From an uncultured Saprospiraceae bacterium (GTDB taxonomy: Bacteria > Bacteroidota > Bacteroidia > Chitinophagales > Saprospiraceae): a DNA stretch of 64,000 nucleotides. Made by a program: the position numbers and the translations under genes. The stretch lies in assembly GCA_937950315.1 (NCBI GenBank), contig CALFDU010000001.1, forward strand, positions 1 to 64,000, read 5' to 3'. Shown here one piece after another: positions 1 through 64,000 of this stretch. Positions within the stretch are counted from its first letter, which is position 1, and each line of letters begins with the position of its first letter. A model generated the notes under the pieces. It had not been told where the DNA came from, ran no database searches, and saw nothing but the letters and a program-made list of their open reading frames with translations.

Positions 1-448
1 AAAACAAAGATTAAGTTCCCTGGGGTTTTTGATGGCGCGTATTTTAATTCGACCTTCGATAGACCACATCAACTCAACTTTGTTGTACAAAGAAATATAA
101 ATGATCGTTGGTCAATGTTTATGAATTTCACTTTTCAATCAGGTTTAAGGTATTCTTATCCTTCATTAATATTAACCAATCCGGATGGAACTACTGTGCC
201 ATATTATACTGGATGAAATCAATTTGCACTTCCTACTTACCACAGATTAGACTTAGGTTTGAAGAGGAAGTGGTATAAAAAATCTAGGAATAAGACTTTA
301 AATATTAATATTTTTAATGCTTACAATAATAAAAATGTAAGTCTATTAAGATTCACAAATTCTGACCCAGCGAAATTGGAAAAAGTTACACTTATTCCTT
401 TAATATTAAGCCTGAGCTATTATTGTACTCTTTGAGTTTAGCCAATAA
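1..448 (+). pseudogene. C-terminal remnant of a TonB-dependent receptor, disrupted
   Basis: Frame 1 from the window edge translates into the last part of a TonB-dependent outer-membrane receptor barrel. It has the same family pattern as the receptors at 10511 and 40836: a 'FDRPHQLNF' strand, 'YHRLDLGLKRKW', 'NINIFNAYNNKN' and a final 'LIPLILSLSYY'. An in-frame TGA at 214-216 interrupts it, where relatives usually carry Arg or Gly (CGA or GGA would each be one change away). Near the end the frame closes at 433-435, but shifting the frame near 424 gives '...SYYVLFEFSQ' and a TAA at 446-448. That restores the aromatic FEF-like barrel end. Two separate lesions suggest a pseudogene rather than one read error. 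The start lies outside the window, so the length is unknown. Confidence 0.75.
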
Positions 449-628
449 TTTTACTATTTGGAAGAATGAAGGTCATTTTTCATATTTCAAAATAACATTT
501 CTTCCTTTGACTCCGTTTTTATCCTTAATAATAGTAATTTTGAGAAACCCCACCAATAGAGGATACTACAAGTACTACTATTAACTAAAAGCATAGCAAG
601 CAATGGCTTGTTTAACCAGATAAACACT

Positions 629-1432
629 ATGTCGTTTAATAAATTGAAGTTAATTGACCCTGTTCTTAGGGCAATAGAAGAAAGAGGATACAAAGAAGCA
701 ACATACATTCAAAAGAAAGCAATTCCCTTCATTCTTGAAAGGAAAAACCTTCTTGGAATTGCCAAAAAAGGAACCGGTAAAACTGCCGCTTATTCTATTC
801 CGATTGTACAGCTTATCCATAGAATTGATAAAAATAATACAGAGAAGCCAGTAATTAGGGCTTTGGTTGTTACTTCCAAAGATGAACTTAGTTTACAAGC
901 TGGAAAGACTTTCAGCGACTACTCCAAGCATACCATTGTAAAACATGCAGTCATCACAAACCCAGACGACAAAGATCAACTTGATCTATTGAACGGAGGT
1001 GTAAATGTTTTGATCGGTACTTCCAAAAACATTTCGACCATCTTCAAGAAAGAACCAAAATTTTTGGCAGAAGTGAAGATGTTGGTCCTTGATGAATTTG
1101 ATGAAACGGTGAAGAAGGAAGGAGCAGAAAATGTAAAAGAATTGCTTGGTTCAATCCCATCTGGCATCGTTACGATTTGCTTCGCTGGAGAAGAAACGGA
1201 TGAAGTGAAAGGCTTATTAGAAGGCAGAATGGATAAGGCTGAAAAGTTTGTCGTAAAAGGAAAGCCAAAGAAGAACAAAAAGAAGGGTGAACCTTCTAGT
1301 GATAAGTCCAAAAAGACCGGTGATAAAAATCAGAAGCCTAAGAAAAAGAAGAAAAAGAAAGGTGGTGGACGCAAAAGTACGGAGATGTCAGATAAGCTGA
1401 AGTCTAAGTTTATGTGGCCTTTGGAAAAGTAG
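629..1432 (+). CDS. Degenerate DEAD-box helicase-like protein, N-terminal RecA domain only
   Basis: The 267-residue product resembles the first RecA domain of DEAD-box RNA helicases. It opens with a Q-motif region ('GYKEATYIQKKAIP') and a good motif I ('AKKGTGKT'). Motif II is DEFD rather than DEAD, motif Ia is degraded ('TSKDEL' for PTREL), Ib is 'TSKN' for TPGR, and motif III has 'CFAGEE' where SAT is expected. The second RecA domain is missing. From about residue 205 to the end there is a very lysine-rich tail. The ATG at 629 (MSFNKL...) matches family starts better than an in-frame TTG at 608. Without domain 2 it is unlikely to unwind RNA. Nucleotide or RNA binding through the tail is an inference. 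The upstream gene is a broken TonB receptor. Confidence 0.7.
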   Translation: MSFNKLKLIDPVLRAIEERGYKEATYIQKKAIPFILERKNLLGIAKKGTGKTAAYSIPIVQLIHRIDKNNTEKPVIRALVVTSKDELSLQAGKTFSDYSKHTIVKHAVITNPDDKDQLDLLNGGVNVLIGTSKNISTIFKKEPKFLAEVKMLVLDEFDETVKKEGAENVKELLGSIPSGIVTICFAGEETDEVKGLLEGRMDKAEKFVVKGKPKKNKKKGEPSSDKSKKTGDKNQKPKKKKKKKGGGRKSTEMSDKLKSKFMWPLEK

Positions 1433-1473
1433 ACTTCCAGGTCAGCCAAGACGGTATCAAGTATTCGCCTATT

Positions 1474-2133
1474 TTATTCTGAATCAATGATTCTCCCTGC
1501 ATCAATATTGAACGTGATATCGCAGATTTCTGCAAGGTAAGCGTCATGCGTTACGATCACAAAAGTCTGGTTTAATTCCGCTTTTAATTTCTGGATTAGA
1601 CTGTGCACTTCGTCAGATGTTCCTCTATCTAAATTACCTGTTGGCTCATCTGCAAAAACTACTTTTGGGTTGTTGACCAATGCTCGGGCAAATGCAACTC
1701 GTTGCTGTTCGCCTCCAGACATTTCGTGTGGCTTGTGTTCCAGGCGATGACTTAATTCAAGGTAATCGAGCAACTCTTTGGCTTTCTTGAAAGCTTCTGC
1801 TTTGTTGCCAGAATGGACCATGGCTGGTATGGCTACATTTTCAAGAGCAGAAAATTCATTTAATAAATGGTGGAATTGGAAGACAAAACCTATTTTTTCG
1901 TTTCTCAATCGAGCCAATTCTTTGCTTTTGAGTTCAGAAACGAGTTGATCTTCGATAAATACCTTACCCTGATCAGGATTGTCCAATGTTCCAAGAATGT
2001 GCAACAAGGTGCTCTTCCCAGCTCCTGATTTGCCCATAAACGCTACGGTTTTGCCTTCAGGTATAACAATATCTACACCTTTCAGTACTTTGACTTCGTC
2101 GTAAGACTTATGAATGTTCTCGGCTCTAATCAT
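1474..2133 (-). CDS. lolD: ABC transporter ATP-binding protein, LolD-type
   Basis: The 219-residue protein is a complete ABC ATPase of the LolD/MacB/FtsE group. These use ATP to drive lipoprotein release from the inner membrane (LolCDE) or related substrate extrusion. Visible motifs are Walker A 'GKSGAGKST' near residue 34, a Q-loop 'FVFQFHHLL', signature 'SGGEQQR', Walker B 'VVFADEPTGNLD' and switch His in 'VTHD'. Length and the short N-terminus fit LolD. No partner permease lies beside it, which is common for lolD in Bacteroidota. It is transcribed divergently from the glycosyltransferase at 2275, with about 140 bases between them. Another member of the MacB-like group cannot be excluded. 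Confidence 0.85.
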   Translation of the reverse strand: MIRAENIHKSYDEVKVLKGVDIVIPEGKTVAFMGKSGAGKSTLLHILGTLDNPDQGKVFIEDQLVSELKSKELARLRNEKIGFVFQFHHLLNEFSALENVAIPAMVHSGNKAEAFKKAKELLDYLELSHRLEHKPHEMSGGEQQRVAFARALVNNPKVVFADEPTGNLDRGTSDEVHSLIQKLKAELNQTFVIVTHDAYLAEICDITFNIDAGRIIDSE

Positions 2134-2248
2134 CTTCTTTTCGTCAAGAATTATTGTGTTTTAGGCTATTTTATCGCTTTATGATGCTCTTCTAGCTAAA
2201 TGTTTATTTTCTTTAGCTTCACAATGTATAACATTAATGGTATTTAAT

Positions 2249-2256
2249 TATTTTTG
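2249..2256 (+). promoter_or_regulatory. Candidate -7 box (TATTTTTG)
   Basis: TATTTTTG fits the Bacteroidota TAnnTTTG -7 box and lies 18 bases before the ATG at 2275 of the first glycosyltransferase. No TTG is seen at the expected -33 spacing, so support is partial. Confidence 0.3.
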
Positions 2257-2274
2257 GTACAAATATCTTCATAT

Positions 2275-3519
2275 ATGAGGGTTCTCCAACTCTGTAGAAA
2301 ATTCCCATACCCATTGAAAGATGGTGAATCAATTGCTTGTAATAGCCTGAGCAGTGCTTTGGCTCATTATGGCTGTGATATCACATTGTTGGCGATGAAT
2401 ACAGAAAAGCATTTCTCGGAGATCCCGGATTCTAATGATGAATGCGTTCCGCTCTCACACTATAGTGCCATTGAAAGCGTCTATGTTGACAACAGCCTCA
2501 ATGCAGTTGATGCTTTTGTGGACCTTATATCAGGAAAATCCTACCATATTTCTCGATTTGACAGCGATGATTTTCGCAATAAATTGATTGAGATGCTCAA
2601 GGCAAATGATTTTGACATCATTCAACTTGAATCTAGCTATTTATCGATTTATGTAGACACCATCCGTAAACACTCCAATGCCAAAATTGCATTAAGATCT
2701 CACAATTTGGAATACGAGATTTGGGAAAGAATTGCAGAGAATACCAAACGTGGCTTGAAGAGTTGGTATCTAAACAAATGCGCAGAAAGACTTTTTGAAT
2801 TTGAAGTAGACCAGTTAGAGTCCTACGATTTATTGGTCAGTATAACAGATAAAGATTTAGAAAAATACAGAGAACTTGGATATAGAAAAGCGGGTATTTC
2901 TTCACCTGCAGGATTGGATCTAGATAAGTATCAAATGAAACCAGTCAATGATGTCACCTCTATTTCTTTTATTGGTTCGCTTGATTGGATGCCCAACCTA
3001 AATGGTTTGAAGTGGTTCATCAACAATGTGTGGCCGATCGTTTCTGAAAAAAATCCCGACCTTAAATTTCATGTTGCTGGAAGAAATCTCGATACAGCGT
3101 TAAATAATATTTCCTCACACAATCTTATCATTGAAGGTGAGATTGATTGTGCCAAGACCTTTATTTCTGACCATAATATTATGATTGTTCCATTGTTCTC
3201 AGGAAGCGGAATAAGAGTAAAGATATTGGAGGGTTTTGCGATGGGTAAGACAGTGATATCTACAACTCTTGGGGCAGAAGGTATTTCCGTAGAAAACGGG
3301 GAACAATTATTACTGGCAGACGACGTGAAACAATTTGTTGATGCGATCCAATATTGCATTGATGATCACAAAGTATTGTCTGAATTTAAAGTCAAAGGAA
3401 GAAAATTGGTTGAGGATAGATACAGTAACTTGGGTAACGCTGCAGAACTATATAAGTCTTATCAAAAACTTATTGGAATCAAGCCTCAAGAAAACACAAA
3501 AACAACCAAAGTAAATTGA
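2275..3519 (+). CDS. GT4-type glycosyltransferase
   Basis: The 414-residue protein looks like a GT-B fold, family 4 glycosyltransferase. The N-terminal domain begins 'RVLQLCRKFPYPLKDGE', a nucleotide-sugar transferase start often seen in polysaccharide clusters. The C-terminal half contains 'ISFIGSLDWMPNLNGLKWF', 'FHVAGRN' and the donor-binding segment 'IMIVPLFSGSGIRVKILEGFAMGKTVISTT', in which the EX7E-like glutamate lies in 'KILEGFAMG'. It most likely adds a sugar to a surface polysaccharide or lipid carrier; donor and acceptor cannot be read. The ATG at 2275 is preferred over an in-frame TTG at 2254. It is followed 63 bases later by a second, related glycosyltransferase, so the two probably form a transcription unit. 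Confidence 0.85.
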   Translation: MRVLQLCRKFPYPLKDGESIACNSLSSALAHYGCDITLLAMNTEKHFSEIPDSNDECVPLSHYSAIESVYVDNSLNAVDAFVDLISGKSYHISRFDSDDFRNKLIEMLKANDFDIIQLESSYLSIYVDTIRKHSNAKIALRSHNLEYEIWERIAENTKRGLKSWYLNKCAERLFEFEVDQLESYDLLVSITDKDLEKYRELGYRKAGISSPAGLDLDKYQMKPVNDVTSISFIGSLDWMPNLNGLKWFINNVWPIVSEKNPDLKFHVAGRNLDTALNNISSHNLIIEGEIDCAKTFISDHNIMIVPLFSGSGIRVKILEGFAMGKTVISTTLGAEGISVENGEQLLLADDVKQFVDAIQYCIDDHKVLSEFKVKGRKLVEDRYSNLGNAAELYKSYQKLIGIKPQENTKTTKVN

Positions 3520-3582
3520 GAAAAACGATCTTAATTTCAATCATATCCCCTGTCTCCTTAAACCTGTTAAAAGATCAATAGT

Positions 3583-4758
3583 GTGAAGCTTCTTGTAGTA
3601 GCCAGCAGGTTTCCGTATCCACTCCAAAAAGGAGATCAATTAAGATTGTATCATCAGATAAAATGCCTCGCCAAAGAGTTTGAAATATTTCTGTATACCA
3701 CAAGCAATGCCAAGGTAAAAGAAAAGGAAATTAAAGAACTCGAGAAATATTGTACGGCGATAAAAGTGCACAATCTGAGCACCATGAAGATGGCTTCAAA
3801 TACAATAAAGGCATTTTTTGGTAGCCTACCATTACAGGTTGGTATGTTTACTTCTGCTCTTATTCAAGGCGAAATAAAAGCATTTGCCGAAGAGCACAAT
3901 ATTGATCATGTTTATTGCCAATTGATCAGGATGGCGCAGAATGTCAAAGTGCTGAAATATCCAAAAACCATTGATTATATGGATGCGTTTGGGTATGGCA
4001 TGGTCAAACGATCAGAGATGGGTGGCATTGTGAAACGTATGTTATACACCTTTGAATCCAAAAGAGTCAAGAAGTATGAGAAGTCAATCTATGAGTCCTT
4101 TGCGAATCATGTGATTATAACCGAACAAGACAAAAATCGACTTGAGGTTCCAGGACCAGTAGGTGTAGTAGCCAATGGGGTAGATACGGAGTTTTTTACC
4201 AATGCTGGAGGAGTCTTGGAATACGATATTCTTTTTGTTGGGAATATGGGTTACCTGCCAAATATTGATGCGGCTAAGATGCTTGTCAATGAGATTCTTC
4301 CTAAGTTGAATAAGAAGTTGGGAACCAATGTATCTGTTTTGATTGCTGGAGCAAGACCCACTCAAGAAGTAATCGATTTGGCTAAGACCGACAATGTCAC
4401 CATAGGTGGATGGGTACAAGATATACGATCGGCCTACAAAAGTGGGAGAATATTTGTGGCACCAATTTTTAAAGGTATTGGTCAGCAAAATAAAATCTTG
4501 GAAGCCATGTCTATGGAGATTCCTTGCATCGTCAATGACTCGGTGGCGGAAGGCTTGGGCATCGTTCATGAAAAACATTGTCTGATCGCCAATACAATTG
4601 ATGAGTTTGTGGATACCATTATCAGATTGCTAGAGGAACCGATCATTCATACAAGTATATTGGTAAGTGCCAAAGAATTGGTGTTAGAAAAATACGTTTG
4701 GTCTAAGCAAACAGATCCATTGATTCAGATGATAAAATCAACTGGGAAGCATACTTAG
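3583..4758 (+). CDS. GT4-type glycosyltransferase, second of a tandem pair
   Basis: The 391-residue GT-B glycosyltransferase starts at GTG. Its opening 'KLLVVASRFPYPLQKGDQLR' mirrors that of the preceding gene, suggesting an old duplication followed by strong divergence. The C-terminal domain shows 'DILFVGNMGYLPNIDAAKML', 'VLIAGARPT' and 'IFVAPIFKGIGQQNKILEAMSMEIPCIV', with the donor-site glutamate in 'KILEAMSM'. It probably acts in the cytoplasm on the same glycan as its neighbour. No flippase, polymerase or export gene is beside the pair, so the glycan product cannot be deduced. It ends 7 bases before the stop of the convergent PorP/SprF gene. Confidence 0.83.
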   Translation: MKLLVVASRFPYPLQKGDQLRLYHQIKCLAKEFEIFLYTTSNAKVKEKEIKELEKYCTAIKVHNLSTMKMASNTIKAFFGSLPLQVGMFTSALIQGEIKAFAEEHNIDHVYCQLIRMAQNVKVLKYPKTIDYMDAFGYGMVKRSEMGGIVKRMLYTFESKRVKKYEKSIYESFANHVIITEQDKNRLEVPGPVGVVANGVDTEFFTNAGGVLEYDILFVGNMGYLPNIDAAKMLVNEILPKLNKKLGTNVSVLIAGARPTQEVIDLAKTDNVTIGGWVQDIRSAYKSGRIFVAPIFKGIGQQNKILEAMSMEIPCIVNDSVAEGLGIVHEKHCLIANTIDEFVDTIIRLLEEPIIHTSILVSAKELVLEKYVWSKQTDPLIQMIKSTGKHT

Positions 4759-4765
4759 CATCGGA

Positions 4766-5842
4766 TTAAAATTCAGGACATATACTTCCTGGTCCTTCAT
4801 TTTCATAGTCGCCATTAAATCTAAATGAAACCTCAAAGGAATTCAATCCTTGCGTTCCGCTAAAGCTCTGACGTAAGTTTACATCATAGCTTAATCCAAT
4901 CAAGAAACTTTTCAATTGAAATCCAACCAATGGGCTAAATGCATTCAATGCAAATCCGTCAATGTTGTCAATCATAGAAAGGTGTGCACCAAAGTAGAAT
5001 GCATTTCTAAAACCTTCGAGGTAATATTTTACATTACTACCCAGTCTGACTTCTCTATCATGTCCTTGTATTTGTACCAGGGCTCTTGGCGAAATAACCA
5101 CACTTTCGGCGACGCTTTGATCGTAGCTAAGATGAACGACAGTACGCAAGTTTACTTCACTGGTAGGATCAATTGCGGGATTTAGATTGTTTGCATTCTG
5201 ATAAAAGGATACATTGGGAGTCGTAATATGGTGCATGGCAGCACCTGCAAAAAATGCTGTAGTTTTACTTGGTCTGATATGGTAATTAAGACCTACACTT
5301 AAATCAAAAAACCCTAGATTGTTTGGAGGTAGCACTTCTTGGCTTTGTTGATCAAATCCATTTAACTGATTGAATTCATCTCCAAAGTTTAGCTGATCAT
5401 AATTGATGTTTCTTTGGAAAATGCTCATCTGTGCTCCGATACCAATATATTGCTTTGTTTCCTTTGAAATTATTTTGTGATAAGCACCACTTAATGAGAG
5501 CTGAGAAGTATTTAATGCAATACCGTTTATCTGGTCGTTCATGAAGAAAAGACCCACACCAGCCCGATCCGTACCTCTGTTGTCTTCGCCAATATCAAAT
5601 TTCACCTCACCTCCTATAGCGGTTGTAGTATAGGGATTTTCAACGCCCCCTCTCCATTGATCCTTGTAGACCATTCCGACACGATATGTACCATCTATGG
5701 TTCCTGTAAGGGCAGGGTTTATTTGGTAGGGCATGACATAAAACTGTGTCAAGCTCACATCCTGACTTACGGCGTGATTTATGCTATAAAAACAGCATAG
5801 AAGGAATGTAAATGTTTGAATTAAATGCTTCTTCATTGTCAT
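4766..5842 (-). CDS. PorP/SprF family type IX secretion membrane protein
   Basis: The 358-residue protein has an N-terminal signal peptide ending near 'INHAVSQ'. It then carries the PorP/SprF hallmark 'LTQFYVMPYQINPALTGTIDGTYRVGMVYKDQWR', described here as the 'FY..P...NPA.TG' core around residues 30-65. The rest alternates in barrel-like strands and ends 'VSFRFNGDYENEGPGSICPEF'. Members are outer-membrane proteins linked to the T9SS and gliding, often paired with a large adhesin or a PorE-like OmpA protein. No such partner is adjacent here, so it is probably one of several paralogues. Start is ATG at 5842, or ATG at 5836 two codons later. Confidence 0.88.
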   Translation of the reverse strand: MTMKKHLIQTFTFLLCCFYSINHAVSQDVSLTQFYVMPYQINPALTGTIDGTYRVGMVYKDQWRGGVENPYTTTAIGGEVKFDIGEDNRGTDRAGVGLFFMNDQINGIALNTSQLSLSGAYHKIISKETKQYIGIGAQMSIFQRNINYDQLNFGDEFNQLNGFDQQSQEVLPPNNLGFFDLSVGLNYHIRPSKTTAFFAGAAMHHITTPNVSFYQNANNLNPAIDPTSEVNLRTVVHLSYDQSVAESVVISPRALVQIQGHDREVRLGSNVKYYLEGFRNAFYFGAHLSMIDNIDGFALNAFSPLVGFQLKSFLIGLSYDVNLRQSFSGTQGLNSFEVSFRFNGDYENEGPGSICPEF

Positions 5843-5926
5843 ACTATTATATAAACTGCATTAGCGTGATTCTATTGCCGTTTTTAGACATTTGCCGAAA
5901 GGCTAAAAATGCTGCTCAATATGACG

Positions 5927-5934
5927 CAAATTTA
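5927..5934 (-). promoter_or_regulatory. Candidate -7 box (TAAATTTG on minus strand)
   Basis: On the minus strand TAAATTTG matches the TAnnTTTG box and lies about 85 bases upstream of the PorP/SprF start. No good -33 TTG is visible, so this is a weak candidate. Confidence 0.25.
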
Positions 5935-6035
5935 CAATAGTAAAGCGTGATTGACTAATTTTACTGACTAGAAGCTTATTTTTTAAGAAAACTACAATTT
6001 AGATTAAAGGGAGCTTAAAATATGGAATTTGCCGG

Positions 6036-6815
6036 GTGTCGATCAGTCCGATGCGAAATGCGGCTGATGATAGATCTGAAATGATCTCTCAATTGCTATT
6101 TGGTGAACTTGTAGAAATCTATAAGAAAAAGAAAAAGTCCTGGTATAAGGTAACCAGTGCTCACGATGACTATCTGGGATGGATTGATGTAAAACATGTT
6201 CAGCTGATCAACAAAGAGGAATTTGAAAATCTCAAGGCCTGTAACACAATCAGCCTTGATTGGGTAAATCCGATCATAGCTGGTGGAAAATCAATACCTA
6301 TTGTTGCTGGCTCCAATCTTCATAATTTTGATGGATTGACCCTGAAGTCTCCTCTTGGTAGATATCAATTTAGTGGTCAGATCATTGATTCAGAGCAGAT
6401 TGATATCACCGATGAGCTGATATCCAAACTCGCTAAGCATTACTTAAATGCACCGTATCTATGGGGTGGTCGTTCACCTTTTGGCATTGATTGTTCAGGT
6501 TACACTCAGGTAATTTATAAAATGTTGGGGTATGATATCCCAAGAGATTCGGTTGAGCAAGTAGAATTGGGAGAAACGGTCGATTTTAATATAGATGCTC
6601 GGGTAGGCGACCTTGCTTTCTTTGTAAATAAAGAAAACAGAATCATCCATGTAGGTATCCTTCTAGAGGACAATAAAATCATCCACGCATCTGGTTGGGT
6701 ACGTATCGATACCTTAGACCATTTCGGTATTTATAATGAGGATACTCGAAAGTATTCTCACGTACTTAGAATAATAAAGAGGGTACTTCCCGATCGTCTA
6801 CAAGAATCCAACTGA
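6036..6815 (+). CDS. C40 (NlpC/P60) peptidase with N-terminal SH3-like domain
   Basis: The product is a cell-wall peptidase cleaving peptide stems of peptidoglycan. An SH3b-like part ('PMRNAADDRSEMISQLLFGELVEI') covers the first 80 residues. The NlpC/P60 domain follows with catalytic Cys in 'PFGIDCSGYTQ', His in 'RIIHVGILL' and a second His in 'IIHASGWVRID'. The domain order fits the short Bacteroidota C40 peptidases. The start is problematic. GTG at 6036 is the first start in this frame, yet a well-placed AAAGGGAG (6006-6013) lies 8 bases before an ATG at 6022 that is one base out of frame. Adding one base near 6034-6036 would give a family-like 'MEFAG-VSISPMR' opening. No clear signal peptide is seen. 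The 3' end overlaps the next gene by 18 bases, convergently. Confidence 0.85.
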   Translation: MSISPMRNAADDRSEMISQLLFGELVEIYKKKKKSWYKVTSAHDDYLGWIDVKHVQLINKEEFENLKACNTISLDWVNPIIAGGKSIPIVAGSNLHNFDGLTLKSPLGRYQFSGQIIDSEQIDITDELISKLAKHYLNAPYLWGGRSPFGIDCSGYTQVIYKMLGYDIPRDSVEQVELGETVDFNIDARVGDLAFFVNKENRIIHVGILLEDNKIIHASGWVRIDTLDHFGIYNEDTRKYSHVLRIIKRVLPDRLQESN

Positions 6816-7775
6816 TTTCATCCATTCATCGCTGTACATCTTACCTAGGTAGCGACTTCCATGATCGTGGAATAAAGCCACCACTACATCTGTAGGTTTA
6901 AGTTCGTCTTTAAGCTGTCTTACCCCTGCCAATACAGAGCCAGCAGAGTATCCCAAGAACAATCCTTCAGTAGCTGCCAATTCTCGTGCAGCCAGTGCTC
7001 CAGCTTTGTCTGTTACTTTTTCAAAGTGATCGATGATCGGGAAATTGATGTTTTCAGGAATGATGTCTTCACCAACTCCTTCTGTGTAGTAAGGATGGAT
7101 CAATGATTCATCAATTTCTCCAGTTAGGTGATAGTGCTTTAGTATAGATCCATAAGTATCAATTCCCCAAAGCTTGATGTCTGGGTTCATTTCCTTAAGG
7201 TATTTACCTGTACCTGAGATGGTACCTCCTGTACCAACAGCTACAATAAAATGGGTGATTTTTCCTTCTGTTTGGCGCCATATTTCTGGTCCAGTACTTT
7301 TGTAATGGCCCAATGAGTTGGCCAAGTTATCGTATTGGTTCATCCATACAGAATTAGGTGTTTTCTTATGGATACTTTCTGCCATCGAGTAGTAAGATTG
7401 AGGATCTTCTGGTTCTACATTGTTAGGGCAGATAATTACTTCAGCACCAACAGCACGTAAGATATCTACTTTGTTTTGTGCTTGTTTGTCTGTGGTGGTA
7501 AATATGCATTTGTAGCCTTTAACAGCGGCCACCAAGGCAAGTCCCATTCCCGTGTTTCCTGAAGTACATTCTACAATGGTACCACCTGGTTTTAATTTTC
7601 CTGATTTCTCAGCTTCTTCAACCATTGCAAGGGCCATTCTATCCTTGATAGAGTGTCCTGGATTAAAGTATTCAACTTTAGCCAGAACCGTTGCTGGTAC
7701 GTCTTCAACAGTTTTATTTAGTTTGATGAGGGGAGTATTTCCTATCGCCTCAATAACATTCTCAAAGTATTGCAT
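6798..7775 (-). CDS. PLP-dependent cysteine synthase / cystathionine beta-synthase family enzyme
   Basis: The 325-residue fold-type II PLP enzyme catalyses a beta-replacement on serine, O-acetylserine or a similar substrate. 'HSIKDRMA' holds the PLP lysine (K44). The substrate loop is 'TSGNTGMG', and the phosphate-binding glycine loop is 'VGTGGTISGTG'. The C-terminal part 'GYSAGSVLAG' is typical. There is no C-terminal CBS-pair regulatory domain, so it could be CysK-like or a short cystathionine beta-synthase; the sequence alone does not decide. ATG at 7775 (MQYFENVIEAIGNTPL) matches the family start, and the upstream TTG at 7796 would add seven unusual residues. It converges on and overlaps the C40 peptidase gene. 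Confidence 0.85.
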   Translation of the reverse strand: MQYFENVIEAIGNTPLIKLNKTVEDVPATVLAKVEYFNPGHSIKDRMALAMVEEAEKSGKLKPGGTIVECTSGNTGMGLALVAAVKGYKCIFTTTDKQAQNKVDILRAVGAEVIICPNNVEPEDPQSYYSMAESIHKKTPNSVWMNQYDNLANSLGHYKSTGPEIWRQTEGKITHFIVAVGTGGTISGTGKYLKEMNPDIKLWGIDTYGSILKHYHLTGEIDESLIHPYYTEGVGEDIIPENINFPIIDHFEKVTDKAGALAARELAATEGLFLGYSAGSVLAGVRQLKDELKPTDVVVALFHDHGSRYLGKMYSDEWMKSVGFL

Positions 7776-7825
7776 ATATCGTTTAATTGGCCCCAAATAT
7801 ATGCAAAAGGGTACTGTCTTTTTAC

Positions 7826-9133
7826 TTAAGGTTTAATTATTTGGTAGGTCATAGAAATTTGCATCCTAGAGTCGATAGCTCCTATTTTACGGGCAACAGC
7901 AGGCGATAAAACCACGTCAATGTCCTTTTTAAAGGCATTTTCAGGTATTTTTCCTACCACACGAGCAAAAGTACTTAAGCCATTAACAGGATTTGTCAGC
8001 TTGATTAAAGTATTCACTTCAGCTGATTTGTGCAGAACCATCAAGTTTTCATAGTCTTTTCCTTTCTTATCCCAATAAGCAATTCCTTTTCTTGATTGAG
8101 AAACCAAATTACTTGTAGGCTTATCAACAGGTAAGGTGGTCTGAACTGTATCAACTGATGTAGTTTCTTCAGTATCCAAAACTACTTCCGCATCAGCATT
8201 TCCTTCAATAATTTCTTCCTGAATTCGGTCGTACTTCGTTTCTGAAACGCTATGATCCAGCTTTTCTGAGCCAATCACTTTTTTAAATCTTTCTTTTGTG
8301 TCTGGTTGAAACTTATATGTGCTTACCTGAGGAACACTTTCTACTTCTTCTTTCTTGGTAATCGCTGTTTCTTGTATAACAGTAACAGGTTCATGTACGG
8401 CAGTATCTTCGCTTGCAGTAGGATCTGGATGATGATTCTGAGTGTGCACTTCTTGTTGGTATGTTTCTGTTGTTATATTTGTTTCTACCAAAGTATACTC
8501 ACTTTGGGTTGGGCCATTTGCTGGTTTGGAGGCTGGGGCTACTACAGCTGGTCTACTGGTTGTTGTGACTGTTTCTGTCTTGATTTTTATTGCTGGTGTT
8601 GGTTTGTCATTAGCGGTAGCTAAATGCGTACCATCAGTAGACAACGTACCAGCTGTTTGATAATAACCTACCAGTAACTTTTCTCCAATAGACAATGTAA
8701 ATCCAGACATTTGATTTCTTTCTATCATGTCCTTTACGTCCTGAGCAAAGTATACTTTTGAGATTCTAAATAAAGTCTCCTGCTTTTTTACTTTGTAATA
8801 AACAGGAATATAGTTTGACCCCGTTGGCTGCTTAACCCTGAAGAATTCTTTATTCAGTGGCAAGATTAATTCTTCACCGATACTTATCTGATCTGGATTG
8901 ACAATTTCATTAAGCATCATGGCATCAATCGTTGCGATATGAAACTCTTTACATATTGAATAAAGTGTTTCACCTTTGGCAAAATGAATATTGAAATAAG
9001 CATTGGATGATTCATCAACAATGACCTCTAAGGCACTATTCCTGGTGAGAGACTGTGATGAAACGTGGTTTGGCACTAGCATTAGTCCGCAAAGACACAA
9101 AATCAATGTGCCCAAAATCTGTATATTACGCAT
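7826..9133 (-). CDS. Secreted LysM-domain protein
   Basis: The 435-residue protein has a signal peptide ('LILCLCGLMLVPNHVSSQ'). Two LysM peptidoglycan-binding domains follow, one near residues 48-92 ('HFAKGETLYSICKEFHIAT...ISIGEELILPL') and one near 110-155 ('YYKVKKQETLFRISKVYF...SIGEKLLVGYY'). A long, low-complexity Thr/Val/Glu-rich linker (about 165-330) leads to a C-terminal domain of about 85 residues ('GIAYWDKKGKDYENLMVLHKS...'). That domain resembles the double-psi barrel tails of Bacteroidota LysM/RlpA-like proteins. It probably sits in the periplasm bound to peptidoglycan. A role in wall remodelling is inferred only. Its start faces kdsB across 92 bases. Confidence 0.8.
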   Translation of the reverse strand: MRNIQILGTLILCLCGLMLVPNHVSSQSLTRNSALEVIVDESSNAYFNIHFAKGETLYSICKEFHIATIDAMMLNEIVNPDQISIGEELILPLNKEFFRVKQPTGSNYIPVYYKVKKQETLFRISKVYFAQDVKDMIERNQMSGFTLSIGEKLLVGYYQTAGTLSTDGTHLATANDKPTPAIKIKTETVTTTSRPAVVAPASKPANGPTQSEYTLVETNITTETYQQEVHTQNHHPDPTASEDTAVHEPVTVIQETAITKKEEVESVPQVSTYKFQPDTKERFKKVIGSEKLDHSVSETKYDRIQEEIIEGNADAEVVLDTEETTSVDTVQTTLPVDKPTSNLVSQSRKGIAYWDKKGKDYENLMVLHKSAEVNTLIKLTNPVNGLSTFARVVGKIPENAFKKDIDVVLSPAVARKIGAIDSRMQISMTYQIIKP

Positions 9134-9164
9134 GGTTTCTGGATTAGAGCGCTAAAATATTAAA

Positions 9165-9172
9165 TATATTTG
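9165..9172 (+). promoter_or_regulatory. Candidate -7 box (TATATTTG)
   Basis: TATATTTG fits the Bacteroidota -7 consensus and lies about 50 bases upstream of kdsB in the divergent gap. No TTG at -33 was found. Confidence 0.3.
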
Positions 9173-9225
9173 TAATATGTAAACTAACTGTAAATTAAGA
9201 AGTTATTAAAAAAGTTAAGAAAATA

Positions 9226-9942
9226 TTGGCCATCATCCCCGCTCGGTACCAATCGAGTAGATTTCCTGGGAAAATGCTTCATCAGATTGCAGGCACTCCC
9301 TTGATATTGCATGTTTACAATCGGGTCAAAAGCATGAATTTATTTGAGAACGTTTATGTTGCAACGGATCATATAGAAATCAAAAATATCATAGAGGCTG
9401 CAGGCGGGAAAGCTTATTTGACAGATCCAGCATTGCCAAGTGGTACTGATCGCATCATTGAGGCGCTTGCGCAAATAGACAGCAGCTATGAATATGTAGT
9501 GAACGTACAAGGAGATGAAGCGCTAATTTCAGAAAACCACTTGGGACCTCTCGTGAATTTACTTAATGCTCATGAAGAAATTGACTTGGCGACCCTCTGT
9601 GTTTTGAATTCAAATGAATCAGACTTTCACAATCCGAACTGCGTGAAGTTGGTTAAGTCTGATGATAATCGTGTGCTTTATTTTTCTCGATCAGCCATCC
9701 CTTTTAATCGCGATGAAGGCTTTTCTACTTTTCTGCAGCATATAGGTGTATACGCATTTTCGAAAAATGCCATTGATCACATACGGGATTCAAAAGAAAG
9801 TCCGTTAGAGAAAATAGAAAAACTGGAGCAACTGAGATGGATGGAAGCAGGACTTTCCATGCAGGCTTGTGTTGTCAAAGGAGAACTTGTTGGTGTAGAT
9901 ACACCTGAAGATGTTGCTAGGGTAGAAGCCTTACTTACCTAA
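9226..9942 (+). CDS. kdsB: 3-deoxy-manno-octulosonate cytidylyltransferase
   Basis: The 238-residue enzyme activates KDO with CTP to CMP-KDO for lipopolysaccharide inner-core synthesis in the cytoplasm. The N-terminal nucleotide-binding motif 'AIIPARYQSSRFPGKML' and 'VQGDEALI' with 'ALPSGTDRI' are diagnostic. 'YFSRSAIPFNRD' and the terminal 'GVDTPEDVARVEALL' also match KdsB. No ATG is available. TTG at 9226 is the annotated start, but the frame stays open to a TAA at 9196-9198, and 'KKILAIIPARY' is the usual opening. A slightly longer product from ATT at 9205 is therefore possible. The 3' end overlaps cdd by 12 bases, convergently. Confidence 0.93.
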   Translation: MAIIPARYQSSRFPGKMLHQIAGTPLILHVYNRVKSMNLFENVYVATDHIEIKNIIEAAGGKAYLTDPALPSGTDRIIEALAQIDSSYEYVVNVQGDEALISENHLGPLVNLLNAHEEIDLATLCVLNSNESDFHNPNCVKLVKSDDNRVLYFSRSAIPFNRDEGFSTFLQHIGVYAFSKNAIDHIRDSKESPLEKIEKLEQLRWMEAGLSMQACVVKGELVGVDTPEDVARVEALLT

Positions 9943-10398
9943 GACATTTCCAGAAAATTGATAGGGTAATAATGTAGAAGAGTCTTTGAGGTAAAACACC
10001 TCATCGGATTCACCTTGTAAGAAAATTTCGATGGGAGCAGATTGCTTTTGCTCAAACTCTGCAATTACTTGGCGACATGCACCGCATGGGCTTACTGGCG
10101 TCAATAATCTTTTGGCGGGATTTTTTGCAATGATAGCAAGTGCGATCACTTTTTGCCCTGGAGCATTTACATGAGAATTATATAAAGCGACTCGTTCGCC
10201 ACAAATACACAAAGGATAAGAGGCATTCTCTTGATTGCATCCATGGTGTATCGAACCATCCTCCATCAAGGCTGCCGCACCAACCAAAAAATTGGAATAT
10301 GGAGCGTATGCTATACTGAGCATTTTACTTGCTTCTTCCAAAAGGGAAGCAGCATATGGCTCAATATCTGACAAGTTGGTTTTTATAATTTGTGTCAT
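9931..10398 (-). CDS. cdd: Cytidine deaminase
   Basis: The 155-residue homotetrameric-type zinc enzyme deaminates cytidine and deoxycytidine to uridine in pyrimidine salvage. 'YSNFLVGAA' and 'GCNQENASYPL' form the substrate side. The zinc ligands are C66 in 'CGERVA' and C105/C108 in 'PCGACRQ', and E68 is the proton shuttle. The family motif is C-A-E, and here the middle residue is Gly. Ala to Gly at that position is mild and need not affect activity. Length and C-terminus ('LLPYQFSGNVLGK') fit Cdd. The gene sits between kdsB (convergent) and a TonB receptor (divergent). Confidence 0.92.
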   Translation of the reverse strand: MTQIIKTNLSDIEPYAASLLEEASKMLSIAYAPYSNFLVGAAALMEDGSIHHGCNQENASYPLCICGERVALYNSHVNAPGQKVIALAIIAKNPAKRLLTPVSPCGACRQVIAEFEQKQSAPIEIFLQGESDEVFYLKDSSTLLPYQFSGNVLGK

Positions 10399-10510
10399 TT
10401 AGATATTTATAGTTATTAAATACTGCAAAAAATATTCCCAATAATCAGATTATGGCGTTCTTCGTACTTAAGTATTAAAATAATCGTTCTAGAAGCAACA
10501 AACATTAACG

Positions 10511-12910
10511 ATGAAAACACCACGATTACTACTATTACTGGGATTAATGTTCATTTTAAACAATTTGAGCTATTCTCAGGAAACATTTACGATAAGTGGG
10601 TACATCGAAGATGCGGGAAGTAGTGAAGCTCTTATTTCTGCCAATGTTTTTGAAAGCAATTCTAAGTTAGGCACAGTATCCAATATATATGGCTTTTATA
10701 GTATCACCTTACCGCAAGATTCTGTTTATCTGAGTTTTTCCTACATAGGTTACGAATCCGATATCATTGGTATTTATTTGGACAAAGACGTAACCTTAGA
10801 CGTTAAGCTTAATTCAACTGCGACTTTACGACAAGTGGAGATTGTGGCTACCAACGCAGTCAAAATAGAAGAAGAATCTCAGATGAGTCGGATTGAAGTT
10901 CCCATTGCACAGATAAAAAAGATTCCTGCACTTTTAGGTGAAGTGGATGTGATGAAAGCACTCCAATTGTTGCCGGGTGTTCAATCTGGGGGTGAAGGGC
11001 AATCTGGACTTTATGTAAGAGGAGGCAGTCCAGATCAAAATTTGATTTTGTTGGATGGTGTTCCAGTTTACAATGCCAATCACCTTTTTGGTTTCTTTTC
11101 GGTTTTTAATGCAGATGCCATCAAAGATGTTAAATTGACCAAAGGTGGATATCCTGCACGGTATGGAGGTAGGTTGTCGTCTGTGCTGGAGATTAATATG
11201 AAAGAAGGAAACAAGCAAGAGTTTCATGGCTCTGGTGCCATCGGTATCATTTCTTCTAAGCTTTCACTTGAGGGTCCGATCATAAAAGATAAAGCTTCTT
11301 TTATTGTTTCAGGAAGGAGAACCTATATTGATGTGCTCGCGAGACCTATCATTAAAGCTTCGTTGGCGGCAAATGGATCTGAAGGGAATATTGGTTATTT
11401 TTTTTATGACCTGAATGCAAAAGTGAATTATAAAATTTCAGATAAGGATAAACTTTACCTAAGTGCTTACACAGGTGATGACAAATTTTTTGTCGATTTT
11501 ACCGAAAGCTTCGAAGGGAATACGGATAGAGTAGTGACTGAACTCGGGTGGGGTAATTTCACCTCCGCACTGAGATGGAATCACCTTTGGACAAATAAAT
11601 TGTTTAGTAATTTATCTGCGACTTATACCAACTACAACTTTGGGACTTTACTCGGTAGTGAATTTAACGCAACGATTGATGGGATGCAGGAAACCGAAAA
11701 TTTTTCAGTTTCATACGATTCTGGAATTAGGGACTATGCGGCAAGATTGGATTTCGATTATTTGCCGTCGCCCAATCACTTTGTACGTTTTGGAGGGCTG
11801 ATCATGCAACACAGATTTAACCCTGGTATTTTTAATTTACAAAGTGAGTTATCGGTATTTGGAGGAGAACCAATTACCATCGACACAACCTTCGGTCAAG
11901 TATTGGTTGATGCCATAGAATTCAATACTTTTATTGAGGACGATTTTAAAATTACCCCGACGCTCAAGGTAAATGCTGGAGTTCATTTTTCTGGATTTAG
12001 TCTGGAGGATCAATCATACACTTCTGTACAACCAAGATTATCGGTAAGACAGTTGTTGCCGGGCAATGTGGCATTGAAAGCTTCTTTTGCGACCATGAGA
12101 CAATACACGCAATTTCTAACCAATGAAAATATAGGTTTGCCTTGGGATCAGTGGCTACCTACGACCAAGCAAGTTAAGCCTCAAGATTCATGGCAAGCGG
12201 CCATTGGTTTTGCCAAGACTTTAGACGAAGGTTATGAAGTAAGCCTTGAAGCCTATTATAAAGAAATGGACAACCTCATTTCCTACGCGGAAGGGGCATC
12301 ATTTTTTAGTATCGAACCCTGGGAGAATTTGGTGACGCAAGGAGAAGGTAGATCATATGGAGCAGAGTTGTTTATACAAAAGAAAAATGGAAGATTTACT
12401 GGTTGGTTGGGTTATACACTTTCATGGTCCGATCGAAGATTTGATGATAAGAATTTTGGAGAATGGTATTCTTTTAAATTTGATAGGAGGCATGATTTGT
12501 CTTTGGTAGGAATCTATGAACTTTCAGAAAAAATCAACTTTGCAGCAACTTGGGTTTATGGGACAGGAAACGCAGTAACATTTGCAGAATCACGAATCCC
12601 TTTGCTGAGACAAAATGGTTTTGGAGATTATGTAAGTACGGTTGATATCTTTAAAAGTAGAAACAATTTCAGACAAGAAGCCTTTCATCGATTGGATGTG
12701 AATGTAGATTTCATCAAACAAAAGAAAAGGCACAAAAGGATTTGGTCTGTAGGAGCTTACAACGCATACAGCAGAAAGAATCCATTTTTCCTTCAGTTGG
12801 AAGAGGATTTTGTTGAAAATGGAGATGGCACTATTGGCGTTGAAACGGTTCTAAAGCAATACAGTCTTTTCCCAATTATTCCATCTGTTAGTTATCGATT
12901 TGAATTTTAA
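10511..12910 (+). CDS. TonB-dependent receptor with carboxypeptidase-regulatory-like N-domain
   Basis: The 799-residue outer-membrane receptor imports an unknown ligand with TonB energy. Signal peptide residues 1-22 ('LLLLGLMFILNNLSYSQ') precede a CarboxypepD_reg-like beta-sandwich (about 25-108). A plug follows (about 120-235) with 'LLPGVQSGGEGQSGLYVRGGSPDQ' as the plug core and 'LDGVPVYNANHLFGFFS'. A 22-strand-type barrel ends in 'SYRFEF', with the expected aromatic last residue. It is followed 3 bases later by a DUF4249 lipoprotein, so they form an operon. There is no adjacent sigma/anti-sigma pair, unlike the copy at 40836. The ligand cannot be read from sequence. Confidence 0.93.
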   Translation: MKTPRLLLLLGLMFILNNLSYSQETFTISGYIEDAGSSEALISANVFESNSKLGTVSNIYGFYSITLPQDSVYLSFSYIGYESDIIGIYLDKDVTLDVKLNSTATLRQVEIVATNAVKIEEESQMSRIEVPIAQIKKIPALLGEVDVMKALQLLPGVQSGGEGQSGLYVRGGSPDQNLILLDGVPVYNANHLFGFFSVFNADAIKDVKLTKGGYPARYGGRLSSVLEINMKEGNKQEFHGSGAIGIISSKLSLEGPIIKDKASFIVSGRRTYIDVLARPIIKASLAANGSEGNIGYFFYDLNAKVNYKISDKDKLYLSAYTGDDKFFVDFTESFEGNTDRVVTELGWGNFTSALRWNHLWTNKLFSNLSATYTNYNFGTLLGSEFNATIDGMQETENFSVSYDSGIRDYAARLDFDYLPSPNHFVRFGGLIMQHRFNPGIFNLQSELSVFGGEPITIDTTFGQVLVDAIEFNTFIEDDFKITPTLKVNAGVHFSGFSLEDQSYTSVQPRLSVRQLLPGNVALKASFATMRQYTQFLTNENIGLPWDQWLPTTKQVKPQDSWQAAIGFAKTLDEGYEVSLEAYYKEMDNLISYAEGASFFSIEPWENLVTQGEGRSYGAELFIQKKNGRFTGWLGYTLSWSDRRFDDKNFGEWYSFKFDRRHDLSLVGIYELSEKINFAATWVYGTGNAVTFAESRIPLLRQNGFGDYVSTVDIFKSRNNFRQEAFHRLDVNVDFIKQKKRHKRIWSVGAYNAYSRKNPFFLQLEEDFVENGDGTIGVETVLKQYSLFPIIPSVSYRFEF

Positions 12911-12913
12911 ATT

Positions 12914-13849
12914 ATGAAGAATACACTTTTTTTGGCAGTAGTTGCATGTATGCTTTTGACGAGTTGCGAAGATGTGTTGGTGAAAACCTTAGAGTTGGAG
13001 GACTTTGAGTTTGAAAAGCAATTGGCAATATCTGGAGCTTTGATTAGCACCGATGATGAGTTTGCCTTACTCATATCGCAAAACCAAGCAATTACTGATC
13101 CATTTGATCAATGGGAACCTGCAGTGGAGGCAACAGCTGTTTTGTATAGTGGAGATACAGAGATAGGTCGTCCGGTTCTTTCTGAAAATAATCCAGAAGG
13201 ATTAAACAATCTTTTCTTACTTGACCTCGAGAATATTGAATTGGAGCCAGGTAATTATAGATTAGAAGTAGATCATCCTACTCTAGGAACGGCTGTAGCT
13301 GAGTCCGAGATACCAGAGGATATTCAAATAGACAATATCGAGTTTGTTGAAGATTTTGGCATTGCTCCTAATTTTTTGTCGAGGTCAGATGCTATCTTGG
13401 TAACATTCACAGATCCGCCAGAAGACAATTATTATAGTTTGAAAATTGAATCGGATTCGATTATCTCCGATACCTTTTTCTATGGTATGGATACACTGGT
13501 TTATGAATATGAGCCATTTTTGGGTGTTGATTCTGGTGAGCCGGGAGCTCAGATGATTCAGGATGGCATCTTGTTTACGGATGATTTTTTCAATGGACAA
13601 GAGCACATGATTACATTGTATTTAGCGGGGCTTGAGTTTGAAGAAGCGCCAGAGAAAATTATAGAAAGCTTGCATGTAACTTGGGATGTAATTTCTAGAG
13701 ACAAATTTGAATTTGATAGCTCATTGCAGTTGTATGATAATTCACAAGGATTTGGTCCATTTACTGAACCTGTCACCATATTTAATAACATAGAAGGTGG
13801 GGTAGGTATTTTTTCAGGATTAAATAGAAGCTTTTATCCGATCCCATAA
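12914..13849 (+). CDS. DUF4249 family lipoprotein
   Basis: The 311-residue lipoprotein has a lipobox 'LLTSC' with acylated C18. The body is beta-rich: 'QLAISGALISTDDEFALLISQNQAITDPFDQWEPAVEATAVLY' corresponds to the DUF4249 start, here about residues 36-80. DUF4249 proteins occur in Bacteroidota next to TonB receptors and are thought to act as the surface or periplasmic partner, but their function is not established. Coupling to the receptor 3 bases upstream is direct. The protein ends 'SGLNRSFYPIP'. A second, divergent copy of the pair is at 40836-44326. Confidence 0.85.
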   Translation: MKNTLFLAVVACMLLTSCEDVLVKTLELEDFEFEKQLAISGALISTDDEFALLISQNQAITDPFDQWEPAVEATAVLYSGDTEIGRPVLSENNPEGLNNLFLLDLENIELEPGNYRLEVDHPTLGTAVAESEIPEDIQIDNIEFVEDFGIAPNFLSRSDAILVTFTDPPEDNYYSLKIESDSIISDTFFYGMDTLVYEYEPFLGVDSGEPGAQMIQDGILFTDDFFNGQEHMITLYLAGLEFEEAPEKIIESLHVTWDVISRDKFEFDSSLQLYDNSQGFGPFTEPVTIFNNIEGGVGIFSGLNRSFYPIP

Positions 13850-13909
13850 TTGGCAGATTGAATAGATAGAGTTTGTTATTTTCGATACATTAAGATACAA
13901 TAATCACCA

Positions 13910-14902
13910 TTGACAAAAGCCATTCAAGGAATTATAATTGGAGGAAGTCCGAGCACTGGAAGTTCGTTGCTAAGGCAATTGTTGAATAGGCATTCTGAGA
14001 TCGTTTGTGCGCCGGAAACTCATATTTGGTGCAAGCATAAAATATTTGAGGATTGGGATATGTACAAACTGAAGTATCTCAATCGATCAATATTTGGATT
14101 GGATTCAAAAGGACTGATGCACTTTGTTGGGATCGAAGCTTCTGAAATACCCAATTATAATAGCGAGAGAATGAAACAACTTCTGGAGCAGAGTCCAGAC
14201 GTCTATGTCTTTTTTAGATTATTTATGATGGAGTTTTTTAAGCTCAGAGCTGGTCAAGTTTATGGAGAAAAAACTCCTGCCAATGCCATTAATTTTAAGC
14301 ATATTCTAGAAACAACTGATGATGTATTGTGCATCCATACAATCAGAAATCCTTATGACGCTATAGCATCTTTGGTTGCCCGAGGAAAAACTCCATTGGC
14401 CGCTACTGCATTTTATCTGTATAACTCTGCGCATGGTTTGAGCAGCCGCAAGAATAATCGTTTGGTTGAAATTCGATATGAAGATCTAGTTGAAAATCCG
14501 AAACTAGCACTTGGGGGTTTATTGTCTAAACTTACTTTGGGATTTGAAGAACAGATGTTGAATGCATCAAAGAATAATAATGCGGTTGTAACAAAACTTG
14601 AAGGATGGAATTATGACGAAACTCAAGAAGTGAAAAAAGGCAGTGTAGGTCGATTTAATCAGATGGATCAAAAGATAAAAGATGATATTGTTTTGTATGT
14701 GTGGTATCTTAAATTGAGAAGAATATCTGATGTGGGATTCAAAAGTGTCAGGGAGATTAATGAAATATTGGATTATAAAACCATTGAACCCAACTTTACT
14801 CCACACAAAAAAGATTTTGATGCTTTGAAAGTATTTAACCGATCACTTTTGCGAGGATTGGATAAACTCAATTCAGCGCTTTATCTATTTGAAATCAAAT
14901 GA
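13910..14902 (+). CDS. Sulfotransferase family protein
   Basis: The 330-residue protein has the two PAPS-binding elements of sulfotransferases. The 5'-phosphosulfate loop 'GGSPSTGSSLLRQLL' (about residues 11-25) is followed by 'HSEIVCAPETHIW'. The 3'-phosphate segment 'TIRNPYDAIASLVARG' lies near residue 145. 'YGEKTPAN' is also typical. It would move sulfate from PAPS to a glycan, lipid or protein; the acceptor is unknown. No signal or membrane segment is seen, so it is probably cytoplasmic. TTG at 13910 is the first start after an in-frame TAA. It overlaps prmC by 4 bases (ATGA), so it is probably co-translated. Confidence 0.82.
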   Translation: MTKAIQGIIIGGSPSTGSSLLRQLLNRHSEIVCAPETHIWCKHKIFEDWDMYKLKYLNRSIFGLDSKGLMHFVGIEASEIPNYNSERMKQLLEQSPDVYVFFRLFMMEFFKLRAGQVYGEKTPANAINFKHILETTDDVLCIHTIRNPYDAIASLVARGKTPLAATAFYLYNSAHGLSSRKNNRLVEIRYEDLVENPKLALGGLLSKLTLGFEEQMLNASKNNNAVVTKLEGWNYDETQEVKKGSVGRFNQMDQKIKDDIVLYVWYLKLRRISDVGFKSVREINEILDYKTIEPNFTPHKKDFDALKVFNRSLLRGLDKLNSALYLFEIK

Positions 14903-15699
14903 GGAAGGAAGACGTTTATAAAATATTCAAGGAGCAATTGTCTCATTTGCAAGAAAGAGAAGTACAGAATATTGTCAAGATCTATTGCGATGATGTGAAG
15001 GATATCAATGTAGAGAAATTGCAGCTTGATATTGAAAAGCTCAAACTAAATGTACCACTTCAGTACATTACTGGAGTAGAGTTTTTTCTTGAGCATCAAT
15101 TTAAAGTTTCTCCAGCTGTTCTTATTCCAAGACCAGAGACAGAAGAATTGGTGGTTTGGATAATGGATGATTATAAGAGGAACAATAAGGAGTTGAAATT
15201 ACTTGATGTGGGGACTGGTTCTGGGATTATTCCCATCAGCTTAAAGTTGAAATTTCCAGCTTGGGATGTGCATGCCATTGATGTTAGTGATGGAGCTTTG
15301 TTAATTGCTCAAGAAAATGCAGAACGCTTGGATGCTGATGTGACATTTGCGCAAGCAGACTTTCTCAATAAAAGTGCTTGGAGTTTTGGTGAAGTAGATG
15401 TCTTGGTCAGTAACCCTCCATATATACCATTTGCGGAAGCGGAAAAAATGGGAGACTCGGTAGTCAAACATGAACCTCATGTTGCATTATTTGTGAGTGA
15501 GCCAATGTTGTTTTATCGTTGCTTGTGTGAATATGCCGCAGCATTTCTTAGGACAGATGGGGCAGTGTATGTCGAGTTAAATGAATATCAATCTAAAGAA
15601 ACAGAAGCTTTGTTCAGGACGTATTTTTCAGACGTTCAGCTGAAAAAAGATTTGCAAGGAAAGGAGAGAATGCTGCGTGCTAGGCACCTGCTTTCTTGA
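14899..15699 (+). CDS. prmC: Release factor N5-glutamine methyltransferase
   Basis: The 266-residue SAM-dependent enzyme methylates the GGQ glutamine of peptide-chain release factors. An N-terminal helical domain precedes 'PLQYITGVEFF' and 'VSPAVLIPRPETEELV', both hallmarks of PrmC. SAM motif I is 'LLDVGTGSGIIPISLKL', and the catalytic motif is 'VSNPPYIP' (about residues 173-180). The start ATG lies inside the stop of the sulfotransferase gene (ATGA). The 3' end overlaps the convergent SUI1 gene by 20 bases. Both overlaps are direct sequence observations. Confidence 0.93.
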   Translation: MRKEDVYKIFKEQLSHLQEREVQNIVKIYCDDVKDINVEKLQLDIEKLKLNVPLQYITGVEFFLEHQFKVSPAVLIPRPETEELVVWIMDDYKRNNKELKLLDVGTGSGIIPISLKLKFPAWDVHAIDVSDGALLIAQENAERLDADVTFAQADFLNKSAWSFGEVDVLVSNPPYIPFAEAEKMGDSVVKHEPHVALFVSEPMLFYRCLCEYAAAFLRTDGAVYVELNEYQSKETEALFRTYFSDVQLKKDLQGKERMLRARHLLS

Positions 15700-16036
15700 C
15701 ATCTTTTATTCCAAGTTTTTGAAGATGAGCAAGGATAACATCTCTTTTGTCACCTTGAATAATGATCTCTCTATTTTTTACCGAACCACCCACGCCGCAC
15801 TTGGCTTTAAGCGCTTTAGCAAGATCTTTCATTTTGTCTTCAGAAATGTTTAGGCCTTTAACAATGGAAGCAGTTTTACCACCTCGGTGCTTCTTTTCCA
15901 AATGTATTCTCGCGCTTAGTGTATTCCAATTCATTTCTTCAGTTGTTTCTTTCTCGTCAGGCATGTCAGGAGCATTTTCCGGGTTGCCTAATTTTTGAAA
16001 ATCATCCCAGGATAAATTTTTGAATTTATCGCCCAT
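15680..16036 (-). CDS. SUI1/eIF1-like translation factor
   Basis: The 118-residue protein matches the bacterial SUI1 (YciH) family: 'RIHLEKKHRGGKTASIVKGL', described as the basic loop near residues 44-63, then 'KCGVGGSVKNREIIIQGDKRD'. In archaea and eukaryotes such factors monitor start-codon choice. In bacteria the role is less clear, and YciH is thought to affect initiation fidelity. The first 40 residues are a variable acidic region. It is followed 3 bases upstream (on the plus map, 16040) by a serine hydrolase reading the same way, so the two could share a transcript. Confidence 0.88.
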   Translation of the reverse strand: MGDKFKNLSWDDFQKLGNPENAPDMPDEKETTEEMNWNTLSARIHLEKKHRGGKTASIVKGLNISEDKMKDLAKALKAKCGVGGSVKNREIIIQGDKRDVILAHLQKLGIKDVKKAGA

Positions 16037-16039
16037 TGG

Positions 16040-17083
16040 TTATTTGTTTTTCTTTTTGGTATCGTCGACCATAGATAAAATTGTCAATGGCAAATGTAAG
16101 ATTCCTTTTCCTGAATTTCTCATCATTACCACTGCAGTTTTGTTTTCTTTGTTCATACATACAAATACCGAATGGATGGAGGTGGTGCCAGAAAAACTAT
16201 AAATTTCTCTATTTCGTTTTTGTTTGATGATATACCACGGAGCTTCGTGGTATAAGTTTTTTGAAATTTTTATTGATTCAAATTCTGATTGCTTTTCAAA
16301 CTCAGATCGAACATAATTGGTGAGATCGATTACATTCATACTCAATCCTTCACTCGGAGCAAAGCCAGGAAAATCCCACGGGTATCCTAATTGACCCGCT
16401 TTGTCAAAGCCAAATGACAATGAATCAGCCCGATCGCTACACCGAATACTTGGAAATTGTGCTTGATATTTCTCTTTAATTAATTCACAATAATCTTTTT
16501 CTTCGATGCGCTCAGTCAGTAACCCAAGCAAAGCATAGTTTAAATTACCATAATTAAATTCATTAAGATTTTCCGGTTGGTATAACTCAGAATATCTATT
16601 CAGCTCAGGCACGATCAATGAGTCAGGATAAGATTCATATGGATTGTCTGGGTTTTTATTATGCCGACCAAAGAAGTATGGATCTTTGGGTAGGTTGGAT
16701 CTGTGAGTGATCAATTGATCAAAGGTAATTTCTCCGTATTCTTTATGTAGCTCAAGATGATTGGAGATTTTATCCGATGTGCTTAAGTTTTTTTTTGCTA
16801 GTGCTGCGTTGATAAGTTCCGCGGTGAAAATTTTTGAAACGCTGCCTACTTGAAAATTGATAAGACTATCGTGTATCATATTTCCTACCTTGAAAATAAA
16901 AGTAGAGTCTCCATCAATCACACCAAGCCACAAACCTTCTCCTTCTTCAAAATGGAGAGAGTAATCAAATTCTAAAATCTTTTCAACCTCGTTTTTTAGA
17001 TTGGCAAGATCCTGAGCCATGAGATCATGGCTGATGAAGAGAGTAGAACAAAAGAAAATTATGAGTACAAAGTGGATGCGCAT
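16040..17083 (-). CDS. Serine hydrolase, beta-lactamase/DD-peptidase family
   Basis: The 347-residue protein has a signal peptide ('FVLIIFFCSTLFISHDLMAQ') and a penicillin-binding-protein/class C beta-lactamase-like fold. SxxK is 'SVSK' (S81, K84), and the second motif is 'YGNLNY' near residue 176 (YxN). The third element is weak, around 'FSGTTSIHSVFVCM', where relatives show HTG. It is probably a periplasmic or secreted esterase or peptidase, not necessarily a beta-lactamase. Start ATG at 17083 gives a good signal peptide, while a TTG two codons upstream adds nothing. The stop lies 3 bases from the SUI1 start. A terminator for the small gene further upstream lies just before this gene. Confidence 0.82.
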   Translation of the reverse strand: MRIHFVLIIFFCSTLFISHDLMAQDLANLKNEVEKILEFDYSLHFEEGEGLWLGVIDGDSTFIFKVGNMIHDSLINFQVGSVSKIFTAELINAALAKKNLSTSDKISNHLELHKEYGEITFDQLITHRSNLPKDPYFFGRHNKNPDNPYESYPDSLIVPELNRYSELYQPENLNEFNYGNLNYALLGLLTERIEEKDYCELIKEKYQAQFPSIRCSDRADSLSFGFDKAGQLGYPWDFPGFAPSEGLSMNVIDLTNYVRSEFEKQSEFESIKISKNLYHEAPWYIIKQKRNREIYSFSGTTSIHSVFVCMNKENKTAVVMMRNSGKGILHLPLTILSMVDDTKKKNK

Positions 17084-17099
17084 ATTCAATATTAGACAT

Positions 17100-17134
17100 A
17101 AAAAAAGTACTTAATGAAACTCACCAAGTACTTT
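17100..17134 (-). terminator. Rho-independent terminator of the small protein gene
   Basis: Perfect 9-bp arms AAAGTACTT at 17104-17112 and AAGTACTTT at 17126-17134 surround a 13-base loop. On the minus strand the hairpin ends in seven T residues (17106-17100). It lies 21 bases after the stop of the gene at 17156. Confidence 0.7.
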
Positions 17135-17155
17135 GTTTATTTTTAGGAAGATAAA

Positions 17156-17368
17156 TTATTTCGCCTTAGCTACTTCTCTATCGTCTTCAAATTTTTTACC
17201 ATTCCATTTTCCCAACCATTCTACTTTCTTTCCTACCTTTTCGTAGTTAGAGAATACGTCGAGAGCTGTTTTTTGTTCTGCTCTATGGATTGTAATGGAT
17301 TGGATTCCATTTGAAACATTGAAATAATATTTCCCCTCAGCAAAGTCAAACTTCTTCTTATTCCTCAT
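17156..17368 (-). CDS. Small conserved-looking protein, function unknown
   Basis: The 70-residue protein is lysine-rich and unlikely to be chance. It opens 'MRNKKKFDFAEGKYYFNV', continues 'GIQSITIHRAEQKTALDVF' and ends 'WNGKKFEDDREVAKAK'. It has no signal or membrane segment, and an all-beta start followed by a short helix is plausible. Function is not recognised. Support for being real comes from a clean ATG, a dedicated terminator just downstream (17100-17134) and a 329-base gap upstream that contains a perfect inverted repeat. It appears to be a single-gene transcript. Small basic Bacteroidota proteins of this size exist, but no name is justified. Confidence 0.65.
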   Translation of the reverse strand: MRNKKKFDFAEGKYYFNVSNGIQSITIHRAEQKTALDVFSNYEKVGKKVEWLGKWNGKKFEDDREVAKAK

Positions 17369-17697
17369 CTGAAATAAATTTTTAAATGCCGTAAGGCATA
17401 GATTTAATAAAAAATGTGTGTTTTGAAATCTGCGATCATCTTCAGTGCTTTCAACTCAATCTGAAGATCTAGTTTAGAATTGTATATCAACACGACATAT
17501 ATATAAGAACGAAAGAAGCCAAATAATAGTTTCCTTTGATCATGTTTTTCGTAATAAATTACGTTGATGGCCTAAAATTAGACCGTTTTGACAAATTTAT
17601 GACTCCAAACGTTAAAAATTAAGTAAATCGTTAACGTTTCAAAGCAGGTAGTACTTTAATTTTTAGTTGATATAGTAGGTTTAATTATAGGCTTATT
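17369..17697. other. 329-base gap with no gene; contains a 9-bp inverted repeat
   Basis: No coding frame of interest is seen on either strand. Perfect arms AAACGTTAA (17607-17615) and TTAACGTTT (17631-17639) with a 15-base spacer lie about 240 bases upstream of the small gene at 17368. They also lie about 60 bases after the stop of the amidohydrolase gene. There is no T-run beside them, so an operator or structured RNA is as likely as a terminator. On the minus strand TAAATTTG (17599-17592) resembles a -7 box. Purpose is undetermined. Confidence 0.4.
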
Positions 17698-18984
17698 TTA
17701 ATTATTCTTATAAACAACACCTCCTTTCATCACAAAATCAACCTTTTCCATCACACTGATATCGTCTACTGGATCCGATCCAACGGCAATGATATCTGCT
17801 ATTTTTCCTCCTTCCAATGTCCCATAGTCATCTGAAATACGGAGAAGATCCGAGGCATTGACGGTCGCTGACATCAACGATTCGATTGGTTTCATTCCGG
17901 CTTCTACCATGTAACCAAATTCCTTCCCATTATCTCCATGATAAGAAACACCACTGTCGGTCCCGAATGCAATTTTCACCCCATACTTGTAAGCCTTCCC
18001 GAAAGTTTCTTGAATCTTGGGTCCTATGGCCAAAGCCTTTGGAACGATGATGGCTGGATAAAAACCAGGTGTTGCTGCTTTTTCGGCAACAAATTTTCCA
18101 GCGATAATCGTAGGAACATAATAGGTGCCTTTTTCTACCATCAATTGCATGATTTCTTCTGTCATCAATGTGCCATGTTCGATGCTATGAATTCCTCCAA
18201 GAACGGCACGTTTCATTCCTTCAGCTCCATGTGCATGTGCAGCTGTTACCATTCCATAATCGTTGGCGGCATCTACCACTGCTTCTATTTCGTCTATCGT
18301 AAACTGTGGACCAGATCCGTCTTTTGCAACACTGAGCACACCTCCTGTCGCAGTAATTTTAATGACATCAGCTCCATTTTTATATCTCTGTCTTACCGCC
18401 TTGTATGCATCTTCTACGCTATTTACTACACCTTCTGCAGGCCCTGGATCTCCCCTTAATTCACTTTTCACCCCGTTGGATGGGTCAGCATGTCCACCTG
18501 TAGTTGCCAATGATTTTTCTGATGTATAGATTCTAGGTCCATCAATATATCCGCTATTGATGGCCTTTTTTAAAGAAACATTTACGCCAGTTCCTCCTAG
18601 ATCTCTTACTGTTGTGAATCCTGCCATCAATGTACTTTTGCAATACTTTGTAGCTCTCAAAGCCACATCCGCCGGTTCCAAAGAAAAACGTTCCATGTAT
18701 CTGGTCTTACTTGATTCATGTTCTATATGAACATGCATATCCATCAGTCCTGGCATCACTGTTTTATCTTTTAAATCAATGACCGCAGCTCCTTCAGGAG
18801 CCTCTACATATCCTGACATGATGTTTTGAATCCGATCACCATCCACCACTATGGTCATTTCAGATTTTGATCTTTCAGAAGTCATATCATAGACTTGGCC
18901 GCAATGAAGGTAACTTGTCTGTGCCTGCAAGGTAAAGCAGGTCCAGGCCATCAGAATTGTAATGAAAATGTGATTAAGTTTCAT
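17698..18984 (-). CDS. Secreted metal-dependent amidohydrolase
   Basis: The 428-residue protein has a signal peptide ('IFITILMAWTCFTLQAQ') and an imidazolonepropionase/prolidase-like amidohydrolase fold. Metal-binding pieces are 'GLMDMHVHIEHESSK' (HxH), the lysine candidate in 'ADVIKITATGGV', 'TAAHAHGAEG', 'SIEHGTLM' and 'AFGTDSGVSYHG'. The last is the usual catalytic aspartate. The end 'GKIADIIAVGSDPVDDISVME' is typical of the composite beta-sandwich. It probably hydrolyses a cyclic amide or an Xaa-Pro-like dipeptide in the periplasm; the substrate cannot be told. It stands alone, divergent from the DUF1684 gene across 246 bases. Confidence 0.87.
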   Translation of the reverse strand: MKLNHIFITILMAWTCFTLQAQTSYLHCGQVYDMTSERSKSEMTIVVDGDRIQNIMSGYVEAPEGAAVIDLKDKTVMPGLMDMHVHIEHESSKTRYMERFSLEPADVALRATKYCKSTLMAGFTTVRDLGGTGVNVSLKKAINSGYIDGPRIYTSEKSLATTGGHADPSNGVKSELRGDPGPAEGVVNSVEDAYKAVRQRYKNGADVIKITATGGVLSVAKDGSGPQFTIDEIEAVVDAANDYGMVTAAHAHGAEGMKRAVLGGIHSIEHGTLMTEEIMQLMVEKGTYYVPTIIAGKFVAEKAATPGFYPAIIVPKALAIGPKIQETFGKAYKYGVKIAFGTDSGVSYHGDNGKEFGYMVEAGMKPIESLMSATVNASDLLRISDDYGTLEGGKIADIIAVGSDPVDDISVMEKVDFVMKGGVVYKNN

Positions 18985-19108
18985 ATCAAATTTTTATTGT
19001 ATTAATGGGTTACTTTGACTCCAAAATAGTCATATTAAGTTAATAAGCCCAATATTGACATTCCTATCCTGTATAACCCCTATACCCTGACGTCAATTCC
19101 TAAATACT

Positions 19109-19134
19109 TTTATCTGAAATGTAGATCAGATAAA
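19109..19134. promoter_or_regulatory. Perfect inverted repeat in a divergent gap
   Basis: Arms TTTATCTGA (19109-19117) and TCAGATAAA (19126-19134) are separated by 8 bases. The repeat lies midway between the divergent amidohydrolase and DUF1684 genes, with no T-run. Operator use is an inference. Confidence 0.3.
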
Positions 19135-19230
19135 GGTCATTTAGGTTACTATGAATAAGGAATTTTCAATAATTAGTCATTAGCGTCTAAATAGAATCAC
19201 GGACATGTTATCTTTAAAGAAAAAGAGAAA

Positions 19231-20139
19231 ATGTCATTAAGATCTTATCTGTTTATTGCTGTCATTTTAATTCTCAATCAGTCCTGCGATACCCACAAGA
19301 AATCACAGAAGGTATCAATCACATCAGTTGAAGAACAAGAATTTAATCAATGGAAACTGGACCGGGTAGCAGCTTTGACTTCTCCGTCTGGTTGGTTGAC
19401 CATTACCGCTTTGATCTGGTTGAAAGAAGATAAACTTAGCGTAGGGACTGCAGATAGGTATGATGTGACTATCCCATATCACGCTTCCGCAAATTTTGGA
19501 ACCCTACACAAAAGAGCAGAAAACTGGTACTTGACTCCAGCAGAAAATTCTCAGATCACTTTGGATGGTAAACCAATACATGAAGAACGACTGCTTAATC
19601 ACGATCAATCAGGCAAAACAAATATAGTTGGATACGAATCTTTGTTGTGGTACATCATAAAAAGAGAAAATACTTATGGAGTGAGGGTGAAAGATTCATT
19701 GAACCAAGCAAGATTTGAATTAAAAGAAATTTCCACTTTTCAATACAACTCGGATTTTGTATTTGATGCTCAAGTTGAATGGGCTTCAGAAAATGACTCT
19801 ATTCTAATTACCAATGCTCAAGGTTTGGTAACGTCCAACAAATTAAAAGGATGGTTGAAGTTTCAACACGATGGAAGAACGCATACAATATCTTTTATTG
19901 ATGGAGGGGAAGATATCTGGTTCACAGTATTCGGAGATGAAACAAACAGTGCCGAAACCTATGGTGCTGGTAGGTTTTTATATATCAAAGTACCAAAAGG
20001 TTCGGAATCGGTTCAGCTTGATTTTAATAGAGCTGAAAATCCACCATGTTTTCACTCAGCATTTGCCACATGCCCACTGCCACCAAAAGAAAACCAGTTA
20101 AAAACACGCATAACAGCTGGGGAAACATCAGACCATTAA
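19231..20139 (+). CDS. DUF1684 family lipoprotein
   Basis: The 302-residue protein has a lipobox 'LNQSC' (C19) and the DUF1684 features. These are 'SPSGWLTITALIWLKE' near residue 52, a 'GGEDIWFTVFGDETN' strand near 227, 'YGAGRFLYIKVP', and the cysteine-containing end 'NRAENPPCFHSAFATCPLPP'. Family members are uncharacterised Bacteroidota and actinobacterial proteins. A role in the envelope follows only from the lipobox. The start ATG has AAAGAGAAA before it. It precedes the secreted sugar dehydrogenase by about 50 bases on the same strand; a functional link is not shown. Confidence 0.85.
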   Translation: MSLRSYLFIAVILILNQSCDTHKKSQKVSITSVEEQEFNQWKLDRVAALTSPSGWLTITALIWLKEDKLSVGTADRYDVTIPYHASANFGTLHKRAENWYLTPAENSQITLDGKPIHEERLLNHDQSGKTNIVGYESLLWYIIKRENTYGVRVKDSLNQARFELKEISTFQYNSDFVFDAQVEWASENDSILITNAQGLVTSNKLKGWLKFQHDGRTHTISFIDGGEDIWFTVFGDETNSAETYGAGRFLYIKVPKGSESVQLDFNRAENPPCFHSAFATCPLPPKENQLKTRITAGETSDH

Positions 20140-20168
20140 TTAATTTTAATTACCCAGACTAAAAGGAA

Positions 20169-20176
20169 TAAGTTTG
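20169..20176 (+). promoter_or_regulatory. Candidate -7 box (TAAGTTTG)
   Basis: TAAGTTTG fits TAnnTTTG and lies 12 bases before the ATG at 20189 of the sugar dehydrogenase gene. No -33 TTG is visible at 19-20 bases, so support is partial. Confidence 0.25.
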
Positions 20177-20188
20177 TTAATTTGTAAT

Positions 20189-22915
20189 ATGATTATGAGA
20201 AGTAAACTTTTATTTGCAATCCTAATTTTTGTACACGGATCACTGTGGGCGCAACCTCAGGTTTTAGATGGTTTCAGTCACGAATGGCTTGATCTTGAAT
20301 TTGAGAGGCCAGTAGGTATGACGTACGATGATTATGATCGAATGTTGGTATGGGAAAAAGAAGGAAAAGTTTGGTACGTAATCGATGACCAAAAGGCCAG
20401 TGAACCTTTATTGGATATCAGCGATGAAGTTGGGAACTACGGAGATATGGGGCTTTTGGGTTTTACCATCGATCCCAATTTTAAAACCAATGGATACATC
20501 TATGCCTTTTATGTGGTAGATTTCTATCATCTCATGTTTTATGGTACAGCAAATTATAATCCTGAATCTAATCTTTATTGGAGACCAACAGTGACAAGAT
20601 GTACACGTTACACTGTGCAAGATGTTGAATCCAATCCTACAGTGGATTACGATTCAAGAAAAGTATTATTGGGCGAAGGGCCAGGTTCTGGGCCGTCAGT
20701 ATTGTTTACAGTTCATATTGGATGTGGAATTGATTTTGGTGAAGATGGTACTTTGTTGTTGACGACCGGTGATGGCACGGGATGGGAAGGTCCTTATTTT
20801 GGTGGAGGCCCTCCATATTTTGGAAATTATGTAGAGTCTGCGCTTGAGCAAGGTTTCATCACACCTGAAGAAGAAGTAGGAACTTTAACCGCTCAACAAA
20901 GAGAATCTTTGAATGGTAAAGTATTAAGGATCGATCCCGAGACTGGAGAAGGAGTCCCTTCCAATCCATATTACGATCCTTTGAATCCTAATAGCAACCA
21001 ATCAAAAGTGTGGGCACTTGGTTTTCGAAATCCTTTTAAGTTGAAAATTAGACCTGGCTCAGGTTTTTCAGACCCCTCACTAGGCCTTCCTGGAGTAGCA
21101 TATGTTGGCGAGGTAGGTGATGGTCTCTGGGAAGAATTAAATATAATACGCAAGGGAGGAGAGAATTTTGGTTGGCCTATCTATGAGGGTGTTGACGAAA
21201 ATGTAAACTATCCATTTGATAAAGTAAATCCATTTGCTCCCAATCCTCTCTATGGGACAAATGGTTGCGATACCGAATTTTTTAAATTTGAAGATTTATT
21301 ACAACAAGCTTCAGCTAAAGAATTATCATTTGAGAATCCATGTGATGAAGATGATAACATTCCAGAAGATTATCGATTTGTTCATTCGAGACCTGCACTA
21401 AATCTTGCGCACTCTACTGCTGGATTTGGATTATACTTCGGTGGCTTTGATGATTTTGGTAACTCAAGTAATTTACCAATTTCGCATCCAGATTCGCCTA
21501 TTGAAGGAGACTTTAGTGACTTGAGAGCACGATGCGTGATTGGCGGAGATTTCTATTTTGGTAATTCTTTTCCGGATCAATATGAAGGCGTTTACTTTTT
21601 CGGAGACTACAATGAAGGATGGATCAATTATTTAGAATATGATTTGAATGATTCTATCACGGCAGTTAAACCATTTTTTAAAGATACGTTTCCCATCGTT
21701 GATTTAAGTGTGAATCCTGCCGATGGTTGTTTGTATGTGATTAATTACGAATATGGTTTTTCAAGAATTTGTTTTGGAGATAATCTCGCTCCCAAGGCGG
21801 TGATCAACCATGATATAGATTATGGAGCATCCCCATTAACAGTAAATTTTGATGCTTCTGAATCTTTTGATCCTCAAGGAGAAAATATTTCCATTCAATG
21901 GGATTTTCAGGATGGTATGACTTCAACTGATTTGACAACAAATCATACCTTTGTTTCCAATGATGGCCAACCAAGGAGCTTTGAAGTTAGCTTAACAGCT
22001 ACCGATGAGATAGGCCAATCTACTACCGCAAAAACATTAATATCCGTCAATAATACACCACCGATTGTAAAAATTACCAGTGTTGATGATGGTGATCTTT
22101 TTAATCTAACAGGTATTTCCGAAATCGAATTAAATGCGGAAGTTATAGATCAAGAGCACAATGAAAATGAACTAAATTACAATTGGACATGGAGCCTGCA
22201 TCACAATACCCATGATCATCCCGAACCAACGATCAATGAAATATCTAGCACGGTAAATTTAATTCCAGTTGGTTGTGAAGATGAAGTGTTTTTCTATGGT
22301 CTTGAATTAATGGTAGAAGATGCCGCAGGATTGAGAGGAAGAGATGAAGTTTTCTTGTATCCAGATTGTGGGAATGACTATCTGGAACTTTTGACTTTTA
22401 ATGCTCAGCTGATTGATGGGGAAACACTTTGCAGTTGGTTGACAATTGCGGAAAATGATGTAAGTCATTATGAAATCGAAAGAGCAATTGGTCAAGGTGA
22501 ATTTAGTTATTTAGGCACAGTTGATGCATCCAACAATACGGGAGAACAGAATTACTCCTTTACGGATGAAAACGTATGGCAAGGAGTTAATTTTTATCGA
22601 CTAAAGATGGTTTCGAATAGTGGGGTAGAAACCTATTCAAACGAGAGATTGGTATTGTACGCCAATCCAGATGAGATATTTGTCTATCCCAATCCAGTAG
22701 TTGATAATCTAAGTATCTTTTATGGGAAATTAAACAACGAAGCCAAAGTAGAAATATTCAACATGGAGGGAAAGATTATTCGAAAATTTGAGATTGTAGG
22801 AAATGGTTCGCAAGTTCAGAAAGTCGATTTAAGAGGAGTCAACCCAGGAAACTATATTTATCGCATTCAAAACGGAGAATTGATGAAGACAGGTAGATTT
22901 ATCATTGTCAGGTAA
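20189..22915 (+). CDS. Secreted PQQ-type glucose/sorbosone dehydrogenase with PKD and T9SS sorting domains
   Basis: The 908-residue protein is exported: signal peptide 'LLFAILIFVHGSLWAQ', then a six-bladed sugar-dehydrogenase propeller (roughly residues 25-540). The propeller shows 'MGLLGFTIDPNF', 'HIGCGIDFGEDGTLLLTTGDG', 'NGKVLRIDPETGEG', 'WALGFRNPFKL' and 'AYVGEVGDGLWEELN', as in PQQ-dependent soluble aldose dehydrogenases. A PKD domain follows (about 540-630, 'VNFDASESFDPQGENISIQWDFQDG'). A C-terminal T9SS type A sorting domain ends the protein (about 835-908, 'VYPNPVVDNLSIFYG' to 'KTGRFIIVR'). It probably oxidises sugars at the cell surface or outside. ATG at 20189 or 20195 are both possible starts. 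Confidence 0.85.
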   Translation: MIMRSKLLFAILIFVHGSLWAQPQVLDGFSHEWLDLEFERPVGMTYDDYDRMLVWEKEGKVWYVIDDQKASEPLLDISDEVGNYGDMGLLGFTIDPNFKTNGYIYAFYVVDFYHLMFYGTANYNPESNLYWRPTVTRCTRYTVQDVESNPTVDYDSRKVLLGEGPGSGPSVLFTVHIGCGIDFGEDGTLLLTTGDGTGWEGPYFGGGPPYFGNYVESALEQGFITPEEEVGTLTAQQRESLNGKVLRIDPETGEGVPSNPYYDPLNPNSNQSKVWALGFRNPFKLKIRPGSGFSDPSLGLPGVAYVGEVGDGLWEELNIIRKGGENFGWPIYEGVDENVNYPFDKVNPFAPNPLYGTNGCDTEFFKFEDLLQQASAKELSFENPCDEDDNIPEDYRFVHSRPALNLAHSTAGFGLYFGGFDDFGNSSNLPISHPDSPIEGDFSDLRARCVIGGDFYFGNSFPDQYEGVYFFGDYNEGWINYLEYDLNDSITAVKPFFKDTFPIVDLSVNPADGCLYVINYEYGFSRICFGDNLAPKAVINHDIDYGASPLTVNFDASESFDPQGENISIQWDFQDGMTSTDLTTNHTFVSNDGQPRSFEVSLTATDEIGQSTTAKTLISVNNTPPIVKITSVDDGDLFNLTGISEIELNAEVIDQEHNENELNYNWTWSLHHNTHDHPEPTINEISSTVNLIPVGCEDEVFFYGLELMVEDAAGLRGRDEVFLYPDCGNDYLELLTFNAQLIDGETLCSWLTIAENDVSHYEIERAIGQGEFSYLGTVDASNNTGEQNYSFTDENVWQGVNFYRLKMVSNSGVETYSNERLVLYANPDEIFVYPNPVVDNLSIFYGKLNNEAKVEIFNMEGKIIRKFEIVGNGSQVQKVDLRGVNPGNYIYRIQNGELMKTGRFIIVR

Positions 22916-22948
22916 TATATTCAAAGGCCAATAGAATAACAGAATAAC

Positions 22949-24370
22949 ATGACCAATAAATCACAACCACCACCTAATCCAGAGGAGCAAGTTTCATTGA
23001 CTGTTTCAATGAAGCAGTATTTTTTTGAACTTGTCAGAGAAATCTTTGATTTAGATAAAGGAGTTAATAAGAAGGCAACGATCAAGGAAATTAAATCTAA
23101 GCAATCGATGAGTGGGGCTAATGCTTGGATGCTTTTTTGTTCCATTATGATTGCCTCGATCGGACTAAACTTAGACTCGCAGGCAGTAATTATTGGTGCT
23201 ATGTTAATTTCTCCATTGATGTCCCCAATCTTGGGTGTTGGTTTGGGTGTAGCCATCAATGACAAGGATGCATTGAATCATGCGTTGATGCATTTTGGTG
23301 CGGCTATTATCATAGCGTTGATCGCTTCCACTGCTTATTTTTGGTTGACGCCTCTCAATGATTTTACGCCTCAAATTGAAGCCAGAACAGAGCCTACATT
23401 TCTAGATGTGATGATTGCAATTTTTGGTGGAATCGCTGGAATCATATCCATTGCCCGTAAAGATATTTCTACAACATTACCAGGGGTGGCTATCGCAACG
23501 GCCTTGATGCCTCCATTGTGTGTCGCAGGATATGGATTGGCCAATGGTTCCCTAGAAATTGCATCCAAAGCATTTTATCTTTTCTTTCTGAATTCATTCT
23601 TTGTTGCTTTTGCAACCTATGTAATTCTAACGCTGATGGATTTCCCTCAGAAGATGTATGCCAATAAGAAAGATAGGCGCAAGAATATCATCTTTGTAAC
23701 CATATTTAGTATTCTGATGCTGGTGCCCAGCTTCTTGATTTTTAAATCAGTATATCAGGAATACAACCAGGAACAAATGCTCAAGAAGTTTATAGCAACA
23801 TCCTTTGAAGGGGAGGCTATTAATTATGTCGATGGGTACAAACTAATCCCACCAGAAAATCCAAATGAGTTGGTCCTGAAAGTATATGGGACCTATATCA
23901 ACGATGACAATATCGATACCTACAAGGAAGGATTAAAGCAAGTGGGTCTAGACTATATTACCAACATTGAAATCATCTCTACTTCCGAGATTGATCTTGA
24001 TAATTTTGATCAATTGAAAACAGAATTGACAGGATTGGATGAGAAACTAAATGCTCAAATCAATGAGTTGGTTGAAGAACGTGAAACAAGGGAAATAATC
24101 TTAGAAGAAATAAAATCCAAAGATGATTTTTTCGTACAAGATTCTGCTAAGTTTCTTCAAGTGTCCAACGACCTCAAAATATTTTATCCCGATATCAAGG
24201 AGTTCAGCCTTTCTTCCAGTCAGTATACGGACTTTACACAACAAAGGAAGGATTTGCCTACCGCTATAGTAGATTGGACCAACCCCAAAAAAGGAGAAGT
24301 GAAGAAACTAACCAATTTTGTCATGAACAGCTACAAGCTGGATACCTTGAAAGTAGTTTTAGTTAAATAA
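22949..24370 (+). CDS. DUF389 (TIGR00341-type) integral membrane protein
   Basis: The 473-residue protein has a cytoplasmic N-terminal stretch, then a hydrophobic region of about 200 residues with 6-7 helices. These include 'AWMLFCSIMIASIGLNLDSQ', 'AVIIGAMLISPLMSPILG' and 'LPGVAIATALMPPLCVAGYG', the signature segments of DUF389. From about residue 265 a soluble tail contains acidic coiled-coil-like sequence ('LDEKLNAQINELVEERETRE'). Function of the family is unknown, and transport has only been suggested. It ends directly at the convergent LytTR regulator (stop codons abut at 24370/24371). Confidence 0.85.
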   Translation: MTNKSQPPPNPEEQVSLTVSMKQYFFELVREIFDLDKGVNKKATIKEIKSKQSMSGANAWMLFCSIMIASIGLNLDSQAVIIGAMLISPLMSPILGVGLGVAINDKDALNHALMHFGAAIIIALIASTAYFWLTPLNDFTPQIEARTEPTFLDVMIAIFGGIAGIISIARKDISTTLPGVAIATALMPPLCVAGYGLANGSLEIASKAFYLFFLNSFFVAFATYVILTLMDFPQKMYANKKDRRKNIIFVTIFSILMLVPSFLIFKSVYQEYNQEQMLKKFIATSFEGEAINYVDGYKLIPPENPNELVLKVYGTYINDDNIDTYKEGLKQVGLDYITNIEIISTSEIDLDNFDQLKTELTGLDEKLNAQINELVEERETREIILEEIKSKDDFFVQDSAKFLQVSNDLKIFYPDIKEFSLSSSQYTDFTQQRKDLPTAIVDWTNPKKGEVKKLTNFVMNSYKLDTLKVVLVK

Positions 24371-25078
24371 CTAGAGCTTGTTCTCATTGATGATATTTTG
24401 TAATCTGTCTCTATATGATTTTCCAACAGGAATGTGTTTCATTTTGCCATCAACTTCCATTTCTACAACGTTGCCCATTACTGCATGTATTTTATTGATG
24501 TTGATGATGTAGCTTCTGTGGATTCTTAAGAAAGTATCTTCCGGTAGTTTTTCTTCTAGGCTTTTCATGGTTTGTAGTGAAACAACTCTTCCTTCCAATT
24601 TTTTAATGATCACATAATCTTTCAATCCTTCAATGAAAAGTATTTCGTCATGAGCCAATTTGATTAATTTCTTATCTGCCTTAACGAAGAAAAAGCCTTC
24701 ATCTTCACCCTTTGGTTTCCTTGTTGCCATGATTTCAGAGACACGATTGATCGCCTTCATGAATCTGTCCATTGGAATAGGCTTCAGTAGATAGTCAATT
24801 GCTTCTAATTCAAATCCTTCTACTGCATAATTCTCAAATGCCGTTGTGAAAATAACCATTGGCGGATTCTTTAATGATTTGACAAAATCAATGCCGTTAA
24901 TTTGAGGCATTTGAATGTCTGTGATCAATAAATCCACTTCGTTTTCCTGAATGACTTTATTTGCTTCAAGCGCATTATTGCAACTAGCAACGAGCTCTAA
25001 TTCATCAAGCTGCGCGATGTATGTTTGTAATATTTCAAGTGCTAATGGTTCATCGTCAACTATTACAGTTTTGATCAT
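24371..25078 (-). CDS. LytTR-type response regulator
   Basis: The 235-residue protein carries an N-terminal receiver domain, with acidic pair 'VDDEP' and phospho-acceptor D54 in 'LLITDIQMPQ', Thr in 'IFTTAFENYA' and Lys in 'LLKPIP'. A LytTR DNA-binding domain follows from about residue 130, with 'IEGLKDYVIIKK', 'TMKSLEEKLPEDTFLRIHRSYIIN' (positions about 170-195) and 'IPVGKSYRDRL'. It is activated by phosphorylation, most likely by the LytS-type kinase 10 bases upstream. The targets cannot be read here. Confidence 0.94.
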   Translation of the reverse strand: MIKTVIVDDEPLALEILQTYIAQLDELELVASCNNALEANKVIQENEVDLLITDIQMPQINGIDFVKSLKNPPMVIFTTAFENYAVEGFELEAIDYLLKPIPMDRFMKAINRVSEIMATRKPKGEDEGFFFVKADKKLIKLAHDEILFIEGLKDYVIIKKLEGRVVSLQTMKSLEEKLPEDTFLRIHRSYIININKIHAVMGNVVEMEVDGKMKHIPVGKSYRDRLQNIINENKL

Positions 25079-25088
25079 GGTGTTTTTT

Positions 25089-26153
25089 TTACTTTAATTG
25101 GATGTTTATTTCAACAGTGTACGCATCATTGGTTTCTTCAAACAATAACTTGTGCTTCTTTGGATATATTAACTTGAGTCTTCTTTTAATATTGATAAGA
25201 CCGATACCTCCACTTTGCTTTCCTTTTAAACTTTGAGAAATTTCAGCTCCCTTTTTATTGGTGATATTCATAGTAACATTACTGTCCTCTATTTTTAACT
25301 TGATGTGGACATAACCATTTGTTAGCAAGGTGTTCATTCCATGTTTGAATGAGTTTTCGATAAATGGGATAAACATCAGAGGAGCAATTTGAAGTTCATT
25401 GGCTTCTCCTTCAACTTGAAAATGAATATCAAAGTCATCCCCCAATCTTATCTTCTCTAATTCGAGATAGTTTTTAATGTAGTTGATTTCTTTTTTAAGG
25501 TATACACGCTCAACATTACATTCATACAACATGTATCTCATCATTTCAGAAAGCATCAAAACCGTCTCTGGTGCCTGATCAGATTTTTTCAAAGACAAGG
25601 CATAAAGATTATTCAGTGTATTGAATAAGAAATGAGGATTAATTTGAGATTTCAAAAAATTGAGCTCGGAAGCCAAGTTTTGACTTTTTAGTTCTTTGCT
25701 GTCTCTTTCATGGCCAAGCCAATCTTGCGTTATCTTAAATGCTGCTGATGAAACACCTATAAATATTGATTGAAAGAAAAGTATATTCTGTTTCTGGAAA
25801 AATAACTGTTGAATAGATGGATAGTCATCATACAGTAGGAACAGCGCCAATACTTGGGGTGGAGTGACCAGTATGGAAAGTAATATCAAGCTAATCAGAT
25901 ACATGACCCAATTTCTCTTTTTGAGAAATTTGGGTATCAGAAGCTTCCAATTGACGTATACAATAGCAGCAAAAAAACCAGTAGATATTAATGATCTGGT
26001 GACTTTAATGAAAAAAGGACTATCAGACCTATCCAAAACCAATAAAAATATGGACAACAAGACCCAAAAGAGTAGGTGTAAATTCCTGTCTTTTTCGAAA
26101 ATCTGCTCGATTTTCTCTTTTAAACCAACTCTATGAATTACTATTTTTTCCAT
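25089..26153 (-). CDS. LytS/YehU-type membrane histidine kinase
   Basis: The 354-residue kinase has four membrane segments (about 26-42, 54-70, 82-108 and 124-140). A His-kinase domain of the PF06580 type follows, with H174 in 'INPHFLFNTLNNLYAL'. The ATP lid and N-box 'PLMFIPFIENSFKHGM' and 'GGIGLINIKRRLKLIYP' follow. There is no extracellular sensor domain, so the stimulus is probably sensed through the membrane part. The gene precedes the LytTR regulator by 10 bases, forming a typical Bacteroidota two-component operon. Confidence 0.93.
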   Translation of the reverse strand: MEKIVIHRVGLKEKIEQIFEKDRNLHLLFWVLLSIFLLVLDRSDSPFFIKVTRSLISTGFFAAIVYVNWKLLIPKFLKKRNWVMYLISLILLSILVTPPQVLALFLLYDDYPSIQQLFFQKQNILFFQSIFIGVSSAAFKITQDWLGHERDSKELKSQNLASELNFLKSQINPHFLFNTLNNLYALSLKKSDQAPETVLMLSEMMRYMLYECNVERVYLKKEINYIKNYLELEKIRLGDDFDIHFQVEGEANELQIAPLMFIPFIENSFKHGMNTLLTNGYVHIKLKIEDSNVTMNITNKKGAEISQSLKGKQSGGIGLINIKRRLKLIYPKKHKLLFEETNDAYTVEINIQLK

Positions 26154-26375
26154 TAAGATCTTAAATTGTTAAATCGAGGCTTGGTTATCAAATTGTATAG
26201 ACAAAACTTTCGATTTTCTTTACCAATCCAAATTCACCATCTTTGAGCTTACATTTTGAATAAAGGCTGTTTTGTGCTTGATATTGGTCAACTTTCACTA
26301 TAAAAATAGCATAGATGATGAACATTGAGTCTAGATTTTCATTTATTCAGAGAGTATTATTAGAAAATATAAAAA

Positions 26376-26972
26376 ATGGGATACAAAAAAATAGAGGAAT
26401 ACGATCAAGAAACGACTGATAGCTTGAAAAAGCTATATACTGGTCTTTTGAAAGATGTAGGTGAAAACCCAGATCGTGATGGCTTATTGAAGACTCCTGA
26501 ACGAGCAGCAAAGGCCATGCAGTTTCTAACACAGGGATACGATCAAGATCCTATTGCCATATTAAGAGGAGCCATGTTTGATGAAAATCATCAAGATATG
26601 GTGATTGTCAAAAACATCGAAGTCTACTCATTGTGCGAACATCACATGTTGCCATTTTATGGGAAAGCCCATGTTGCTTACATCCCAAATGGTAAAATTG
26701 TTGGCTTGAGTAAAATTCCGCGTATTGTAGATGTTTTTGCAAGAAGACTACAAGTGCAAGAGCGATTGAATAAAAACATTATTGATGCGATAGATGAAGC
26801 ATTACAACCTCTAGGAGTAGCTGTGGTTATTGAAGCATCTCATATGTGTATGATGATGAGAGGGGTAGAAAAACAAAATTCAACAACCACTACATCTGGT
26901 TTTACTGGCCAATTTGAACATCAAGAAACTCGTTCAGAGTTTTTAAATTTGATATCAGCAAACTTAAGATAA
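26376..26972 (+). CDS. folE: GTP cyclohydrolase I
   Basis: The 198-residue enzyme converts GTP to dihydroneopterin triphosphate, the first step of tetrahydrofolate synthesis. Zinc ligands appear as C87 and H90 in '[10 protein letters not shown]' and a C-terminal Cys in '[10 protein letters not shown]' (about residue 158). '[26 protein letters not shown]' (about 112-137) and 'TTTTSGF' are family features. Start ATG is the first in frame after a 222-base gap shared with the kinase gene. fabD follows immediately (stop TAA, then ATG), so folE, fabD, yqgE and the ABC-F gene appear to be one transcription unit. Confidence 0.96.
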
Positions 26973-27845
26973 ATGAAATCATATGTTTTTCCTGGGCAAG
27001 GTGCTCAGTTTGAAGGAATGGGCAAAGAATTGTATGCGGAAAACAATCTGGTTAAATCATTGTTTGATCAAGCCAACGAGATTTTGGGATTTGAAATAAC
27101 CAAGGTAATGTTTGAGGGTTCGGCAGATGATTTAAAGCAGACGAAAATCACACAACCAGCTGTTTTTTTGTATGCATTGGCCAAGTTTAAAGCAGCCAAT
27201 GTTACTTTGGGAACAGATGTTGTTGGGGGCCATTCATTAGGAGAAATTACAGCTTTGGTAGCAGCCGGTGCATTGGATTTTGAAGATGGACTTAAATTGG
27301 TTTCAGAGCGAGCATTGGCGATGCAAGATGCCTGTGAAGCCAATCCTGGAACAATGGCTGCCATTCTAGGAATGGAAGATGCAGATGTAGAGAAAATAAC
27401 CAATGATATAGATGCATTGGTGGTGCCTGCCAATTATAATACGATGGGGCAATTGGTGATTTCTGGTTCTCATGAAGGTATTGAAGAGGCTGTCGCCAAA
27501 TGTACAGAAGCTGGTGCAAGAAGAGCATTGGTTTTGCCAGTGGGAGGCGCATTTCACTCAGCTTTGATGCAACCAGCACAAGAAAGATTATCCAATGCAA
27601 TTGATTCTATAAACTTCAAGGAGCCACGAGTTCCTGTTTTTCAAAATGTAGACGCCAAACCGCATACTGATCCAGAAGAAATAAAACAATTGTTGAATGC
27701 CCAACTTACCTCACCAGTAAGATGGACTCAGACCATGCAAAACATGATCAGTCATGGAGTAAAAGAGCAAGTAGAAGCAGGTGGGAGAGTATTGACAGGC
27801 TTCATCAAGAAAATTGATCGTAAATTTCCAACTGAAACTATCTAA
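26973..27845 (+). CDS. fabD: Malonyl-CoA:ACP transacylase
   Basis: The 290-residue enzyme loads malonyl groups onto acyl carrier protein for fatty-acid synthesis. Nucleophile Ser is in 'VGGHSLGEITAL' (about residue 91). His is in 'GGAFHSALM' (about 192), and the oxyanion/Gln loop is 'FPGQGAQFEGMG' at residues 6-17. The C-terminal 'VSPVRWTQTM'-like segment appears as 'LTSPVRWTQTMQ'. It starts directly after the folE stop and ends one base before yqgE. Length is near normal. Confidence 0.96.
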   Translation: MKSYVFPGQGAQFEGMGKELYAENNLVKSLFDQANEILGFEITKVMFEGSADDLKQTKITQPAVFLYALAKFKAANVTLGTDVVGGHSLGEITALVAAGALDFEDGLKLVSERALAMQDACEANPGTMAAILGMEDADVEKITNDIDALVVPANYNTMGQLVISGSHEGIEEAVAKCTEAGARRALVLPVGGAFHSALMQPAQERLSNAIDSINFKEPRVPVFQNVDAKPHTDPEEIKQLLNAQLTSPVRWTQTMQNMISHGVKEQVEAGGRVLTGFIKKIDRKFPTETI

Positions 27846-27846
27846 C

Positions 27847-28404
27847 ATGAGTAGTAGCTTAGCAGTAGGTAAAGTGTTGACCGCACAACCATTTATGCTT
27901 GACAAGAATTTCAAAAGATCTGTCATCATGATAACGGACCATGATTCAGATGATGGTAGTATTGGTTTTATTTTGAATAAGAGATTCAATATGAATATTT
28001 CAGAGTTGATTTCTGGATTTCCTGAAATTGATGTGCCTGTTTATTTTGGGGGACCAGTTGCTACTGATACCATTCACTATATGCACAATGTTGGTGAAAT
28101 GCTAGATGAAAGCCGTCAAGTTGTTGAAGGGGTTTCGTGGGGTGGAGATTATGAAAAACTTAAGTTTTTAATCGAAAACAAATTGGTCCAACCCCATAAC
28201 ATCAAGTTTTTTATAGGATATTCAGGATGGTCGCCTGGACAATTAGCAGACGAAATGAAAGAAGGATCTTGGGTGTTGAGTGAAGGTCATGCCAATTATG
28301 TATTTAAGATCAAAGAAGATGATCTCTGGAAAGAAACATTGATCAATAAAGGGAACAATTATTCCATCATAGGTCAAATGCCAGAGGCCAATAATCTTAA
28401 TTAA
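27847..28404 (+). CDS. YqgE/AlgH family protein
   Basis: The 185-residue product matches the UPF0301 YqgE/AlgH family: 'GKVLTAQPFMLDKNFKRSVIMITDHD' (about 8-33), 'GSIGFILNKRF', 'VYFGGPVATDTIHYMH' and 'FIGYSGWSPGQLADEM' are hallmark blocks. Biochemical function remains unclear; AlgH affects alginate regulation in Pseudomonas. Start ATG at 27847 is preferred. An upstream in-frame start at 27814 would run inside fabD and lacks family resemblance. It ends immediately before the ABC-F start. Confidence 0.92.
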   Translation: MSSSLAVGKVLTAQPFMLDKNFKRSVIMITDHDSDDGSIGFILNKRFNMNISELISGFPEIDVPVYFGGPVATDTIHYMHNVGEMLDESRQVVEGVSWGGDYEKLKFLIENKLVQPHNIKFFIGYSGWSPGQLADEMKEGSWVLSEGHANYVFKIKEDDLWKETLINKGNNYSIIGQMPEANNLN

Positions 28405-30309
28405 ATGTATTACGTACGGAATATTGGTTTAAGCTTCGGAGGAAGGCAGATTCTTGATGATGTATCTTTTATGATCAATCCTAATGAAAAATTAGGATTG
28501 ATAGGAAGAAACGGGGCTGGAAAAACAACCCTATTCAAAATTATCGCTGGTGAATTATCCCCCGATGAAGGATCTATCGATCTACCCAAAAACGTCACAA
28601 TTGGTGTATTGGCTCAGTTCCTGCCAGAAAATAAAGAGAAGTCGATTATTGACGAAACAATGTCAATTCTGGAAGAATACAATTCAATAGACAGACAGGT
28701 AAAAGATCTTGAAGTGCAGATTTCTTCTGGCAAGCTGAATGATGACGAAGTGACCAAAGCTGTGGAGAAACTAACCTCTTTGATGGATCGTAAGACCATG
28801 ATGTACGATTACAATCCTGAAGCTGAAGCAGAAGTGCTTTTGAAAGGTTTGGGTTTTAAATCTGAACAATTAAAAGACAAAATAGGAACGCTTTCAGGAG
28901 GTTGGCAAATGAGAATTGAGCTTGCCAAACTTCTACTCACGAGACCCGATATCCTATTGCTCGATGAGCCTACCAACCATCTTGATATTGAATCCATCAT
29001 ATGGTTTGAACAGTACATCAAAGAATATCCGAAAGCGGTTATACTCATTTCTCACGATGAAGAATTTATGCAGAACAGTGTGAAGCGGATCGTAGAAATA
29101 TCATTAGGTGGAATCTTTGATTACAAAGGAACGTATCGCAATTATTTGGTGCATAAAGAACAAATGCTTGAGGTCAATGCCTCCGCATTTGAGAATCAAC
29201 AGAAACTAATCAAGGATAAAGAAATGCTCATTGATCGATTTAGGGCAAAAGCCACAAAAGCCAAGATGGCTCAGTCGATGATAAAGCAATTGGATAAATT
29301 GGAAAGGGTAGAATTGATCAACGAGGATACTTCTTCTATGAAAGTGAGATTTCCATATGCAGGCCGTTCTGTCAAGTCGGTTGCTAAAGTTGACAACCTA
29401 AGCAAGTCGTATGGTGACAACAAAGTTTTGATCGATGTTGATTTTGAAATCTTAAAAGATGAAAAAATCAGTTTTGTTGGTCAGAATGGAATGGGAAAAT
29501 CTACCTTGCTGAAAGCTATTCTGAGTAAGATTCCTGTCGATAAAGGAAATGTGAAAATTGGAGACAATGTAGTCTTGGGTTATTATGCCCAAGATCAATC
29601 TGACACATTGGACGGATCATTGACAATATTAGAAACATTAGAGAAAAACGCACACAAAGACTACTACACCTCTGCGAGGAAAATATTAGGTTCATTTATG
29701 TTTAGCGGCGAAGACGTTGAGAAGAAAGTATCTGTATTGAGTGGGGGAGAAAGAGCCCGTGTTGCTCTTGCATGTATGGTTGCACAGCCTGCCAACTTTT
29801 TGGTTTTTGATGAGCCAACCAATCACTTGGATGTATCATCAAAAAAGATTTTGAAACAAGCCATCATGTCTTTTGAAGGAACCGTTTTGATTGTAAGTCA
29901 CGATAGATCTTTTTTAGAAAGCATGAGTCCTCGTACAATCGAATTTAGAGATCATAAATTGATAGAACATCTGGGTGATATCAATTATGTATTGGAAAAG
30001 CGTAAGGTTGAAGATTTAAGAACATTTACGCTTGCTGCTGAGGAAAAATCAAGCAAGAAAAAAGAAACAAAATCTTCAACACTAAATTACGAAGAAAGAA
30101 AAAAGTTGCAACGTAAAATTAATTATGTTGAGCGTGATATCGCAAAGTTGGAAGAAAAGATAACCACTCTGCAGACCGAGATGAGCGACCCTAAGTTCTT
30201 TATGCAGGCAGATTCTGATGAAAAAATGAAACAGCTAGGAGTTCACGAAAAAGAGCTCGAAGTAAAAATGGAAGAGTGGGAAGAATTTACCACCAAAATG
30301 GAATCTTAA
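28405..30309 (+). CDS. ABC-F family ATPase
   Basis: The 634-residue soluble protein carries two ABC cassettes and no membrane helices, as in translation-associated ABC-F ATPases. Cassette 1 has 'GRNGAGKTT', 'LSGGWQMR' and 'LLLLDEPTNHLD'. Cassette 2 has 'GQNGMGKST', 'LSGGERAR' and 'FLVFDEPTNHLD'. The linker between them is basic and helical, and the C-terminus (about 545-634) is a charged coiled coil. Members bind the ribosomal E site and may resolve stalled ribosomes or confer drug resistance. A Uup-like or YheS-like housekeeping role fits best. It ends one base before the convergent rluA-type gene. Confidence 0.92.
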   Translation: MYYVRNIGLSFGGRQILDDVSFMINPNEKLGLIGRNGAGKTTLFKIIAGELSPDEGSIDLPKNVTIGVLAQFLPENKEKSIIDETMSILEEYNSIDRQVKDLEVQISSGKLNDDEVTKAVEKLTSLMDRKTMMYDYNPEAEAEVLLKGLGFKSEQLKDKIGTLSGGWQMRIELAKLLLTRPDILLLDEPTNHLDIESIIWFEQYIKEYPKAVILISHDEEFMQNSVKRIVEISLGGIFDYKGTYRNYLVHKEQMLEVNASAFENQQKLIKDKEMLIDRFRAKATKAKMAQSMIKQLDKLERVELINEDTSSMKVRFPYAGRSVKSVAKVDNLSKSYGDNKVLIDVDFEILKDEKISFVGQNGMGKSTLLKAILSKIPVDKGNVKIGDNVVLGYYAQDQSDTLDGSLTILETLEKNAHKDYYTSARKILGSFMFSGEDVEKKVSVLSGGERARVALACMVAQPANFLVFDEPTNHLDVSSKKILKQAIMSFEGTVLIVSHDRSFLESMSPRTIEFRDHKLIEHLGDINYVLEKRKVEDLRTFTLAAEEKSSKKKETKSSTLNYEERKKLQRKINYVERDIAKLEEKITTLQTEMSDPKFFMQADSDEKMKQLGVHEKELEVKMEEWEEFTTKMES

Positions 30310-30310
30310 T

Positions 30311-31045
30311 TTACAAAGAATTCCACTTGGTTAACTGATTTTTTAGTGCCCTAAGATCTTTAGGGTATTCACATTCTACAGTTATTTTCTTCTTTGATTC
30401 TGGATGAGAAAATGTGATACTTTGCGCATGCAGCGTCTGTCTACTCACCAATGGCCTTTCAACTGTATTTTTCTTTATATTAAATTTCTTGCGGTTTTTG
30501 ATCTTAGATATTTTAAAAGCAGATCTTGTCCCATACCGATCATCGATCATCAATGCATGTCCTGCATGCTGAAGATGTATTCTTATTTGATGTTGTCTTC
30601 CCGTAGTTGGTTTACATTCAAGCAAGGAAAATCCCTTCCATCTCTCAATCAACCGAAAAGTTGTCATAGATTCTTTCCCAACTTTATGCACAAACACCTG
30701 TCCTTGCTTAGTACTAGATAAAGCAATCGGTGCATCTATAGTGAAGCTTTCCTCAATAGGGCAGCCATCTACAAAAGCATGATACGTTTTATCAACCTTC
30801 CTATTTTCAAATTGCTCATTCAGAAATTTATGGGCCTGTTGTGTCTTTGCAACAACCATGACGCCTGATGTGTCTCTGTCCAACCTATGAACGATATAGA
30901 TTTCTTCTCTGTAGCCTTGCAGACTTTTTAAGATGTTTTGCTTGCTCTCGTCAAATCGATCAGGAATACTCGACCAACCTGCAGGTTTATCGATAACCAA
31001 TATGCTATCATCTTCGTGAAGGATGGTCCAGCGATTCTTGCTCAT
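30311..31045 (-). CDS. RluA-family RNA pseudouridine synthase
   Basis: The 244-residue enzyme isomerises uridine in RNA to pseudouridine. Catalytic Asp lies in 'HRLDRDTSGVMVVAKT' (about residues 53-68). 'PAGWSSIPDRF' and 'LLECKPTTGRQHQIRIHLQHAGH' (about 148-170) are the other RluA features. There is no N-terminal S4 domain, so it resembles RluA/TruC-like single-domain enzymes. The exact rRNA or tRNA target is unknown. Its ATG overlaps the stop of the RibF-GT fusion by 4 bases (ATGA), so the two are co-transcribed. Confidence 0.92.
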   Translation of the reverse strand: MSKNRWTILHEDDSILVIDKPAGWSSIPDRFDESKQNILKSLQGYREEIYIVHRLDRDTSGVMVVAKTQQAHKFLNEQFENRKVDKTYHAFVDGCPIEESFTIDAPIALSSTKQGQVFVHKVGKESMTTFRLIERWKGFSLLECKPTTGRQHQIRIHLQHAGHALMIDDRYGTRSAFKISKIKNRKKFNIKKNTVERPLVSRQTLHAQSITFSHPESKKKITVECEYPKDLRALKNQLTKWNSL

Positions 31046-33021
31046 ATAATATCGCTGAATTTACTCTTACCACCGACAAAGTACTTCCAAATAATAGATC
31101 CTTTCAATCTACCAGATTTTCTTTCTGGGCCTTTTCTCATCGCCGCTATGAATTTTTTTTCTTGCCTCTTACGTCTGAATATTTTAAAGACTCTTACATA
31201 TAATGACAAATGTGCTTTTACGATAGACCAAGTATGAATAGGCTTGCCAGTCAATAAAAATTTAACTCCCGCCACACCGTCCAAAACAAAACGTATCGGA
31301 AGCAGCCATAATAATTTGCCGTAAGGCTCATTCTTGATAATGGTAGTAAGATTATTTCTGAAATTGAGGTAGGTCTTGTTAGGACTCTGGTAAGAAAGCG
31401 AACCACCTCCAAAGTGATAAACTTTTGCAGAAGGAACGACCATACACTTCAATCCAGCACGCTTCATTCTCCAGCACAAATCAATCTCCTCTTGGTGTGC
31501 AAAAAATGAATTATCAAAGCCTCCAAGACCTACAAAAGTATCTTTTCTTAAAACCATAGCCGCACCTGATGTCCAGAAAACTTCCTGCTCGTCATCATAC
31601 TGACCTTCATCTTTTTCTACTTTATCAAACACACGACCTCTGCAAAACGGATAACCCAATGAATCAATGTATCCTCCTGAAGCACCGGCATATTCAAACT
31701 CATCTTGATTTTCCAGGGAGAGAATTTTAGGCATCACCGCACCAATACTAGGATCTGATTTTAGTTTGTCCAATAAAGGATCGAGCCAATTTTCCGTAAC
31801 CAATACATCCGAATTTAACAAAACAATGTATTGTTCGTCTAAGATTTTTATGCCTCGATTATATCCTTCTGCAAAACCATAATTCTTTGTCAGTTCGATT
31901 AGATTTATTTCAGGAAACCATTCAGTTAAGATTTGACTTGTATCATCTTGACTGTGATTATCAATCACATGAATCTTTGCATTGGAACCCGTAAATTCTC
32001 CTATAACAGGAAGGTATGATTGTAGAAATTCTGAATTATTATAACTCAAGATAGCCACAGCACATTCCGGTTTTTCAAATACTTGAACTTGATTGTTTAG
32101 AATCTCTAATGTTCTAATCTTGTCCAACTTTAATTGGTTGGTTAACAACTCAAGTGAATCAAATTTCTGATCTCCTCTTATAAATTCTATGAATTCTAAA
32201 GTGAGATCTTTACTGTAAATATTTGAATTGAAATCGAATATATTTACTTCAATCGTTTTTTCTAAATTATTATCTATGGTTGGTCGTCGACCAATATAAA
32301 CCATACAGTCTCCTTCAACTCCATCTACCCTCATTCGTGCTGCATATATCCCTTCAACTGGAACAATCTTTTTTTCATCTTTGACAAGCAGATTGGCTGT
32401 GGGAAACCCAATCTTGGTTCCTAGTTTATCTCCATGAACAACTTCTCCTGTTAACTGGTAATTATATCCAAGCAATAGGCCAGCTTCCTGCATGGCGCCT
32501 GTATTGATGGCATTTCTAATTTTGGTCGAACTAATCGTTATCTCTTCTAGTTCTTGTTTCTCGACTTTTTCTAGTTTGAAATGGCCTTCAGCCTCATACA
32601 TTTTTAGCAAGCTGAAATCTCCTTGTCTGTTTAAACCAAATTTATGATCATATCCGATTACCAAACAACTAGGATTAAAATTCGTAATGATGAATTTTTC
32701 TACATATTCCTTGGCTGACATTTGTGAAAACTCAAAAGTAAAGGGAACCACGACCACATGATCTATGCCCAATTCTTCAAAAAGAGCCAGTTTTTCATCA
32801 AGAGTGCTAAGTAGCTTAAGAGATTTGTCTTTGGGGTAGATAATGGACCGAGGATGCGGATCAAAAGTAACGATGATACTTTCTCCTTTTAGCTCTTTGG
32901 CAAGAGCTATGATTTTTTTTGCAAGCTTTTTATGACCGTGATGTACACCGTCAAAAGTGCCTAACGTAATAACTGCATTTTTAAATGCAGGCAATTGTTC
33001 AATGGACTTGTGAATCTTCAT
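31042..33021 (-). CDS. ribF: Fusion of riboflavin kinase/FAD synthetase with a GT2 glycosyltransferase
   Basis: One uninterrupted 659-codon frame contains a complete RibF and then a complete glycosyltransferase. Residues 1-311 have the FAD-synthetase nucleotidyl site ('LGTFDGVHHGHKKL', 'SSTKIR'). The riboflavin-kinase site 'GTKIGFPTAN' follows near 203-212. Residues from about 320 start a GT2 domain 'CAVAILSYNN', with 'VIDNHSQDD', DXD-like 'VLLNSDVLVTENWL', 'WTSGAAMVLRK' and 'DLCWRMKRAG'. A basic C-terminus ends the protein. RibF normally ends at about residue 310. Codon 311 is CAA, one base from TAA, so loss of a stop codon (T to C) could have made the fusion. An assembly error is the alternative. 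The RibF half should make FMN and FAD in the cytoplasm. Confidence 0.85.
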   Translation of the reverse strand: MKIHKSIEQLPAFKNAVITLGTFDGVHHGHKKLAKKIIALAKELKGESIIVTFDPHPRSIIYPKDKSLKLLSTLDEKLALFEELGIDHVVVVPFTFEFSQMSAKEYVEKFIITNFNPSCLVIGYDHKFGLNRQGDFSLLKMYEAEGHFKLEKVEKQELEEITISSTKIRNAINTGAMQEAGLLLGYNYQLTGEVVHGDKLGTKIGFPTANLLVKDEKKIVPVEGIYAARMRVDGVEGDCMVYIGRRPTIDNNLEKTIEVNIFDFNSNIYSKDLTLEFIEFIRGDQKFDSLELLTNQLKLDKIRTLEILNNQVQVFEKPECAVAILSYNNSEFLQSYLPVIGEFTGSNAKIHVIDNHSQDDTSQILTEWFPEINLIELTKNYGFAEGYNRGIKILDEQYIVLLNSDVLVTENWLDPLLDKLKSDPSIGAVMPKILSLENQDEFEYAGASGGYIDSLGYPFCRGRVFDKVEKDEGQYDDEQEVFWTSGAAMVLRKDTFVGLGGFDNSFFAHQEEIDLCWRMKRAGLKCMVVPSAKVYHFGGGSLSYQSPNKTYLNFRNNLTTIIKNEPYGKLLWLLPIRFVLDGVAGVKFLLTGKPIHTWSIVKAHLSLYVRVFKIFRRKRQEKKFIAAMRKGPERKSGRLKGSIIWKYFVGGKSKFSDII

Positions 33022-33080
33022 GGATTATGCTTATAAAAGCAATGCAAAAATAAGGAAACTAATTTTACTTAATATTGTTT

Positions 33081-33088
33081 TACCTTTG
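33081..33088 (+). promoter_or_regulatory. Candidate -7 box for mrp (TACCTTTG)
   Basis: TACCTTTG matches TAnnTTTG and lies 19 bases before the mrp ATG at 33108, in the divergent gap with the RibF fusion. No -33 TTG is seen at 19-20 bases, so support is partial. Confidence 0.4.
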
Positions 33089-33107
33089 ATTTATTAAGAC
33101 GGAAAAC

Positions 33108-34181
33108 ATGGATAATAACCTTATTGTTGGAATATTGCAGGAAATCATCGATCCTGGTACTGGTCAAGACCTTGTCAGTATGAGGAAGATTTCAGATCTC
33201 AAAATTACCGGGAACCAGGTAAATATGGCTGTAACAACCAAAACAAAGGACACAACCGTCAGATCTGAGCTATATGGACAGATAGTAAACAACATAAAAG
33301 CCAAGTTTCCTGATGCGCAAGTAAACATTCATTTTAAAGATGCGGATGGTTCGGTAACACCTTTACCTCAAGTGAAGAATATTATTGCCGTTGCCAGTGG
33401 AAAAGGAGGAGTAGGGAAGTCTACAGTGAGTGTTAATCTGGCTATGAGTCTTAAGGATTTAGGCTATAAAGTCGGCATTTTGGACGCAGATTTATATGGT
33501 CCTTCTATCCCGACTATGCTTGGTTTACAAGGACAAAGACCCAAAGTGACCAAATTGTACGGTAGAAATGTAATTGTGCCGATTGAAAAGGATGGTCTGG
33601 AAGTCATTTCCATCGGTTTTATTGTTGAACCAGAGCAAGCAGTTGTGCTTCGTGGGCCTAGACTAGGGGGTATAATCAAACAGTTTATCAATGAATGTGT
33701 TTGGTCCCAGCTGGATTACTTGGTCATTGATTTGCCACCAGGAACAGGCGATATTCAATTGACCATGGTACAAACGATCCCAGTAACCGGAGTAGTAATG
33801 GTAACAACACCGCAAGAAGTAGCAGTTATCGACGCCGTTAAGGCCATGAATATGTTCTTACTTGAAAATGTAAATGTTCCAATACTCGGGGTTATTGAGA
33901 ATATGTCTTGGTTTACACCAAAGGAGCTACCAGACAACCGATATCACTTGTTTGGGAGCGGGGGTGGAGAAAAATTGGCAAAGTTATCCAAGACACCTTT
34001 GTTAGGCCAAGTTCCGTTAATAATGTCTGCAAGAGAAGGAGGGGATGAAGGAAAACCTGCTGTTTCACAGGAAGGACACGCTTTTCAAGCCATCTTTTCT
34101 AGGTTGTCGAAGAAATTGGTTCAGCAGGTTTCGATGAGAAATGAAGTGTTTGGTCCTACAACTATTGTCAGAACAAGCTAA
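33108..34181 (+). CDS. Mrp/NBP35-type iron-sulfur carrier ATPase
   Basis: The 357-residue protein combines an N-terminal MIP18/DUF59 domain (about 1-85) with a ParA-like P-loop ATPase. The deviant Walker A is 'ASGKGGVGKST' (K99, K104), followed by 'ILDADLYGPSIPTMLG'. 'LVIDLPPGTGDIQLT' and 'VTTPQEVAVIDAVKAM' are further signatures. Such proteins carry Fe-S clusters to apo-proteins. The C-terminal CxxC typical of many Mrp proteins is not visible, as also in related Bacteroidota forms. A NifU-domain gene follows 31 bases later, which fits an Fe-S role. Confidence 0.9.
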   Translation: MDNNLIVGILQEIIDPGTGQDLVSMRKISDLKITGNQVNMAVTTKTKDTTVRSELYGQIVNNIKAKFPDAQVNIHFKDADGSVTPLPQVKNIIAVASGKGGVGKSTVSVNLAMSLKDLGYKVGILDADLYGPSIPTMLGLQGQRPKVTKLYGRNVIVPIEKDGLEVISIGFIVEPEQAVVLRGPRLGGIIKQFINECVWSQLDYLVIDLPPGTGDIQLTMVQTIPVTGVVMVTTPQEVAVIDAVKAMNMFLLENVNVPILGVIENMSWFTPKELPDNRYHLFGSGGGEKLAKLSKTPLLGQVPLIMSAREGGDEGKPAVSQEGHAFQAIFSRLSKKLVQQVSMRNEVFGPTTIVRTS

Positions 34182-34199
34182 GAATGTCGTTTTTTAGGA

Positions 34200-34207
34200 T
34201 ATATTTG
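34200..34207 (+). promoter_or_regulatory. TAnnTTTG-like box before nifU
   Basis: TATATTTG at 34200-34207 lies 5 bases from the NifU ATG. If it were active the transcript would be almost leaderless. Chance occurrence in AT-rich DNA is likely. Confidence 0.2.
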
Positions 34208-34212
34208 CATTA

Positions 34213-34479
34213 ATGTCTTCAGAAGAAAAAATAGAAATCATTTCAAAAATTGATCGCGCCTTGGATGAGATCAGACCGCACTTGAAAGTGGATGGTGGTG
34301 ATGTTGAGGTCGTTGATGTTACCGATGATTATATTGTCAAGGTGAAATGGTTAGGGAATTGTGTGGTTTGTTCCATGTCTACAATGACCATGAAAGCCGG
34401 TATTGAACAAGCCGTACTTCAAAAAATTCCAACCATCAAAGCTGTGGAGGCAGTTAATGGAATTGGAATAGATGCATAA
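34213..34479 (+). CDS. NifU C-terminal-domain iron-sulfur scaffold
   Basis: The 88-residue protein is a NifU C-terminal (Nfu) domain: '[20 protein letters not shown]' (about 17-36) followed by the cluster-binding pair C50 and C53 in '[10 protein letters not shown]'. It assembles or delivers [4Fe-4S] clusters. It lies between mrp and pyrF, overlapping the latter by 8 bases, so translation is probably coupled. The context with Mrp supports an Fe-S function, while pyrF is not functionally related. Confidence 0.93.
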
Positions 34480-35302
34480 AGAAAAATTAGTCTCGTTAAT
34501 CAAGCAAAGGCAATCATACTTAAGTGTAGGCCTTGATACTGACCTTGATAAAATACCCACTTATTTATTAGACACAGAGGATCCAATATTTGAATTCAAT
34601 AAGGCCATTATTGATGCTACCCGAGATCTATGTGTTGCTTATAAACCCAATACGGCATTCTATGAATGCTATGGAGCAAAAGGATGGGCTTCTTTACAAA
34701 AGACCATCGATTATATCGGCAAGGATCATTTTATTATCGCTGATGCAAAGCGTGGTGACATAGGAAACACATCTGCTCGATACGCCAAAGCGTTTTTTGA
34801 AGATATGGGAGCCGATGGTGTCACTGTTGCTCCTTACATGGGAGAAGATTCAGTAGGTCCATTTTTTGGGTACGATGGCAAGTGGGTAATTCTTCTTGCA
34901 CTTACGTCAAATAAAGGATCAAAAGATTTTCAGAATGATGTGATTGCTAGTACAGGAAGTGGGAAAAAAGTATACGAAAAAGTAATTGAGACCTCAAGCA
35001 AATGGGGGAGTGAATCTTCCTTGATGTACGTGGTAGGCGCAACCCATCCAGAACAACTAGGAGAGATCAGAAAAATGATCCCCAATCACTTTTTGTTGAT
35101 ACCAGGTGTAGGTGCGCAAGGTGGTGATCTCACAGAAGTATCCAATCAAAGTCTAAATCCAGAATGTGGTATTTTGGTCAACTCTTCACGGGGCATTATT
35201 TATGCATCAAATGGGAAGGACTTTGCAGAAGCGGCAGCATCAAAAGCAAAAGAAATGCAATCAACCATGCAAGCTATTTTGGAAAGCCACAACATCATAT
35301 AA
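34472..35302 (+). CDS. pyrF: Orotidine 5'-phosphate decarboxylase
   Basis: The 276-residue enzyme decarboxylates OMP to UMP, the last step of UMP synthesis. Catalytic Lys/Asp are in '[21 protein letters not shown]' (about 88-108). '[13 protein letters not shown]' opens the barrel, and '[11 protein letters not shown]' with '[12 protein letters not shown]' closes it. Size and motifs fit the longer 'type 2' OMPDC class. Start ATG lies inside the nifU gene, and the stop overlaps the next start by one base (TAATG). Confidence 0.95.
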
Positions 35303-35766
35303 TGAAACAATTAATCATCTCTATTTTGGTTCTGTCAGTCATGTTACTAAGTGCCTGTAAGGTGCAAGATATCAATTCGCCAAATTTTACATTTGATACA
35401 GAAGCAGCAGCCATTGAAGAAGTAATGCGTAAGCAGGAAGTTGCTTGGTCTCAAGGAGATATTGAAACCTTCATGCAAGGTTATTGGAACTCAGAAAAAT
35501 TAAGTTTTGGTGGTGCCAGAGGCTTTACGTATGGATACGACAATGTCCTTGGAAACTATAAAAAAGGATATCCGACCAAAGAAATCATGGGGAAATTGAC
35601 CTTTGATATAATCGACATTATGCCGGTGTCTTCAGACGCTGCTTACGTACTTGGTAGATATAGTTTGGAAGTACTTGATGATAGTAATCCTACAGGATAC
35701 TTTACTTTGGTGTTTAGAAAAATCAACGGTGACTGGAAGATTGTAACCGATCATACCAGCGGGTAA
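35302..35766 (+). CDS. NTF2-like (DUF4440-type) lipoprotein
   Basis: The 154-residue protein has a lipobox 'LLSAC' (C19) and then a SnoaL/NTF2-like cone fold. Supporting pieces are 'IEEVMRKQEVAWSQGDIETFMQGYWNSEKLSF' (about 39-70), 'YDNVLGNYKKGYP' and the closing 'GYFTLVFRKINGDWKIVTDHTSG'. Related proteins are small binding or isomerase-like domains of unknown role in Bacteroidota. It is translated directly after pyrF (TAATG). pgk converges from the other side with 21 bases between. Confidence 0.82.
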   Translation: MKQLIISILVLSVMLLSACKVQDINSPNFTFDTEAAAIEEVMRKQEVAWSQGDIETFMQGYWNSEKLSFGGARGFTYGYDNVLGNYKKGYPTKEIMGKLTFDIIDIMPVSSDAAYVLGRYSLEVLDDSNPTGYFTLVFRKINGDWKIVTDHTSG

Positions 35767-35787
35767 TCAAAATAGAATTTATTAGTT

Positions 35788-37017
35788 TTAATTATCTGCT
35801 GATTCGACGTACTCTTGTGATTCAATGGCTTTGATTCCTGGAAGTTTTTTGCCTTCCAAAAATTCCAACATAGCACCTCCACCTGTTGAAACAAAACTAA
35901 CTTCGTCCTCTAGGCCAGCCTGTGTAATTGCTGCGACACTATCACCACCTCCTATCATCGAAAAAGCACCTAGAGCAGTTGCATCTGCCGTAGCTCTTGC
36001 AATAGATTGTGTTCCTTTGGCAAAGTTTTCAAATTCAAAAACCCCCACTGGGCCATTCCATAGGATGGTCTTTGAATCTTTGATCACCTTACTGAATTTT
36101 TCAATCGATTTTTCACCAATATCCAATCCCATCCAATTGGCAGGAATTTCCTCACTTTTAACCGTTTTTCTTTCTGCTTCGTTGGAAAATGAATCAGCGA
36201 TGACATTGTCTACGGGTAGGATGATGTCAACACCCTGATCTTCAGCTTTCTTTAAAAGTTTTAAGGCTAAATCTTGGTAATCATCTTCACATAAAGAATC
36301 ACCGATTTCACCACCTTGAGCTTTTGTGAAAGTGTAGCTCATTCCGCCACCTATAATGATGACATTTACAAAGTCAATCAATCTTTCGATCAGTTGGATT
36401 TTATCTGAAACCTTTGCTCCTCCTAGTATGGCTGTAGCTGGTCTCTTAGGACTATTCAATACCTTCTTAGCATTTTGGATTTCCGACTCCATCAAAAGAC
36501 CCAATGAGCGATTAGCTGGTTTGAAATATTTTGCCACAGTGGCTGTTGAAGCGTGCGCTCTATGTGCGGTACCAAATGCATCGTTGATATAAATATCAGC
36601 AAGCTTGGCAAGTTTGGCAGCCATTTCGTCATCGCCTTTAGATTCTCCTTTGTGGAACCTGGTATTTTCCAATAAAAGAATCTCTCCAGCTTGCAGCGAA
36701 TGAGCTTTGTCAAATGCTTCTTCTCCAATACAATCATTGGCAAATTTTACCTCAGCACCTGTTGCACCTTTTAGGTGTTCAACAAGATGACCCAAGCTGA
36801 ATTTTTTTACGTTTATACTTCCATCGTCATTCAATTTTTTTTGAGGTCTCCCTAAGTGAGACATCAAGATAACCGCTGCACCCTTATCCAACAAAGTCTT
36901 AATAGTTGGTAACGCTTTCCTGATTCTTGTATCGTCCGTTATTTTGAATTCGCTATCCAGAGGTACATTAAAATCTACTCTTACCAATACCTTTTTTCCA
37001 CCAACGTCAGTGATCAT
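35788..37017 (-). CDS. pgk: Phosphoglycerate kinase
   Basis: The 409-residue glycolytic enzyme transfers phosphate from 1,3-bisphosphoglycerate to ADP. Visible blocks are '[11 protein letters not shown]', 'LMSHLGRP', '[11 protein letters not shown]' and '[12 protein letters not shown]' for the N-domain. '[17 protein letters not shown]' and '[10 protein letters not shown]' with '[14 protein letters not shown]' mark the C-domain. An in-frame TAG lies directly before the ATG at 37017, so the start is fixed. The N-terminus is a few residues shorter than in most orthologues. gapA lies upstream on the same strand, with a hairpin terminator between them. Confidence 0.97.
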
Positions 37018-37040
37018 CTAAATTGAATTTTTTATGAAAG

Positions 37041-37075
37041 AAAAAAGGCTATTTGCTTTAAGCGCAAATAGCCTT
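37041..37075 (-). terminator. Rho-independent terminator between gapA and pgk
   Basis: Arms AAGGCTATTTGC (37045-37056) and GCAAATAGCCTT (37064-37075) pair perfectly over 12 bp with a 7-base loop. On the minus strand a short T-run (37046-37041) follows. It lies just after the gapA stop at 37086. Confidence 0.75.
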
Positions 37076-37085
37076 CTAAAAAATA

Positions 37086-38078
37086 TTATACTCTTCTTAC
37101 AAGATCAGCCAATCTTGCTGAAAATCCTGCTTCATTATCGTACCAACAAACAATTTTAATCAATTTGCCATTTTTTAAAGTTAGGCCTGAATCAAAAATG
37201 CTTGAATGCGGATTTCTTACGATATCTGAAGACACCAATGGAGCCTCTGAATACTCAAGAATTCCTTTCAATTGCTTGCCAGCATATTTCTTAAAAGTCT
37301 TGTTGATTTTTTCAACAGTGACATCTTTTTCTGTTTCAACAGTCAACTCAACCAATGAACCAGTAATTACTGGAACTCTGATTGCCATTGCAAAAATCTT
37401 TCCTGCAACATTTGGCAACACTTTTCCGACTGCGTTTGCAGCACCAGTTGATGTTGGGATGATATTGTATGCAGCAGCTCTTGCTCTTCTTTTGTCAGAG
37501 TGGGGTGCATCCTGAAGTTTCTGGTCAGAAGTATAAGCATGGGTAGTTGTCATCGTACCTGTAACCAATCCCCAGTTTTCATCAACGATTTTCAACATTG
37601 GTGCAAGACAGTTGGTCGTACAAGATGCATTGCTTACCAATTTATCTTTTTTAGTTAGAATATCATCGTTAACTCCTAGCACAACAGTCTTTACGCCTTC
37701 TCCTTTTGCTGGTGCAGAAAGAACAACTTTCTTTGCTCCGGCTTTTAAGTGCAAACTCATTGCATCTTTGGTTCTAAAAAAACCTGTACACTCAACTACA
37801 ACATCAATTTTTAACTTTTTCCAAGGAAGTTTTGCTGGATCTCTTTGAGATAAAGCAACAATAGATTTTCTACCTACTTTGATAGAATCATCATCTGATG
37901 AAACTTTCGCATCCAATATCCCATGTGCACTATCGTGCTTCAATAGGTGAGCAAGTGTTGCATTGTCTGTTAAATCGTTAACAGCAACCACTTCAATGTT
38001 TCTGTCGTTCATTAAATTTCTGAAAGTCAATCTTCCGATTCTTCCAAATCCATTAATAGCTACTCTTTTTTTTGCCAT
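37086..38078 (-). CDS. gapA: Glyceraldehyde-3-phosphate dehydrogenase, type I
   Basis: The 330-residue NAD-binding enzyme oxidises glyceraldehyde-3-phosphate. 'VAINGFGRIGRLTFRN' is the Rossmann start. Asp in 'VNDLTDNATL' (D35) favours NAD over NADP. The catalytic motif is 'SNASCTTNCLAP' with C153, and 'HAYTSDQKLQDAPH' with 'RRARAAAYNIIPTSTGAA' follows. The end 'WYDNEAGFSARLADLVRRV' is typical. It stands upstream of pgk; the terminator between them suggests mostly separate transcripts. Confidence 0.97.
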   Translation of the reverse strand: MAKKRVAINGFGRIGRLTFRNLMNDRNIEVVAVNDLTDNATLAHLLKHDSAHGILDAKVSSDDDSIKVGRKSIVALSQRDPAKLPWKKLKIDVVVECTGFFRTKDAMSLHLKAGAKKVVLSAPAKGEGVKTVVLGVNDDILTKKDKLVSNASCTTNCLAPMLKIVDENWGLVTGTMTTTHAYTSDQKLQDAPHSDKRRARAAAYNIIPTSTGAANAVGKVLPNVAGKIFAMAIRVPVITGSLVELTVETEKDVTVEKINKTFKKYAGKQLKGILEYSEAPLVSSDIVRNPHSSIFDSGLTLKNGKLIKIVCWYDNEAGFSARLADLVRRV

Positions 38079-38116
38079 GATTATTATTAGTTAGTGTATT
38101 ATTTACAATTATTACT

Positions 38117-38124
38117 CAAATGTA
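38117..38124 (-). promoter_or_regulatory. Candidate -7 box for gapA (TACATTTG on minus strand)
   Basis: TACATTTG fits the consensus and lies about 40 bases upstream of the gapA ATG, in the gap to the small membrane-protein gene. A -33 TTG is not evident. Confidence 0.35.
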
Positions 38125-38170
38125 GTCTAAATCTAGCTTTTATGCCGTTTTATTAGTCATTTTTGGTCAT

Positions 38171-38383
38171 TTATGACTCAAATTCAGAATGATCAAGTCT
38201 AGACATGTACATGAATATCAATCCGCCAATAAGCATACCTAATTTGATAACAAGCGCAACTATTGCTGAGAAATTATCCAACCAAGCCAATAATGTCAGC
38301 TTGATGCCCATTAATCCGAGTAGGATAGATAGAAAACCCATCACAAAAAGTATGTAACCGCCGACACTGTACACTGACTTCAT
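38171..38383 (-). CDS. Small integral membrane protein, function unknown
   Basis: The 70-residue protein has two hydrophobic helices, about residues 5-27 ('VGGYILFVMGFLSILLGLMG') and 41-60 ('IVALVIKLGMLIGGLIFMYM'). A short polar loop joins them, and a charged end 'SRLDHSEFES' follows. ATG at 38383 (MKSVYS) is preferred over further upstream starts that add only a short low-complexity 'MYIN'-like leader. Function is not recognised. It precedes gapA on the same strand with a gap of about 90 bases, and co-expression is possible but not shown. Small two-helix proteins like this are common and hard to classify. Confidence 0.6.
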   Translation of the reverse strand: MKSVYSVGGYILFVMGFLSILLGLMGIKLTLLAWLDNFSAIVALVIKLGMLIGGLIFMYMSRLDHSEFES

Positions 38384-38450
38384 ATTACTATTTATATACA
38401 TATACAATCAATTCCTTGTAAGAATGTTGTGCCAATTGTAACTTGCATGT

Positions 38451-39320
38451 GTGGAAGAAAAAACACCAACTCTCAAGATCGTCGAGTGTCCTCGGGATGC
38501 CATGCAAGGAATTCATGAATTTATTCCTACTGAGCACAAAATTAAGTATATAAATCAACTTCTAAGAGTAGGATACGATACAATTGATTTTGGTTCTTTT
38601 GTTTCTCCCAAGGCCATCCCTCAAATGGCGGATACAAAGCAAGTTCTTGAAGGATTAGAATTGGATGAGTCAAGCTCAAAATTATCTTGTATTGTTGCCA
38701 ATATGAGAGGAGCAAATGAAGCGATTAAATATGAAGAAATCGATTTGTTGGGTTTCCCCTTTTCTATCAGTGAAACTTTTCAGAAAAGAAATACAAATAC
38801 CAGTATTGCCGAGTCTTTTGATACGGTCAAAGCGATCCAAGAACTATGCGTAAAATCCAACAAAAAATTACTAATTTATATTTCTATGGGCTTTGGCAAC
38901 CCTTATGGGGATCCTTGGAATGTTGAAATATGCCAAGAATGGGTTGATAAAATGGCAGAAGAAGGAATTAAGATCATTGCTTTATCAGATACAATCGGAG
39001 TAGCCAATCCTCAGAATATAAAATACTTATATAAAAACCTCATTCCACCTTATCCCGATGTGGAGTTTGGTGCACATTTTCATACGAGACCAGATGAGTG
39101 GAGAGAAAAAGTAGAGGCGGCACATCTTGCAGGTTGTTATCGATACGATGGAGCCATTAAAGGATATGGAGGCTGCCCAATGGCCAAAGACGATTTGACA
39201 GGTAATATGGCGACTGAAAACTTGTATTATTATTTTGAAGAAATGAATGTAGAAACTGGACTTTCGTCAAATGCTTTTGTCAAGGCTATGGGTATGGCAT
39301 CTGATATTTTTCCAATATAG
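38451..39320 (+). CDS. HMG-CoA lyase-like aldolase (HMGL-like family)
   Basis: The 289-residue TIM-barrel protein resembles hydroxymethylglutaryl-CoA lyase, which splits HMG-CoA to acetyl-CoA and acetoacetate in leucine and ketone metabolism. 'IVECPRDAMQG' replaces the usual 'EVGPRDGLQ'. 'TIDFGSFVSPKAIPQMADT' matches the substrate loop, and 'GAHFHTRPDEW' supplies a His-x-His where relatives have HxH in 'HxHDTYG'. 'GYGGCPMAKDDLTGNMATENLYYY' matches the 'GCPYAxGASGNVATE' segment. The start is GTG at 38451. Because several signature positions differ, another HMGL-like substrate is possible. Confidence 0.83.
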   Translation: MEEKTPTLKIVECPRDAMQGIHEFIPTEHKIKYINQLLRVGYDTIDFGSFVSPKAIPQMADTKQVLEGLELDESSSKLSCIVANMRGANEAIKYEEIDLLGFPFSISETFQKRNTNTSIAESFDTVKAIQELCVKSNKKLLIYISMGFGNPYGDPWNVEICQEWVDKMAEEGIKIIALSDTIGVANPQNIKYLYKNLIPPYPDVEFGAHFHTRPDEWREKVEAAHLAGCYRYDGAIKGYGGCPMAKDDLTGNMATENLYYYFEEMNVETGLSSNAFVKAMGMASDIFPI

Positions 39321-39356
39321 ATGACACAGAATAAAACAAACAGAGCGATTAAATAA

Positions 39357-39884
39357 GTGGACTGGAAAAACGAAGAAGGGTATAAAGTGTTGTTCAATGC
39401 ATATTACAATGTATTGTGCAATTATGCTTATAAGATTCTTCAGAATGATATGGACGCGGAAGATGTTGTTATTGAAGTTTTTGTCCATTTTTGGACCAAT
39501 AAGGACAAGATTAAGGTTGAAGAAGGAAAACTCAAATCTTACTTGTTCAGTTCTGTGAAAAACAAGGCATTTGAATTGATAAGATCTGGTAAAATTAGAG
39601 AGAAGCACAACCAGTATTATTCGGACATAATGGCAGCAAATGCGGACGATTCAAGTCTCGATGAAGACTTATTTTTAATTAGAGAAGCACTAAAGCGTTC
39701 TTTGCGACACTTGTCTCCTAAAACAAAGGAAGTTTATTTGTTACGTACGCAAAATGGTCTAACTTTCGCAGAAATTGCTGCAGCATTGAATATTAACAGA
39801 AGAACAGCAGAGAATCATATGGCAAATGCCATTAAAAAATTAAGAGAATTGGTTAAGGAAAACATGAAAATTTATAACAGCTAA
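39357..39884 (+). CDS. ECF RNA polymerase sigma factor
   Basis: The 175-residue sigma-70 family factor has region 2 around 'YYNVLCNYAYKILQNDMDAEDVVIEVFVHFW', residues about 15-45. Region 4 around 'LRHLSPKTKEVYLLRTQNGLTFAEIAAALNINRRTAENHMANAIKKL' lies at about 118-165. It lacks region 3 and belongs to the Bacteroidota FecI-like family. The start is GTG at 39357. The FecR-type anti-sigma gene begins one base after its stop, so the pair is translationally linked. It is expected to switch on the receptor and lipoprotein downstream. Confidence 0.92.
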   Translation: MDWKNEEGYKVLFNAYYNVLCNYAYKILQNDMDAEDVVIEVFVHFWTNKDKIKVEEGKLKSYLFSSVKNKAFELIRSGKIREKHNQYYSDIMAANADDSSLDEDLFLIREALKRSLRHLSPKTKEVYLLRTQNGLTFAEIAAALNINRRTAENHMANAIKKLRELVKENMKIYNS

Positions 39885-39885
39885 G

Positions 39886-40839
39886 ATGGATATTCAAGAA
39901 GTAATTTTAAAAGTTTTGAATAAGAAGGATGCAGCAGCTGAATACGAGCAATTAAAAGTGTGGAAGGCTGAAACTGAAGACAATCTTAAAATATACCAAG
40001 AAATAAACAACATTGTGGAACAAGGAAATCATTTAAAGGATTATAAAGAATACGATGTAGAATCAGGTTATGCCAGATTCAAAAATCAAATCTCAGATTC
40101 AACCAATGGCTGGATAAAATATGCTGTTGCTGGATTCATTTTATGTATTGGTGCATTTTACCTGATAAACAATAGTTCAAAAACAACTACCGAAGAGATT
40201 ACACCACAAATTTATCAAGCAGAAAATACAATCAAACCCTTTGATCTAAAAGATGGATCAACAATTACCATGAATACCGGAGCAGTTGTTACAGAAATGA
40301 CTGACTTTACTAAAATTAGACAAGTTGCCTTAAGTGGAGAGGCATTTTTTGATATTCAACCAGATAAAAGCAGACCTTTCAGAGTCAAATTAGACGATGA
40401 CCTTTTTGTAGAAGTTTTAGGAACTTCATTCAATATTATCAATACAGAAAATGAGTTTAACATTACGGTTGAATCTGGGCACGTCGAGTTAAAAACCTTA
40501 GGAAGAACCATCTCACTTTACAAAGGTGACGCTGTTAAATTACACGAAGATACATTGGTTAAATACAAGCAAAAAACAAGCAATCATTTAAGCTGGATGA
40601 AAAAAGAATTGACATTTAAAAATGCACCAATCACTGCCGTCTTGGATGATGTATCTGCCCATTTTGAAACAAGTTTTGATGTGAGTAGTAAAGTCGCAAA
40701 TAGTGACTGTAACTTGTCAAGTACTTTTAATACAGAAAGTCTCCAGCAAATTATGGTAGAGCTTTCTAAAATGGTAGAACTATCATTTACAAAAGAAAAA
40801 GATGGTTCATATATCATCGAGGATATAAGATGTAAATGA
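39886..40839 (+). CDS. FecR-family anti-sigma factor
   Basis: The 317-residue protein has a cytoplasmic N-terminal segment for sigma binding, then a transmembrane helix near 83-101 ('WIKYAVAGFILCIGAFYLI'). A periplasmic FecR domain follows, with 'PFDLKDGSTITMNTGAVV' and 'VALSGEAFFDIQPDKSRPFRV'. The C-terminus (about 245-317, 'LSWMKKELTFKNAPITAVLDDVSAHF') is a DUF4974-type domain. It would hold the sigma factor until the STN-containing receptor signals. It overlaps the receptor start by 4 bases (ATGA). Confidence 0.92.
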   Translation: MDIQEVILKVLNKKDAAAEYEQLKVWKAETEDNLKIYQEINNIVEQGNHLKDYKEYDVESGYARFKNQISDSTNGWIKYAVAGFILCIGAFYLINNSSKTTTEEITPQIYQAENTIKPFDLKDGSTITMNTGAVVTEMTDFTKIRQVALSGEAFFDIQPDKSRPFRVKLDDDLFVEVLGTSFNIINTENEFNITVESGHVELKTLGRTISLYKGDAVKLHEDTLVKYKQKTSNHLSWMKKELTFKNAPITAVLDDVSAHFETSFDVSSKVANSDCNLSSTFNTESLQQIMVELSKMVELSFTKEKDGSYIIEDIRCK

Positions 40840-43403
40840 GATTCCTTAGAGTAATATGTTTCATTTTACTCTACCTTTTAAGCACTAATTCTAATAAGCT
40901 AAGCGCCCAAGGTAAACTGAGTGAACAATGGATTCCCAATCCATCAGACACCACTTATGAAAACATCATTGAACACCTTGAAGTTGACTACCAATTATCT
41001 TTCAATTATAGCCCCAACATTTTAAAGTCCGACCACGTTTTCCCCGTGAGAGGATCGTCGAGTATTAAGGAATTATTCGATCTGATTTTCATTGAGCAAT
41101 CTATCGACTATGATATTCTTGATGATACTAGGATACTCTTGTACCGCAGAAAATCAAATAAAATTTCCATCTCAGGAGTTATCCGTGATTTTGAATCTAA
41201 AGAATCAATACCTGCAGCTTCTATTTTTATAAAAGAAACCAATCAATTCATCGTGGCCACCGATGATGGTTATTTTTATTTAGAAGCAAATGATGTAGAT
41301 AGTCTTTCATTAACTTTTAACTCTATCAGTTATAATGAAACATCCCAAGTAAAAAGGAAGTCAGAGGATAAGTTGGTGGTTGAGCTTAAAGCAAATGTCA
41401 ATGCACCTATAATTGTAATCACGCCAAAAATAGTAGCAAATGATTACATAAAAGGAACACCTGGCCCAGGAATAAGTCCCCTGGGTTTGGATGAAATCAC
41501 AGAGCAAATTAAGAATAATCCAATGGTCCAGAATGGGAATGAAGGTCAGACAGGATTTGTCGTAAAAGGAAGTACAACCGATCAGAATTTAATACTGATG
41601 GATGGCATGCCAGTATACAACGCGAGCCATATTGGAGGCCTTTCTTCTATATTTATTGGCTCAGCAGTAAAAGATGTAAAGGTACATACATCGGGCATTT
41701 CGGCTCAATACGGTGGAAAACTTGCTTCAGTTATGGATATTCAAATCAAGGAGGGAAATACGGAGGAAATACATGGTCGTTTTACAACCGGCTTAACCGG
41801 TGCTGAAGCACATATAGAAAGCCCAATAATTAAAAACAAAACGGCTTTATCCTTGTCTGGAAGATATAGTTGGTTGGATCTGTTATCAGACAGTTTTTTT
41901 GAACAGTATGAAGATAGTTCAATCAATTACTACGACGTATATGCCAAACTTCATCATAAAATTAGTGCGACCAATCGGCTGAGCTTGAGTTTCTATAAAG
42001 GCAACGATCAATTGTATTTGCTTTCGGAAGAAAGACTAGGAGCAAATTTAATTACTGATTCAGCAGAGCACGATTTTAATTGGGGCAATGAGATATTAAG
42101 TTTGCAATGGAACTGGCTTATCAATAAAGCAGTTTCAGTAAACTCCAAAATAGGCTATAGTAAATATAAATTAAGAGGAGTTGGTGAGTACTTTATTTCT
42201 GATATTGATGAGCAGGAATTATTTACAGATATCAGTGCAAGTTCTGAAATACAAGATCTTGTAGCTAGTACTAAGTTTGATATATACAACACCTCCATTG
42301 GAAAAGTAAATTTTGGGGCAAATGTCATTTTACATTCGTTTAAACCAGAGCTGTTGGAAATTCAATTTGTTGATGGAGTCATTACGAGTGAAAATGGAAC
42401 ATTGGCAGAAGAAAGCAAAGCATTAGAAGTAAATGGATTTGTTGAAAATGAAATTGAATTTGGAGACCGCGCTACATTCAGAGGAGGTTTGCACATATCT
42501 AATTTTTCAGACCAAGATACTAGCTTCTTTATAATTGAACCGAGAGCAAAAATGAGTTGGAAAATCAATAAGCAAATCATTGATTTGAATCTCTCATTAA
42601 ATCATCAATATATTCATTTACTAACCAACCCTGGAACGGGTTTGCCCTCAGATCTTTGGGTGCCATCTAGTAAGGATATTTCGCCAGCAAGATCACAAGA
42701 ATTATCTTTGGATTATCGATTGAATTTCAATGAAAATTGGAGTTTCCAAGGCCATGCCTATGTAAAAATGATGACCTCCATCAAGAGTTATAAGGGAACA
42801 TCAGATGTAATTTTTAGATTGTTAGGAGAAAATATTGAGTTGGGGCAATTTGTAACTAGTGAACCAGATTGGAGGGATAGAGTTGAAGAGGGTAGAGGAT
42901 TTTCTACAGGCATTGGAGGGTTGATAAAATATGAATCTGAAAAGTGGAATTTTTTCAGCTCGTATAGTTATAATTATACAAGTAATCTCTTCAACCAACA
43001 AGAGGGATTTTTCTTTGCAAGACATCATAGACCTCACGATATTTTGGTCCAAGCTAGTTTTATGTTTAACGAAAATTGGAGCGCTTGTACAAAATTTGTT
43101 TACGGAAGCGGCATCAGATATACTTTCCCTGCTGAGTTCATTCCAGGGCCACCTGTTGAATTTAGACCATTAGGAAGGAATTTAGAAACATTAGACGCTT
43201 TTCATCACCTTGATGTGAATATTAAGTACAAGAAGAAGTACAGCTATGGTACTATAGATGTTAATGTCGGCGTCTATAATTTGTACAATAGAGAAAATAT
43301 TTTCTTCACTTATTTAAAACTTGATAACAATTTAGCACCTGAAGAAGAAAAAATTGGACTTCTAAGGCTTTTGCCCAATGCATCTTTGTCTTTTTCTTTC
43401 TAA
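40836..43403 (+). CDS. TonB-dependent receptor with N-terminal STN signalling domain
   Basis: The 855-residue receptor has a signal peptide ('VICFILLYLLSTNSNKLSAQ'). An STN domain (about 40-105, 'IIEHLEVDYQLSFNYSP' to 'RILLYRRK') contacts the FecR protein. A CarboxypepD_reg-like beta-sandwich (about 110-190) and a plug (about 210-330) follow; the plug core is 'NPMVQNGNEGQTGFVVKGSTTDQN' and 'LMDGMPVYNASHIGG'. The barrel ends 'LLPNASLSFSF'. It is the transducer of a cell-surface signalling system with the two genes before it. The ligand is unknown. The STN and sigma pair distinguish it from the receptor at 10511. Confidence 0.93.
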   Translation: MRFLRVICFILLYLLSTNSNKLSAQGKLSEQWIPNPSDTTYENIIEHLEVDYQLSFNYSPNILKSDHVFPVRGSSSIKELFDLIFIEQSIDYDILDDTRILLYRRKSNKISISGVIRDFESKESIPAASIFIKETNQFIVATDDGYFYLEANDVDSLSLTFNSISYNETSQVKRKSEDKLVVELKANVNAPIIVITPKIVANDYIKGTPGPGISPLGLDEITEQIKNNPMVQNGNEGQTGFVVKGSTTDQNLILMDGMPVYNASHIGGLSSIFIGSAVKDVKVHTSGISAQYGGKLASVMDIQIKEGNTEEIHGRFTTGLTGAEAHIESPIIKNKTALSLSGRYSWLDLLSDSFFEQYEDSSINYYDVYAKLHHKISATNRLSLSFYKGNDQLYLLSEERLGANLITDSAEHDFNWGNEILSLQWNWLINKAVSVNSKIGYSKYKLRGVGEYFISDIDEQELFTDISASSEIQDLVASTKFDIYNTSIGKVNFGANVILHSFKPELLEIQFVDGVITSENGTLAEESKALEVNGFVENEIEFGDRATFRGGLHISNFSDQDTSFFIIEPRAKMSWKINKQIIDLNLSLNHQYIHLLTNPGTGLPSDLWVPSSKDISPARSQELSLDYRLNFNENWSFQGHAYVKMMTSIKSYKGTSDVIFRLLGENIELGQFVTSEPDWRDRVEEGRGFSTGIGGLIKYESEKWNFFSSYSYNYTSNLFNQQEGFFFARHHRPHDILVQASFMFNENWSACTKFVYGSGIRYTFPAEFIPGPPVEFRPLGRNLETLDAFHHLDVNIKYKKKYSYGTIDVNVGVYNLYNRENIFFTYLKLDNNLAPEEEKIGLLRLLPNASLSFSF

Positions 43404-43465
43404 TTTTAACAAAAAACCAAAATAAATTCGATCTTTTTGACGTATCTTTAGGAAGTAAGTAATTA

Positions 43466-44326
43466 ATGCGGACAACAAACAAAATATTATACCTTTCTAC
43501 AATACTTTCATTAGTACTAGCATCGTGTGTCCAAGAACCAGGAGAGTTCAAACCTTCCTTAAATATAATTTCTCTGCTCAATCCAGATGAGGCCTTTGAA
43601 GTAATTGTTAGTCATACTGCACCAGCCTTAGGGAATCATGATAATTTAGAAGTTAAAGATGCAGAGGTTTATATAATCAATAACCAGACAAGAGAAGAGA
43701 TTCTCCTCTCTCATACAAAAAATGGATCTTACATTTCAAATGGAGTCAAGCCTATTCCTGGACATGATTATGAGATTCAAGTAGAAGCTCCTGGATTTGA
43801 AAAAGCATTTGCTGCTACGTATGTTCCTGATTTAGACAATATTGAAGTGTTTGTTCCTGAAAATCAAAGTGGAAAAGAAAAGATTCAGTTTACTTTTTCT
43901 GCAAAATTACAATCAAGTAACTCAAGTTATTTCGCTTATGAAATAATTTACTCAGGTCAAGAAATAATCGAAGAAGAGCAAGATGTACCTTTGGATGATC
44001 TGAGCGTACCTGTAAATGAAAAACCAGGTTTGATCATCAGGTCATTAAATCCAATTCTTGGGGCTGTTTCAGATGGTTCTACTACAACGATAAGTGGTCA
44101 GAATACAACAAATCCTGAAGGTGAATTGGCCAGTATAGAAAATGTATCATTGAGGATAGTGGCTGTTTCTCCTCAATATTATGACTACTTAATGCACGAA
44201 CAAGACCCTAACGGAATTCACTATTCATCCGTATATGTCAATGAAAATGACGTTTTTACAAATTTTGTAGGTGCATATGGCGTATTTGGAGGGCTAAACG
44301 AAAGAACTATTAAATTGGTTGAATAA
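43466..44326 (+). CDS. DUF4249 family lipoprotein, second copy
   Basis: The 286-residue lipoprotein has lipobox 'VLASC' (C21) and the DUF4249 pattern 'PSLNIISLLNPDEAFEVIVSHTAPALGNHDNLEVKDAEVYI' near residues 30-70. Compared with the copy at 12914 it is shorter by 25 residues and quite diverged, but the partnership with a TonB receptor immediately upstream is the same. It is therefore the likely accessory lipoprotein of the signalling receptor. It ends 109 bases before the ABC exporter, with no obvious terminator. Confidence 0.82.
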   Translation: MRTTNKILYLSTILSLVLASCVQEPGEFKPSLNIISLLNPDEAFEVIVSHTAPALGNHDNLEVKDAEVYIINNQTREEILLSHTKNGSYISNGVKPIPGHDYEIQVEAPGFEKAFAATYVPDLDNIEVFVPENQSGKEKIQFTFSAKLQSSNSSYFAYEIIYSGQEIIEEEQDVPLDDLSVPVNEKPGLIIRSLNPILGAVSDGSTTTISGQNTTNPEGELASIENVSLRIVAVSPQYYDYLMHEQDPNGIHYSSVYVNENDVFTNFVGAYGVFGGLNERTIKLVE

Positions 44327-44402
44327 TTACATTCATCGAAGTCAATATTTAATTCATCTTATTTTCATTTTATTTATTTCTACTTCATAACTATTAGGAT
44401 GT

Positions 44403-44410
44403 TATGTTTG
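44403..44410 (+). promoter_or_regulatory. Candidate -7 box for the ABC exporter (TATGTTTG)
   Basis: TATGTTTG matches the consensus and lies 25 bases before the TTG start at 44436. A perfect -33 TTG is missing at 19-20 bases. Confidence 0.4.
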
Positions 44411-44435
44411 TTGACTAATTAAAGAGTCATATATA

Positions 44436-46244
44436 TTGAGAAATAATAATAGAAGAGGTTCTAGTACCGATGAGCCCAAAAAGAAGATCACCAAAGATGG
44501 TCTTAAAAGGGCCAAGCAAATTTTAAAATACATATTACCCTACAAGTGGTATTTCATACTTGGTCTCATTCTTATTGTAGTGGGAAGTTCTTTCTTTATG
44601 CTCATTCCCGGTATTTGCGGAGAGATGGTTAACGTGGCTACTGATAAAGCAGAGTATCCATTTTCATTAAATCAACTTGGTTTTTTTGTAATGATTTTGG
44701 TACTTGCCCAAGCCTTCACCTCATTTATAAGAACCATAGCATTGGCTATCGTTAGTGAAAAAGGAATGGCGGATATGCGGAAAGATTTGTATGGCAAATT
44801 GATGACTCAGCCAATGTATTACTACGAAAGCAATAGAGTAGGTGAGATCAGTTCTAGAATAACGGCGGATGTAGAAAAGTTACAATCTACTTTCGCGATT
44901 ACCTTACCACAATTTCTTCGTCAGCTAGTCACCTTAATCGTAGGAGTTGCCATCTTAGCCTATTTGACTCCACAGTTATCATTAATAATGCTGATGACCT
45001 TTCCAATTGTCGTCGTAGCAGCGATGTTGTTTGGGAGATATATCCGGAAATTATCACGAAAGAGACAAGAAGCATTGGCTGAAACCAATACCGTTGTCGA
45101 GGAGACACTACATAATTTTACAATCGTAAAATCATTCACCAATGAATGGCTAGAATCTAAACGTTATGCCAATAATGTAAAAGATATTGTAAGTATTTCT
45201 TTAAATTTTGCAAAGGTACGGGGCTTGTTTTTTGCCTTTATAATCAGTTTGCTTTTCGGTACCATCCTATTTATTTTATGGAAAGGATCATTGATGGTCC
45301 AAGCTGGAACAATGGAAGCAGGTTACCTTTTATCCTTTGTGATTTATACGGCTGTGATAGGAGGAGCGATTGCAGGATTGGGTAATCAATATACCCAAAT
45401 AGCAAGTGCACTAGGAGCAACAGATCGGGTTCTAGATATTATGGAAAAGGAAGGAGAAATAGTGATTAGAGATATACACAATGAATCATTTCATCGGATT
45501 GAAGGAAAGATAGAAATGAAGAATCTTCATTTTAATTATCCATCAAGAAAAGATGTTGATGTTCTCAATGGAATAAATATTACAGTCCCAGTAGGAGGTA
45601 AGGTTGCATTGGTAGGACAGAGCGGCAGTGGGAAATCAACCATTGCCCAATTGTTGATGAATTTTTATAATATCGACAAAGGGCAGATTCTAATAGACGA
45701 TAAACCAATGGCCGATTATAATCTTACTGAGCTTAGAAGACAGATAGGGATTGTTCCTCAAGAAGTGCTTCTATTTGGGGGAACCATCAAAGAAAATATT
45801 TCTTACGGAGATCCCAATGCTTCGGAAGAAGAGATCATAGAAGCTGCCAAAAAATCGAATAGTTGGGAATTCATTGATTCCTTCCCCGATGGTTTGGAGA
45901 CTATAATAGGAGAGAGAGGGATCAAATTGTCTGGAGGACAGAGACAAAGAATTGCCATAGCAAGAGCTATATTGAAAGATCCTAAAGTTTTAATTCTTGA
46001 TGAAGCAACTTCATCCTTGGACGCGGAGTCAGAAAAGATAGTGCAAGATGCATTGGATATATTAATGGAAGGAAGAACCTCAATTATCATCGCCCACAGA
46101 TTGGCCACCATAAAAGCTGTGGATTGCATCTATGTTTTAGATGATGGAGGAGTCATTGAATCGGGAACCCACAATGAGTTGATTGAAAACAATGATGGTA
46201 TTTATCAAAACCTCGCCAAATTACAGTTTGCATTTCCTAATTAA
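44436..46244 (+). CDS. ABC transporter, fused permease and ATPase (MsbA/ABCB type)
   Basis: The 602-residue half-exporter has six membrane helices in residues about 35-305 and a nucleotide-binding domain from about 350. Walker A is 'GQSGSGKST', the Q-loop is in 'IGIVPQEVLLFGG', the signature is 'LSGGQRQR' and Walker B is 'VLILDEATSSLD'. The switch His is in 'IIAHRLATI'. It works as a homodimer or with a partner, exporting lipid or drug-like substrates; substrate cannot be told. The first in-frame start is TTG at 44436, followed by a basic N-terminal tail. Confidence 0.9.
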   Translation: MRNNNRRGSSTDEPKKKITKDGLKRAKQILKYILPYKWYFILGLILIVVGSSFFMLIPGICGEMVNVATDKAEYPFSLNQLGFFVMILVLAQAFTSFIRTIALAIVSEKGMADMRKDLYGKLMTQPMYYYESNRVGEISSRITADVEKLQSTFAITLPQFLRQLVTLIVGVAILAYLTPQLSLIMLMTFPIVVVAAMLFGRYIRKLSRKRQEALAETNTVVEETLHNFTIVKSFTNEWLESKRYANNVKDIVSISLNFAKVRGLFFAFIISLLFGTILFILWKGSLMVQAGTMEAGYLLSFVIYTAVIGGAIAGLGNQYTQIASALGATDRVLDIMEKEGEIVIRDIHNESFHRIEGKIEMKNLHFNYPSRKDVDVLNGINITVPVGGKVALVGQSGSGKSTIAQLLMNFYNIDKGQILIDDKPMADYNLTELRRQIGIVPQEVLLFGGTIKENISYGDPNASEEEIIEAAKKSNSWEFIDSFPDGLETIIGERGIKLSGGQRQRIAIARAILKDPKVLILDEATSSLDAESEKIVQDALDILMEGRTSIIIAHRLATIKAVDCIYVLDDGGVIESGTHNELIENNDGIYQNLAKLQFAFPN

Positions 46245-46297
46245 CCCTTCATATTAAGCATTTTCTTAATAAGTTATTACCTTCGTACAAACAAGCT

Positions 46298-46921
46298 ATG
46301 GTTATGAAGCAATTTTTTATACTACTGATTTGTATTTTGGCTCTTACAAGCACACAAGCTCAAGTAGGAATTGGTTGGGTTCTTTCTAATGATCTATATA
46401 ATCATTATACAAATCCTAACGATGGAATTTCAGATCCGACGCATGGCAATGTATTATTAAATATTGGAGCGGGTCCCAAGATATGGCTAGGGGGTAAAAA
46501 AGTCTCTGTTTCCATAGAAGGGCAAGCAAATATTGGCTTAACTGGATTTTCTTTAGGAGAAAATAAAGGCTTAGGTTCGTTGGCTATTCCAATTTTGGTC
46601 AATCTTAATTTTTTGGGTACATCAACATTGGACAGAGAAGGAAAGACTGGGTTTTCAATTGGAGCAGGAAATCAATTTGTGAAGACTGAATTATATGGAT
46701 TGCGAGATGAATTTGTAACTCAAGGAGTTACGAGGGATTATTTTCAATTGTTTGTTGTTCAGGCTGGTTATGGTTTTGGGGTTTCAGGGGTGATCTTTCA
46801 AGGTTTCGTCCGTTACGGTTGGGACCCAAATTCTGAAGCGCAATCTTGGAATATTGGTTTACAATATGATTTTAATTATTTGATGATGCGTAAGATAGAT
46901 GATCCTAATTCTGCACTCTAA
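46298..46921 (+). CDS. Small outer-membrane beta-barrel-like protein, unknown function
   Basis: The 207-residue protein has a signal peptide ('FFILLICILALTSTQAQ') followed by alternating amphipathic strands, with many Gly and aromatic residues ('VLLNIGAGPKIWLGGKKVSVSIEGQANIG', about 50-78). This fits an eight-stranded barrel or a related envelope protein. Function is not recognised. It sits between the ABC exporter and murB on the same strand, with gaps of 53 and 11 bases, so it may share their transcript. ATG at 46298 and 46304 (MKQFF) are both usable. Confidence 0.7.
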   Translation: MVMKQFFILLICILALTSTQAQVGIGWVLSNDLYNHYTNPNDGISDPTHGNVLLNIGAGPKIWLGGKKVSVSIEGQANIGLTGFSLGENKGLGSLAIPILVNLNFLGTSTLDREGKTGFSIGAGNQFVKTELYGLRDEFVTQGVTRDYFQLFVVQAGYGFGVSGVIFQGFVRYGWDPNSEAQSWNIGLQYDFNYLMMRKIDDPNSAL

Positions 46922-46932
46922 GTTCTATACTA

Positions 46933-47940
46933 TTGACTAACCTTTCTTCATATTTAAGCTTTGGCAATCGTGTAGATTGTCAAAAAGTAATTCACATCAC
47001 GGAAGTAGAAAATCTTAAGTCGTATTTTGATTCCTGGAATGGGAAGCCTTATTTAGTTTTGGGTGGAGGAAGCAATGTGCTATTTATTCATGATACAACT
47101 GAGCTTGAAATATTGCTTCTAGAAACGAAAGGAATTGAAGTTTTGGTAGAGGGAGAGCAGACAGATTTGATTGAAGTAGCAGCTGGTGAGAATTGGCACA
47201 ATTTTGTTCTTTGGTCCATTGAGAATGGCTATGGAGGGATAGAAAATCTATCCTTAATACCAGGTACTGTAGGAGCAGCTCCAATACAAAACATTGGTGC
47301 TTATGGCGTTGAGCTCAAGGATGTTTTACATTCAGTAAACGTCTTTGATGTCGAGAAGAAACATAGCTTTACTTTGCACAATTCGGAATGCGGATTTGGG
47401 TACCGTGATAGCATATTCAAAAGGTCACATAAGGGGAAATTTATTATCACGGGTATTTGCCTTGAGCTAACAAAACAGAACCACAGGACCAAAACACATT
47501 ATGGAGCAATTGCGCAAGAATTAGAATCCCTTGACATTGTACAACCTTCTCCGAAAAATATATCAGACGTTGTTATAAAAATCAGAAGTAGTAAACTGCC
47601 AGATCCTAAAGTTTTGGGTAATGGGGGAAGCTTTTTTAAAAACCCCGTAGTTCCTAAAACCACACTCGAAGAACTCCAACAAGAATTTGAAACGGTCCCA
47701 AATTATCCAGCAGAAGATGGCAAAGTCAAGCTACCTGCAGGTTGGTTGATAGAGAAGGCAGGCTGGAAAGGAAAGCGTGTAGGTAATGTGGGATGTCATA
47801 AAGACCAAGCATTGGTGATTGTGAATTATGGAGGAGCAACAGGCGCTGAGATTTGGGATCACGCCATGAATGTGCAAAAATCAGTATTAGATAAATACGG
47901 TATTAATTTGACACCGGAAGTCAATTTAATCAACCAATAA
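46933..47940 (+). CDS. murB: UDP-N-acetylenolpyruvoylglucosamine reductase
   Basis: The 335-residue FAD enzyme reduces UDP-GlcNAc-enolpyruvate to UDP-MurNAc, an early step in peptidoglycan synthesis. FAD-binding pieces are 'LVLGGGSNVLFI' and 'NLSLIPGTVGAAPIQNIGAYG' (about 97-117). 'CGFGYRDSIFK' holds the catalytic-site Arg/Ser, and 'LGNGGSFFKNPVV' is the substrate loop. This is the longer type I MurB form. TTG at 46933 is the only suitable start. A strong bidirectional terminator follows. Confidence 0.95.
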   Translation: MTNLSSYLSFGNRVDCQKVIHITEVENLKSYFDSWNGKPYLVLGGGSNVLFIHDTTELEILLLETKGIEVLVEGEQTDLIEVAAGENWHNFVLWSIENGYGGIENLSLIPGTVGAAPIQNIGAYGVELKDVLHSVNVFDVEKKHSFTLHNSECGFGYRDSIFKRSHKGKFIITGICLELTKQNHRTKTHYGAIAQELESLDIVQPSPKNISDVVIKIRSSKLPDPKVLGNGGSFFKNPVVPKTTLEELQQEFETVPNYPAEDGKVKLPAGWLIEKAGWKGKRVGNVGCHKDQALVIVNYGGATGAEIWDHAMNVQKSVLDKYGINLTPEVNLINQ

Positions 47941-47946
47941 ATACCT

Positions 47947-48002
47947 TATAAAACAACAAAGAGCCCAACCAATACATTTGGTGGGCTCTTTGTTGTTTTA
48001 TA
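47947..48002. terminator. Strong bidirectional hairpin terminator
   Basis: Perfect 21-bp arms at 47947-47967 and 47982-48002 contain GAGCCCA/TGGGCTC in the core, with a 14-base loop. The A-rich left arm and T-rich right arm supply T-runs for both strands. It separates murB (+) from the OmpA gene (-). Confidence 0.85.
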
Positions 48003-48027
48003 TTCTAGTTGCTAGAAACTACTTTTC

Positions 48028-49689
48028 TTAATTAATAAAAGCTCTTACTTCAACTCTTCTATTTTTCTTCATCTCTGACTCGGTTGCGTTTGAAGAAGCA
48101 GGCTGCGTTTCTCCTTTTGATTCAATGGTCAACTTGGATGGATTAATACCAGCTTTGATCAATGCAACTTGGACTCGCTTTGCTCTCTTTTCAGATAGAT
48201 TCAGGTTGTATTCGTCTGAGTTCCTATTATCCGTGTGTCCTGTGATAACAAAGTTTGCTTCTGGAAATTGCCTAGCAAAAGCAATAATCTCTTCAATTCT
48301 AAATCTAGATTCGTTTTTGATAATTGATTGATTGGTGTCAAAATAAATATCATTTATAACAAAATTATTGATGATGTCAGATCTTGATATACCTCCTCTT
48401 GGACAGCCTTTGTTTGCTACAGGTCCTGCTTCATTTGGACAAGCATCCAAGTTGTCGGCCAATCCATCTCCATCACTATCGGGGCACCCATTGACTTCCC
48501 CTGGAGTGTTGGGGCATGCATCATTCACATCTATAAAACCATCCTTATCAGTATCAGGGCAACCAGAAATTTCTCCAAAGGTATCAGGACATTCATCCTC
48601 TGTATCTACAAAGCCATCATTGTCTCTATCTGAAAGAGGACAGCCATTGTTGGCAGGTAGTCCAGGATCAGCTGGACATTCATCTTCGTTGTCTGGTATA
48701 GAATCGCCATCTGTATCAGGACATCCTTTGTACTGAATTGACCCGGCCACATTTGGGCAAAGATCTTCTTTGTCCATGATACCATCTTCATCGGTGTCAG
48801 GACAACCACCAAATGCAGTAAGCCCTGCTACATTGGGACAGTCATCTGCTTTGTCTTGTATTCCATCTGAATCACTATCAGGACATCCTACAAAAAGTTC
48901 AATGCCTGGTACATCTGGACAGCCATCCTCCGAATCTATGATTCCATCGCCATCTCTATCGTCTCTTGCTCCGATTCTAAACCCAATGTTCATGCCTATA
49001 AATTGATAGCTATCATTTTTATCTGGATTGGCCGAATCAGAAATGCCTTCTAAGTAGTCGGTAAGTGGAATTCGTGAGCTCATCTCAGCGCTTACATATA
49101 CCGTAGGAGATAAGTCAAATCTAAGACCCCCTCCAATGGGTATTTGGAAATTGGTGGTTGTTGTATTTTCAATATCTGCAGTGATATCCTGCGAAGTCAT
49201 TCCTCCGAAATTCACTTCAGGATCAGTAAATGACATTCCTACTCCTCCAAAAATATAAGGAGAAATAAGTCTTTTAAATGTTGTGGATGAAGGGCCAGAA
49301 AGATTATTTTCTGCCATTCCTTGCCATCTTCTTTTCCCCAATAAATCATATTCCAAAACCAAGGATAGTTCTTGGATCGGAGAAGTAAATGAAAAGTCTC
49401 TGAGGTCGTGACCTGGAAGCTCGGTGAGATTGCTGTCTTCACCACTTATCTCAGATCCCCAAAAGTTCAACCTTGCTCCGAGATTGTCTTTGAAGTTTAA
49501 CTTCATATTGAGGCCATAGGCGAATGCTGAGTTTTCTGTAATCATTGCACCGTGTCTTCCCCAACTATGGACATCACTACCATGTTCTCCATAACCAAGA
49601 AATAGTCCTAAGTCTACTTTGTTTTGAGCGCTCATAATCAACGGTAAGCACATCAGGATGGAGAAACAAATTATTATCCTTTTGTTCAT
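48028..49689 (-). CDS. OmpA-family protein with thrombospondin type 3 repeats
   Basis: The 553-residue protein has a signal peptide ('IIICFSILMCLPLIMSAQ'). An N-terminal outer-membrane barrel-like region (about 22-240) leads to a calcium-binding linker of acidic TSP3 repeats (about 244-430) and a C-terminal OmpA domain (about 440-553). The OmpA core is 'NFVITGHTDNRNSDEYNLNLSEKRAKRV', with the peptidoglycan-binding Asp/Arg positions in 'GHTDN' and 'LSEKRA'. It anchors the outer membrane to peptidoglycan, and the TSP3 spacer probably sets the distance. Such proteins are common in Bacteroidota. Confidence 0.92.
   Translation of the reverse strand: MNKRIIICFSILMCLPLIMSAQNKVDLGLFLGYGEHGSDVHSWGRHGAMITENSAFAYGLNMKLNFKDNLGARLNFWGSEISGEDSNLTELPGHDLRDFSFTSPIQELSLVLEYDLLGKRRWQGMAENNLSGPSSTTFKRLISPYIFGGVGMSFTDPEVNFGGMTSQDITADIENTTTTNFQIPIGGGLRFDLSPTVYVSAEMSSRIPLTDYLEGISDSANPDKNDSYQFIGMNIGFRIGARDDRDGDGIIDSEDGCPDVPGIELFVGCPDSDSDGIQDKADDCPNVAGLTAFGGCPDTDEDGIMDKEDLCPNVAGSIQYKGCPDTDGDSIPDNEDECPADPGLPANNGCPLSDRDNDGFVDTEDECPDTFGEISGCPDTDKDGFIDVNDACPNTPGEVNGCPDSDGDGLADNLDACPNEAGPVANKGCPRGGISRSDIINNFVINDIYFDTNQSIIKNESRFRIEEIIAFARQFPEANFVITGHTDNRNSDEYNLNLSEKRAKRVQVALIKAGINPSKLTIESKGETQPASSNATESEMKKNRRVEVRAFIN
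48400..48960 (-). repeat. Tandem thrombospondin type 3 (DxDxDG) repeats
   Basis: On the minus strand this stretch codes for about seven degenerate repeats with the pattern DxDxDGxxDxxDxCPxxxG, each roughly 25-30 residues. The cysteines and aspartates are the conserved positions. These repeats bind calcium in known TSP3 domains. The DNA repeats also create long spurious frames on the other strand. Confidence 0.85.
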
Positions 49690-49706
49690 AATATGTATTT
49701 GTTCTA

Positions 49707-50477
49707 TTATTTTTTTCGACCACTACGATCGATGAAATTACTGCTAGCTTGTTGCGTTCCCATCATCAATACATCTTGGATGTTTACATGAGAGGGTTGC
49801 GAAGAAATAAAGTAAACTGTTTTAGCAACATCCTTACTTGTCAATGGATTGAAGTCATCATAAATGGAAGCCTTTTTTTTATCACCATCAAATCTCACTA
49901 AAGCAAACTCTGTTTCTTCAACGTGGCCTGGCGATACTTGACTTACTCTTAATCCGTGTTTGTAAAAATCCAATCTCATGGATTTTGTTATAGCATCAAC
50001 AGCATGTTTGCTTGCACAATAAACATTGCCATTTGGATAAACTTCATGACCAGCTGTAGAGCAAATATTAATGATATGACCGGCGTTATTTTTGATCATC
50101 ATTTTACTCACTACTTTGGTAACGTACAAAAGACCCAAAACATTTGTGTTGATCATGGTTTCCCAATCGTCTATATTTCCTTTGTCAATGCTGGCATATC
50201 CTTTTGCTAAACCAGCGTTATTGAGCAGTATGCTGATGTTTTTCCATTTTTCAGGAAGTCCTTCAATTTTCTTCTTGACGTCTTTTCTATTTCTTACATC
50301 AAAACAAAGTACCAATACCTTTATTCCATACTTGTTTTCAAGCTTCTTTTTTAGGTCATCAAGTCGCTCTTTCCTTCTTGCAGTAATGATCAACTGATAT
50401 CCGTTCTTGGCATACAGTTTTGCACTGGCCTTTCCAATACCAGATGTTGCTCCTGTGATTAAAACGATCTTTTTCAT
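49707..50477 (-). CDS. Short-chain dehydrogenase/reductase
   Basis: The 256-residue classical SDR has the NAD(P) loop 'ITGATSGIGKA' near residues 7-17, 'NNAGLA' at 86-91, and catalytic S140, Y153 and K157 ('YCASK'). 'ARRKERL' (about 33-39) suggests NADP preference. It most resembles the YdfG/3-hydroxy-acid dehydrogenase-like group; the substrate is unknown. ATG at 50477 is preferred (MKKIVLITG). An ATG at 50492 would add five residues. The TlpA-like gene ends about 18 bases upstream. Confidence 0.9.
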   Translation of the reverse strand: MKKIVLITGATSGIGKASAKLYAKNGYQLIITARRKERLDDLKKKLENKYGIKVLVLCFDVRNRKDVKKKIEGLPEKWKNISILLNNAGLAKGYASIDKGNIDDWETMINTNVLGLLYVTKVVSKMMIKNNAGHIINICSTAGHEVYPNGNVYCASKHAVDAITKSMRLDFYKHGLRVSQVSPGHVEETEFALVRFDGDKKKASIYDDFNPLTSKDVAKTVYFISSQPSHVNIQDVLMMGTQQASSNFIDRSGRKK

Positions 50478-50495
50478 TATTGGCTTCCCCATGAT

Positions 50496-51821
50496 TTATT
50501 GAATATTGTTAATAATATCAAAAAATTCTTGCTTGAATGTAGCGAACTCTTCTGTCGCAGGTCCGTTGAACCCAGTATGAACTTTTTCCACTTCATTGTT
50601 TTTGTTTAAGAAAAACAAAGTAGGATAGGAGATGACCTTGTCTACGAATGGAAGAATCTCAGTGGCTTCTGATTTATTGAAGTAACCTGCATAAAGCATG
50701 GTCCATGGGATATCCATTGTTTTTTGATACCTCTTTATGGCTTCTCTAGACTTACTTTCATCCCGATACCTTTCAAATCCCAAACTGATGATTTCAAATC
50801 CTGCATCAGTAATGGCTTTGTAATTATCTTTTAGGAAATTAGATTCGTCTCGACAATTTGGACACCAAGTTCCTGTTATCTGAATGAGCTTTGGTTTTCC
50901 TTTGAATTGCTCATCCTCAAGCGATACCATATTACCATCCGCATTTTTAAATTCAAATGATATTGGTTTTTCAGTGGTTGCTTTTGATAATTCGTATGGA
51001 CTGGCTAGGTTGGATTTAGTAGTTGATCTGGTTGCAACCCAATTACTGAGGTAATGTTTTCCACTTAAGAATTGTCCTGTCAATTCATCTGTCCCAGTTT
51101 CTTTGCCCTCAAATAAAAATGCATGCGATCCATCAAATACGCTCAAGTAGAATTTTTTATCAGCAACTGTTCCCTCCAAAAATCGATAATCACCAGTTTC
51201 AGTTTGGAAAGTACCAACAAGATGAGCTCCTTCTTGTTTGAAAATACCGCGAGCAGGGTATGCACCATCACCTTTATCATGATCAAATGTTACATCCCAT
51301 TCTCCAGTTAGATCAACAGCCGGTTCTTTGGGTGAGACTTTAAATCTTTGATTTTGGCCTTGATAAGCAATAAAAGGTATGCTGTAATTTTCTTTATAAT
51401 TCACGTTCCAGGCACCTTCGATGAATGTTTCTTCGTAAATGGCCTTGATATATGTATCGTATGCTGGGAAATTAAACACCAAGGTATCTTTGGCAGTTGA
51501 TCGATCTAGCGCATAGGTGATATCACTAACCATAATCTTCTCCTCACCGTTAATGATTTCAACAACAAAACTATCTTGAGTAATATAATTCACATTAAAG
51601 ATAAAAGGCAATTCTCTGTATCGTTTCTCAACACTATATTCCTTCACTTCTTCTTCTGCAGCATTTGCAACGAGTGCATTCGGTCCTTGTTCCAGAGGAA
51701 GCTTTAATACGCCTCTCCACGATCCAGGAGGAAGTGCTTTGAATTTTTCATCAATTTGTATACACGAAAATATTCCTAATGTTAAGGACATTAGGAGAAA
51801 GAGATTGATTGATTTTTTCAT
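50496..51821 (-). CDS. TlpA-like thioredoxin-domain lipoprotein
   Basis: The 441-residue lipoprotein has a lipobox 'GIFSC' (C20) and a beta-rich N-terminal half (about 30-270). A thioredoxin domain follows with CxxC C320/C323 in 'ITGTWCPNCRDES', 'ISLGFERYRDESKSREAIKRY' and cis-Pro in 'VISYPTLFFLN'. It is an envelope disulfide oxidoreductase, probably reducing client thiols. It follows the unknown protein gene at 51827 by 5 bases on the same strand, so the two share a transcript. The large extra N-domain is seen in several Bacteroidota TlpA proteins. Confidence 0.88.
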   Translation of the reverse strand: MKKSINLFLLMSLTLGIFSCIQIDEKFKALPPGSWRGVLKLPLEQGPNALVANAAEEEVKEYSVEKRYRELPFIFNVNYITQDSFVVEIINGEEKIMVSDITYALDRSTAKDTLVFNFPAYDTYIKAIYEETFIEGAWNVNYKENYSIPFIAYQGQNQRFKVSPKEPAVDLTGEWDVTFDHDKGDGAYPARGIFKQEGAHLVGTFQTETGDYRFLEGTVADKKFYLSVFDGSHAFLFEGKETGTDELTGQFLSGKHYLSNWVATRSTTKSNLASPYELSKATTEKPISFEFKNADGNMVSLEDEQFKGKPKLIQITGTWCPNCRDESNFLKDNYKAITDAGFEIISLGFERYRDESKSREAIKRYQKTMDIPWTMLYAGYFNKSEATEILPFVDKVISYPTLFFLNKNNEVEKVHTGFNGPATEEFATFKQEFFDIINNIQ

Positions 51822-51826
51822 GGGCT

Positions 51827-52366
51827 TTAGCTTGATTTTTCACCTTTAAAATGATCTTCTTTATATTTAAAGAGAACATTAAAGGTGGTGAGACTTCCGT
51901 AAATTCTAGTGATATATTGTTGAAGGTTGACCTTGTCTTCGTCACTTAGTTTTTTGCTAGCATTGATTCTTTGTTCCATAACCCTTATCCTATCTCGAAC
52001 CATTACAATTTTGTGGAAGAAGGTTTCAATTGGAATTTCCTTCGACTTCATGGATGAATCTTCTGGTTGCAGAATCATCATACCATTAATCCATTTGTCA
52101 CCCATCTCAATTACTTGAGATACATCTGACCAGTTTTCAAGTATTTTGATCAAGGATTCTTCAGCAGCTGTAAATGTGATGTTGTCACTGTATTCTACAG
52201 CGTCTACAATTTCCCAACTTGAATATTCTTTTCCTACAGGTTTAATACCGTATTGAATGAAACAAACGGAGTAAGCAGCAACATCAATTTCGATAACGAC
52301 TCCATCGCCGTAGGCTGGGTGCTTAACACGTGAACCAATTCCTAAAATGGTCTTTTCTGAATTCAT
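51827..52366 (-). CDS. Unknown protein with an N-terminal CarD/Tudor-like motif
   Basis: The 179-residue cytoplasmic protein opens 'GIGSRVKHPAYGDGVVIEID', about residues 10-29. That resembles the 'G..V.H..FG.G.V' beta-start of CarD/UvrD-tail Tudor-like domains. A helical half follows (about 60-175, 'EESLIKILENWSDVS' then 'VMVRDRIRVMEQRINASKKLS'), probably coiled coil. No catalytic motif or signal is visible and the function is not recognised. Its ATG overlaps the stop of the propeller lipoprotein by 4 bases. The TlpA-like gene starts 5 bases after its own stop, so all three are co-transcribed. An RNA- or RNA-polymerase-binding role is only a guess from the N-motif. Confidence 0.7.
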   Translation of the reverse strand: MNSEKTILGIGSRVKHPAYGDGVVIEIDVAAYSVCFIQYGIKPVGKEYSSWEIVDAVEYSDNITFTAAEESLIKILENWSDVSQVIEMGDKWINGMMILQPEDSSMKSKEIPIETFFHKIVMVRDRIRVMEQRINASKKLSDEDKVNLQQYITRIYGSLTTFNVLFKYKEDHFKGEKSS

Positions 52367-54972
52367 ATTTTGACAAATTTTTTGAAGATATATCCTTCAC
52401 TATGTTTTAATCTCATGACATAGGCACCTTGGGCCAACGCTGAGATTGAAATTTCGTCTAGAGGTGTTGTGATTTCTCCTCCAAAGATAAAGTTTCCGTT
52501 CAAAGTAAAAACTTCATAATGAGATATATTTCCAAAAAATTCAGAGTCTATGCGGATGAAATCCGCACTTGGATTAGGGTAAATATTAACTAAATTGCTC
52601 AAATTGGGTGCTTGCTTGGTGCTCAATAATTCATTGACTGCAAAATCCCAAACGCCTCGGCCGTATGTGCCAAACCTTGCCGTTTCGATTTCTTCGATGA
52701 ATTGAACGCTCCAATATCTTTGATTTGGTCCGACCAATTGGGTGAGATCATACCATTTATCTGTTGCTCGTAAATAGACATATGCTCCTGCTTCGGTCGC
52801 TGCAAAAATAAGATTTTCTCTTTCGTTGGTGGCAAGTTCAAAGACAGTGGTAGGTGGTAAACCCGTTGACATGCCAGTGAATGTTATACCGCCATCTGTG
52901 GACTTCGAGACCGCTTCATTTGAATAACCAGATCCTGCAATGTAGATCGTGTTGGTGTCTACCTTGGAAACCAAGATATCTGTCGCGTAGCGATAACCAG
53001 GATTATTTCCAGGTACATTCGCCTGTGCCATTGTGAAATTCAATCCTGCATTGTTTGAATAAAAGAACCTTCCATTGGTTGTGGCTACATACCAGTTGTC
53101 TGTATTGTTAGGATCTGTAGCTAGTGCGCTGATTTCACCTCCTGAAACAGAGAAGTCAAAGGAATACTGAAATGGCTCAATGGCTCCATTGTCAGATTTT
53201 TTGAGACTGATGATATGAGAGCCCGAAGTGTTTGGGAACAAATTTCCACCGGCAACCAAAGCAGTATTTTCAGAAGTAGGGTGTTGTATAATTGGAGATA
53301 ACCAAACCTTTTCTTGAGGTGTGCCTATTTGCACTTCATTGTTTGGAATATTTTCACCAGTTTCTGGAAATGGACTAAACACGTTGTTGTATTGTCTAAT
53401 TAGACCGTTGGGATAACTTATCCATAGTGTAAAATCTTCCTCAATTAGGATATGTCCATAATCTCCATGATAGACTTGTTCAAAATCTACTGGTGGTGCA
53501 TCAGAACCTATACGTCCTTTCTGCCATCCTTGGTCTTGAGATCCAGTAAAAATCCACTTTGGATCAACATCTAGAGATACTGCATCATAAACTTGTGAAG
53601 TGTGTAGTCCTGACAAGCTTATGTTGGTAACACCGTGGGCTATGTTCTCAGTATAATAAATGCCACCATGTGTACAAATAAGAGTAAATGGAGTTCCATT
53701 GCTTTTTTCAAACTCCCTTACCTGCATAATGTCAATGTGGAGCTTTGTTGCTGGATCTTGGTAATATTCTGTCCACGGGTTAACCTTTGTCCATGTGATG
53801 GCTTGATCTACACTGAAGTAACATTCTTCACGCCCTTGTATGTAGGTTCCATTTCTTGTAACACATGCAGCATCCCACCATGTTTTTTCTTTCAAATTGG
53901 CATGAGGTTGCCAACTGTTTCCAATTTCATTGATAGAACCTCCAGTAGATTGTGATCGATATGTTTTTTTATTTTTTCCAACAATGGTTAACACGATGTA
54001 CTGATTGAGCGTCTGAGCAGTAAGTATTGCTTTATCTTCCGTAAAGTGACTTTCGCTTGCATTGCCATAAGTAGCGGTTGGTATCAGTTCCTGCTGTGTT
54101 CTGGACCAAAAATACGTCTTGATTTTTGATTCATTTTGAAGGAGCTCCACCAAGTATAGATTGGTTTGATCTTGGTTTAGTGCAATGGCTATATTTTTAA
54201 AGTCAATAGTAGGGAACTCTTTGACCATAGTAAACGCCTTGCCTGAAATCCCAGATTCAGAACTCGAATGCATTAGTTGAACAGTGCCTAATTCAGCATG
54301 CTTGGCTAGGATAAATACTTCATTTTGGGCTGTGATCAACATCTGTTCTGTCTCACTGGATTGGTTGAAGCCTGAGGCCATTGACCATAGATTTCCATCT
54401 TCCGTAAAATGAGGGACGTTGTTGATGGCTGCAAGTATTCTTGTATTTCCATTAGGGAAGTCTACCACTTCTAAAAGATCGTAATCAAATCTTCTGGTAT
54501 CATCTACTACTTGCCATTCAGAACCATCTATTTTTCCTCTCCATAAGGTATTCCCAGAACTGATTGCATATATGCGATCTTGATTTTTGGAGTAAGCGAC
54601 TCTTTTTATATCTCCGGCAAGGTTTGATGGACCCATTTCTTGCCAAGTCCCAGACAATTTACCACCAGCTACAGAAACCATTCCTGATGACCTCTTGGAT
54701 CCTTCAAATTTTTTAAGCCTGTTCAAGGTATTTTGGTGCTCAAGATCTTTCCAGTTTACACCTTCTTCTGATCTGTGGAGTAGTTTGAGCCATTCCTTAT
54801 TGATTTGCTTGCTTTTCTTTCTATTGTCTAGTTTGACAATCGGTTTTATATCAGATTTGGAGTTTGATTGTTGAGTAGATTTTGGGTCAGGATTTTGCAT
54901 TCCACAGCCTGATAGCATTAGACAGGCTAATACTACAAGGGCAAAGGTTGTATTTATTGCAGTGTTATGCAT
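52363..54972 (-). CDS. Beta-propeller lipoprotein with T9SS sorting domain
   Basis: The 869-residue protein has a lipobox 'MLSGC' (C23), then a Ser/Lys-rich linker. A large propeller region (about 100-785) contains Asp-box-like and BNR-like strands, such as 'GMSTGLPPTTVFELATNERENLIF' near residue 712 and 'WSVQFIEEIETARFGTYGRGVWDFAV' near 758. The C-terminal 75 residues ('NIYPNPSADFIRIDSEFFG' to 'GYIFKKFVKI') are a T9SS type A sorting domain. A lipobox and a T9SS tail together are unusual, because T9SS cargo normally uses an ordinary signal peptide. Role unknown; glycan or protein binding is plausible. Confidence 0.85.
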   Translation of the reverse strand: MHNTAINTTFALVVLACLMLSGCGMQNPDPKSTQQSNSKSDIKPIVKLDNRKKSKQINKEWLKLLHRSEEGVNWKDLEHQNTLNRLKKFEGSKRSSGMVSVAGGKLSGTWQEMGPSNLAGDIKRVAYSKNQDRIYAISSGNTLWRGKIDGSEWQVVDDTRRFDYDLLEVVDFPNGNTRILAAINNVPHFTEDGNLWSMASGFNQSSETEQMLITAQNEVFILAKHAELGTVQLMHSSSESGISGKAFTMVKEFPTIDFKNIAIALNQDQTNLYLVELLQNESKIKTYFWSRTQQELIPTATYGNASESHFTEDKAILTAQTLNQYIVLTIVGKNKKTYRSQSTGGSINEIGNSWQPHANLKEKTWWDAACVTRNGTYIQGREECYFSVDQAITWTKVNPWTEYYQDPATKLHIDIMQVREFEKSNGTPFTLICTHGGIYYTENIAHGVTNISLSGLHTSQVYDAVSLDVDPKWIFTGSQDQGWQKGRIGSDAPPVDFEQVYHGDYGHILIEEDFTLWISYPNGLIRQYNNVFSPFPETGENIPNNEVQIGTPQEKVWLSPIIQHPTSENTALVAGGNLFPNTSGSHIISLKKSDNGAIEPFQYSFDFSVSGGEISALATDPNNTDNWYVATTNGRFFYSNNAGLNFTMAQANVPGNNPGYRYATDILVSKVDTNTIYIAGSGYSNEAVSKSTDGGITFTGMSTGLPPTTVFELATNERENLIFAATEAGAYVYLRATDKWYDLTQLVGPNQRYWSVQFIEEIETARFGTYGRGVWDFAVNELLSTKQAPNLSNLVNIYPNPSADFIRIDSEFFGNISHYEVFTLNGNFIFGGEITTPLDEISISALAQGAYVMRLKHSEGYIFKKFVKI

Positions 54973-54985
54973 TTATTATTGCAGA

Positions 54986-56302
54986 TCATCTTACATTTTC
55001 TAGATGATCATCCCAATTTTTAGGATTCGGTTTGCTTATTTTATTGACTGATTTTCCAACTATCATTGCGACAGTAGCATCACCAGTCACATTTATGACG
55101 GTTCTACACATATCAAGGGGTCGATCCACAGCGAAAATTAACGCCAACCCAATGGCCAAAGTCTCTTGGGGGACGTTAAGTGCTTCTAATACAACAACCA
55201 ACATGACCATGCCAGCCCCCGGAACCGCTGCGGATCCGATGGATGCTAAGGTTGCTGTTAAGATTATCGTTAATTGATCAGAAAAGTCTAACTGAAAGTT
55301 TAACGCTTGGCAGATGAAAATCGCTGCCACGGCTTGGTATAAACTTGTTCCATCCATGTTGATGGTTGCTCCTACTGGTAACACAAAACTCGAAACCTCC
55401 TTTTCAACTCCTAAGTGTTCCTCCACGCGCTCCATCGTAACGGGTAAGGTTGCTGCACTTGAACTTGTAGAAAATGCCAATAATTGAGCCGGTGATATGC
55501 CCTTTAAAAACCAAATAGGAGATCTCTTGACATAAAATTTAATGATCAACAAATAGACTCCGATCATGATCAATAATCCCAACACCACTGATAAAGCATA
55601 CCATCCAAGTGCAATGAATAAATCGGGATTGGTGGTTTCTGCGACCAGCGAGGCCAATAGTGCAAAAACGGCATAAGGAGCCATCAACATGATCAAGTCC
55701 ACCATCTTTAATACAATATCATTCAGTCCATCAAAAAAAGCTTTGACTGGGGCAGCTTTTTCCACTTCAATGAGAAGAAGGGAAATACCAAAGAGAATGA
55801 CAAAAAAGATGACTTGCAACATATTTCCATTGCTAGAAGCAGCTCCGAAAATATTGTCAGGAACCATATCAGTTATAAAAGTTAATGGGCCTTTTTCTTT
55901 TTGATTCTGAGCAGCAGAAACTTTCATGCTGGCTGCATCAGAATAAGAAGATGATAATTCCTGTAGGGTAGCGTCAGTAATTTTATCTCCTGGATCGATT
56001 AGATTGACGATCATAAGTCCAATTGATACAGCAACAAAGGTCGTACAGATATAGATAAGAATGGTTCTTCCTCCAATCTGAGAAAATTTGGAAATGTCTT
56101 TTAAGTCGGAAATACCTTTGATCAAACTCGCAATAATCAACGGAATTGCAATCAATTTTAGCAACTTGATGAATATTGTACCAATCGGTTTTATCCAGTC
56201 GGCAACAAAGTCCGCCATTCCAAATACGTTACCCAATATATAGCCTGCCAAAACACCAAGGGCCATTCCGATTAATATCTTCCAATGCAATGCTAATTTC
56301 AT
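54986..56302 (-). CDS. Dicarboxylate/amino acid:cation symporter
   Basis: The 438-residue inner-membrane protein is of the DAACS (GltP/DctA/GltT) family, importing dicarboxylates or acidic amino acids with Na+ or H+. Hairpin HP1 carries the serine-rich 'AFSTSSSAATLPVTM' (about residues 275-289). TM7 has 'ATINMDGTSLYQ' (NMDGT). HP2 has 'ASIGSAAVPGAGMVMLV', and TM8 has 'VDRPLDMCRTVINVTGDA'. These are the substrate and cation sites. The gene stands 13 bases downstream of the propeller gene on the map, but reads toward it as a separate minus-strand unit with its own 95-base upstream gap. Confidence 0.94.
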   Translation of the reverse strand: MKLALHWKILIGMALGVLAGYILGNVFGMADFVADWIKPIGTIFIKLLKLIAIPLIIASLIKGISDLKDISKFSQIGGRTILIYICTTFVAVSIGLMIVNLIDPGDKITDATLQELSSSYSDAASMKVSAAQNQKEKGPLTFITDMVPDNIFGAASSNGNMLQVIFFVILFGISLLLIEVEKAAPVKAFFDGLNDIVLKMVDLIMLMAPYAVFALLASLVAETTNPDLFIALGWYALSVVLGLLIMIGVYLLIIKFYVKRSPIWFLKGISPAQLLAFSTSSSAATLPVTMERVEEHLGVEKEVSSFVLPVGATINMDGTSLYQAVAAIFICQALNFQLDFSDQLTIILTATLASIGSAAVPGAGMVMLVVVLEALNVPQETLAIGLALIFAVDRPLDMCRTVINVTGDATVAMIVGKSVNKISKPNPKNWDDHLENVR

Positions 56303-56398
56303 AAATTTCTCAGGTTTACAAGTCAGTATTCTTATATGGTGAAAATACCGATTTTATTAGTATTTGATGCCCGTAGAGAAAATAATTAAGAAAAAGCT

Positions 56399-57073
56399 TT
56401 AGCCCTTTACAGCCCGAGTCATTTCATGTTTTCGACCAGGTCCATCTAGTTTGTCTAGATTGTAACCAATCGTCTTCAATGTTCGTTTAAATTTGCCTTG
56501 AGCGCAATACGTCAACAGAGCTCCTTTTTGCTTAAGAATCTCATATAACTTACGTTGTATTGGCTCTTCCCACAGATCTGGCTGAGAGGATGGTGCAAAG
56601 GCATCGTAGTAGATCAAATCGTACTTTTCTTCAATATTTGAAGAATGAAGGTCTCCATGCATTTTAATAAAACGAAATTGGGAATCAATCTGATGCATTT
56701 CGTCCCAACTTGAGGTATGTAATTTCATTAAAGCTTCTTGGCTTGAACCAGGAACCAATGTATGGAAATTGAGAGATTTGTATAAAGATGGATCGAGTGG
56801 ATGAAGTTCAATACTGTGATATTCTACTTCTAAATTTAGTTTTTTTGCGGCAATTTGACTTAAAAAAGCATTGAGGCCAGTACCAAATCCCATTTCAAAG
56901 ATCTTCAATTTTTGAACGCCTTGGCGATGTTTGTAGTACATCCCTGCAGAAATAAATATATGCATGGATTCTTCAATCGCACCATGAATTGAATGATAAG
57001 TCGCTTGATAATGTTTGCTTGAAATAGAATTGGAACCGTCAGAAGTTTCAATAATGGCCAATGTATCAGCCAT
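56399..57073 (-). CDS. mnmD: tRNA mnm5s2U34 biosynthesis methyltransferase-like protein
   Basis: The 224-residue protein matches the MnmD/DUF752 methyltransferase, which finishes mnm5-type modification of the tRNA wobble uridine using SAM. SAM site 'FEMGFGTGLNAFLSQI' (about 60-75), 'YHSIELHPLD' and 'LIYYDAFAPSSQPDLW' (about 152-167) are characteristic. It lacks the FAD domain (MnmC C-part) found in the fused MnmC, as usual outside Gammaproteobacteria. It overlaps ytxJ by 8 bases. ytxJ in turn follows a tiny lipoprotein gene, giving a three-gene unit. Confidence 0.9.
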   Translation of the reverse strand: MADTLAIIETSDGSNSISSKHYQATYHSIHGAIEESMHIFISAGMYYKHRQGVQKLKIFEMGFGTGLNAFLSQIAAKKLNLEVEYHSIELHPLDPSLYKSLNFHTLVPGSSQEALMKLHTSSWDEMHQIDSQFRFIKMHGDLHSSNIEEKYDLIYYDAFAPSSQPDLWEEPIQRKLYEILKQKGALLTYCAQGKFKRTLKTIGYNLDKLDGPGRKHEMTRAVKG

Positions 57074-57416
57074 TCACCGGTTCAATTTTACTTTGAACGC
57101 TATCAATATTGATTGATAGATGAGATTCATTGTAGATACACTTACCTTCTTTTATGATTAAAACCTGAGGAGATTGGTGTTCTACATTGTATGTGTCTGC
57201 TATAAAGTTTGATACTTCTCTATAGGACAATAAATCAAGATAGAAAAACTTAAAGTCTTTTGGACCAGCACTCGTCATATCCTTCATCCTATGTTTGGCG
57301 ATAGCGCTCAAACTACAGGTAGTGCTGTGTTTAAAGATGACGCAATTTGTAGAAAATGAAAGATTCTCTGTTATTTCGCGTATTTGCTCGACGGATGTAA
57401 GGGGGGACCAGTCCAA
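57066..57416 (-). CDS. ytxJ: YtxJ-family bacillithiol-associated thioredoxin-like protein
   Basis: The 116-residue protein fits DUF2847/YtxJ, a monothiol thioredoxin-like family linked to bacillithiol redox control. The active segment is 'FKHSTTCSLSA' with a single Cys (C34), and the cis-Pro-type stretch is 'HQSPQVLIIKEGKCIY' (about 82-97). The start is TTG at 57416, after an in-frame TAA at 57423-57425 that ends the small lipoprotein gene. It overlaps mnmD by 8 bases. Presence of the family suggests, but does not prove, that the organism makes bacillithiol. Confidence 0.85.
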   Translation of the reverse strand: MDWSPLTSVEQIREITENLSFSTNCVIFKHSTTCSLSAIAKHRMKDMTSAGPKDFKFFYLDLLSYREVSNFIADTYNVEHQSPQVLIIKEGKCIYNESHLSINIDSVQSKIEPVNG

Positions 57417-57422
57417 AAGAAA

Positions 57423-57560
57423 TTACTTAAGTATGCTTATTGATGGTGCTTTTAAATCAGTTGGACATCCAATTGATTTCTTTGCACATGAAGCCAAAGT
57501 TGTAACTATCAATAAGACAGCTCCTAGCTTTGCAAGATTTTTAATTAGTGTGTGTTTCAT
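57423..57560 (-). CDS. Putative 45-residue lipoprotein
   Basis: On the minus strand an ATG at 57560 opens a 45-codon frame ending at 57423. It starts 'MKHTLIKNLAKLGAVLLIV', a basic start plus a hydrophobic core. A lipobox 'LASC' follows (C25), and then a short tail 'AKKSIGCPTDLKAP...' containing another Cys (C32). A plausible ribosome site (AAAGGG, 57577-57572) lies about 11 bases before the ATG. Its stop precedes the TTG start of ytxJ by 6 bases, so the two are probably co-transcribed with mnmD. It is too short for usual gene-calling thresholds. Function is unknown. A lipid-anchored mature peptide of 21 residues would be predicted. Confidence 0.6.
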   Translation of the reverse strand: MKHTLIKNLAKLGAVLLIVTTLASCAKKSIGCPTDLKAPSISILK

Positions 57561-57718
57561 TTCTATTTTACCCTTTAACGTTTATTGAATACAAATTTAG
57601 TATATAAAATCAGTCCAAACTCTTTAACAAGTTAAAAATTGTAGATTTTTGTAGCTAGTAATATTGCTAACTGCAAAATGTACGCTAATTCTAACCCATT
57701 TATAAAGCCAAAAGTTTC

Positions 57719-59053
57719 ATGAAAATTCATTTCATTTCAATCGGAGGTGCAATTATGCACAACTTGGCCTTGGCCTTGCTTGAAAATGGACACATTATCA
57801 CTGGTTCAGACGATGCAATTTATGAGCCGTCACGCTCGAGATTGGAAGATAGCGGACTATTGCCCAAAGAGTTTGGTTGGTTTCCTGAAAAAATAACAGA
57901 CGATTTGGATCTGATTATACTCGGCAAGCACGCCAAAATAAACAATCCCGAATTGCTAAAGGCACAAGGACTAAATGTCAAGATTCATTCATTCCCAAGT
58001 TTTATTGCCGAATTTGCTGAAAACAAAAAGAAAATTGTTGTGGCCGGTAGCCACGGGAAGACAACTACGACTTCTATGATTATGCATTGCCTCAATGAAA
58101 TGGGTTTGGAGCATGATTACCTGGTGGGTGCTCAGCTTAATGGGTACAAGAATATGGTGAAATTGAGTGATGCTGAAATCATGGTCATTGAAGGTGATGA
58201 ATATCTTTCAAGTCCCATTGATGACTCGCCTAAGTTTTTGCATTATAAACCAGATATCTGCATTATTACTGGGATTGAGTGGGATCATATCAATGTATTT
58301 AGAACCTTTGATTCTTATGTCCAACAATTTGCTTTGTTGATTGAATCGATTGAAGATGGTAAACCTATTTATGCTTACGCAAATGATACTGAACTGATAA
58401 AACTAATTGATAAATATGATAAGAAACAGATAGAACCTTATGAACCTTTTGATCTTGTCAATGGCCAAATTGAATTTGATGGATCAAGTTATCCCATCCA
58501 TGTTTTTGGAAAACACAATATGGCAAATATGAATGCTGCATATCGAGTATGTAGAGAATTGAATATAGCTGATGCAGATTTTTTTAGTGCGATGCAAAGT
58601 TTTAAAGGAGCGGCTAAGAGGCAAGAGTTACTGATAGATAGTGGAGAAAGAAAGATCTATTGGGATTTTGCACATGCTCCTTCAAAAGTAAGAGCAACAG
58701 TTGAGGCCTTTACCAATGCCTTCCAAAATGAAAAAATCAACGTAATACTTGAGTTGCATACCTACAGTAGTCTTACCAAGGATTTTCTGCCAATGTACAA
58801 GGATAGTCTCACAGGATTGGACAACGCTGCCATCTTTTTCAATCCACAGAATCTCAAAATAAAAAATATGGCTGCTCTGGAGCCCAATTTCATTAGAGAG
58901 AGTTTTGCTGAAGATAGGCTAGTGATCATTGAAAATCCTTCAAAACTCGAAGAATATATGCTTAGAATAGCCAAAGACTTTAAAGGAATTGTCCTGATTA
59001 TGTCCTCAGGTCAATTGGGTGGCATTAATTTGTACGAAATCTTCAATAAATAG
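57719..59053 (+). CDS. mpl: UDP-MurNAc:L-Ala-gamma-D-Glu-meso-DAP ligase (muropeptide recycling)
   Basis: The 444-residue Mur-ligase-family enzyme ligates recycled tripeptide to UDP-MurNAc. The N-domain opens 'HFISIGGAIMHNLALAL', where MurC has a GIGG motif. The ATP loop is 'VVAGSHGKTTTTSM' (residues 107-120), 'IITGIEWDHINVF' supplies the Mur-family His/Asp, and 'FGKHNMANMNAA' is the domain-3 junction. 'DFAHAPSKVRATVEA' is the C-terminal ligand segment typical of Mpl. The GIGG variant and length separate it from MurC. It faces the ytxJ unit across a 158-base divergent gap. Confidence 0.87.
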   Translation: MKIHFISIGGAIMHNLALALLENGHIITGSDDAIYEPSRSRLEDSGLLPKEFGWFPEKITDDLDLIILGKHAKINNPELLKAQGLNVKIHSFPSFIAEFAENKKKIVVAGSHGKTTTTSMIMHCLNEMGLEHDYLVGAQLNGYKNMVKLSDAEIMVIEGDEYLSSPIDDSPKFLHYKPDICIITGIEWDHINVFRTFDSYVQQFALLIESIEDGKPIYAYANDTELIKLIDKYDKKQIEPYEPFDLVNGQIEFDGSSYPIHVFGKHNMANMNAAYRVCRELNIADADFFSAMQSFKGAAKRQELLIDSGERKIYWDFAHAPSKVRATVEAFTNAFQNEKINVILELHTYSSLTKDFLPMYKDSLTGLDNAAIFFNPQNLKIKNMAALEPNFIRESFAEDRLVIIENPSKLEEYMLRIAKDFKGIVLIMSSGQLGGINLYEIFNK

Positions 59054-59073
59054 CTGTATTCATGGTATTTTTC

Positions 59074-59103
59074 TTGATTTTGAGCCTAGACTTAATATCT
59101 TTG
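59074..59103 (+). promoter_or_regulatory. Bacteroidota-type promoter of pdhB
   Basis: TTG at 59074-59076, a 19-base spacer and TATCTTTG at 59096-59103 match the Bacteroidota -33/-7 consensus (TTTG, about 19 bases, TAnnTTTG). The pdhB ATG follows at 59127, giving a leader of roughly 15-20 bases. Confidence 0.65.
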
Positions 59104-59126
59104 CCGAGCATTAAAAAAATCACATT

Positions 59127-60113
59127 ATGTCAAGGATCATTACACTTAGAGATTCATTAAGAGAAGCCATGCAGGAAGAGATGAGAAGAGATGAAAATGT
59201 CTTCTTAATGGGAGAGGAAGTTGCCGAATACAACGGTGCTTATAAAGTAAGTAAAGGAATGCTTGATGAATTTGGCGAAAAGCGAGTGATTGATACGCCT
59301 ATTGCTGAGCTTGGTTTTGCAGGTATTGGTGTAGGAGCAGCAATGAATGGTTTGAAACCTATCGTTGAATTCATGACTTGGAACTTTGCGGTTTTGGCCT
59401 TTGATCAGATTGTAAACAATGCAGCAAAGACTTTGACACAAAGTGGAGGTCAATTTGGTTGCCCAATCGTATTCAGAGGACCATCAGGTTCTGCAGGTCA
59501 ATTGGCACAACAACACTCTCAGACTTTTGAATCATGGATGGCCAACTGTCCGGGATTGAAAGTAATATCTATCGTTGATCCAAAGGATGCAAAAGGATTG
59601 TTGAAATCTGCCATTAGAGACGAAGACCCAGTTTGTTTTATGGAGTCAGAAAGTTTGTATGGATTAAAAGGAGAAGTACCAGAAGAAGAATATTTAACAC
59701 CAATCGGAAAAGCAGCCATCAGAAGAGAAGGAACTGATGTAACCATCGTTTCATTCAATAAGATGATGGAAGTTTGTAAAGTAGCTGTGGACGAATTGGC
59801 CAAAGAAGGAATCTCGGCGGAATTGATCGACTTAAGAACAATCAGACCATTGGATTACGATACATTGATTACCTCATTGAAGAAGACCAATAGAATGGTT
59901 GTTGTTGATGAATCTTGGCCATTTGCAGGTGTTTCTGCGGAGATTGCCTATGCCATGCAGAAGCATGCTTTTGATCACTTGGATGCACCGATTACGAGAT
60001 TAAATGCAGCAGATACTTCGTTGTCATATTCATCTGTCTACGTTGAGGAATATTTGCCAAATCCAACCAAGGTGATCAAAGCTGTGAAGGAAGTGATGTA
60101 CATGAAGGCTTAA
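59127..60113 (+). CDS. pdhB: Pyruvate dehydrogenase E1 beta subunit
   Basis: The 328-residue protein is the transketolase-like beta subunit of E1, oxidatively decarboxylating pyruvate with thiamine diphosphate. 'MGEEVAEYNGAYKVSKGMLDEFG' (about 27-49), 'RVIDTPIAELGFAGIGVGAAMNGLKPIVEFMTWNFA' and 'FRGPSGSAGQLAQQHSQTFE' (about 114-133) are E1-beta hallmarks. 'ELIDLRTIRPLDYDT' and 'VDESWPFAGVSAEIA' follow. The alpha subunit and E2 genes are not adjacent, so the complex is encoded elsewhere. It has a clear promoter upstream. Its stop overlaps the convergent pseudouridine synthase gene by 4 bases. Confidence 0.94.
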   Translation: MSRIITLRDSLREAMQEEMRRDENVFLMGEEVAEYNGAYKVSKGMLDEFGEKRVIDTPIAELGFAGIGVGAAMNGLKPIVEFMTWNFAVLAFDQIVNNAAKTLTQSGGQFGCPIVFRGPSGSAGQLAQQHSQTFESWMANCPGLKVISIVDPKDAKGLLKSAIRDEDPVCFMESESLYGLKGEVPEEEYLTPIGKAAIRREGTDVTIVSFNKMMEVCKVAVDELAKEGISAELIDLRTIRPLDYDTLITSLKKTNRMVVVDESWPFAGVSAEIAYAMQKHAFDHLDAPITRLNAADTSLSYSSVYVEEYLPNPTKVIKAVKEVMYMKA

Positions 60114-60688
60114 GCCAAATCTTGTAATTCGCCTGGTTTCATTTTGCCAAGATGAACCGAATCAATTTGAACTCTTACCAATCTTAAGACAGGGTAGTTG
60201 ACCTTTGCAAACATGCGGCGGACTTGTCTATTTTTGCCCTCACTAATTTCGATTTCACACCAAGAAGTAGGTATGTTTTTGCGCTCTCTTATTGGTGGTA
60301 TACGCTCTGGTAACTCAGGATCGGTTTCTATGATTTTTATCGATTGTGCCTTGACGAAATGTTCTTTTCCTTTGGCTCTAATTGTGATTCCATCCTGTAA
60401 ATCTTGAATGGCTTTGTCTTGAATTTTGCCTTCAAGTTGAACCCAATATATCTTCTTTTTTTTGTTGGAAGGATTTAAAATCCAGGCATTCAGAGCAGGA
60501 TCATTGCTTAATAACAATAGGCCTTCTGAGTCTTTATCCAATCTACCGATGGGGTAAACATCTTTGTCGACATCCAGTAAGTCCTTAAGACTGGCTTGTC
60601 CAGGATGATCAGGAGTAAACTGGGATAAAATCCCAAACGGTTTATAAAACTTGTAGTACTTGAATTGTTTTTTAAACGGGAAATTCAT
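60110..60688 (-). CDS. RsuA/RluE-type pseudouridine synthase
   Basis: The 192-residue enzyme belongs to the RsuA/RluB/E/F group. Catalytic Asp is in 'YPIGRLDKDSEGLLLLSND' (about 41-59), and 'YYKFYKPFGILSQF' opens the catalytic domain. 'EIEISEGKNRQVRRMFAKVNYPVLRLVRVQI' (about 148-178) is the conserved C-terminal part. There is no N-terminal S4 domain, as in RluE. The target is probably a uridine in 23S rRNA. It begins immediately after the ychF stop (TAA, ATG) and is co-transcribed with it. Confidence 0.9.
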   Translation of the reverse strand: MNFPFKKQFKYYKFYKPFGILSQFTPDHPGQASLKDLLDVDKDVYPIGRLDKDSEGLLLLSNDPALNAWILNPSNKKKKIYWVQLEGKIQDKAIQDLQDGITIRAKGKEHFVKAQSIKIIETDPELPERIPPIRERKNIPTSWCEIEISEGKNRQVRRMFAKVNYPVLRLVRVQIDSVHLGKMKPGELQDLA

Positions 60689-61786
60689 TTATACATTAAA
60701 CCTAAAGTGCATTACGTCTCCATCACCAACAATGTATTCTTTTCCTTCAGAAGAAAGCTTTCCATTGTCTCTTGCTTTGCTTTCAGATCCAAAGGTTACA
60801 AAGTCATCATATTTGATTACTTCAGCACGGATAAATCCTTTCTCAAAATCAGTGTGAATAACTCCTGCTGCCTGTGGAGCTTTGTAACCATCAAGAATGG
60901 TCCAAGCTCTTACTTCTTTTTCTCCAGCAGTGAAGTAAGTGATTAAGTTTAGCAATTTGTAGCAGGCTTGAATTACACGATTCACCCCTGGTTTTTCCAA
61001 TCCCATCTCTTGAACAAATTCCATTTTCTCTTCAATGGTATCTAGTTCAGCAATGTCAGATTCGATCGCTGCGCTGATGAGAATCACTTCGGCGTTTTCG
61101 TCTTTAACTGCAGCTTTGAAATTTTCTGTGTATTCGTTTCCTGACACGACACTTCCTTCATCTACATTACATACATAAAGAATAGGTTTGTGAGTCAATA
61201 GGTACATGTCCTTGACAAACTTTCCTTTATCGTCTTCCCAGTTTAGGGTTCTTGCAGGTTTTTCTTCTTCCAGATGTGCAAGTAATTCTTTGCACCATTC
61301 TAGTCTGGCTTTTTCGGCTTTGTCTCCACTTTTTGCCATTTTAGCGAGCTTGTCAATTCTCTTTTCAACCGTCTCCATATCCTTCAGAATCAACTCCATA
61401 TCGATGATTTCCTTGTCTCGTACTGGATCAACACTATTTTCAACGTGCACAATGTTGTCATTGGAAAAACATCTTACCACATGCGCTATCGCATCTACCT
61501 CTCGAATGTTGGCCAAGAACTGATTTCCTAGACCTTCACCTTTACTTGCTCCTTTGATCAATCCTGCGATATCCACGATTTCGATGGTTGTGGGTAAGGT
61601 TTTTTGAGGATTAACGAGCTCCGTGAGCTTGTCTAATCGTTCATCTGGAACCGTAATGATCCCGACATTCGGGTCTTTGGTTGCAAATGGATAGTTCGCT
61701 GCTAGTGCCTTTGCAGACGTCAAAGCATTGAAAAGAGTTGATTTTCCTACGTTCGGTAATCCGACGATTCCACATTGAAGTGCCAT
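60689..61786 (-). CDS. ychF: YchF/Obg-like ATPase
   Basis: The 365-residue P-loop NTPase has '[18 protein letters not shown]' (G1, residues 5-22), G3 '[17 protein letters not shown]' and a G4-like 'YVCNVDEG', where Obg GTPases have NKxD. The NxxE variant explains the preference of YchF for ATP. A C-terminal TGS domain ('[19 protein letters not shown]', about 302-320) ends the protein. Known family members affect translation and stress sensitivity. The start is ATG at 61786 with a candidate -7 box upstream. Confidence 0.96.
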
Positions 61787-61809
61787 ATTAGTGCTTGTTT
61801 AATGCGCCG

Positions 61810-61817
61810 CAAAGATA
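61810..61817 (-). promoter_or_regulatory. Candidate -7 box for ychF (TATCTTTG on minus strand)
   Basis: TATCTTTG matches the consensus exactly and lies 23 bases before the ychF ATG. It is the same octamer as in the pdhB promoter. A -33 TTG is not evident at 19-20 bases. Confidence 0.4.
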
Positions 61818-61861
61818 GTCTTCTGGAGCGAATTGGAAATTAATTACTGTACATTTACGAA

Positions 61862-62443
61862 ATGAATTATTTGGCTCATAGTTATTTGTCGTGTGGAGAC
61901 GAAGATTTGATGTTGGGAAATCTGATAACCGACATGATTACAAAAAGAGATGAGGAAGCGTATGAAGAGTCAATCCAGAAGGGGATAGAGCTGCATCGTA
62001 AGATTGATACTTTCACTGATTCTCATCCTATTGTAAGTGAATCCCTTCAGCTTATTTATCCTACTCAAGGCAAATATGCCCCAGTTGTTTTGGATATACT
62101 CTGGGATTACTTTTTATCGCGGAATTGGTCACATTTTAGTGCCGAAGCAATGGAGGCATTTAGTCAAAACATTTATTTTTTGCTTGAGAAAAATTCAGAC
62201 CGGCTACAAGCTAAAATTGTTACACGATTTGAAAAAATGATCCAAGCAGATTGGCTACAGTCATGTTTGACCAGAGAGCGATTGCGTAAGACGTTTGCAC
62301 ATTTGCATAAGCGTACTAAATTCAATTCAAATTTTGATAAAGTAGATGATATCTTAGATGAACATGAAGAGGAACTAAGTCTTGCCTTCATGAAATTGTT
62401 TCCCGAAATGATCAGCTACGTTGATGCAAATTGCCGAAAATAA
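61862..62443 (+). CDS. ACP phosphodiesterase-like protein (DUF479/AcpH)
   Basis: The 193-residue helical protein matches AcpH: 'MNYLAHSYLSCGDEDLMLGNLITDMI' (about 1-26) carries His and Asp ligand positions. 'GIELHRKIDTFTDSHPIV' (about 42-59) holds the second His/Asp pair of the HD-like site. AcpH removes 4'-phosphopantetheine from acyl carrier protein. Whether this copy retains that activity is not tested here. The start ATG is clear. It reads away from ychF and ends 64 bases before the convergent porT gene. Confidence 0.85.
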   Translation: MNYLAHSYLSCGDEDLMLGNLITDMITKRDEEAYEESIQKGIELHRKIDTFTDSHPIVSESLQLIYPTQGKYAPVVLDILWDYFLSRNWSHFSAEAMEAFSQNIYFLLEKNSDRLQAKIVTRFEKMIQADWLQSCLTRERLRKTFAHLHKRTKFNSNFDKVDDILDEHEEELSLAFMKLFPEMISYVDANCRK

Positions 62444-62507
62444 CAGCGAAGGAAACTCGTGATTACAAAACAATTATTGTAGAAAAGTTTGTTTAAACTA
62501 GCTGCTT

Positions 62508-63230
62508 TTATCCTTCAAAATTAAAGCTTATGGATACCATTCTAGAAAGGACATTGTCCAATATGCTTGATTCTAATAATTCGTCTTTGAAGATGTGAAC
62601 ATTCCCGATCCCTTGGGAGAATTTTATCTCTGGAGAGAAGATGAAGTAAGGGAAAAAGAACTGAACACCTGCGCCTACTTCAACACTAAAATCATGCGGC
62701 GAGACTTGAACCAAAAACCGAGCTTTATCTCTTTGGGCTCTAGAATTGGAAGCAACATCGATGTCATATTTTACGCCTGCGAGCAAGAACATTCTTTTGT
62801 CTTTGTAGGGTTCTGACTTAAATCGCAAAAGGAAGGGTAGTTCTACAAAGACAGATTCAATGGACTTGAACGTAATATCAGAACTGTTGGCCAATGTATA
62901 TTCAAATCTTCTTTCTGTAAATGAAAAACCTGGGATGAATCTAAAATCAAAATTGTCTCCAATTTTCAGGTTTGTGATGATATGTAAATTGAATCCCGGG
63001 CGATAAACACCATTGACTACGCTGATGCTGTCATTGGCGATGAAATTGCTTGATCTACTTGGTTGATAGCTAGAGGTATTCAAGCCCAAACTAATACCGA
63101 AGTAATAATTCTTTTTTTGAAAATCGAGGTAATTGTAATTATCCTTTGCTCTTACTTGGGAGAAGGCTTGCGTTGCGATGAAACACACGGCAAGCACAGG
63201 TATTATTTTTCTCCATTGTATATTGTACAT
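62508..63230 (-). CDS. porT: PorT-family type IX secretion outer-membrane protein
   Basis: The 240-residue protein has a signal peptide ('ILAVCFIATQAFSQ'-like, 'IIPVLAVCFIATQAFSQ') and a beta-barrel with 'DFQKKNYYFGISLGLNTSSYQ' (about 36-56), 'RFIPGFSFTERRFEY' and 'FSVEVGAGVQFFFPYFIFSPEIKFSQGI'. These features and the adjacent menG gene match PorT, required for T9SS export and gliding. It starts inside the menG coding end (28-base overlap), so both are one transcript. Presence of PorT, a PorP/SprF protein and two T9SS-sorted proteins shows the system is in use. Confidence 0.88.
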   Translation of the reverse strand: MYNIQWRKIIPVLAVCFIATQAFSQVRAKDNYNYLDFQKKNYYFGISLGLNTSSYQPSRSSNFIANDSISVVNGVYRPGFNLHIITNLKIGDNFDFRFIPGFSFTERRFEYTLANSSDITFKSIESVFVELPFLLRFKSEPYKDKRMFLLAGVKYDIDVASNSRAQRDKARFLVQVSPHDFSVEVGAGVQFFFPYFIFSPEIKFSQGIGNVHIFKDELLESSILDNVLSRMVSISFNFEG

Positions 63231-63937
63231 ATTCCTAAAGTTAGAGGGGTATATTTTACATTTTTAAACCCCGACTTTCTAATGATATCTGCCATGTCTT
63301 CATAATCAGGGAAAGCCTGAACAGATTCATATAGATATTTGTATGCTTTTGGGTCCTTTGAGGTCAATCTACCGATCGTAGGTAGAATGTACTTAAAGTA
63401 CACATTAAACAGCTGTTTAAACGGAAATATTGTTGGTTTTGAGAACTCTAATATCATTAATTTTCCATCATTGTCCAAAACACGATATATTTCATCCAAG
63501 CCCTTCTGCAGATTGGCAAAATTACGCACTCCGAAAGAGGCTGTTGCTGCCTGAAAATGATTGGATTCAAAGCGCAAATTCTCTGAATCGCCTACCTCCA
63601 ATGATACTTTATCTTCTAGCTTGTATTTTTCTATTTTTTTGACACCCAATTCAACCATCCCAGGTGAAATATCCAAACCAGTTATATGGTCAACATCTAG
63701 TCTTTTGTTCATCATGACTGGCATATCTGCTGTTCCAGTCGCGATATCCAATACTTTTGTGAATTTTTTTGAACCTAGAGAGTCGATCGCCTTCTTTCGC
63801 CATCGCTGGTCAATCCCTAAGGTTAAGGTTCTGTTTAGGATGTCATAATAGGGAGCAATTTTGTCAAACATGGACGTGACTTGGGTCTTTTTATCCTGTT
63901 CTTCAGAGCTATAAGGGACGACTTTATTGTGCTTCAA
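63203..63937 (-). CDS. menG: Demethylmenaquinone methyltransferase
   Basis: The 244-residue UbiE/MenG enzyme methylates demethylmenaquinone with SAM in the last step of menaquinone synthesis. 'MFDKIAPYYDILNRTLTLGIDQRWRKKAI' (about 23-51) and SAM motif 'VLDIATGTADMPVMM' are family signatures. 'ATASFGVRNFANLQKGLDEIYRVL' and 'LEFSKPTIFPFKQLFNVYFKYILPTIG' also fit. TTG at 63937 gives the family-like start 'MKHNKVVPYSS'. A GTG at 63973 would extend it by 12 residues. Upstream (63974-64000) is too short to call. Confidence 0.92.
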   Translation of the reverse strand: MKHNKVVPYSSEEQDKKTQVTSMFDKIAPYYDILNRTLTLGIDQRWRKKAIDSLGSKKFTKVLDIATGTADMPVMMNKRLDVDHITGLDISPGMVELGVKKIEKYKLEDKVSLEVGDSENLRFESNHFQAATASFGVRNFANLQKGLDEIYRVLDNDGKLMILEFSKPTIFPFKQLFNVYFKYILPTIGRLTSKDPKAYKYLYESVQAFPDYEDMADIIRKSGFKNVKYTPLTLGICTIYNGEK

Positions 63938-64000
63938 TTTGTTGATTTTTAATCGAAAATGACTTCTTACCACAAATTAACAGAAATATCGCCTCAGCTG

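Follow-up and report, generated by a model that had tools for sequence, protein, structure and literature searches.

A ribF-glycosyltransferase fusion with a changeable junction in the Saprospiraceae

In the stretch of DNA analysed here (the window; 64,000 nucleotides from an uncultured Saprospiraceae bacterium), a single reading frame on the minus strand leads from a bifunctional riboflavin kinase/FAD synthetase (RibF) directly into a GT2 glycosyltransferase. Is this joint frame an accident of one genome or an arrangement of the family, and how might the two genes have come to be joined?

The ribF-GT2 frame and its two enzymes

The frame (31042..33021, minus strand) starts with ATG, comprises 659 codons plus a stop, has no internal stops, and is matched over its full length by stop-free frames in relatives. 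Three Pfam domains in it score above their curated cut-offs, bearing out the original prediction that a full RibF and a full GT2 share one frame. The RibF half consists of a complete FAD synthetase (FMN adenylyltransferase) domain at residues 14-167 (32521..32982, minus strand; PF06574, 2.4e-47, 161 bits) followed by a complete riboflavin kinase domain at residues 184-307 (32101..32472, minus strand; PF01687, 1.2e-37, 129 bits), which is the order found in RibF. Seven NCBIfam RibF models (PRK05627 and TIGR00083) end at residues 303-311 of the fusion, in agreement with the earlier statement that RibF normally ends near residue 310, and NF004160, NF004162 and TIGR00083 are above cut-off for this half. 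Alignment of 17 fused homologs revealed that FAD synthetase residues D24, G25, H27, H30, H56, P57, R58, S164, S165 and R169 and kinase residues P207, T208, A209, N210 and E258 are invariant (17/17); these are taken to be the motif residues of the two domains. Bifunctional RibF (PDB 4uzf, 2x0k and 1mrz) matches the window's RibF half in both domains and in their order, length and conserved residues. The PRK05627/TIGR00083 models of known RibF are 290-326 positions long, whereas in the window GT2 continues in frame. The kinase domain of the fusion is the only one found in the window's own genome (95.65% complete), and the RibF half is predicted to be the cell's only detected riboflavin kinase/FAD synthetase.

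The GT2 domain occupies residues 320-659 (31045..32064, minus strand) and is supported by PF00535 (9.7e-19) and a structure model; the Glycos_transf_2 match itself covers residues 322-433 and scores 68.3 bits against a cut-off of 23.3. Residues N403, D405, E511, E512 and D514 are invariant in all 17 fused homologs, and the columns matching the GT2 acidic residues are invariant in 34 of 34 sequences of a second alignment. We take these five to be DxD-like and ED motifs, the metal-binding and catalytic acidic residues. A model of residues 316-659 alone has a pLDDT of 91 and its Foldseek matches are glycosyltransferases, closest to the polypeptide GalNAc-transferases (TMq 0.57 for GalNAc-T2, ~20% identity). 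Polypeptide GalNAc-transferases, GlfT2 and chondroitin synthase are the best fold or profile matches of the domain, but identity is ~20%, the match spans only part of a longer target, and nothing firm follows on donor or acceptor. The model supports a glycosyltransferase fold rather than any particular substrate, and the surface-glycan role given to the enzyme in the original prediction is therefore only one possibility.

Profile, structure and fold searches did not find a characterised close relative of the GT2, and the two other GT2-like matches in its own genome are distant (28-29% identity). Stand-alone GT2 proteins of similar length and 41-53% identity are present in other Bacteroidota (L050-L112; Flavobacterium, Chryseobacterium, Bacteroidales and others), and judging by these relatives the GT2 is of a kind widespread in Bacteroidota. 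The stand-alone GT2 is a free gene elsewhere, whereas in the family of the window it sits behind or inside ribF. Among 63 loci, the free gene has a holA-like neighbour in 17 and an acyltransferase-like neighbour in 10 (names read from sequence); across these loci the neighbours vary and none settles the role of the GT2. Excerpts of a review place the O-glycan core genes of Bacteroidota elsewhere in the genome and do not name them (PMC12871550). That the GT2 has a role in this core is speculation, and no paper linking the two was found in the open-licence PMC literature.

Between the two enzymes lies the linker VQVFEKPE (residues 312-319; 32065..32088, minus strand). It contains no in-frame ATG, and the first ATG after it is at residue 430, so the GT2 has no ATG start of its own in the window. 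A separate ATG start for GT2 was considered and rejected, as none is found near the linker. An in-frame ATG is kept in the linker of 22 of 162 fused loci, and retained starts are therefore a minority. Linkers of the 162 fused loci differ in sequence as well as in length, which ranges from 5 to 75 residues with a median of 14; unusually long examples are L253 (~75 residues) and L254 (~39 residues). In the AlphaFold model of the whole window protein (pLDDT 85, pTM 0.54), the last RibF helix spans residues 290-315 and is followed at residue 320 by the first strand of GT2. The eight linker codons had been regarded as a former intergenic spacer, a view at odds with the range of linker lengths and with the continuation of the modelled RibF helix through residue 315. 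The variable linker and the pTM of 0.54 despite a pLDDT of 85 fit loosely tethered domains, and a fixed RibF/GT2 interface would also be compatible with this pTM, given 17 sequences.

Downstream of the fusion, the start of an rluA-family pseudouridine synthase gene (30311..31045, minus strand; profile matches) overlaps the stop codon of the ribF-GT2 frame by 4 nt, and a downstream frame overlaps by 4 nt at L003, L004, L005, L013, L015 and L017 as well. From this overlap it is plausible that ribF-GT2 and rluA share one message. On the other side, ribF adjoins a divergent Mrp-like P-loop ATPase gene (33108..34181, plus strand), a name read from sequence; this gene neighbours many of the fused and split loci examined, though not every one.

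Spread of the fusion and history of the junction

We searched 398 genomes of the family, taken as Saprospiraceae, for the fusion. A match at E<=1e-60 was present in 361, and the 37 genomes without one include the genus-mates G001 and G002. Of the 361 matched genomes, 285 (own genome included) keep the frame open over the junction, which answers the call of the original prediction for a search for RibF-GT2 fusions in related genomes. Other fused members of the family are 42-76% identical to the window protein, three genus-mates (76, 60 and 58% identity) carry the fusion, and by hand count the fusion is present in ~89 of 110 genera with a match. Because the same open frame recurs across the family, it is neither chance nor an assembly slip. 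Most relatives are draft genomes, and each species is represented once. Outside the family, no match spanning both domains was found in 396 genomes of the order, and RibF and GT2 are at separate loci in all 11 order-level outgroup genomes. Assignment of the family to the Saprospiraceae follows the named records that carry the fusion, most of which belong there; they include Neolewinella persica and Portibacter marinus, and the latter has a row on the tree identical to that of G099. A paper on the fusion was not found in the open-licence PMC literature.

Internal stops were sought in the 291 genomes with a single-stretch match (150 + 63 + 77 + 1) and found in six (G040, G041, G147, G209, G233 and G321). 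The remaining 70 genomes were searched again and their classes counted by hand: 49 carry both genes next to each other on the same strand, three are open across the junction after all (G402, G405 and G409, at L253, L254 and L139), and ten show one piece or a fragment. In seven more the pieces are separated or fall on different contigs, and those of them that lie at contig ends are uninformative. Outside the 285 genomes, the genes are adjacent but split in 55 of 76 matched genomes (hand count). They lie ~1.4 kb apart in G118 and are kept apart in G075 and G095.

At the 42 split loci, where RibF and GT2 are within 300 nt of each other, GT2 is out of frame with RibF in 37 and in frame in 5. Start and stop overlap in 14 of these loci, an ATG or GTG is 0-60 nt away in 11, the gap exceeds 60 nt in 6, and the last 11 have no ATG or GTG near GT2, with a TTG in 7 of them. 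Some split relatives keep the same flanking genes. With GT2 mostly out of the RibF frame, loss of a stop alone could rarely have joined the genes, and an indel would be needed too.

To follow the junction through the family we used a 150-row tree: 93 rows are fused, 43 are split neighbours, 3 were scored as separate and 11 belong to the outgroup. The row of G400, where both pieces are at contig ends and reflect a contig break, was removed from the tree counts. Split neighbours make up 43 of 138 family rows and several deep lineages are split. By parsimony the fused state changes 16 times on the FastTree and short IQ-TREE trees alike, with 4 (FastTree) or 9 (IQ-TREE) changes forced by strong branches; when G400 is scored separate, the values are 17 changes with 8 forced (FastTree) and 16 with 7 (IQ-TREE). 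The number of forced changes depends on the tree. On a 43-row subset chosen after the tree was known, the AU test rejected one fused clade (p 8.7e-7), which speaks against a single origin. Joining or splitting of the pair seems to have happened several times, and the fusion is, judging from its distribution, far older than the window genome. Its derivation from formerly separate genes, part of the original prediction, agrees with the split neighbours that survive in relatives and with the separate loci of the 11 outgroup genomes.

Poly-A runs at the junction

A run of A9-A11 is found at the junction in 30 of 204 distinct loci (25/162 fused, 5/42 split). Runs of at least nine A number 31 in 16.5 kb of junction, compared to 1 in 390 kb coding for the RibF and GT2 domains. 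The 459 kb of flanks contain 11, a rate ~79 times lower than in junctions; runs of at least nine T occur once in the junctions. In the 61 kb of intergenic DNA, defined as lying outside any frame of 90 codons, A-runs of this length are ~115 times rarer, a rough ratio that comes from a single run. At a GC content of 50% or more, 9 of 45 loci have such a junction run. From linker amino acids and gene codon use we expected 9.6 fused loci with a run of at least nine A, versus 25 of 162 seen (maximum 17 in 300 draws), and for loci of at least 45% GC we expected 2.6 versus 10 of 63 seen (maximum 6 in 300 draws). The runs start at residues 309-322 in RibF numbering, past the kinase domain, and on a FastTree tree with long-branch warnings their presence changes 18 times, 14 of these forced by strong branches. 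The longest A-run of the window junction is A5, below the ~8-9 expected of a programmed slippage gene, and slippage is therefore claimed only for the relatives with A-runs. The only A or T run of at least nine in the window is a T9 at 16788.

In 5 of 5 split loci with a run of at least nine A, a single extra A, which has the effect of a -1 frameshift, brings RibF and GT2 into one frame. An ATG or GTG near GT2 is present in none of these 5 loci versus 31 of the 37 without a run (Fisher p 5e-4, a test that overstates independence because the six A-run split genomes fall in only three genera, g17, g78 and g87, four of them in one). Three of the five loci are from one genus and two (L142 and L144) have a TTG. 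At a truncated locus, L143 (G331), the contig begins inside the junction, A10 precedes the stop and one added A opens the frame into GT2; the closest codon that might start GT2 is a GTG within its first strand. One genus has A10 at the end of RibF with GT2 in the -1 frame (L142/L235 in G174, L144/L236 in G347, L146/L234 in G082 and L143 in G331), and this A10 is a candidate recoding site. Both the A10 and the split frame are kept between G174 and G347, at a dS of 0.98 for RibF and 0.90 for GT2 and a GT2 dN of 0.084. Purifying selection on GT2 persists at loci where the gene is out of frame and has no ATG or GTG start. Early stops in the shifted frames of fused loci were given no weight: after removal of one A they occur in 19 of 25 loci with at least nine A versus 52 of 119 with at most six, and after addition of one A in 56% versus 43%.

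Runs of this length are found at frame transitions in other genes. In excerpts of the reports, C. rodentium tssM1 carries A11 ahead of a stop, with extra A's bringing its missing domain into frame (PMC4256274), and the slippage run of Thermus dnaX is A9 (PMC3711429). The RibF-GT2 relatives with A-runs share A9-A11 at the transition with these two and with two-ORF dnaX genes (A10), and, as in slippage genes, one added A restores the second frame. As far as these excerpts go, slippage in tssM1 and dnaX is shown or inferred inside one protein, whereas in RibF-GT2 it would join two unrelated enzymes, in some lineages only. Among the matches listed from the open-licence PMC literature, no paper on slippage at the RibF-GT2 gene was found.

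Readings of the changeable junction

The best reading of these data is a tolerated, co-translated two-enzyme fusion with an unusually changeable junction. We think it quite probable that a single polypeptide carries two intact enzymes, RibF and GT2, on a short variable linker, the two most likely working independently, and that the junction changes repeatedly; we infer that the window gene is translated as one chain and that both domains are active. The GT2 gene would have come to lie directly behind ribF in an ancestor inside the family, and the junction would since have switched repeatedly among three states: split neighbours, about a third of which have a stop that overlaps the next start; fusion in frame; and, in some lineages, an A9-A11 run whose slippage would yield RibF by itself as well as RibF-GT2. 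A ribosome that makes GT2 would, in most of these states, have only just finished RibF. Coupling GT2 to RibF might bring some benefit. It is not universal, given the gaps of more than 60 nt, the GT2 genes with no ATG or GTG, and the separated genes of G075, G095 and G118; given the repeated state changes, fusion as such may be nearly neutral.

The simplest alternative, and the one originally predicted, is that this genome alone has recently lost a stop at codon 311, or contains a sequencing error there. Codon 311 (32089-32091) is indeed CAA, one transition from TAA, and split relatives exist, but the same junction is open in most matched family genomes, the genus-mates included, the residue aligned with Q311 varies among fused homologs, and GT2 is in the RibF frame at so few split loci that we consider this explanation very improbable and reject it on the spread of the fusion and the out-of-frame split loci. 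For the relatives with A-runs, three further explanations have to be weighed. Recoding by RNA polymerase slippage or -1 ribosomal frameshifting would yield RibF and RibF-GT2 from one gene whichever frame the DNA holds, and we regard it as rather more probable than not among these relatives; in the split lineages with A-runs, recoding is likely from the sequences. It is favoured by the concentration of A-runs, but not T-runs, at the junction, including in loci of high GC content, by their excess over expectation and repeated changes of state, and by the split loci, where one added A opens the frame (L143 included) and the A10 persists in G174 and G347 at a low GT2 dN. Against it, the window junction does not go beyond A5, the run is absent from 174 of 204 loci, the TTG codons of L142 and L144 might start GT2 (as might the GTG of L143), the A-run split genomes cluster in few genera, and homopolymer errors are possible in draft genomes.

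Part of the excess in low-GC genomes may also be explained by relaxed avoidance of AAA-AAA-AAA, which leads to a reading that we hold to be doubtful, though deserving consideration: that the runs are neutral by-products of a tolerant, Lys-rich linker and replication slippage, with no recoding. Lys is common in linkers, and at low GC all-AAA triplets make up 7 of 12 KKK runs in linkers versus 0 of 22 in domains, so relaxed avoidance alone would raise the linker count. This reading sits poorly with the rarity of such runs in flanks and intergenic DNA, with an excess that persists when amino acids and codon use are fixed, above all at a GC content of at least 45%, and with the purifying selection on an out-of-frame GT2. 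Homopolymers in glycosyltransferase genes are a known type of switch, and DNA slippage at the poly-A could turn GT2 on and off while RibF stays on. The position of the run after the kinase domain and the flipping of fused and split states on the tree would suit such phase variation. We consider it unlikely: 25 of the 30 loci with a run of at least nine A are in the fused frame, rather than about one third, the four genomes G082, G174, G331 and G347 share A10 and one split arrangement at a dS near or above 1 where measured, and most loci lack a run altogether.

Returning to the changeable fusion junction, a broader claim, that it is a family-wide hot spot tying GT2 translation to RibF interchangeably by overlap, fusion or recurrent A9-A11 slippage, seems to us only slightly favoured. 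If true, nature would here have repeatedly made a gene fusion, undone it and bypassed it by recoding. A cofactor enzyme is joined to an unrelated glycosyltransferase across most sampled genera of a family, and the same gene pair in fused, overlapping, spaced and apparently recoded forms would provide a replicated natural experiment on gene fusion, as well as a natural test of poly-A slippage as a substitute for it. Genome pipelines may annotate the split forms with A-runs as broken genes or as two genes. Finally, the junctions of L010 and L014 have A9 followed by TGAGC; in frame they read through an ATG as a fusion, and removal of one A places a stop over that ATG.
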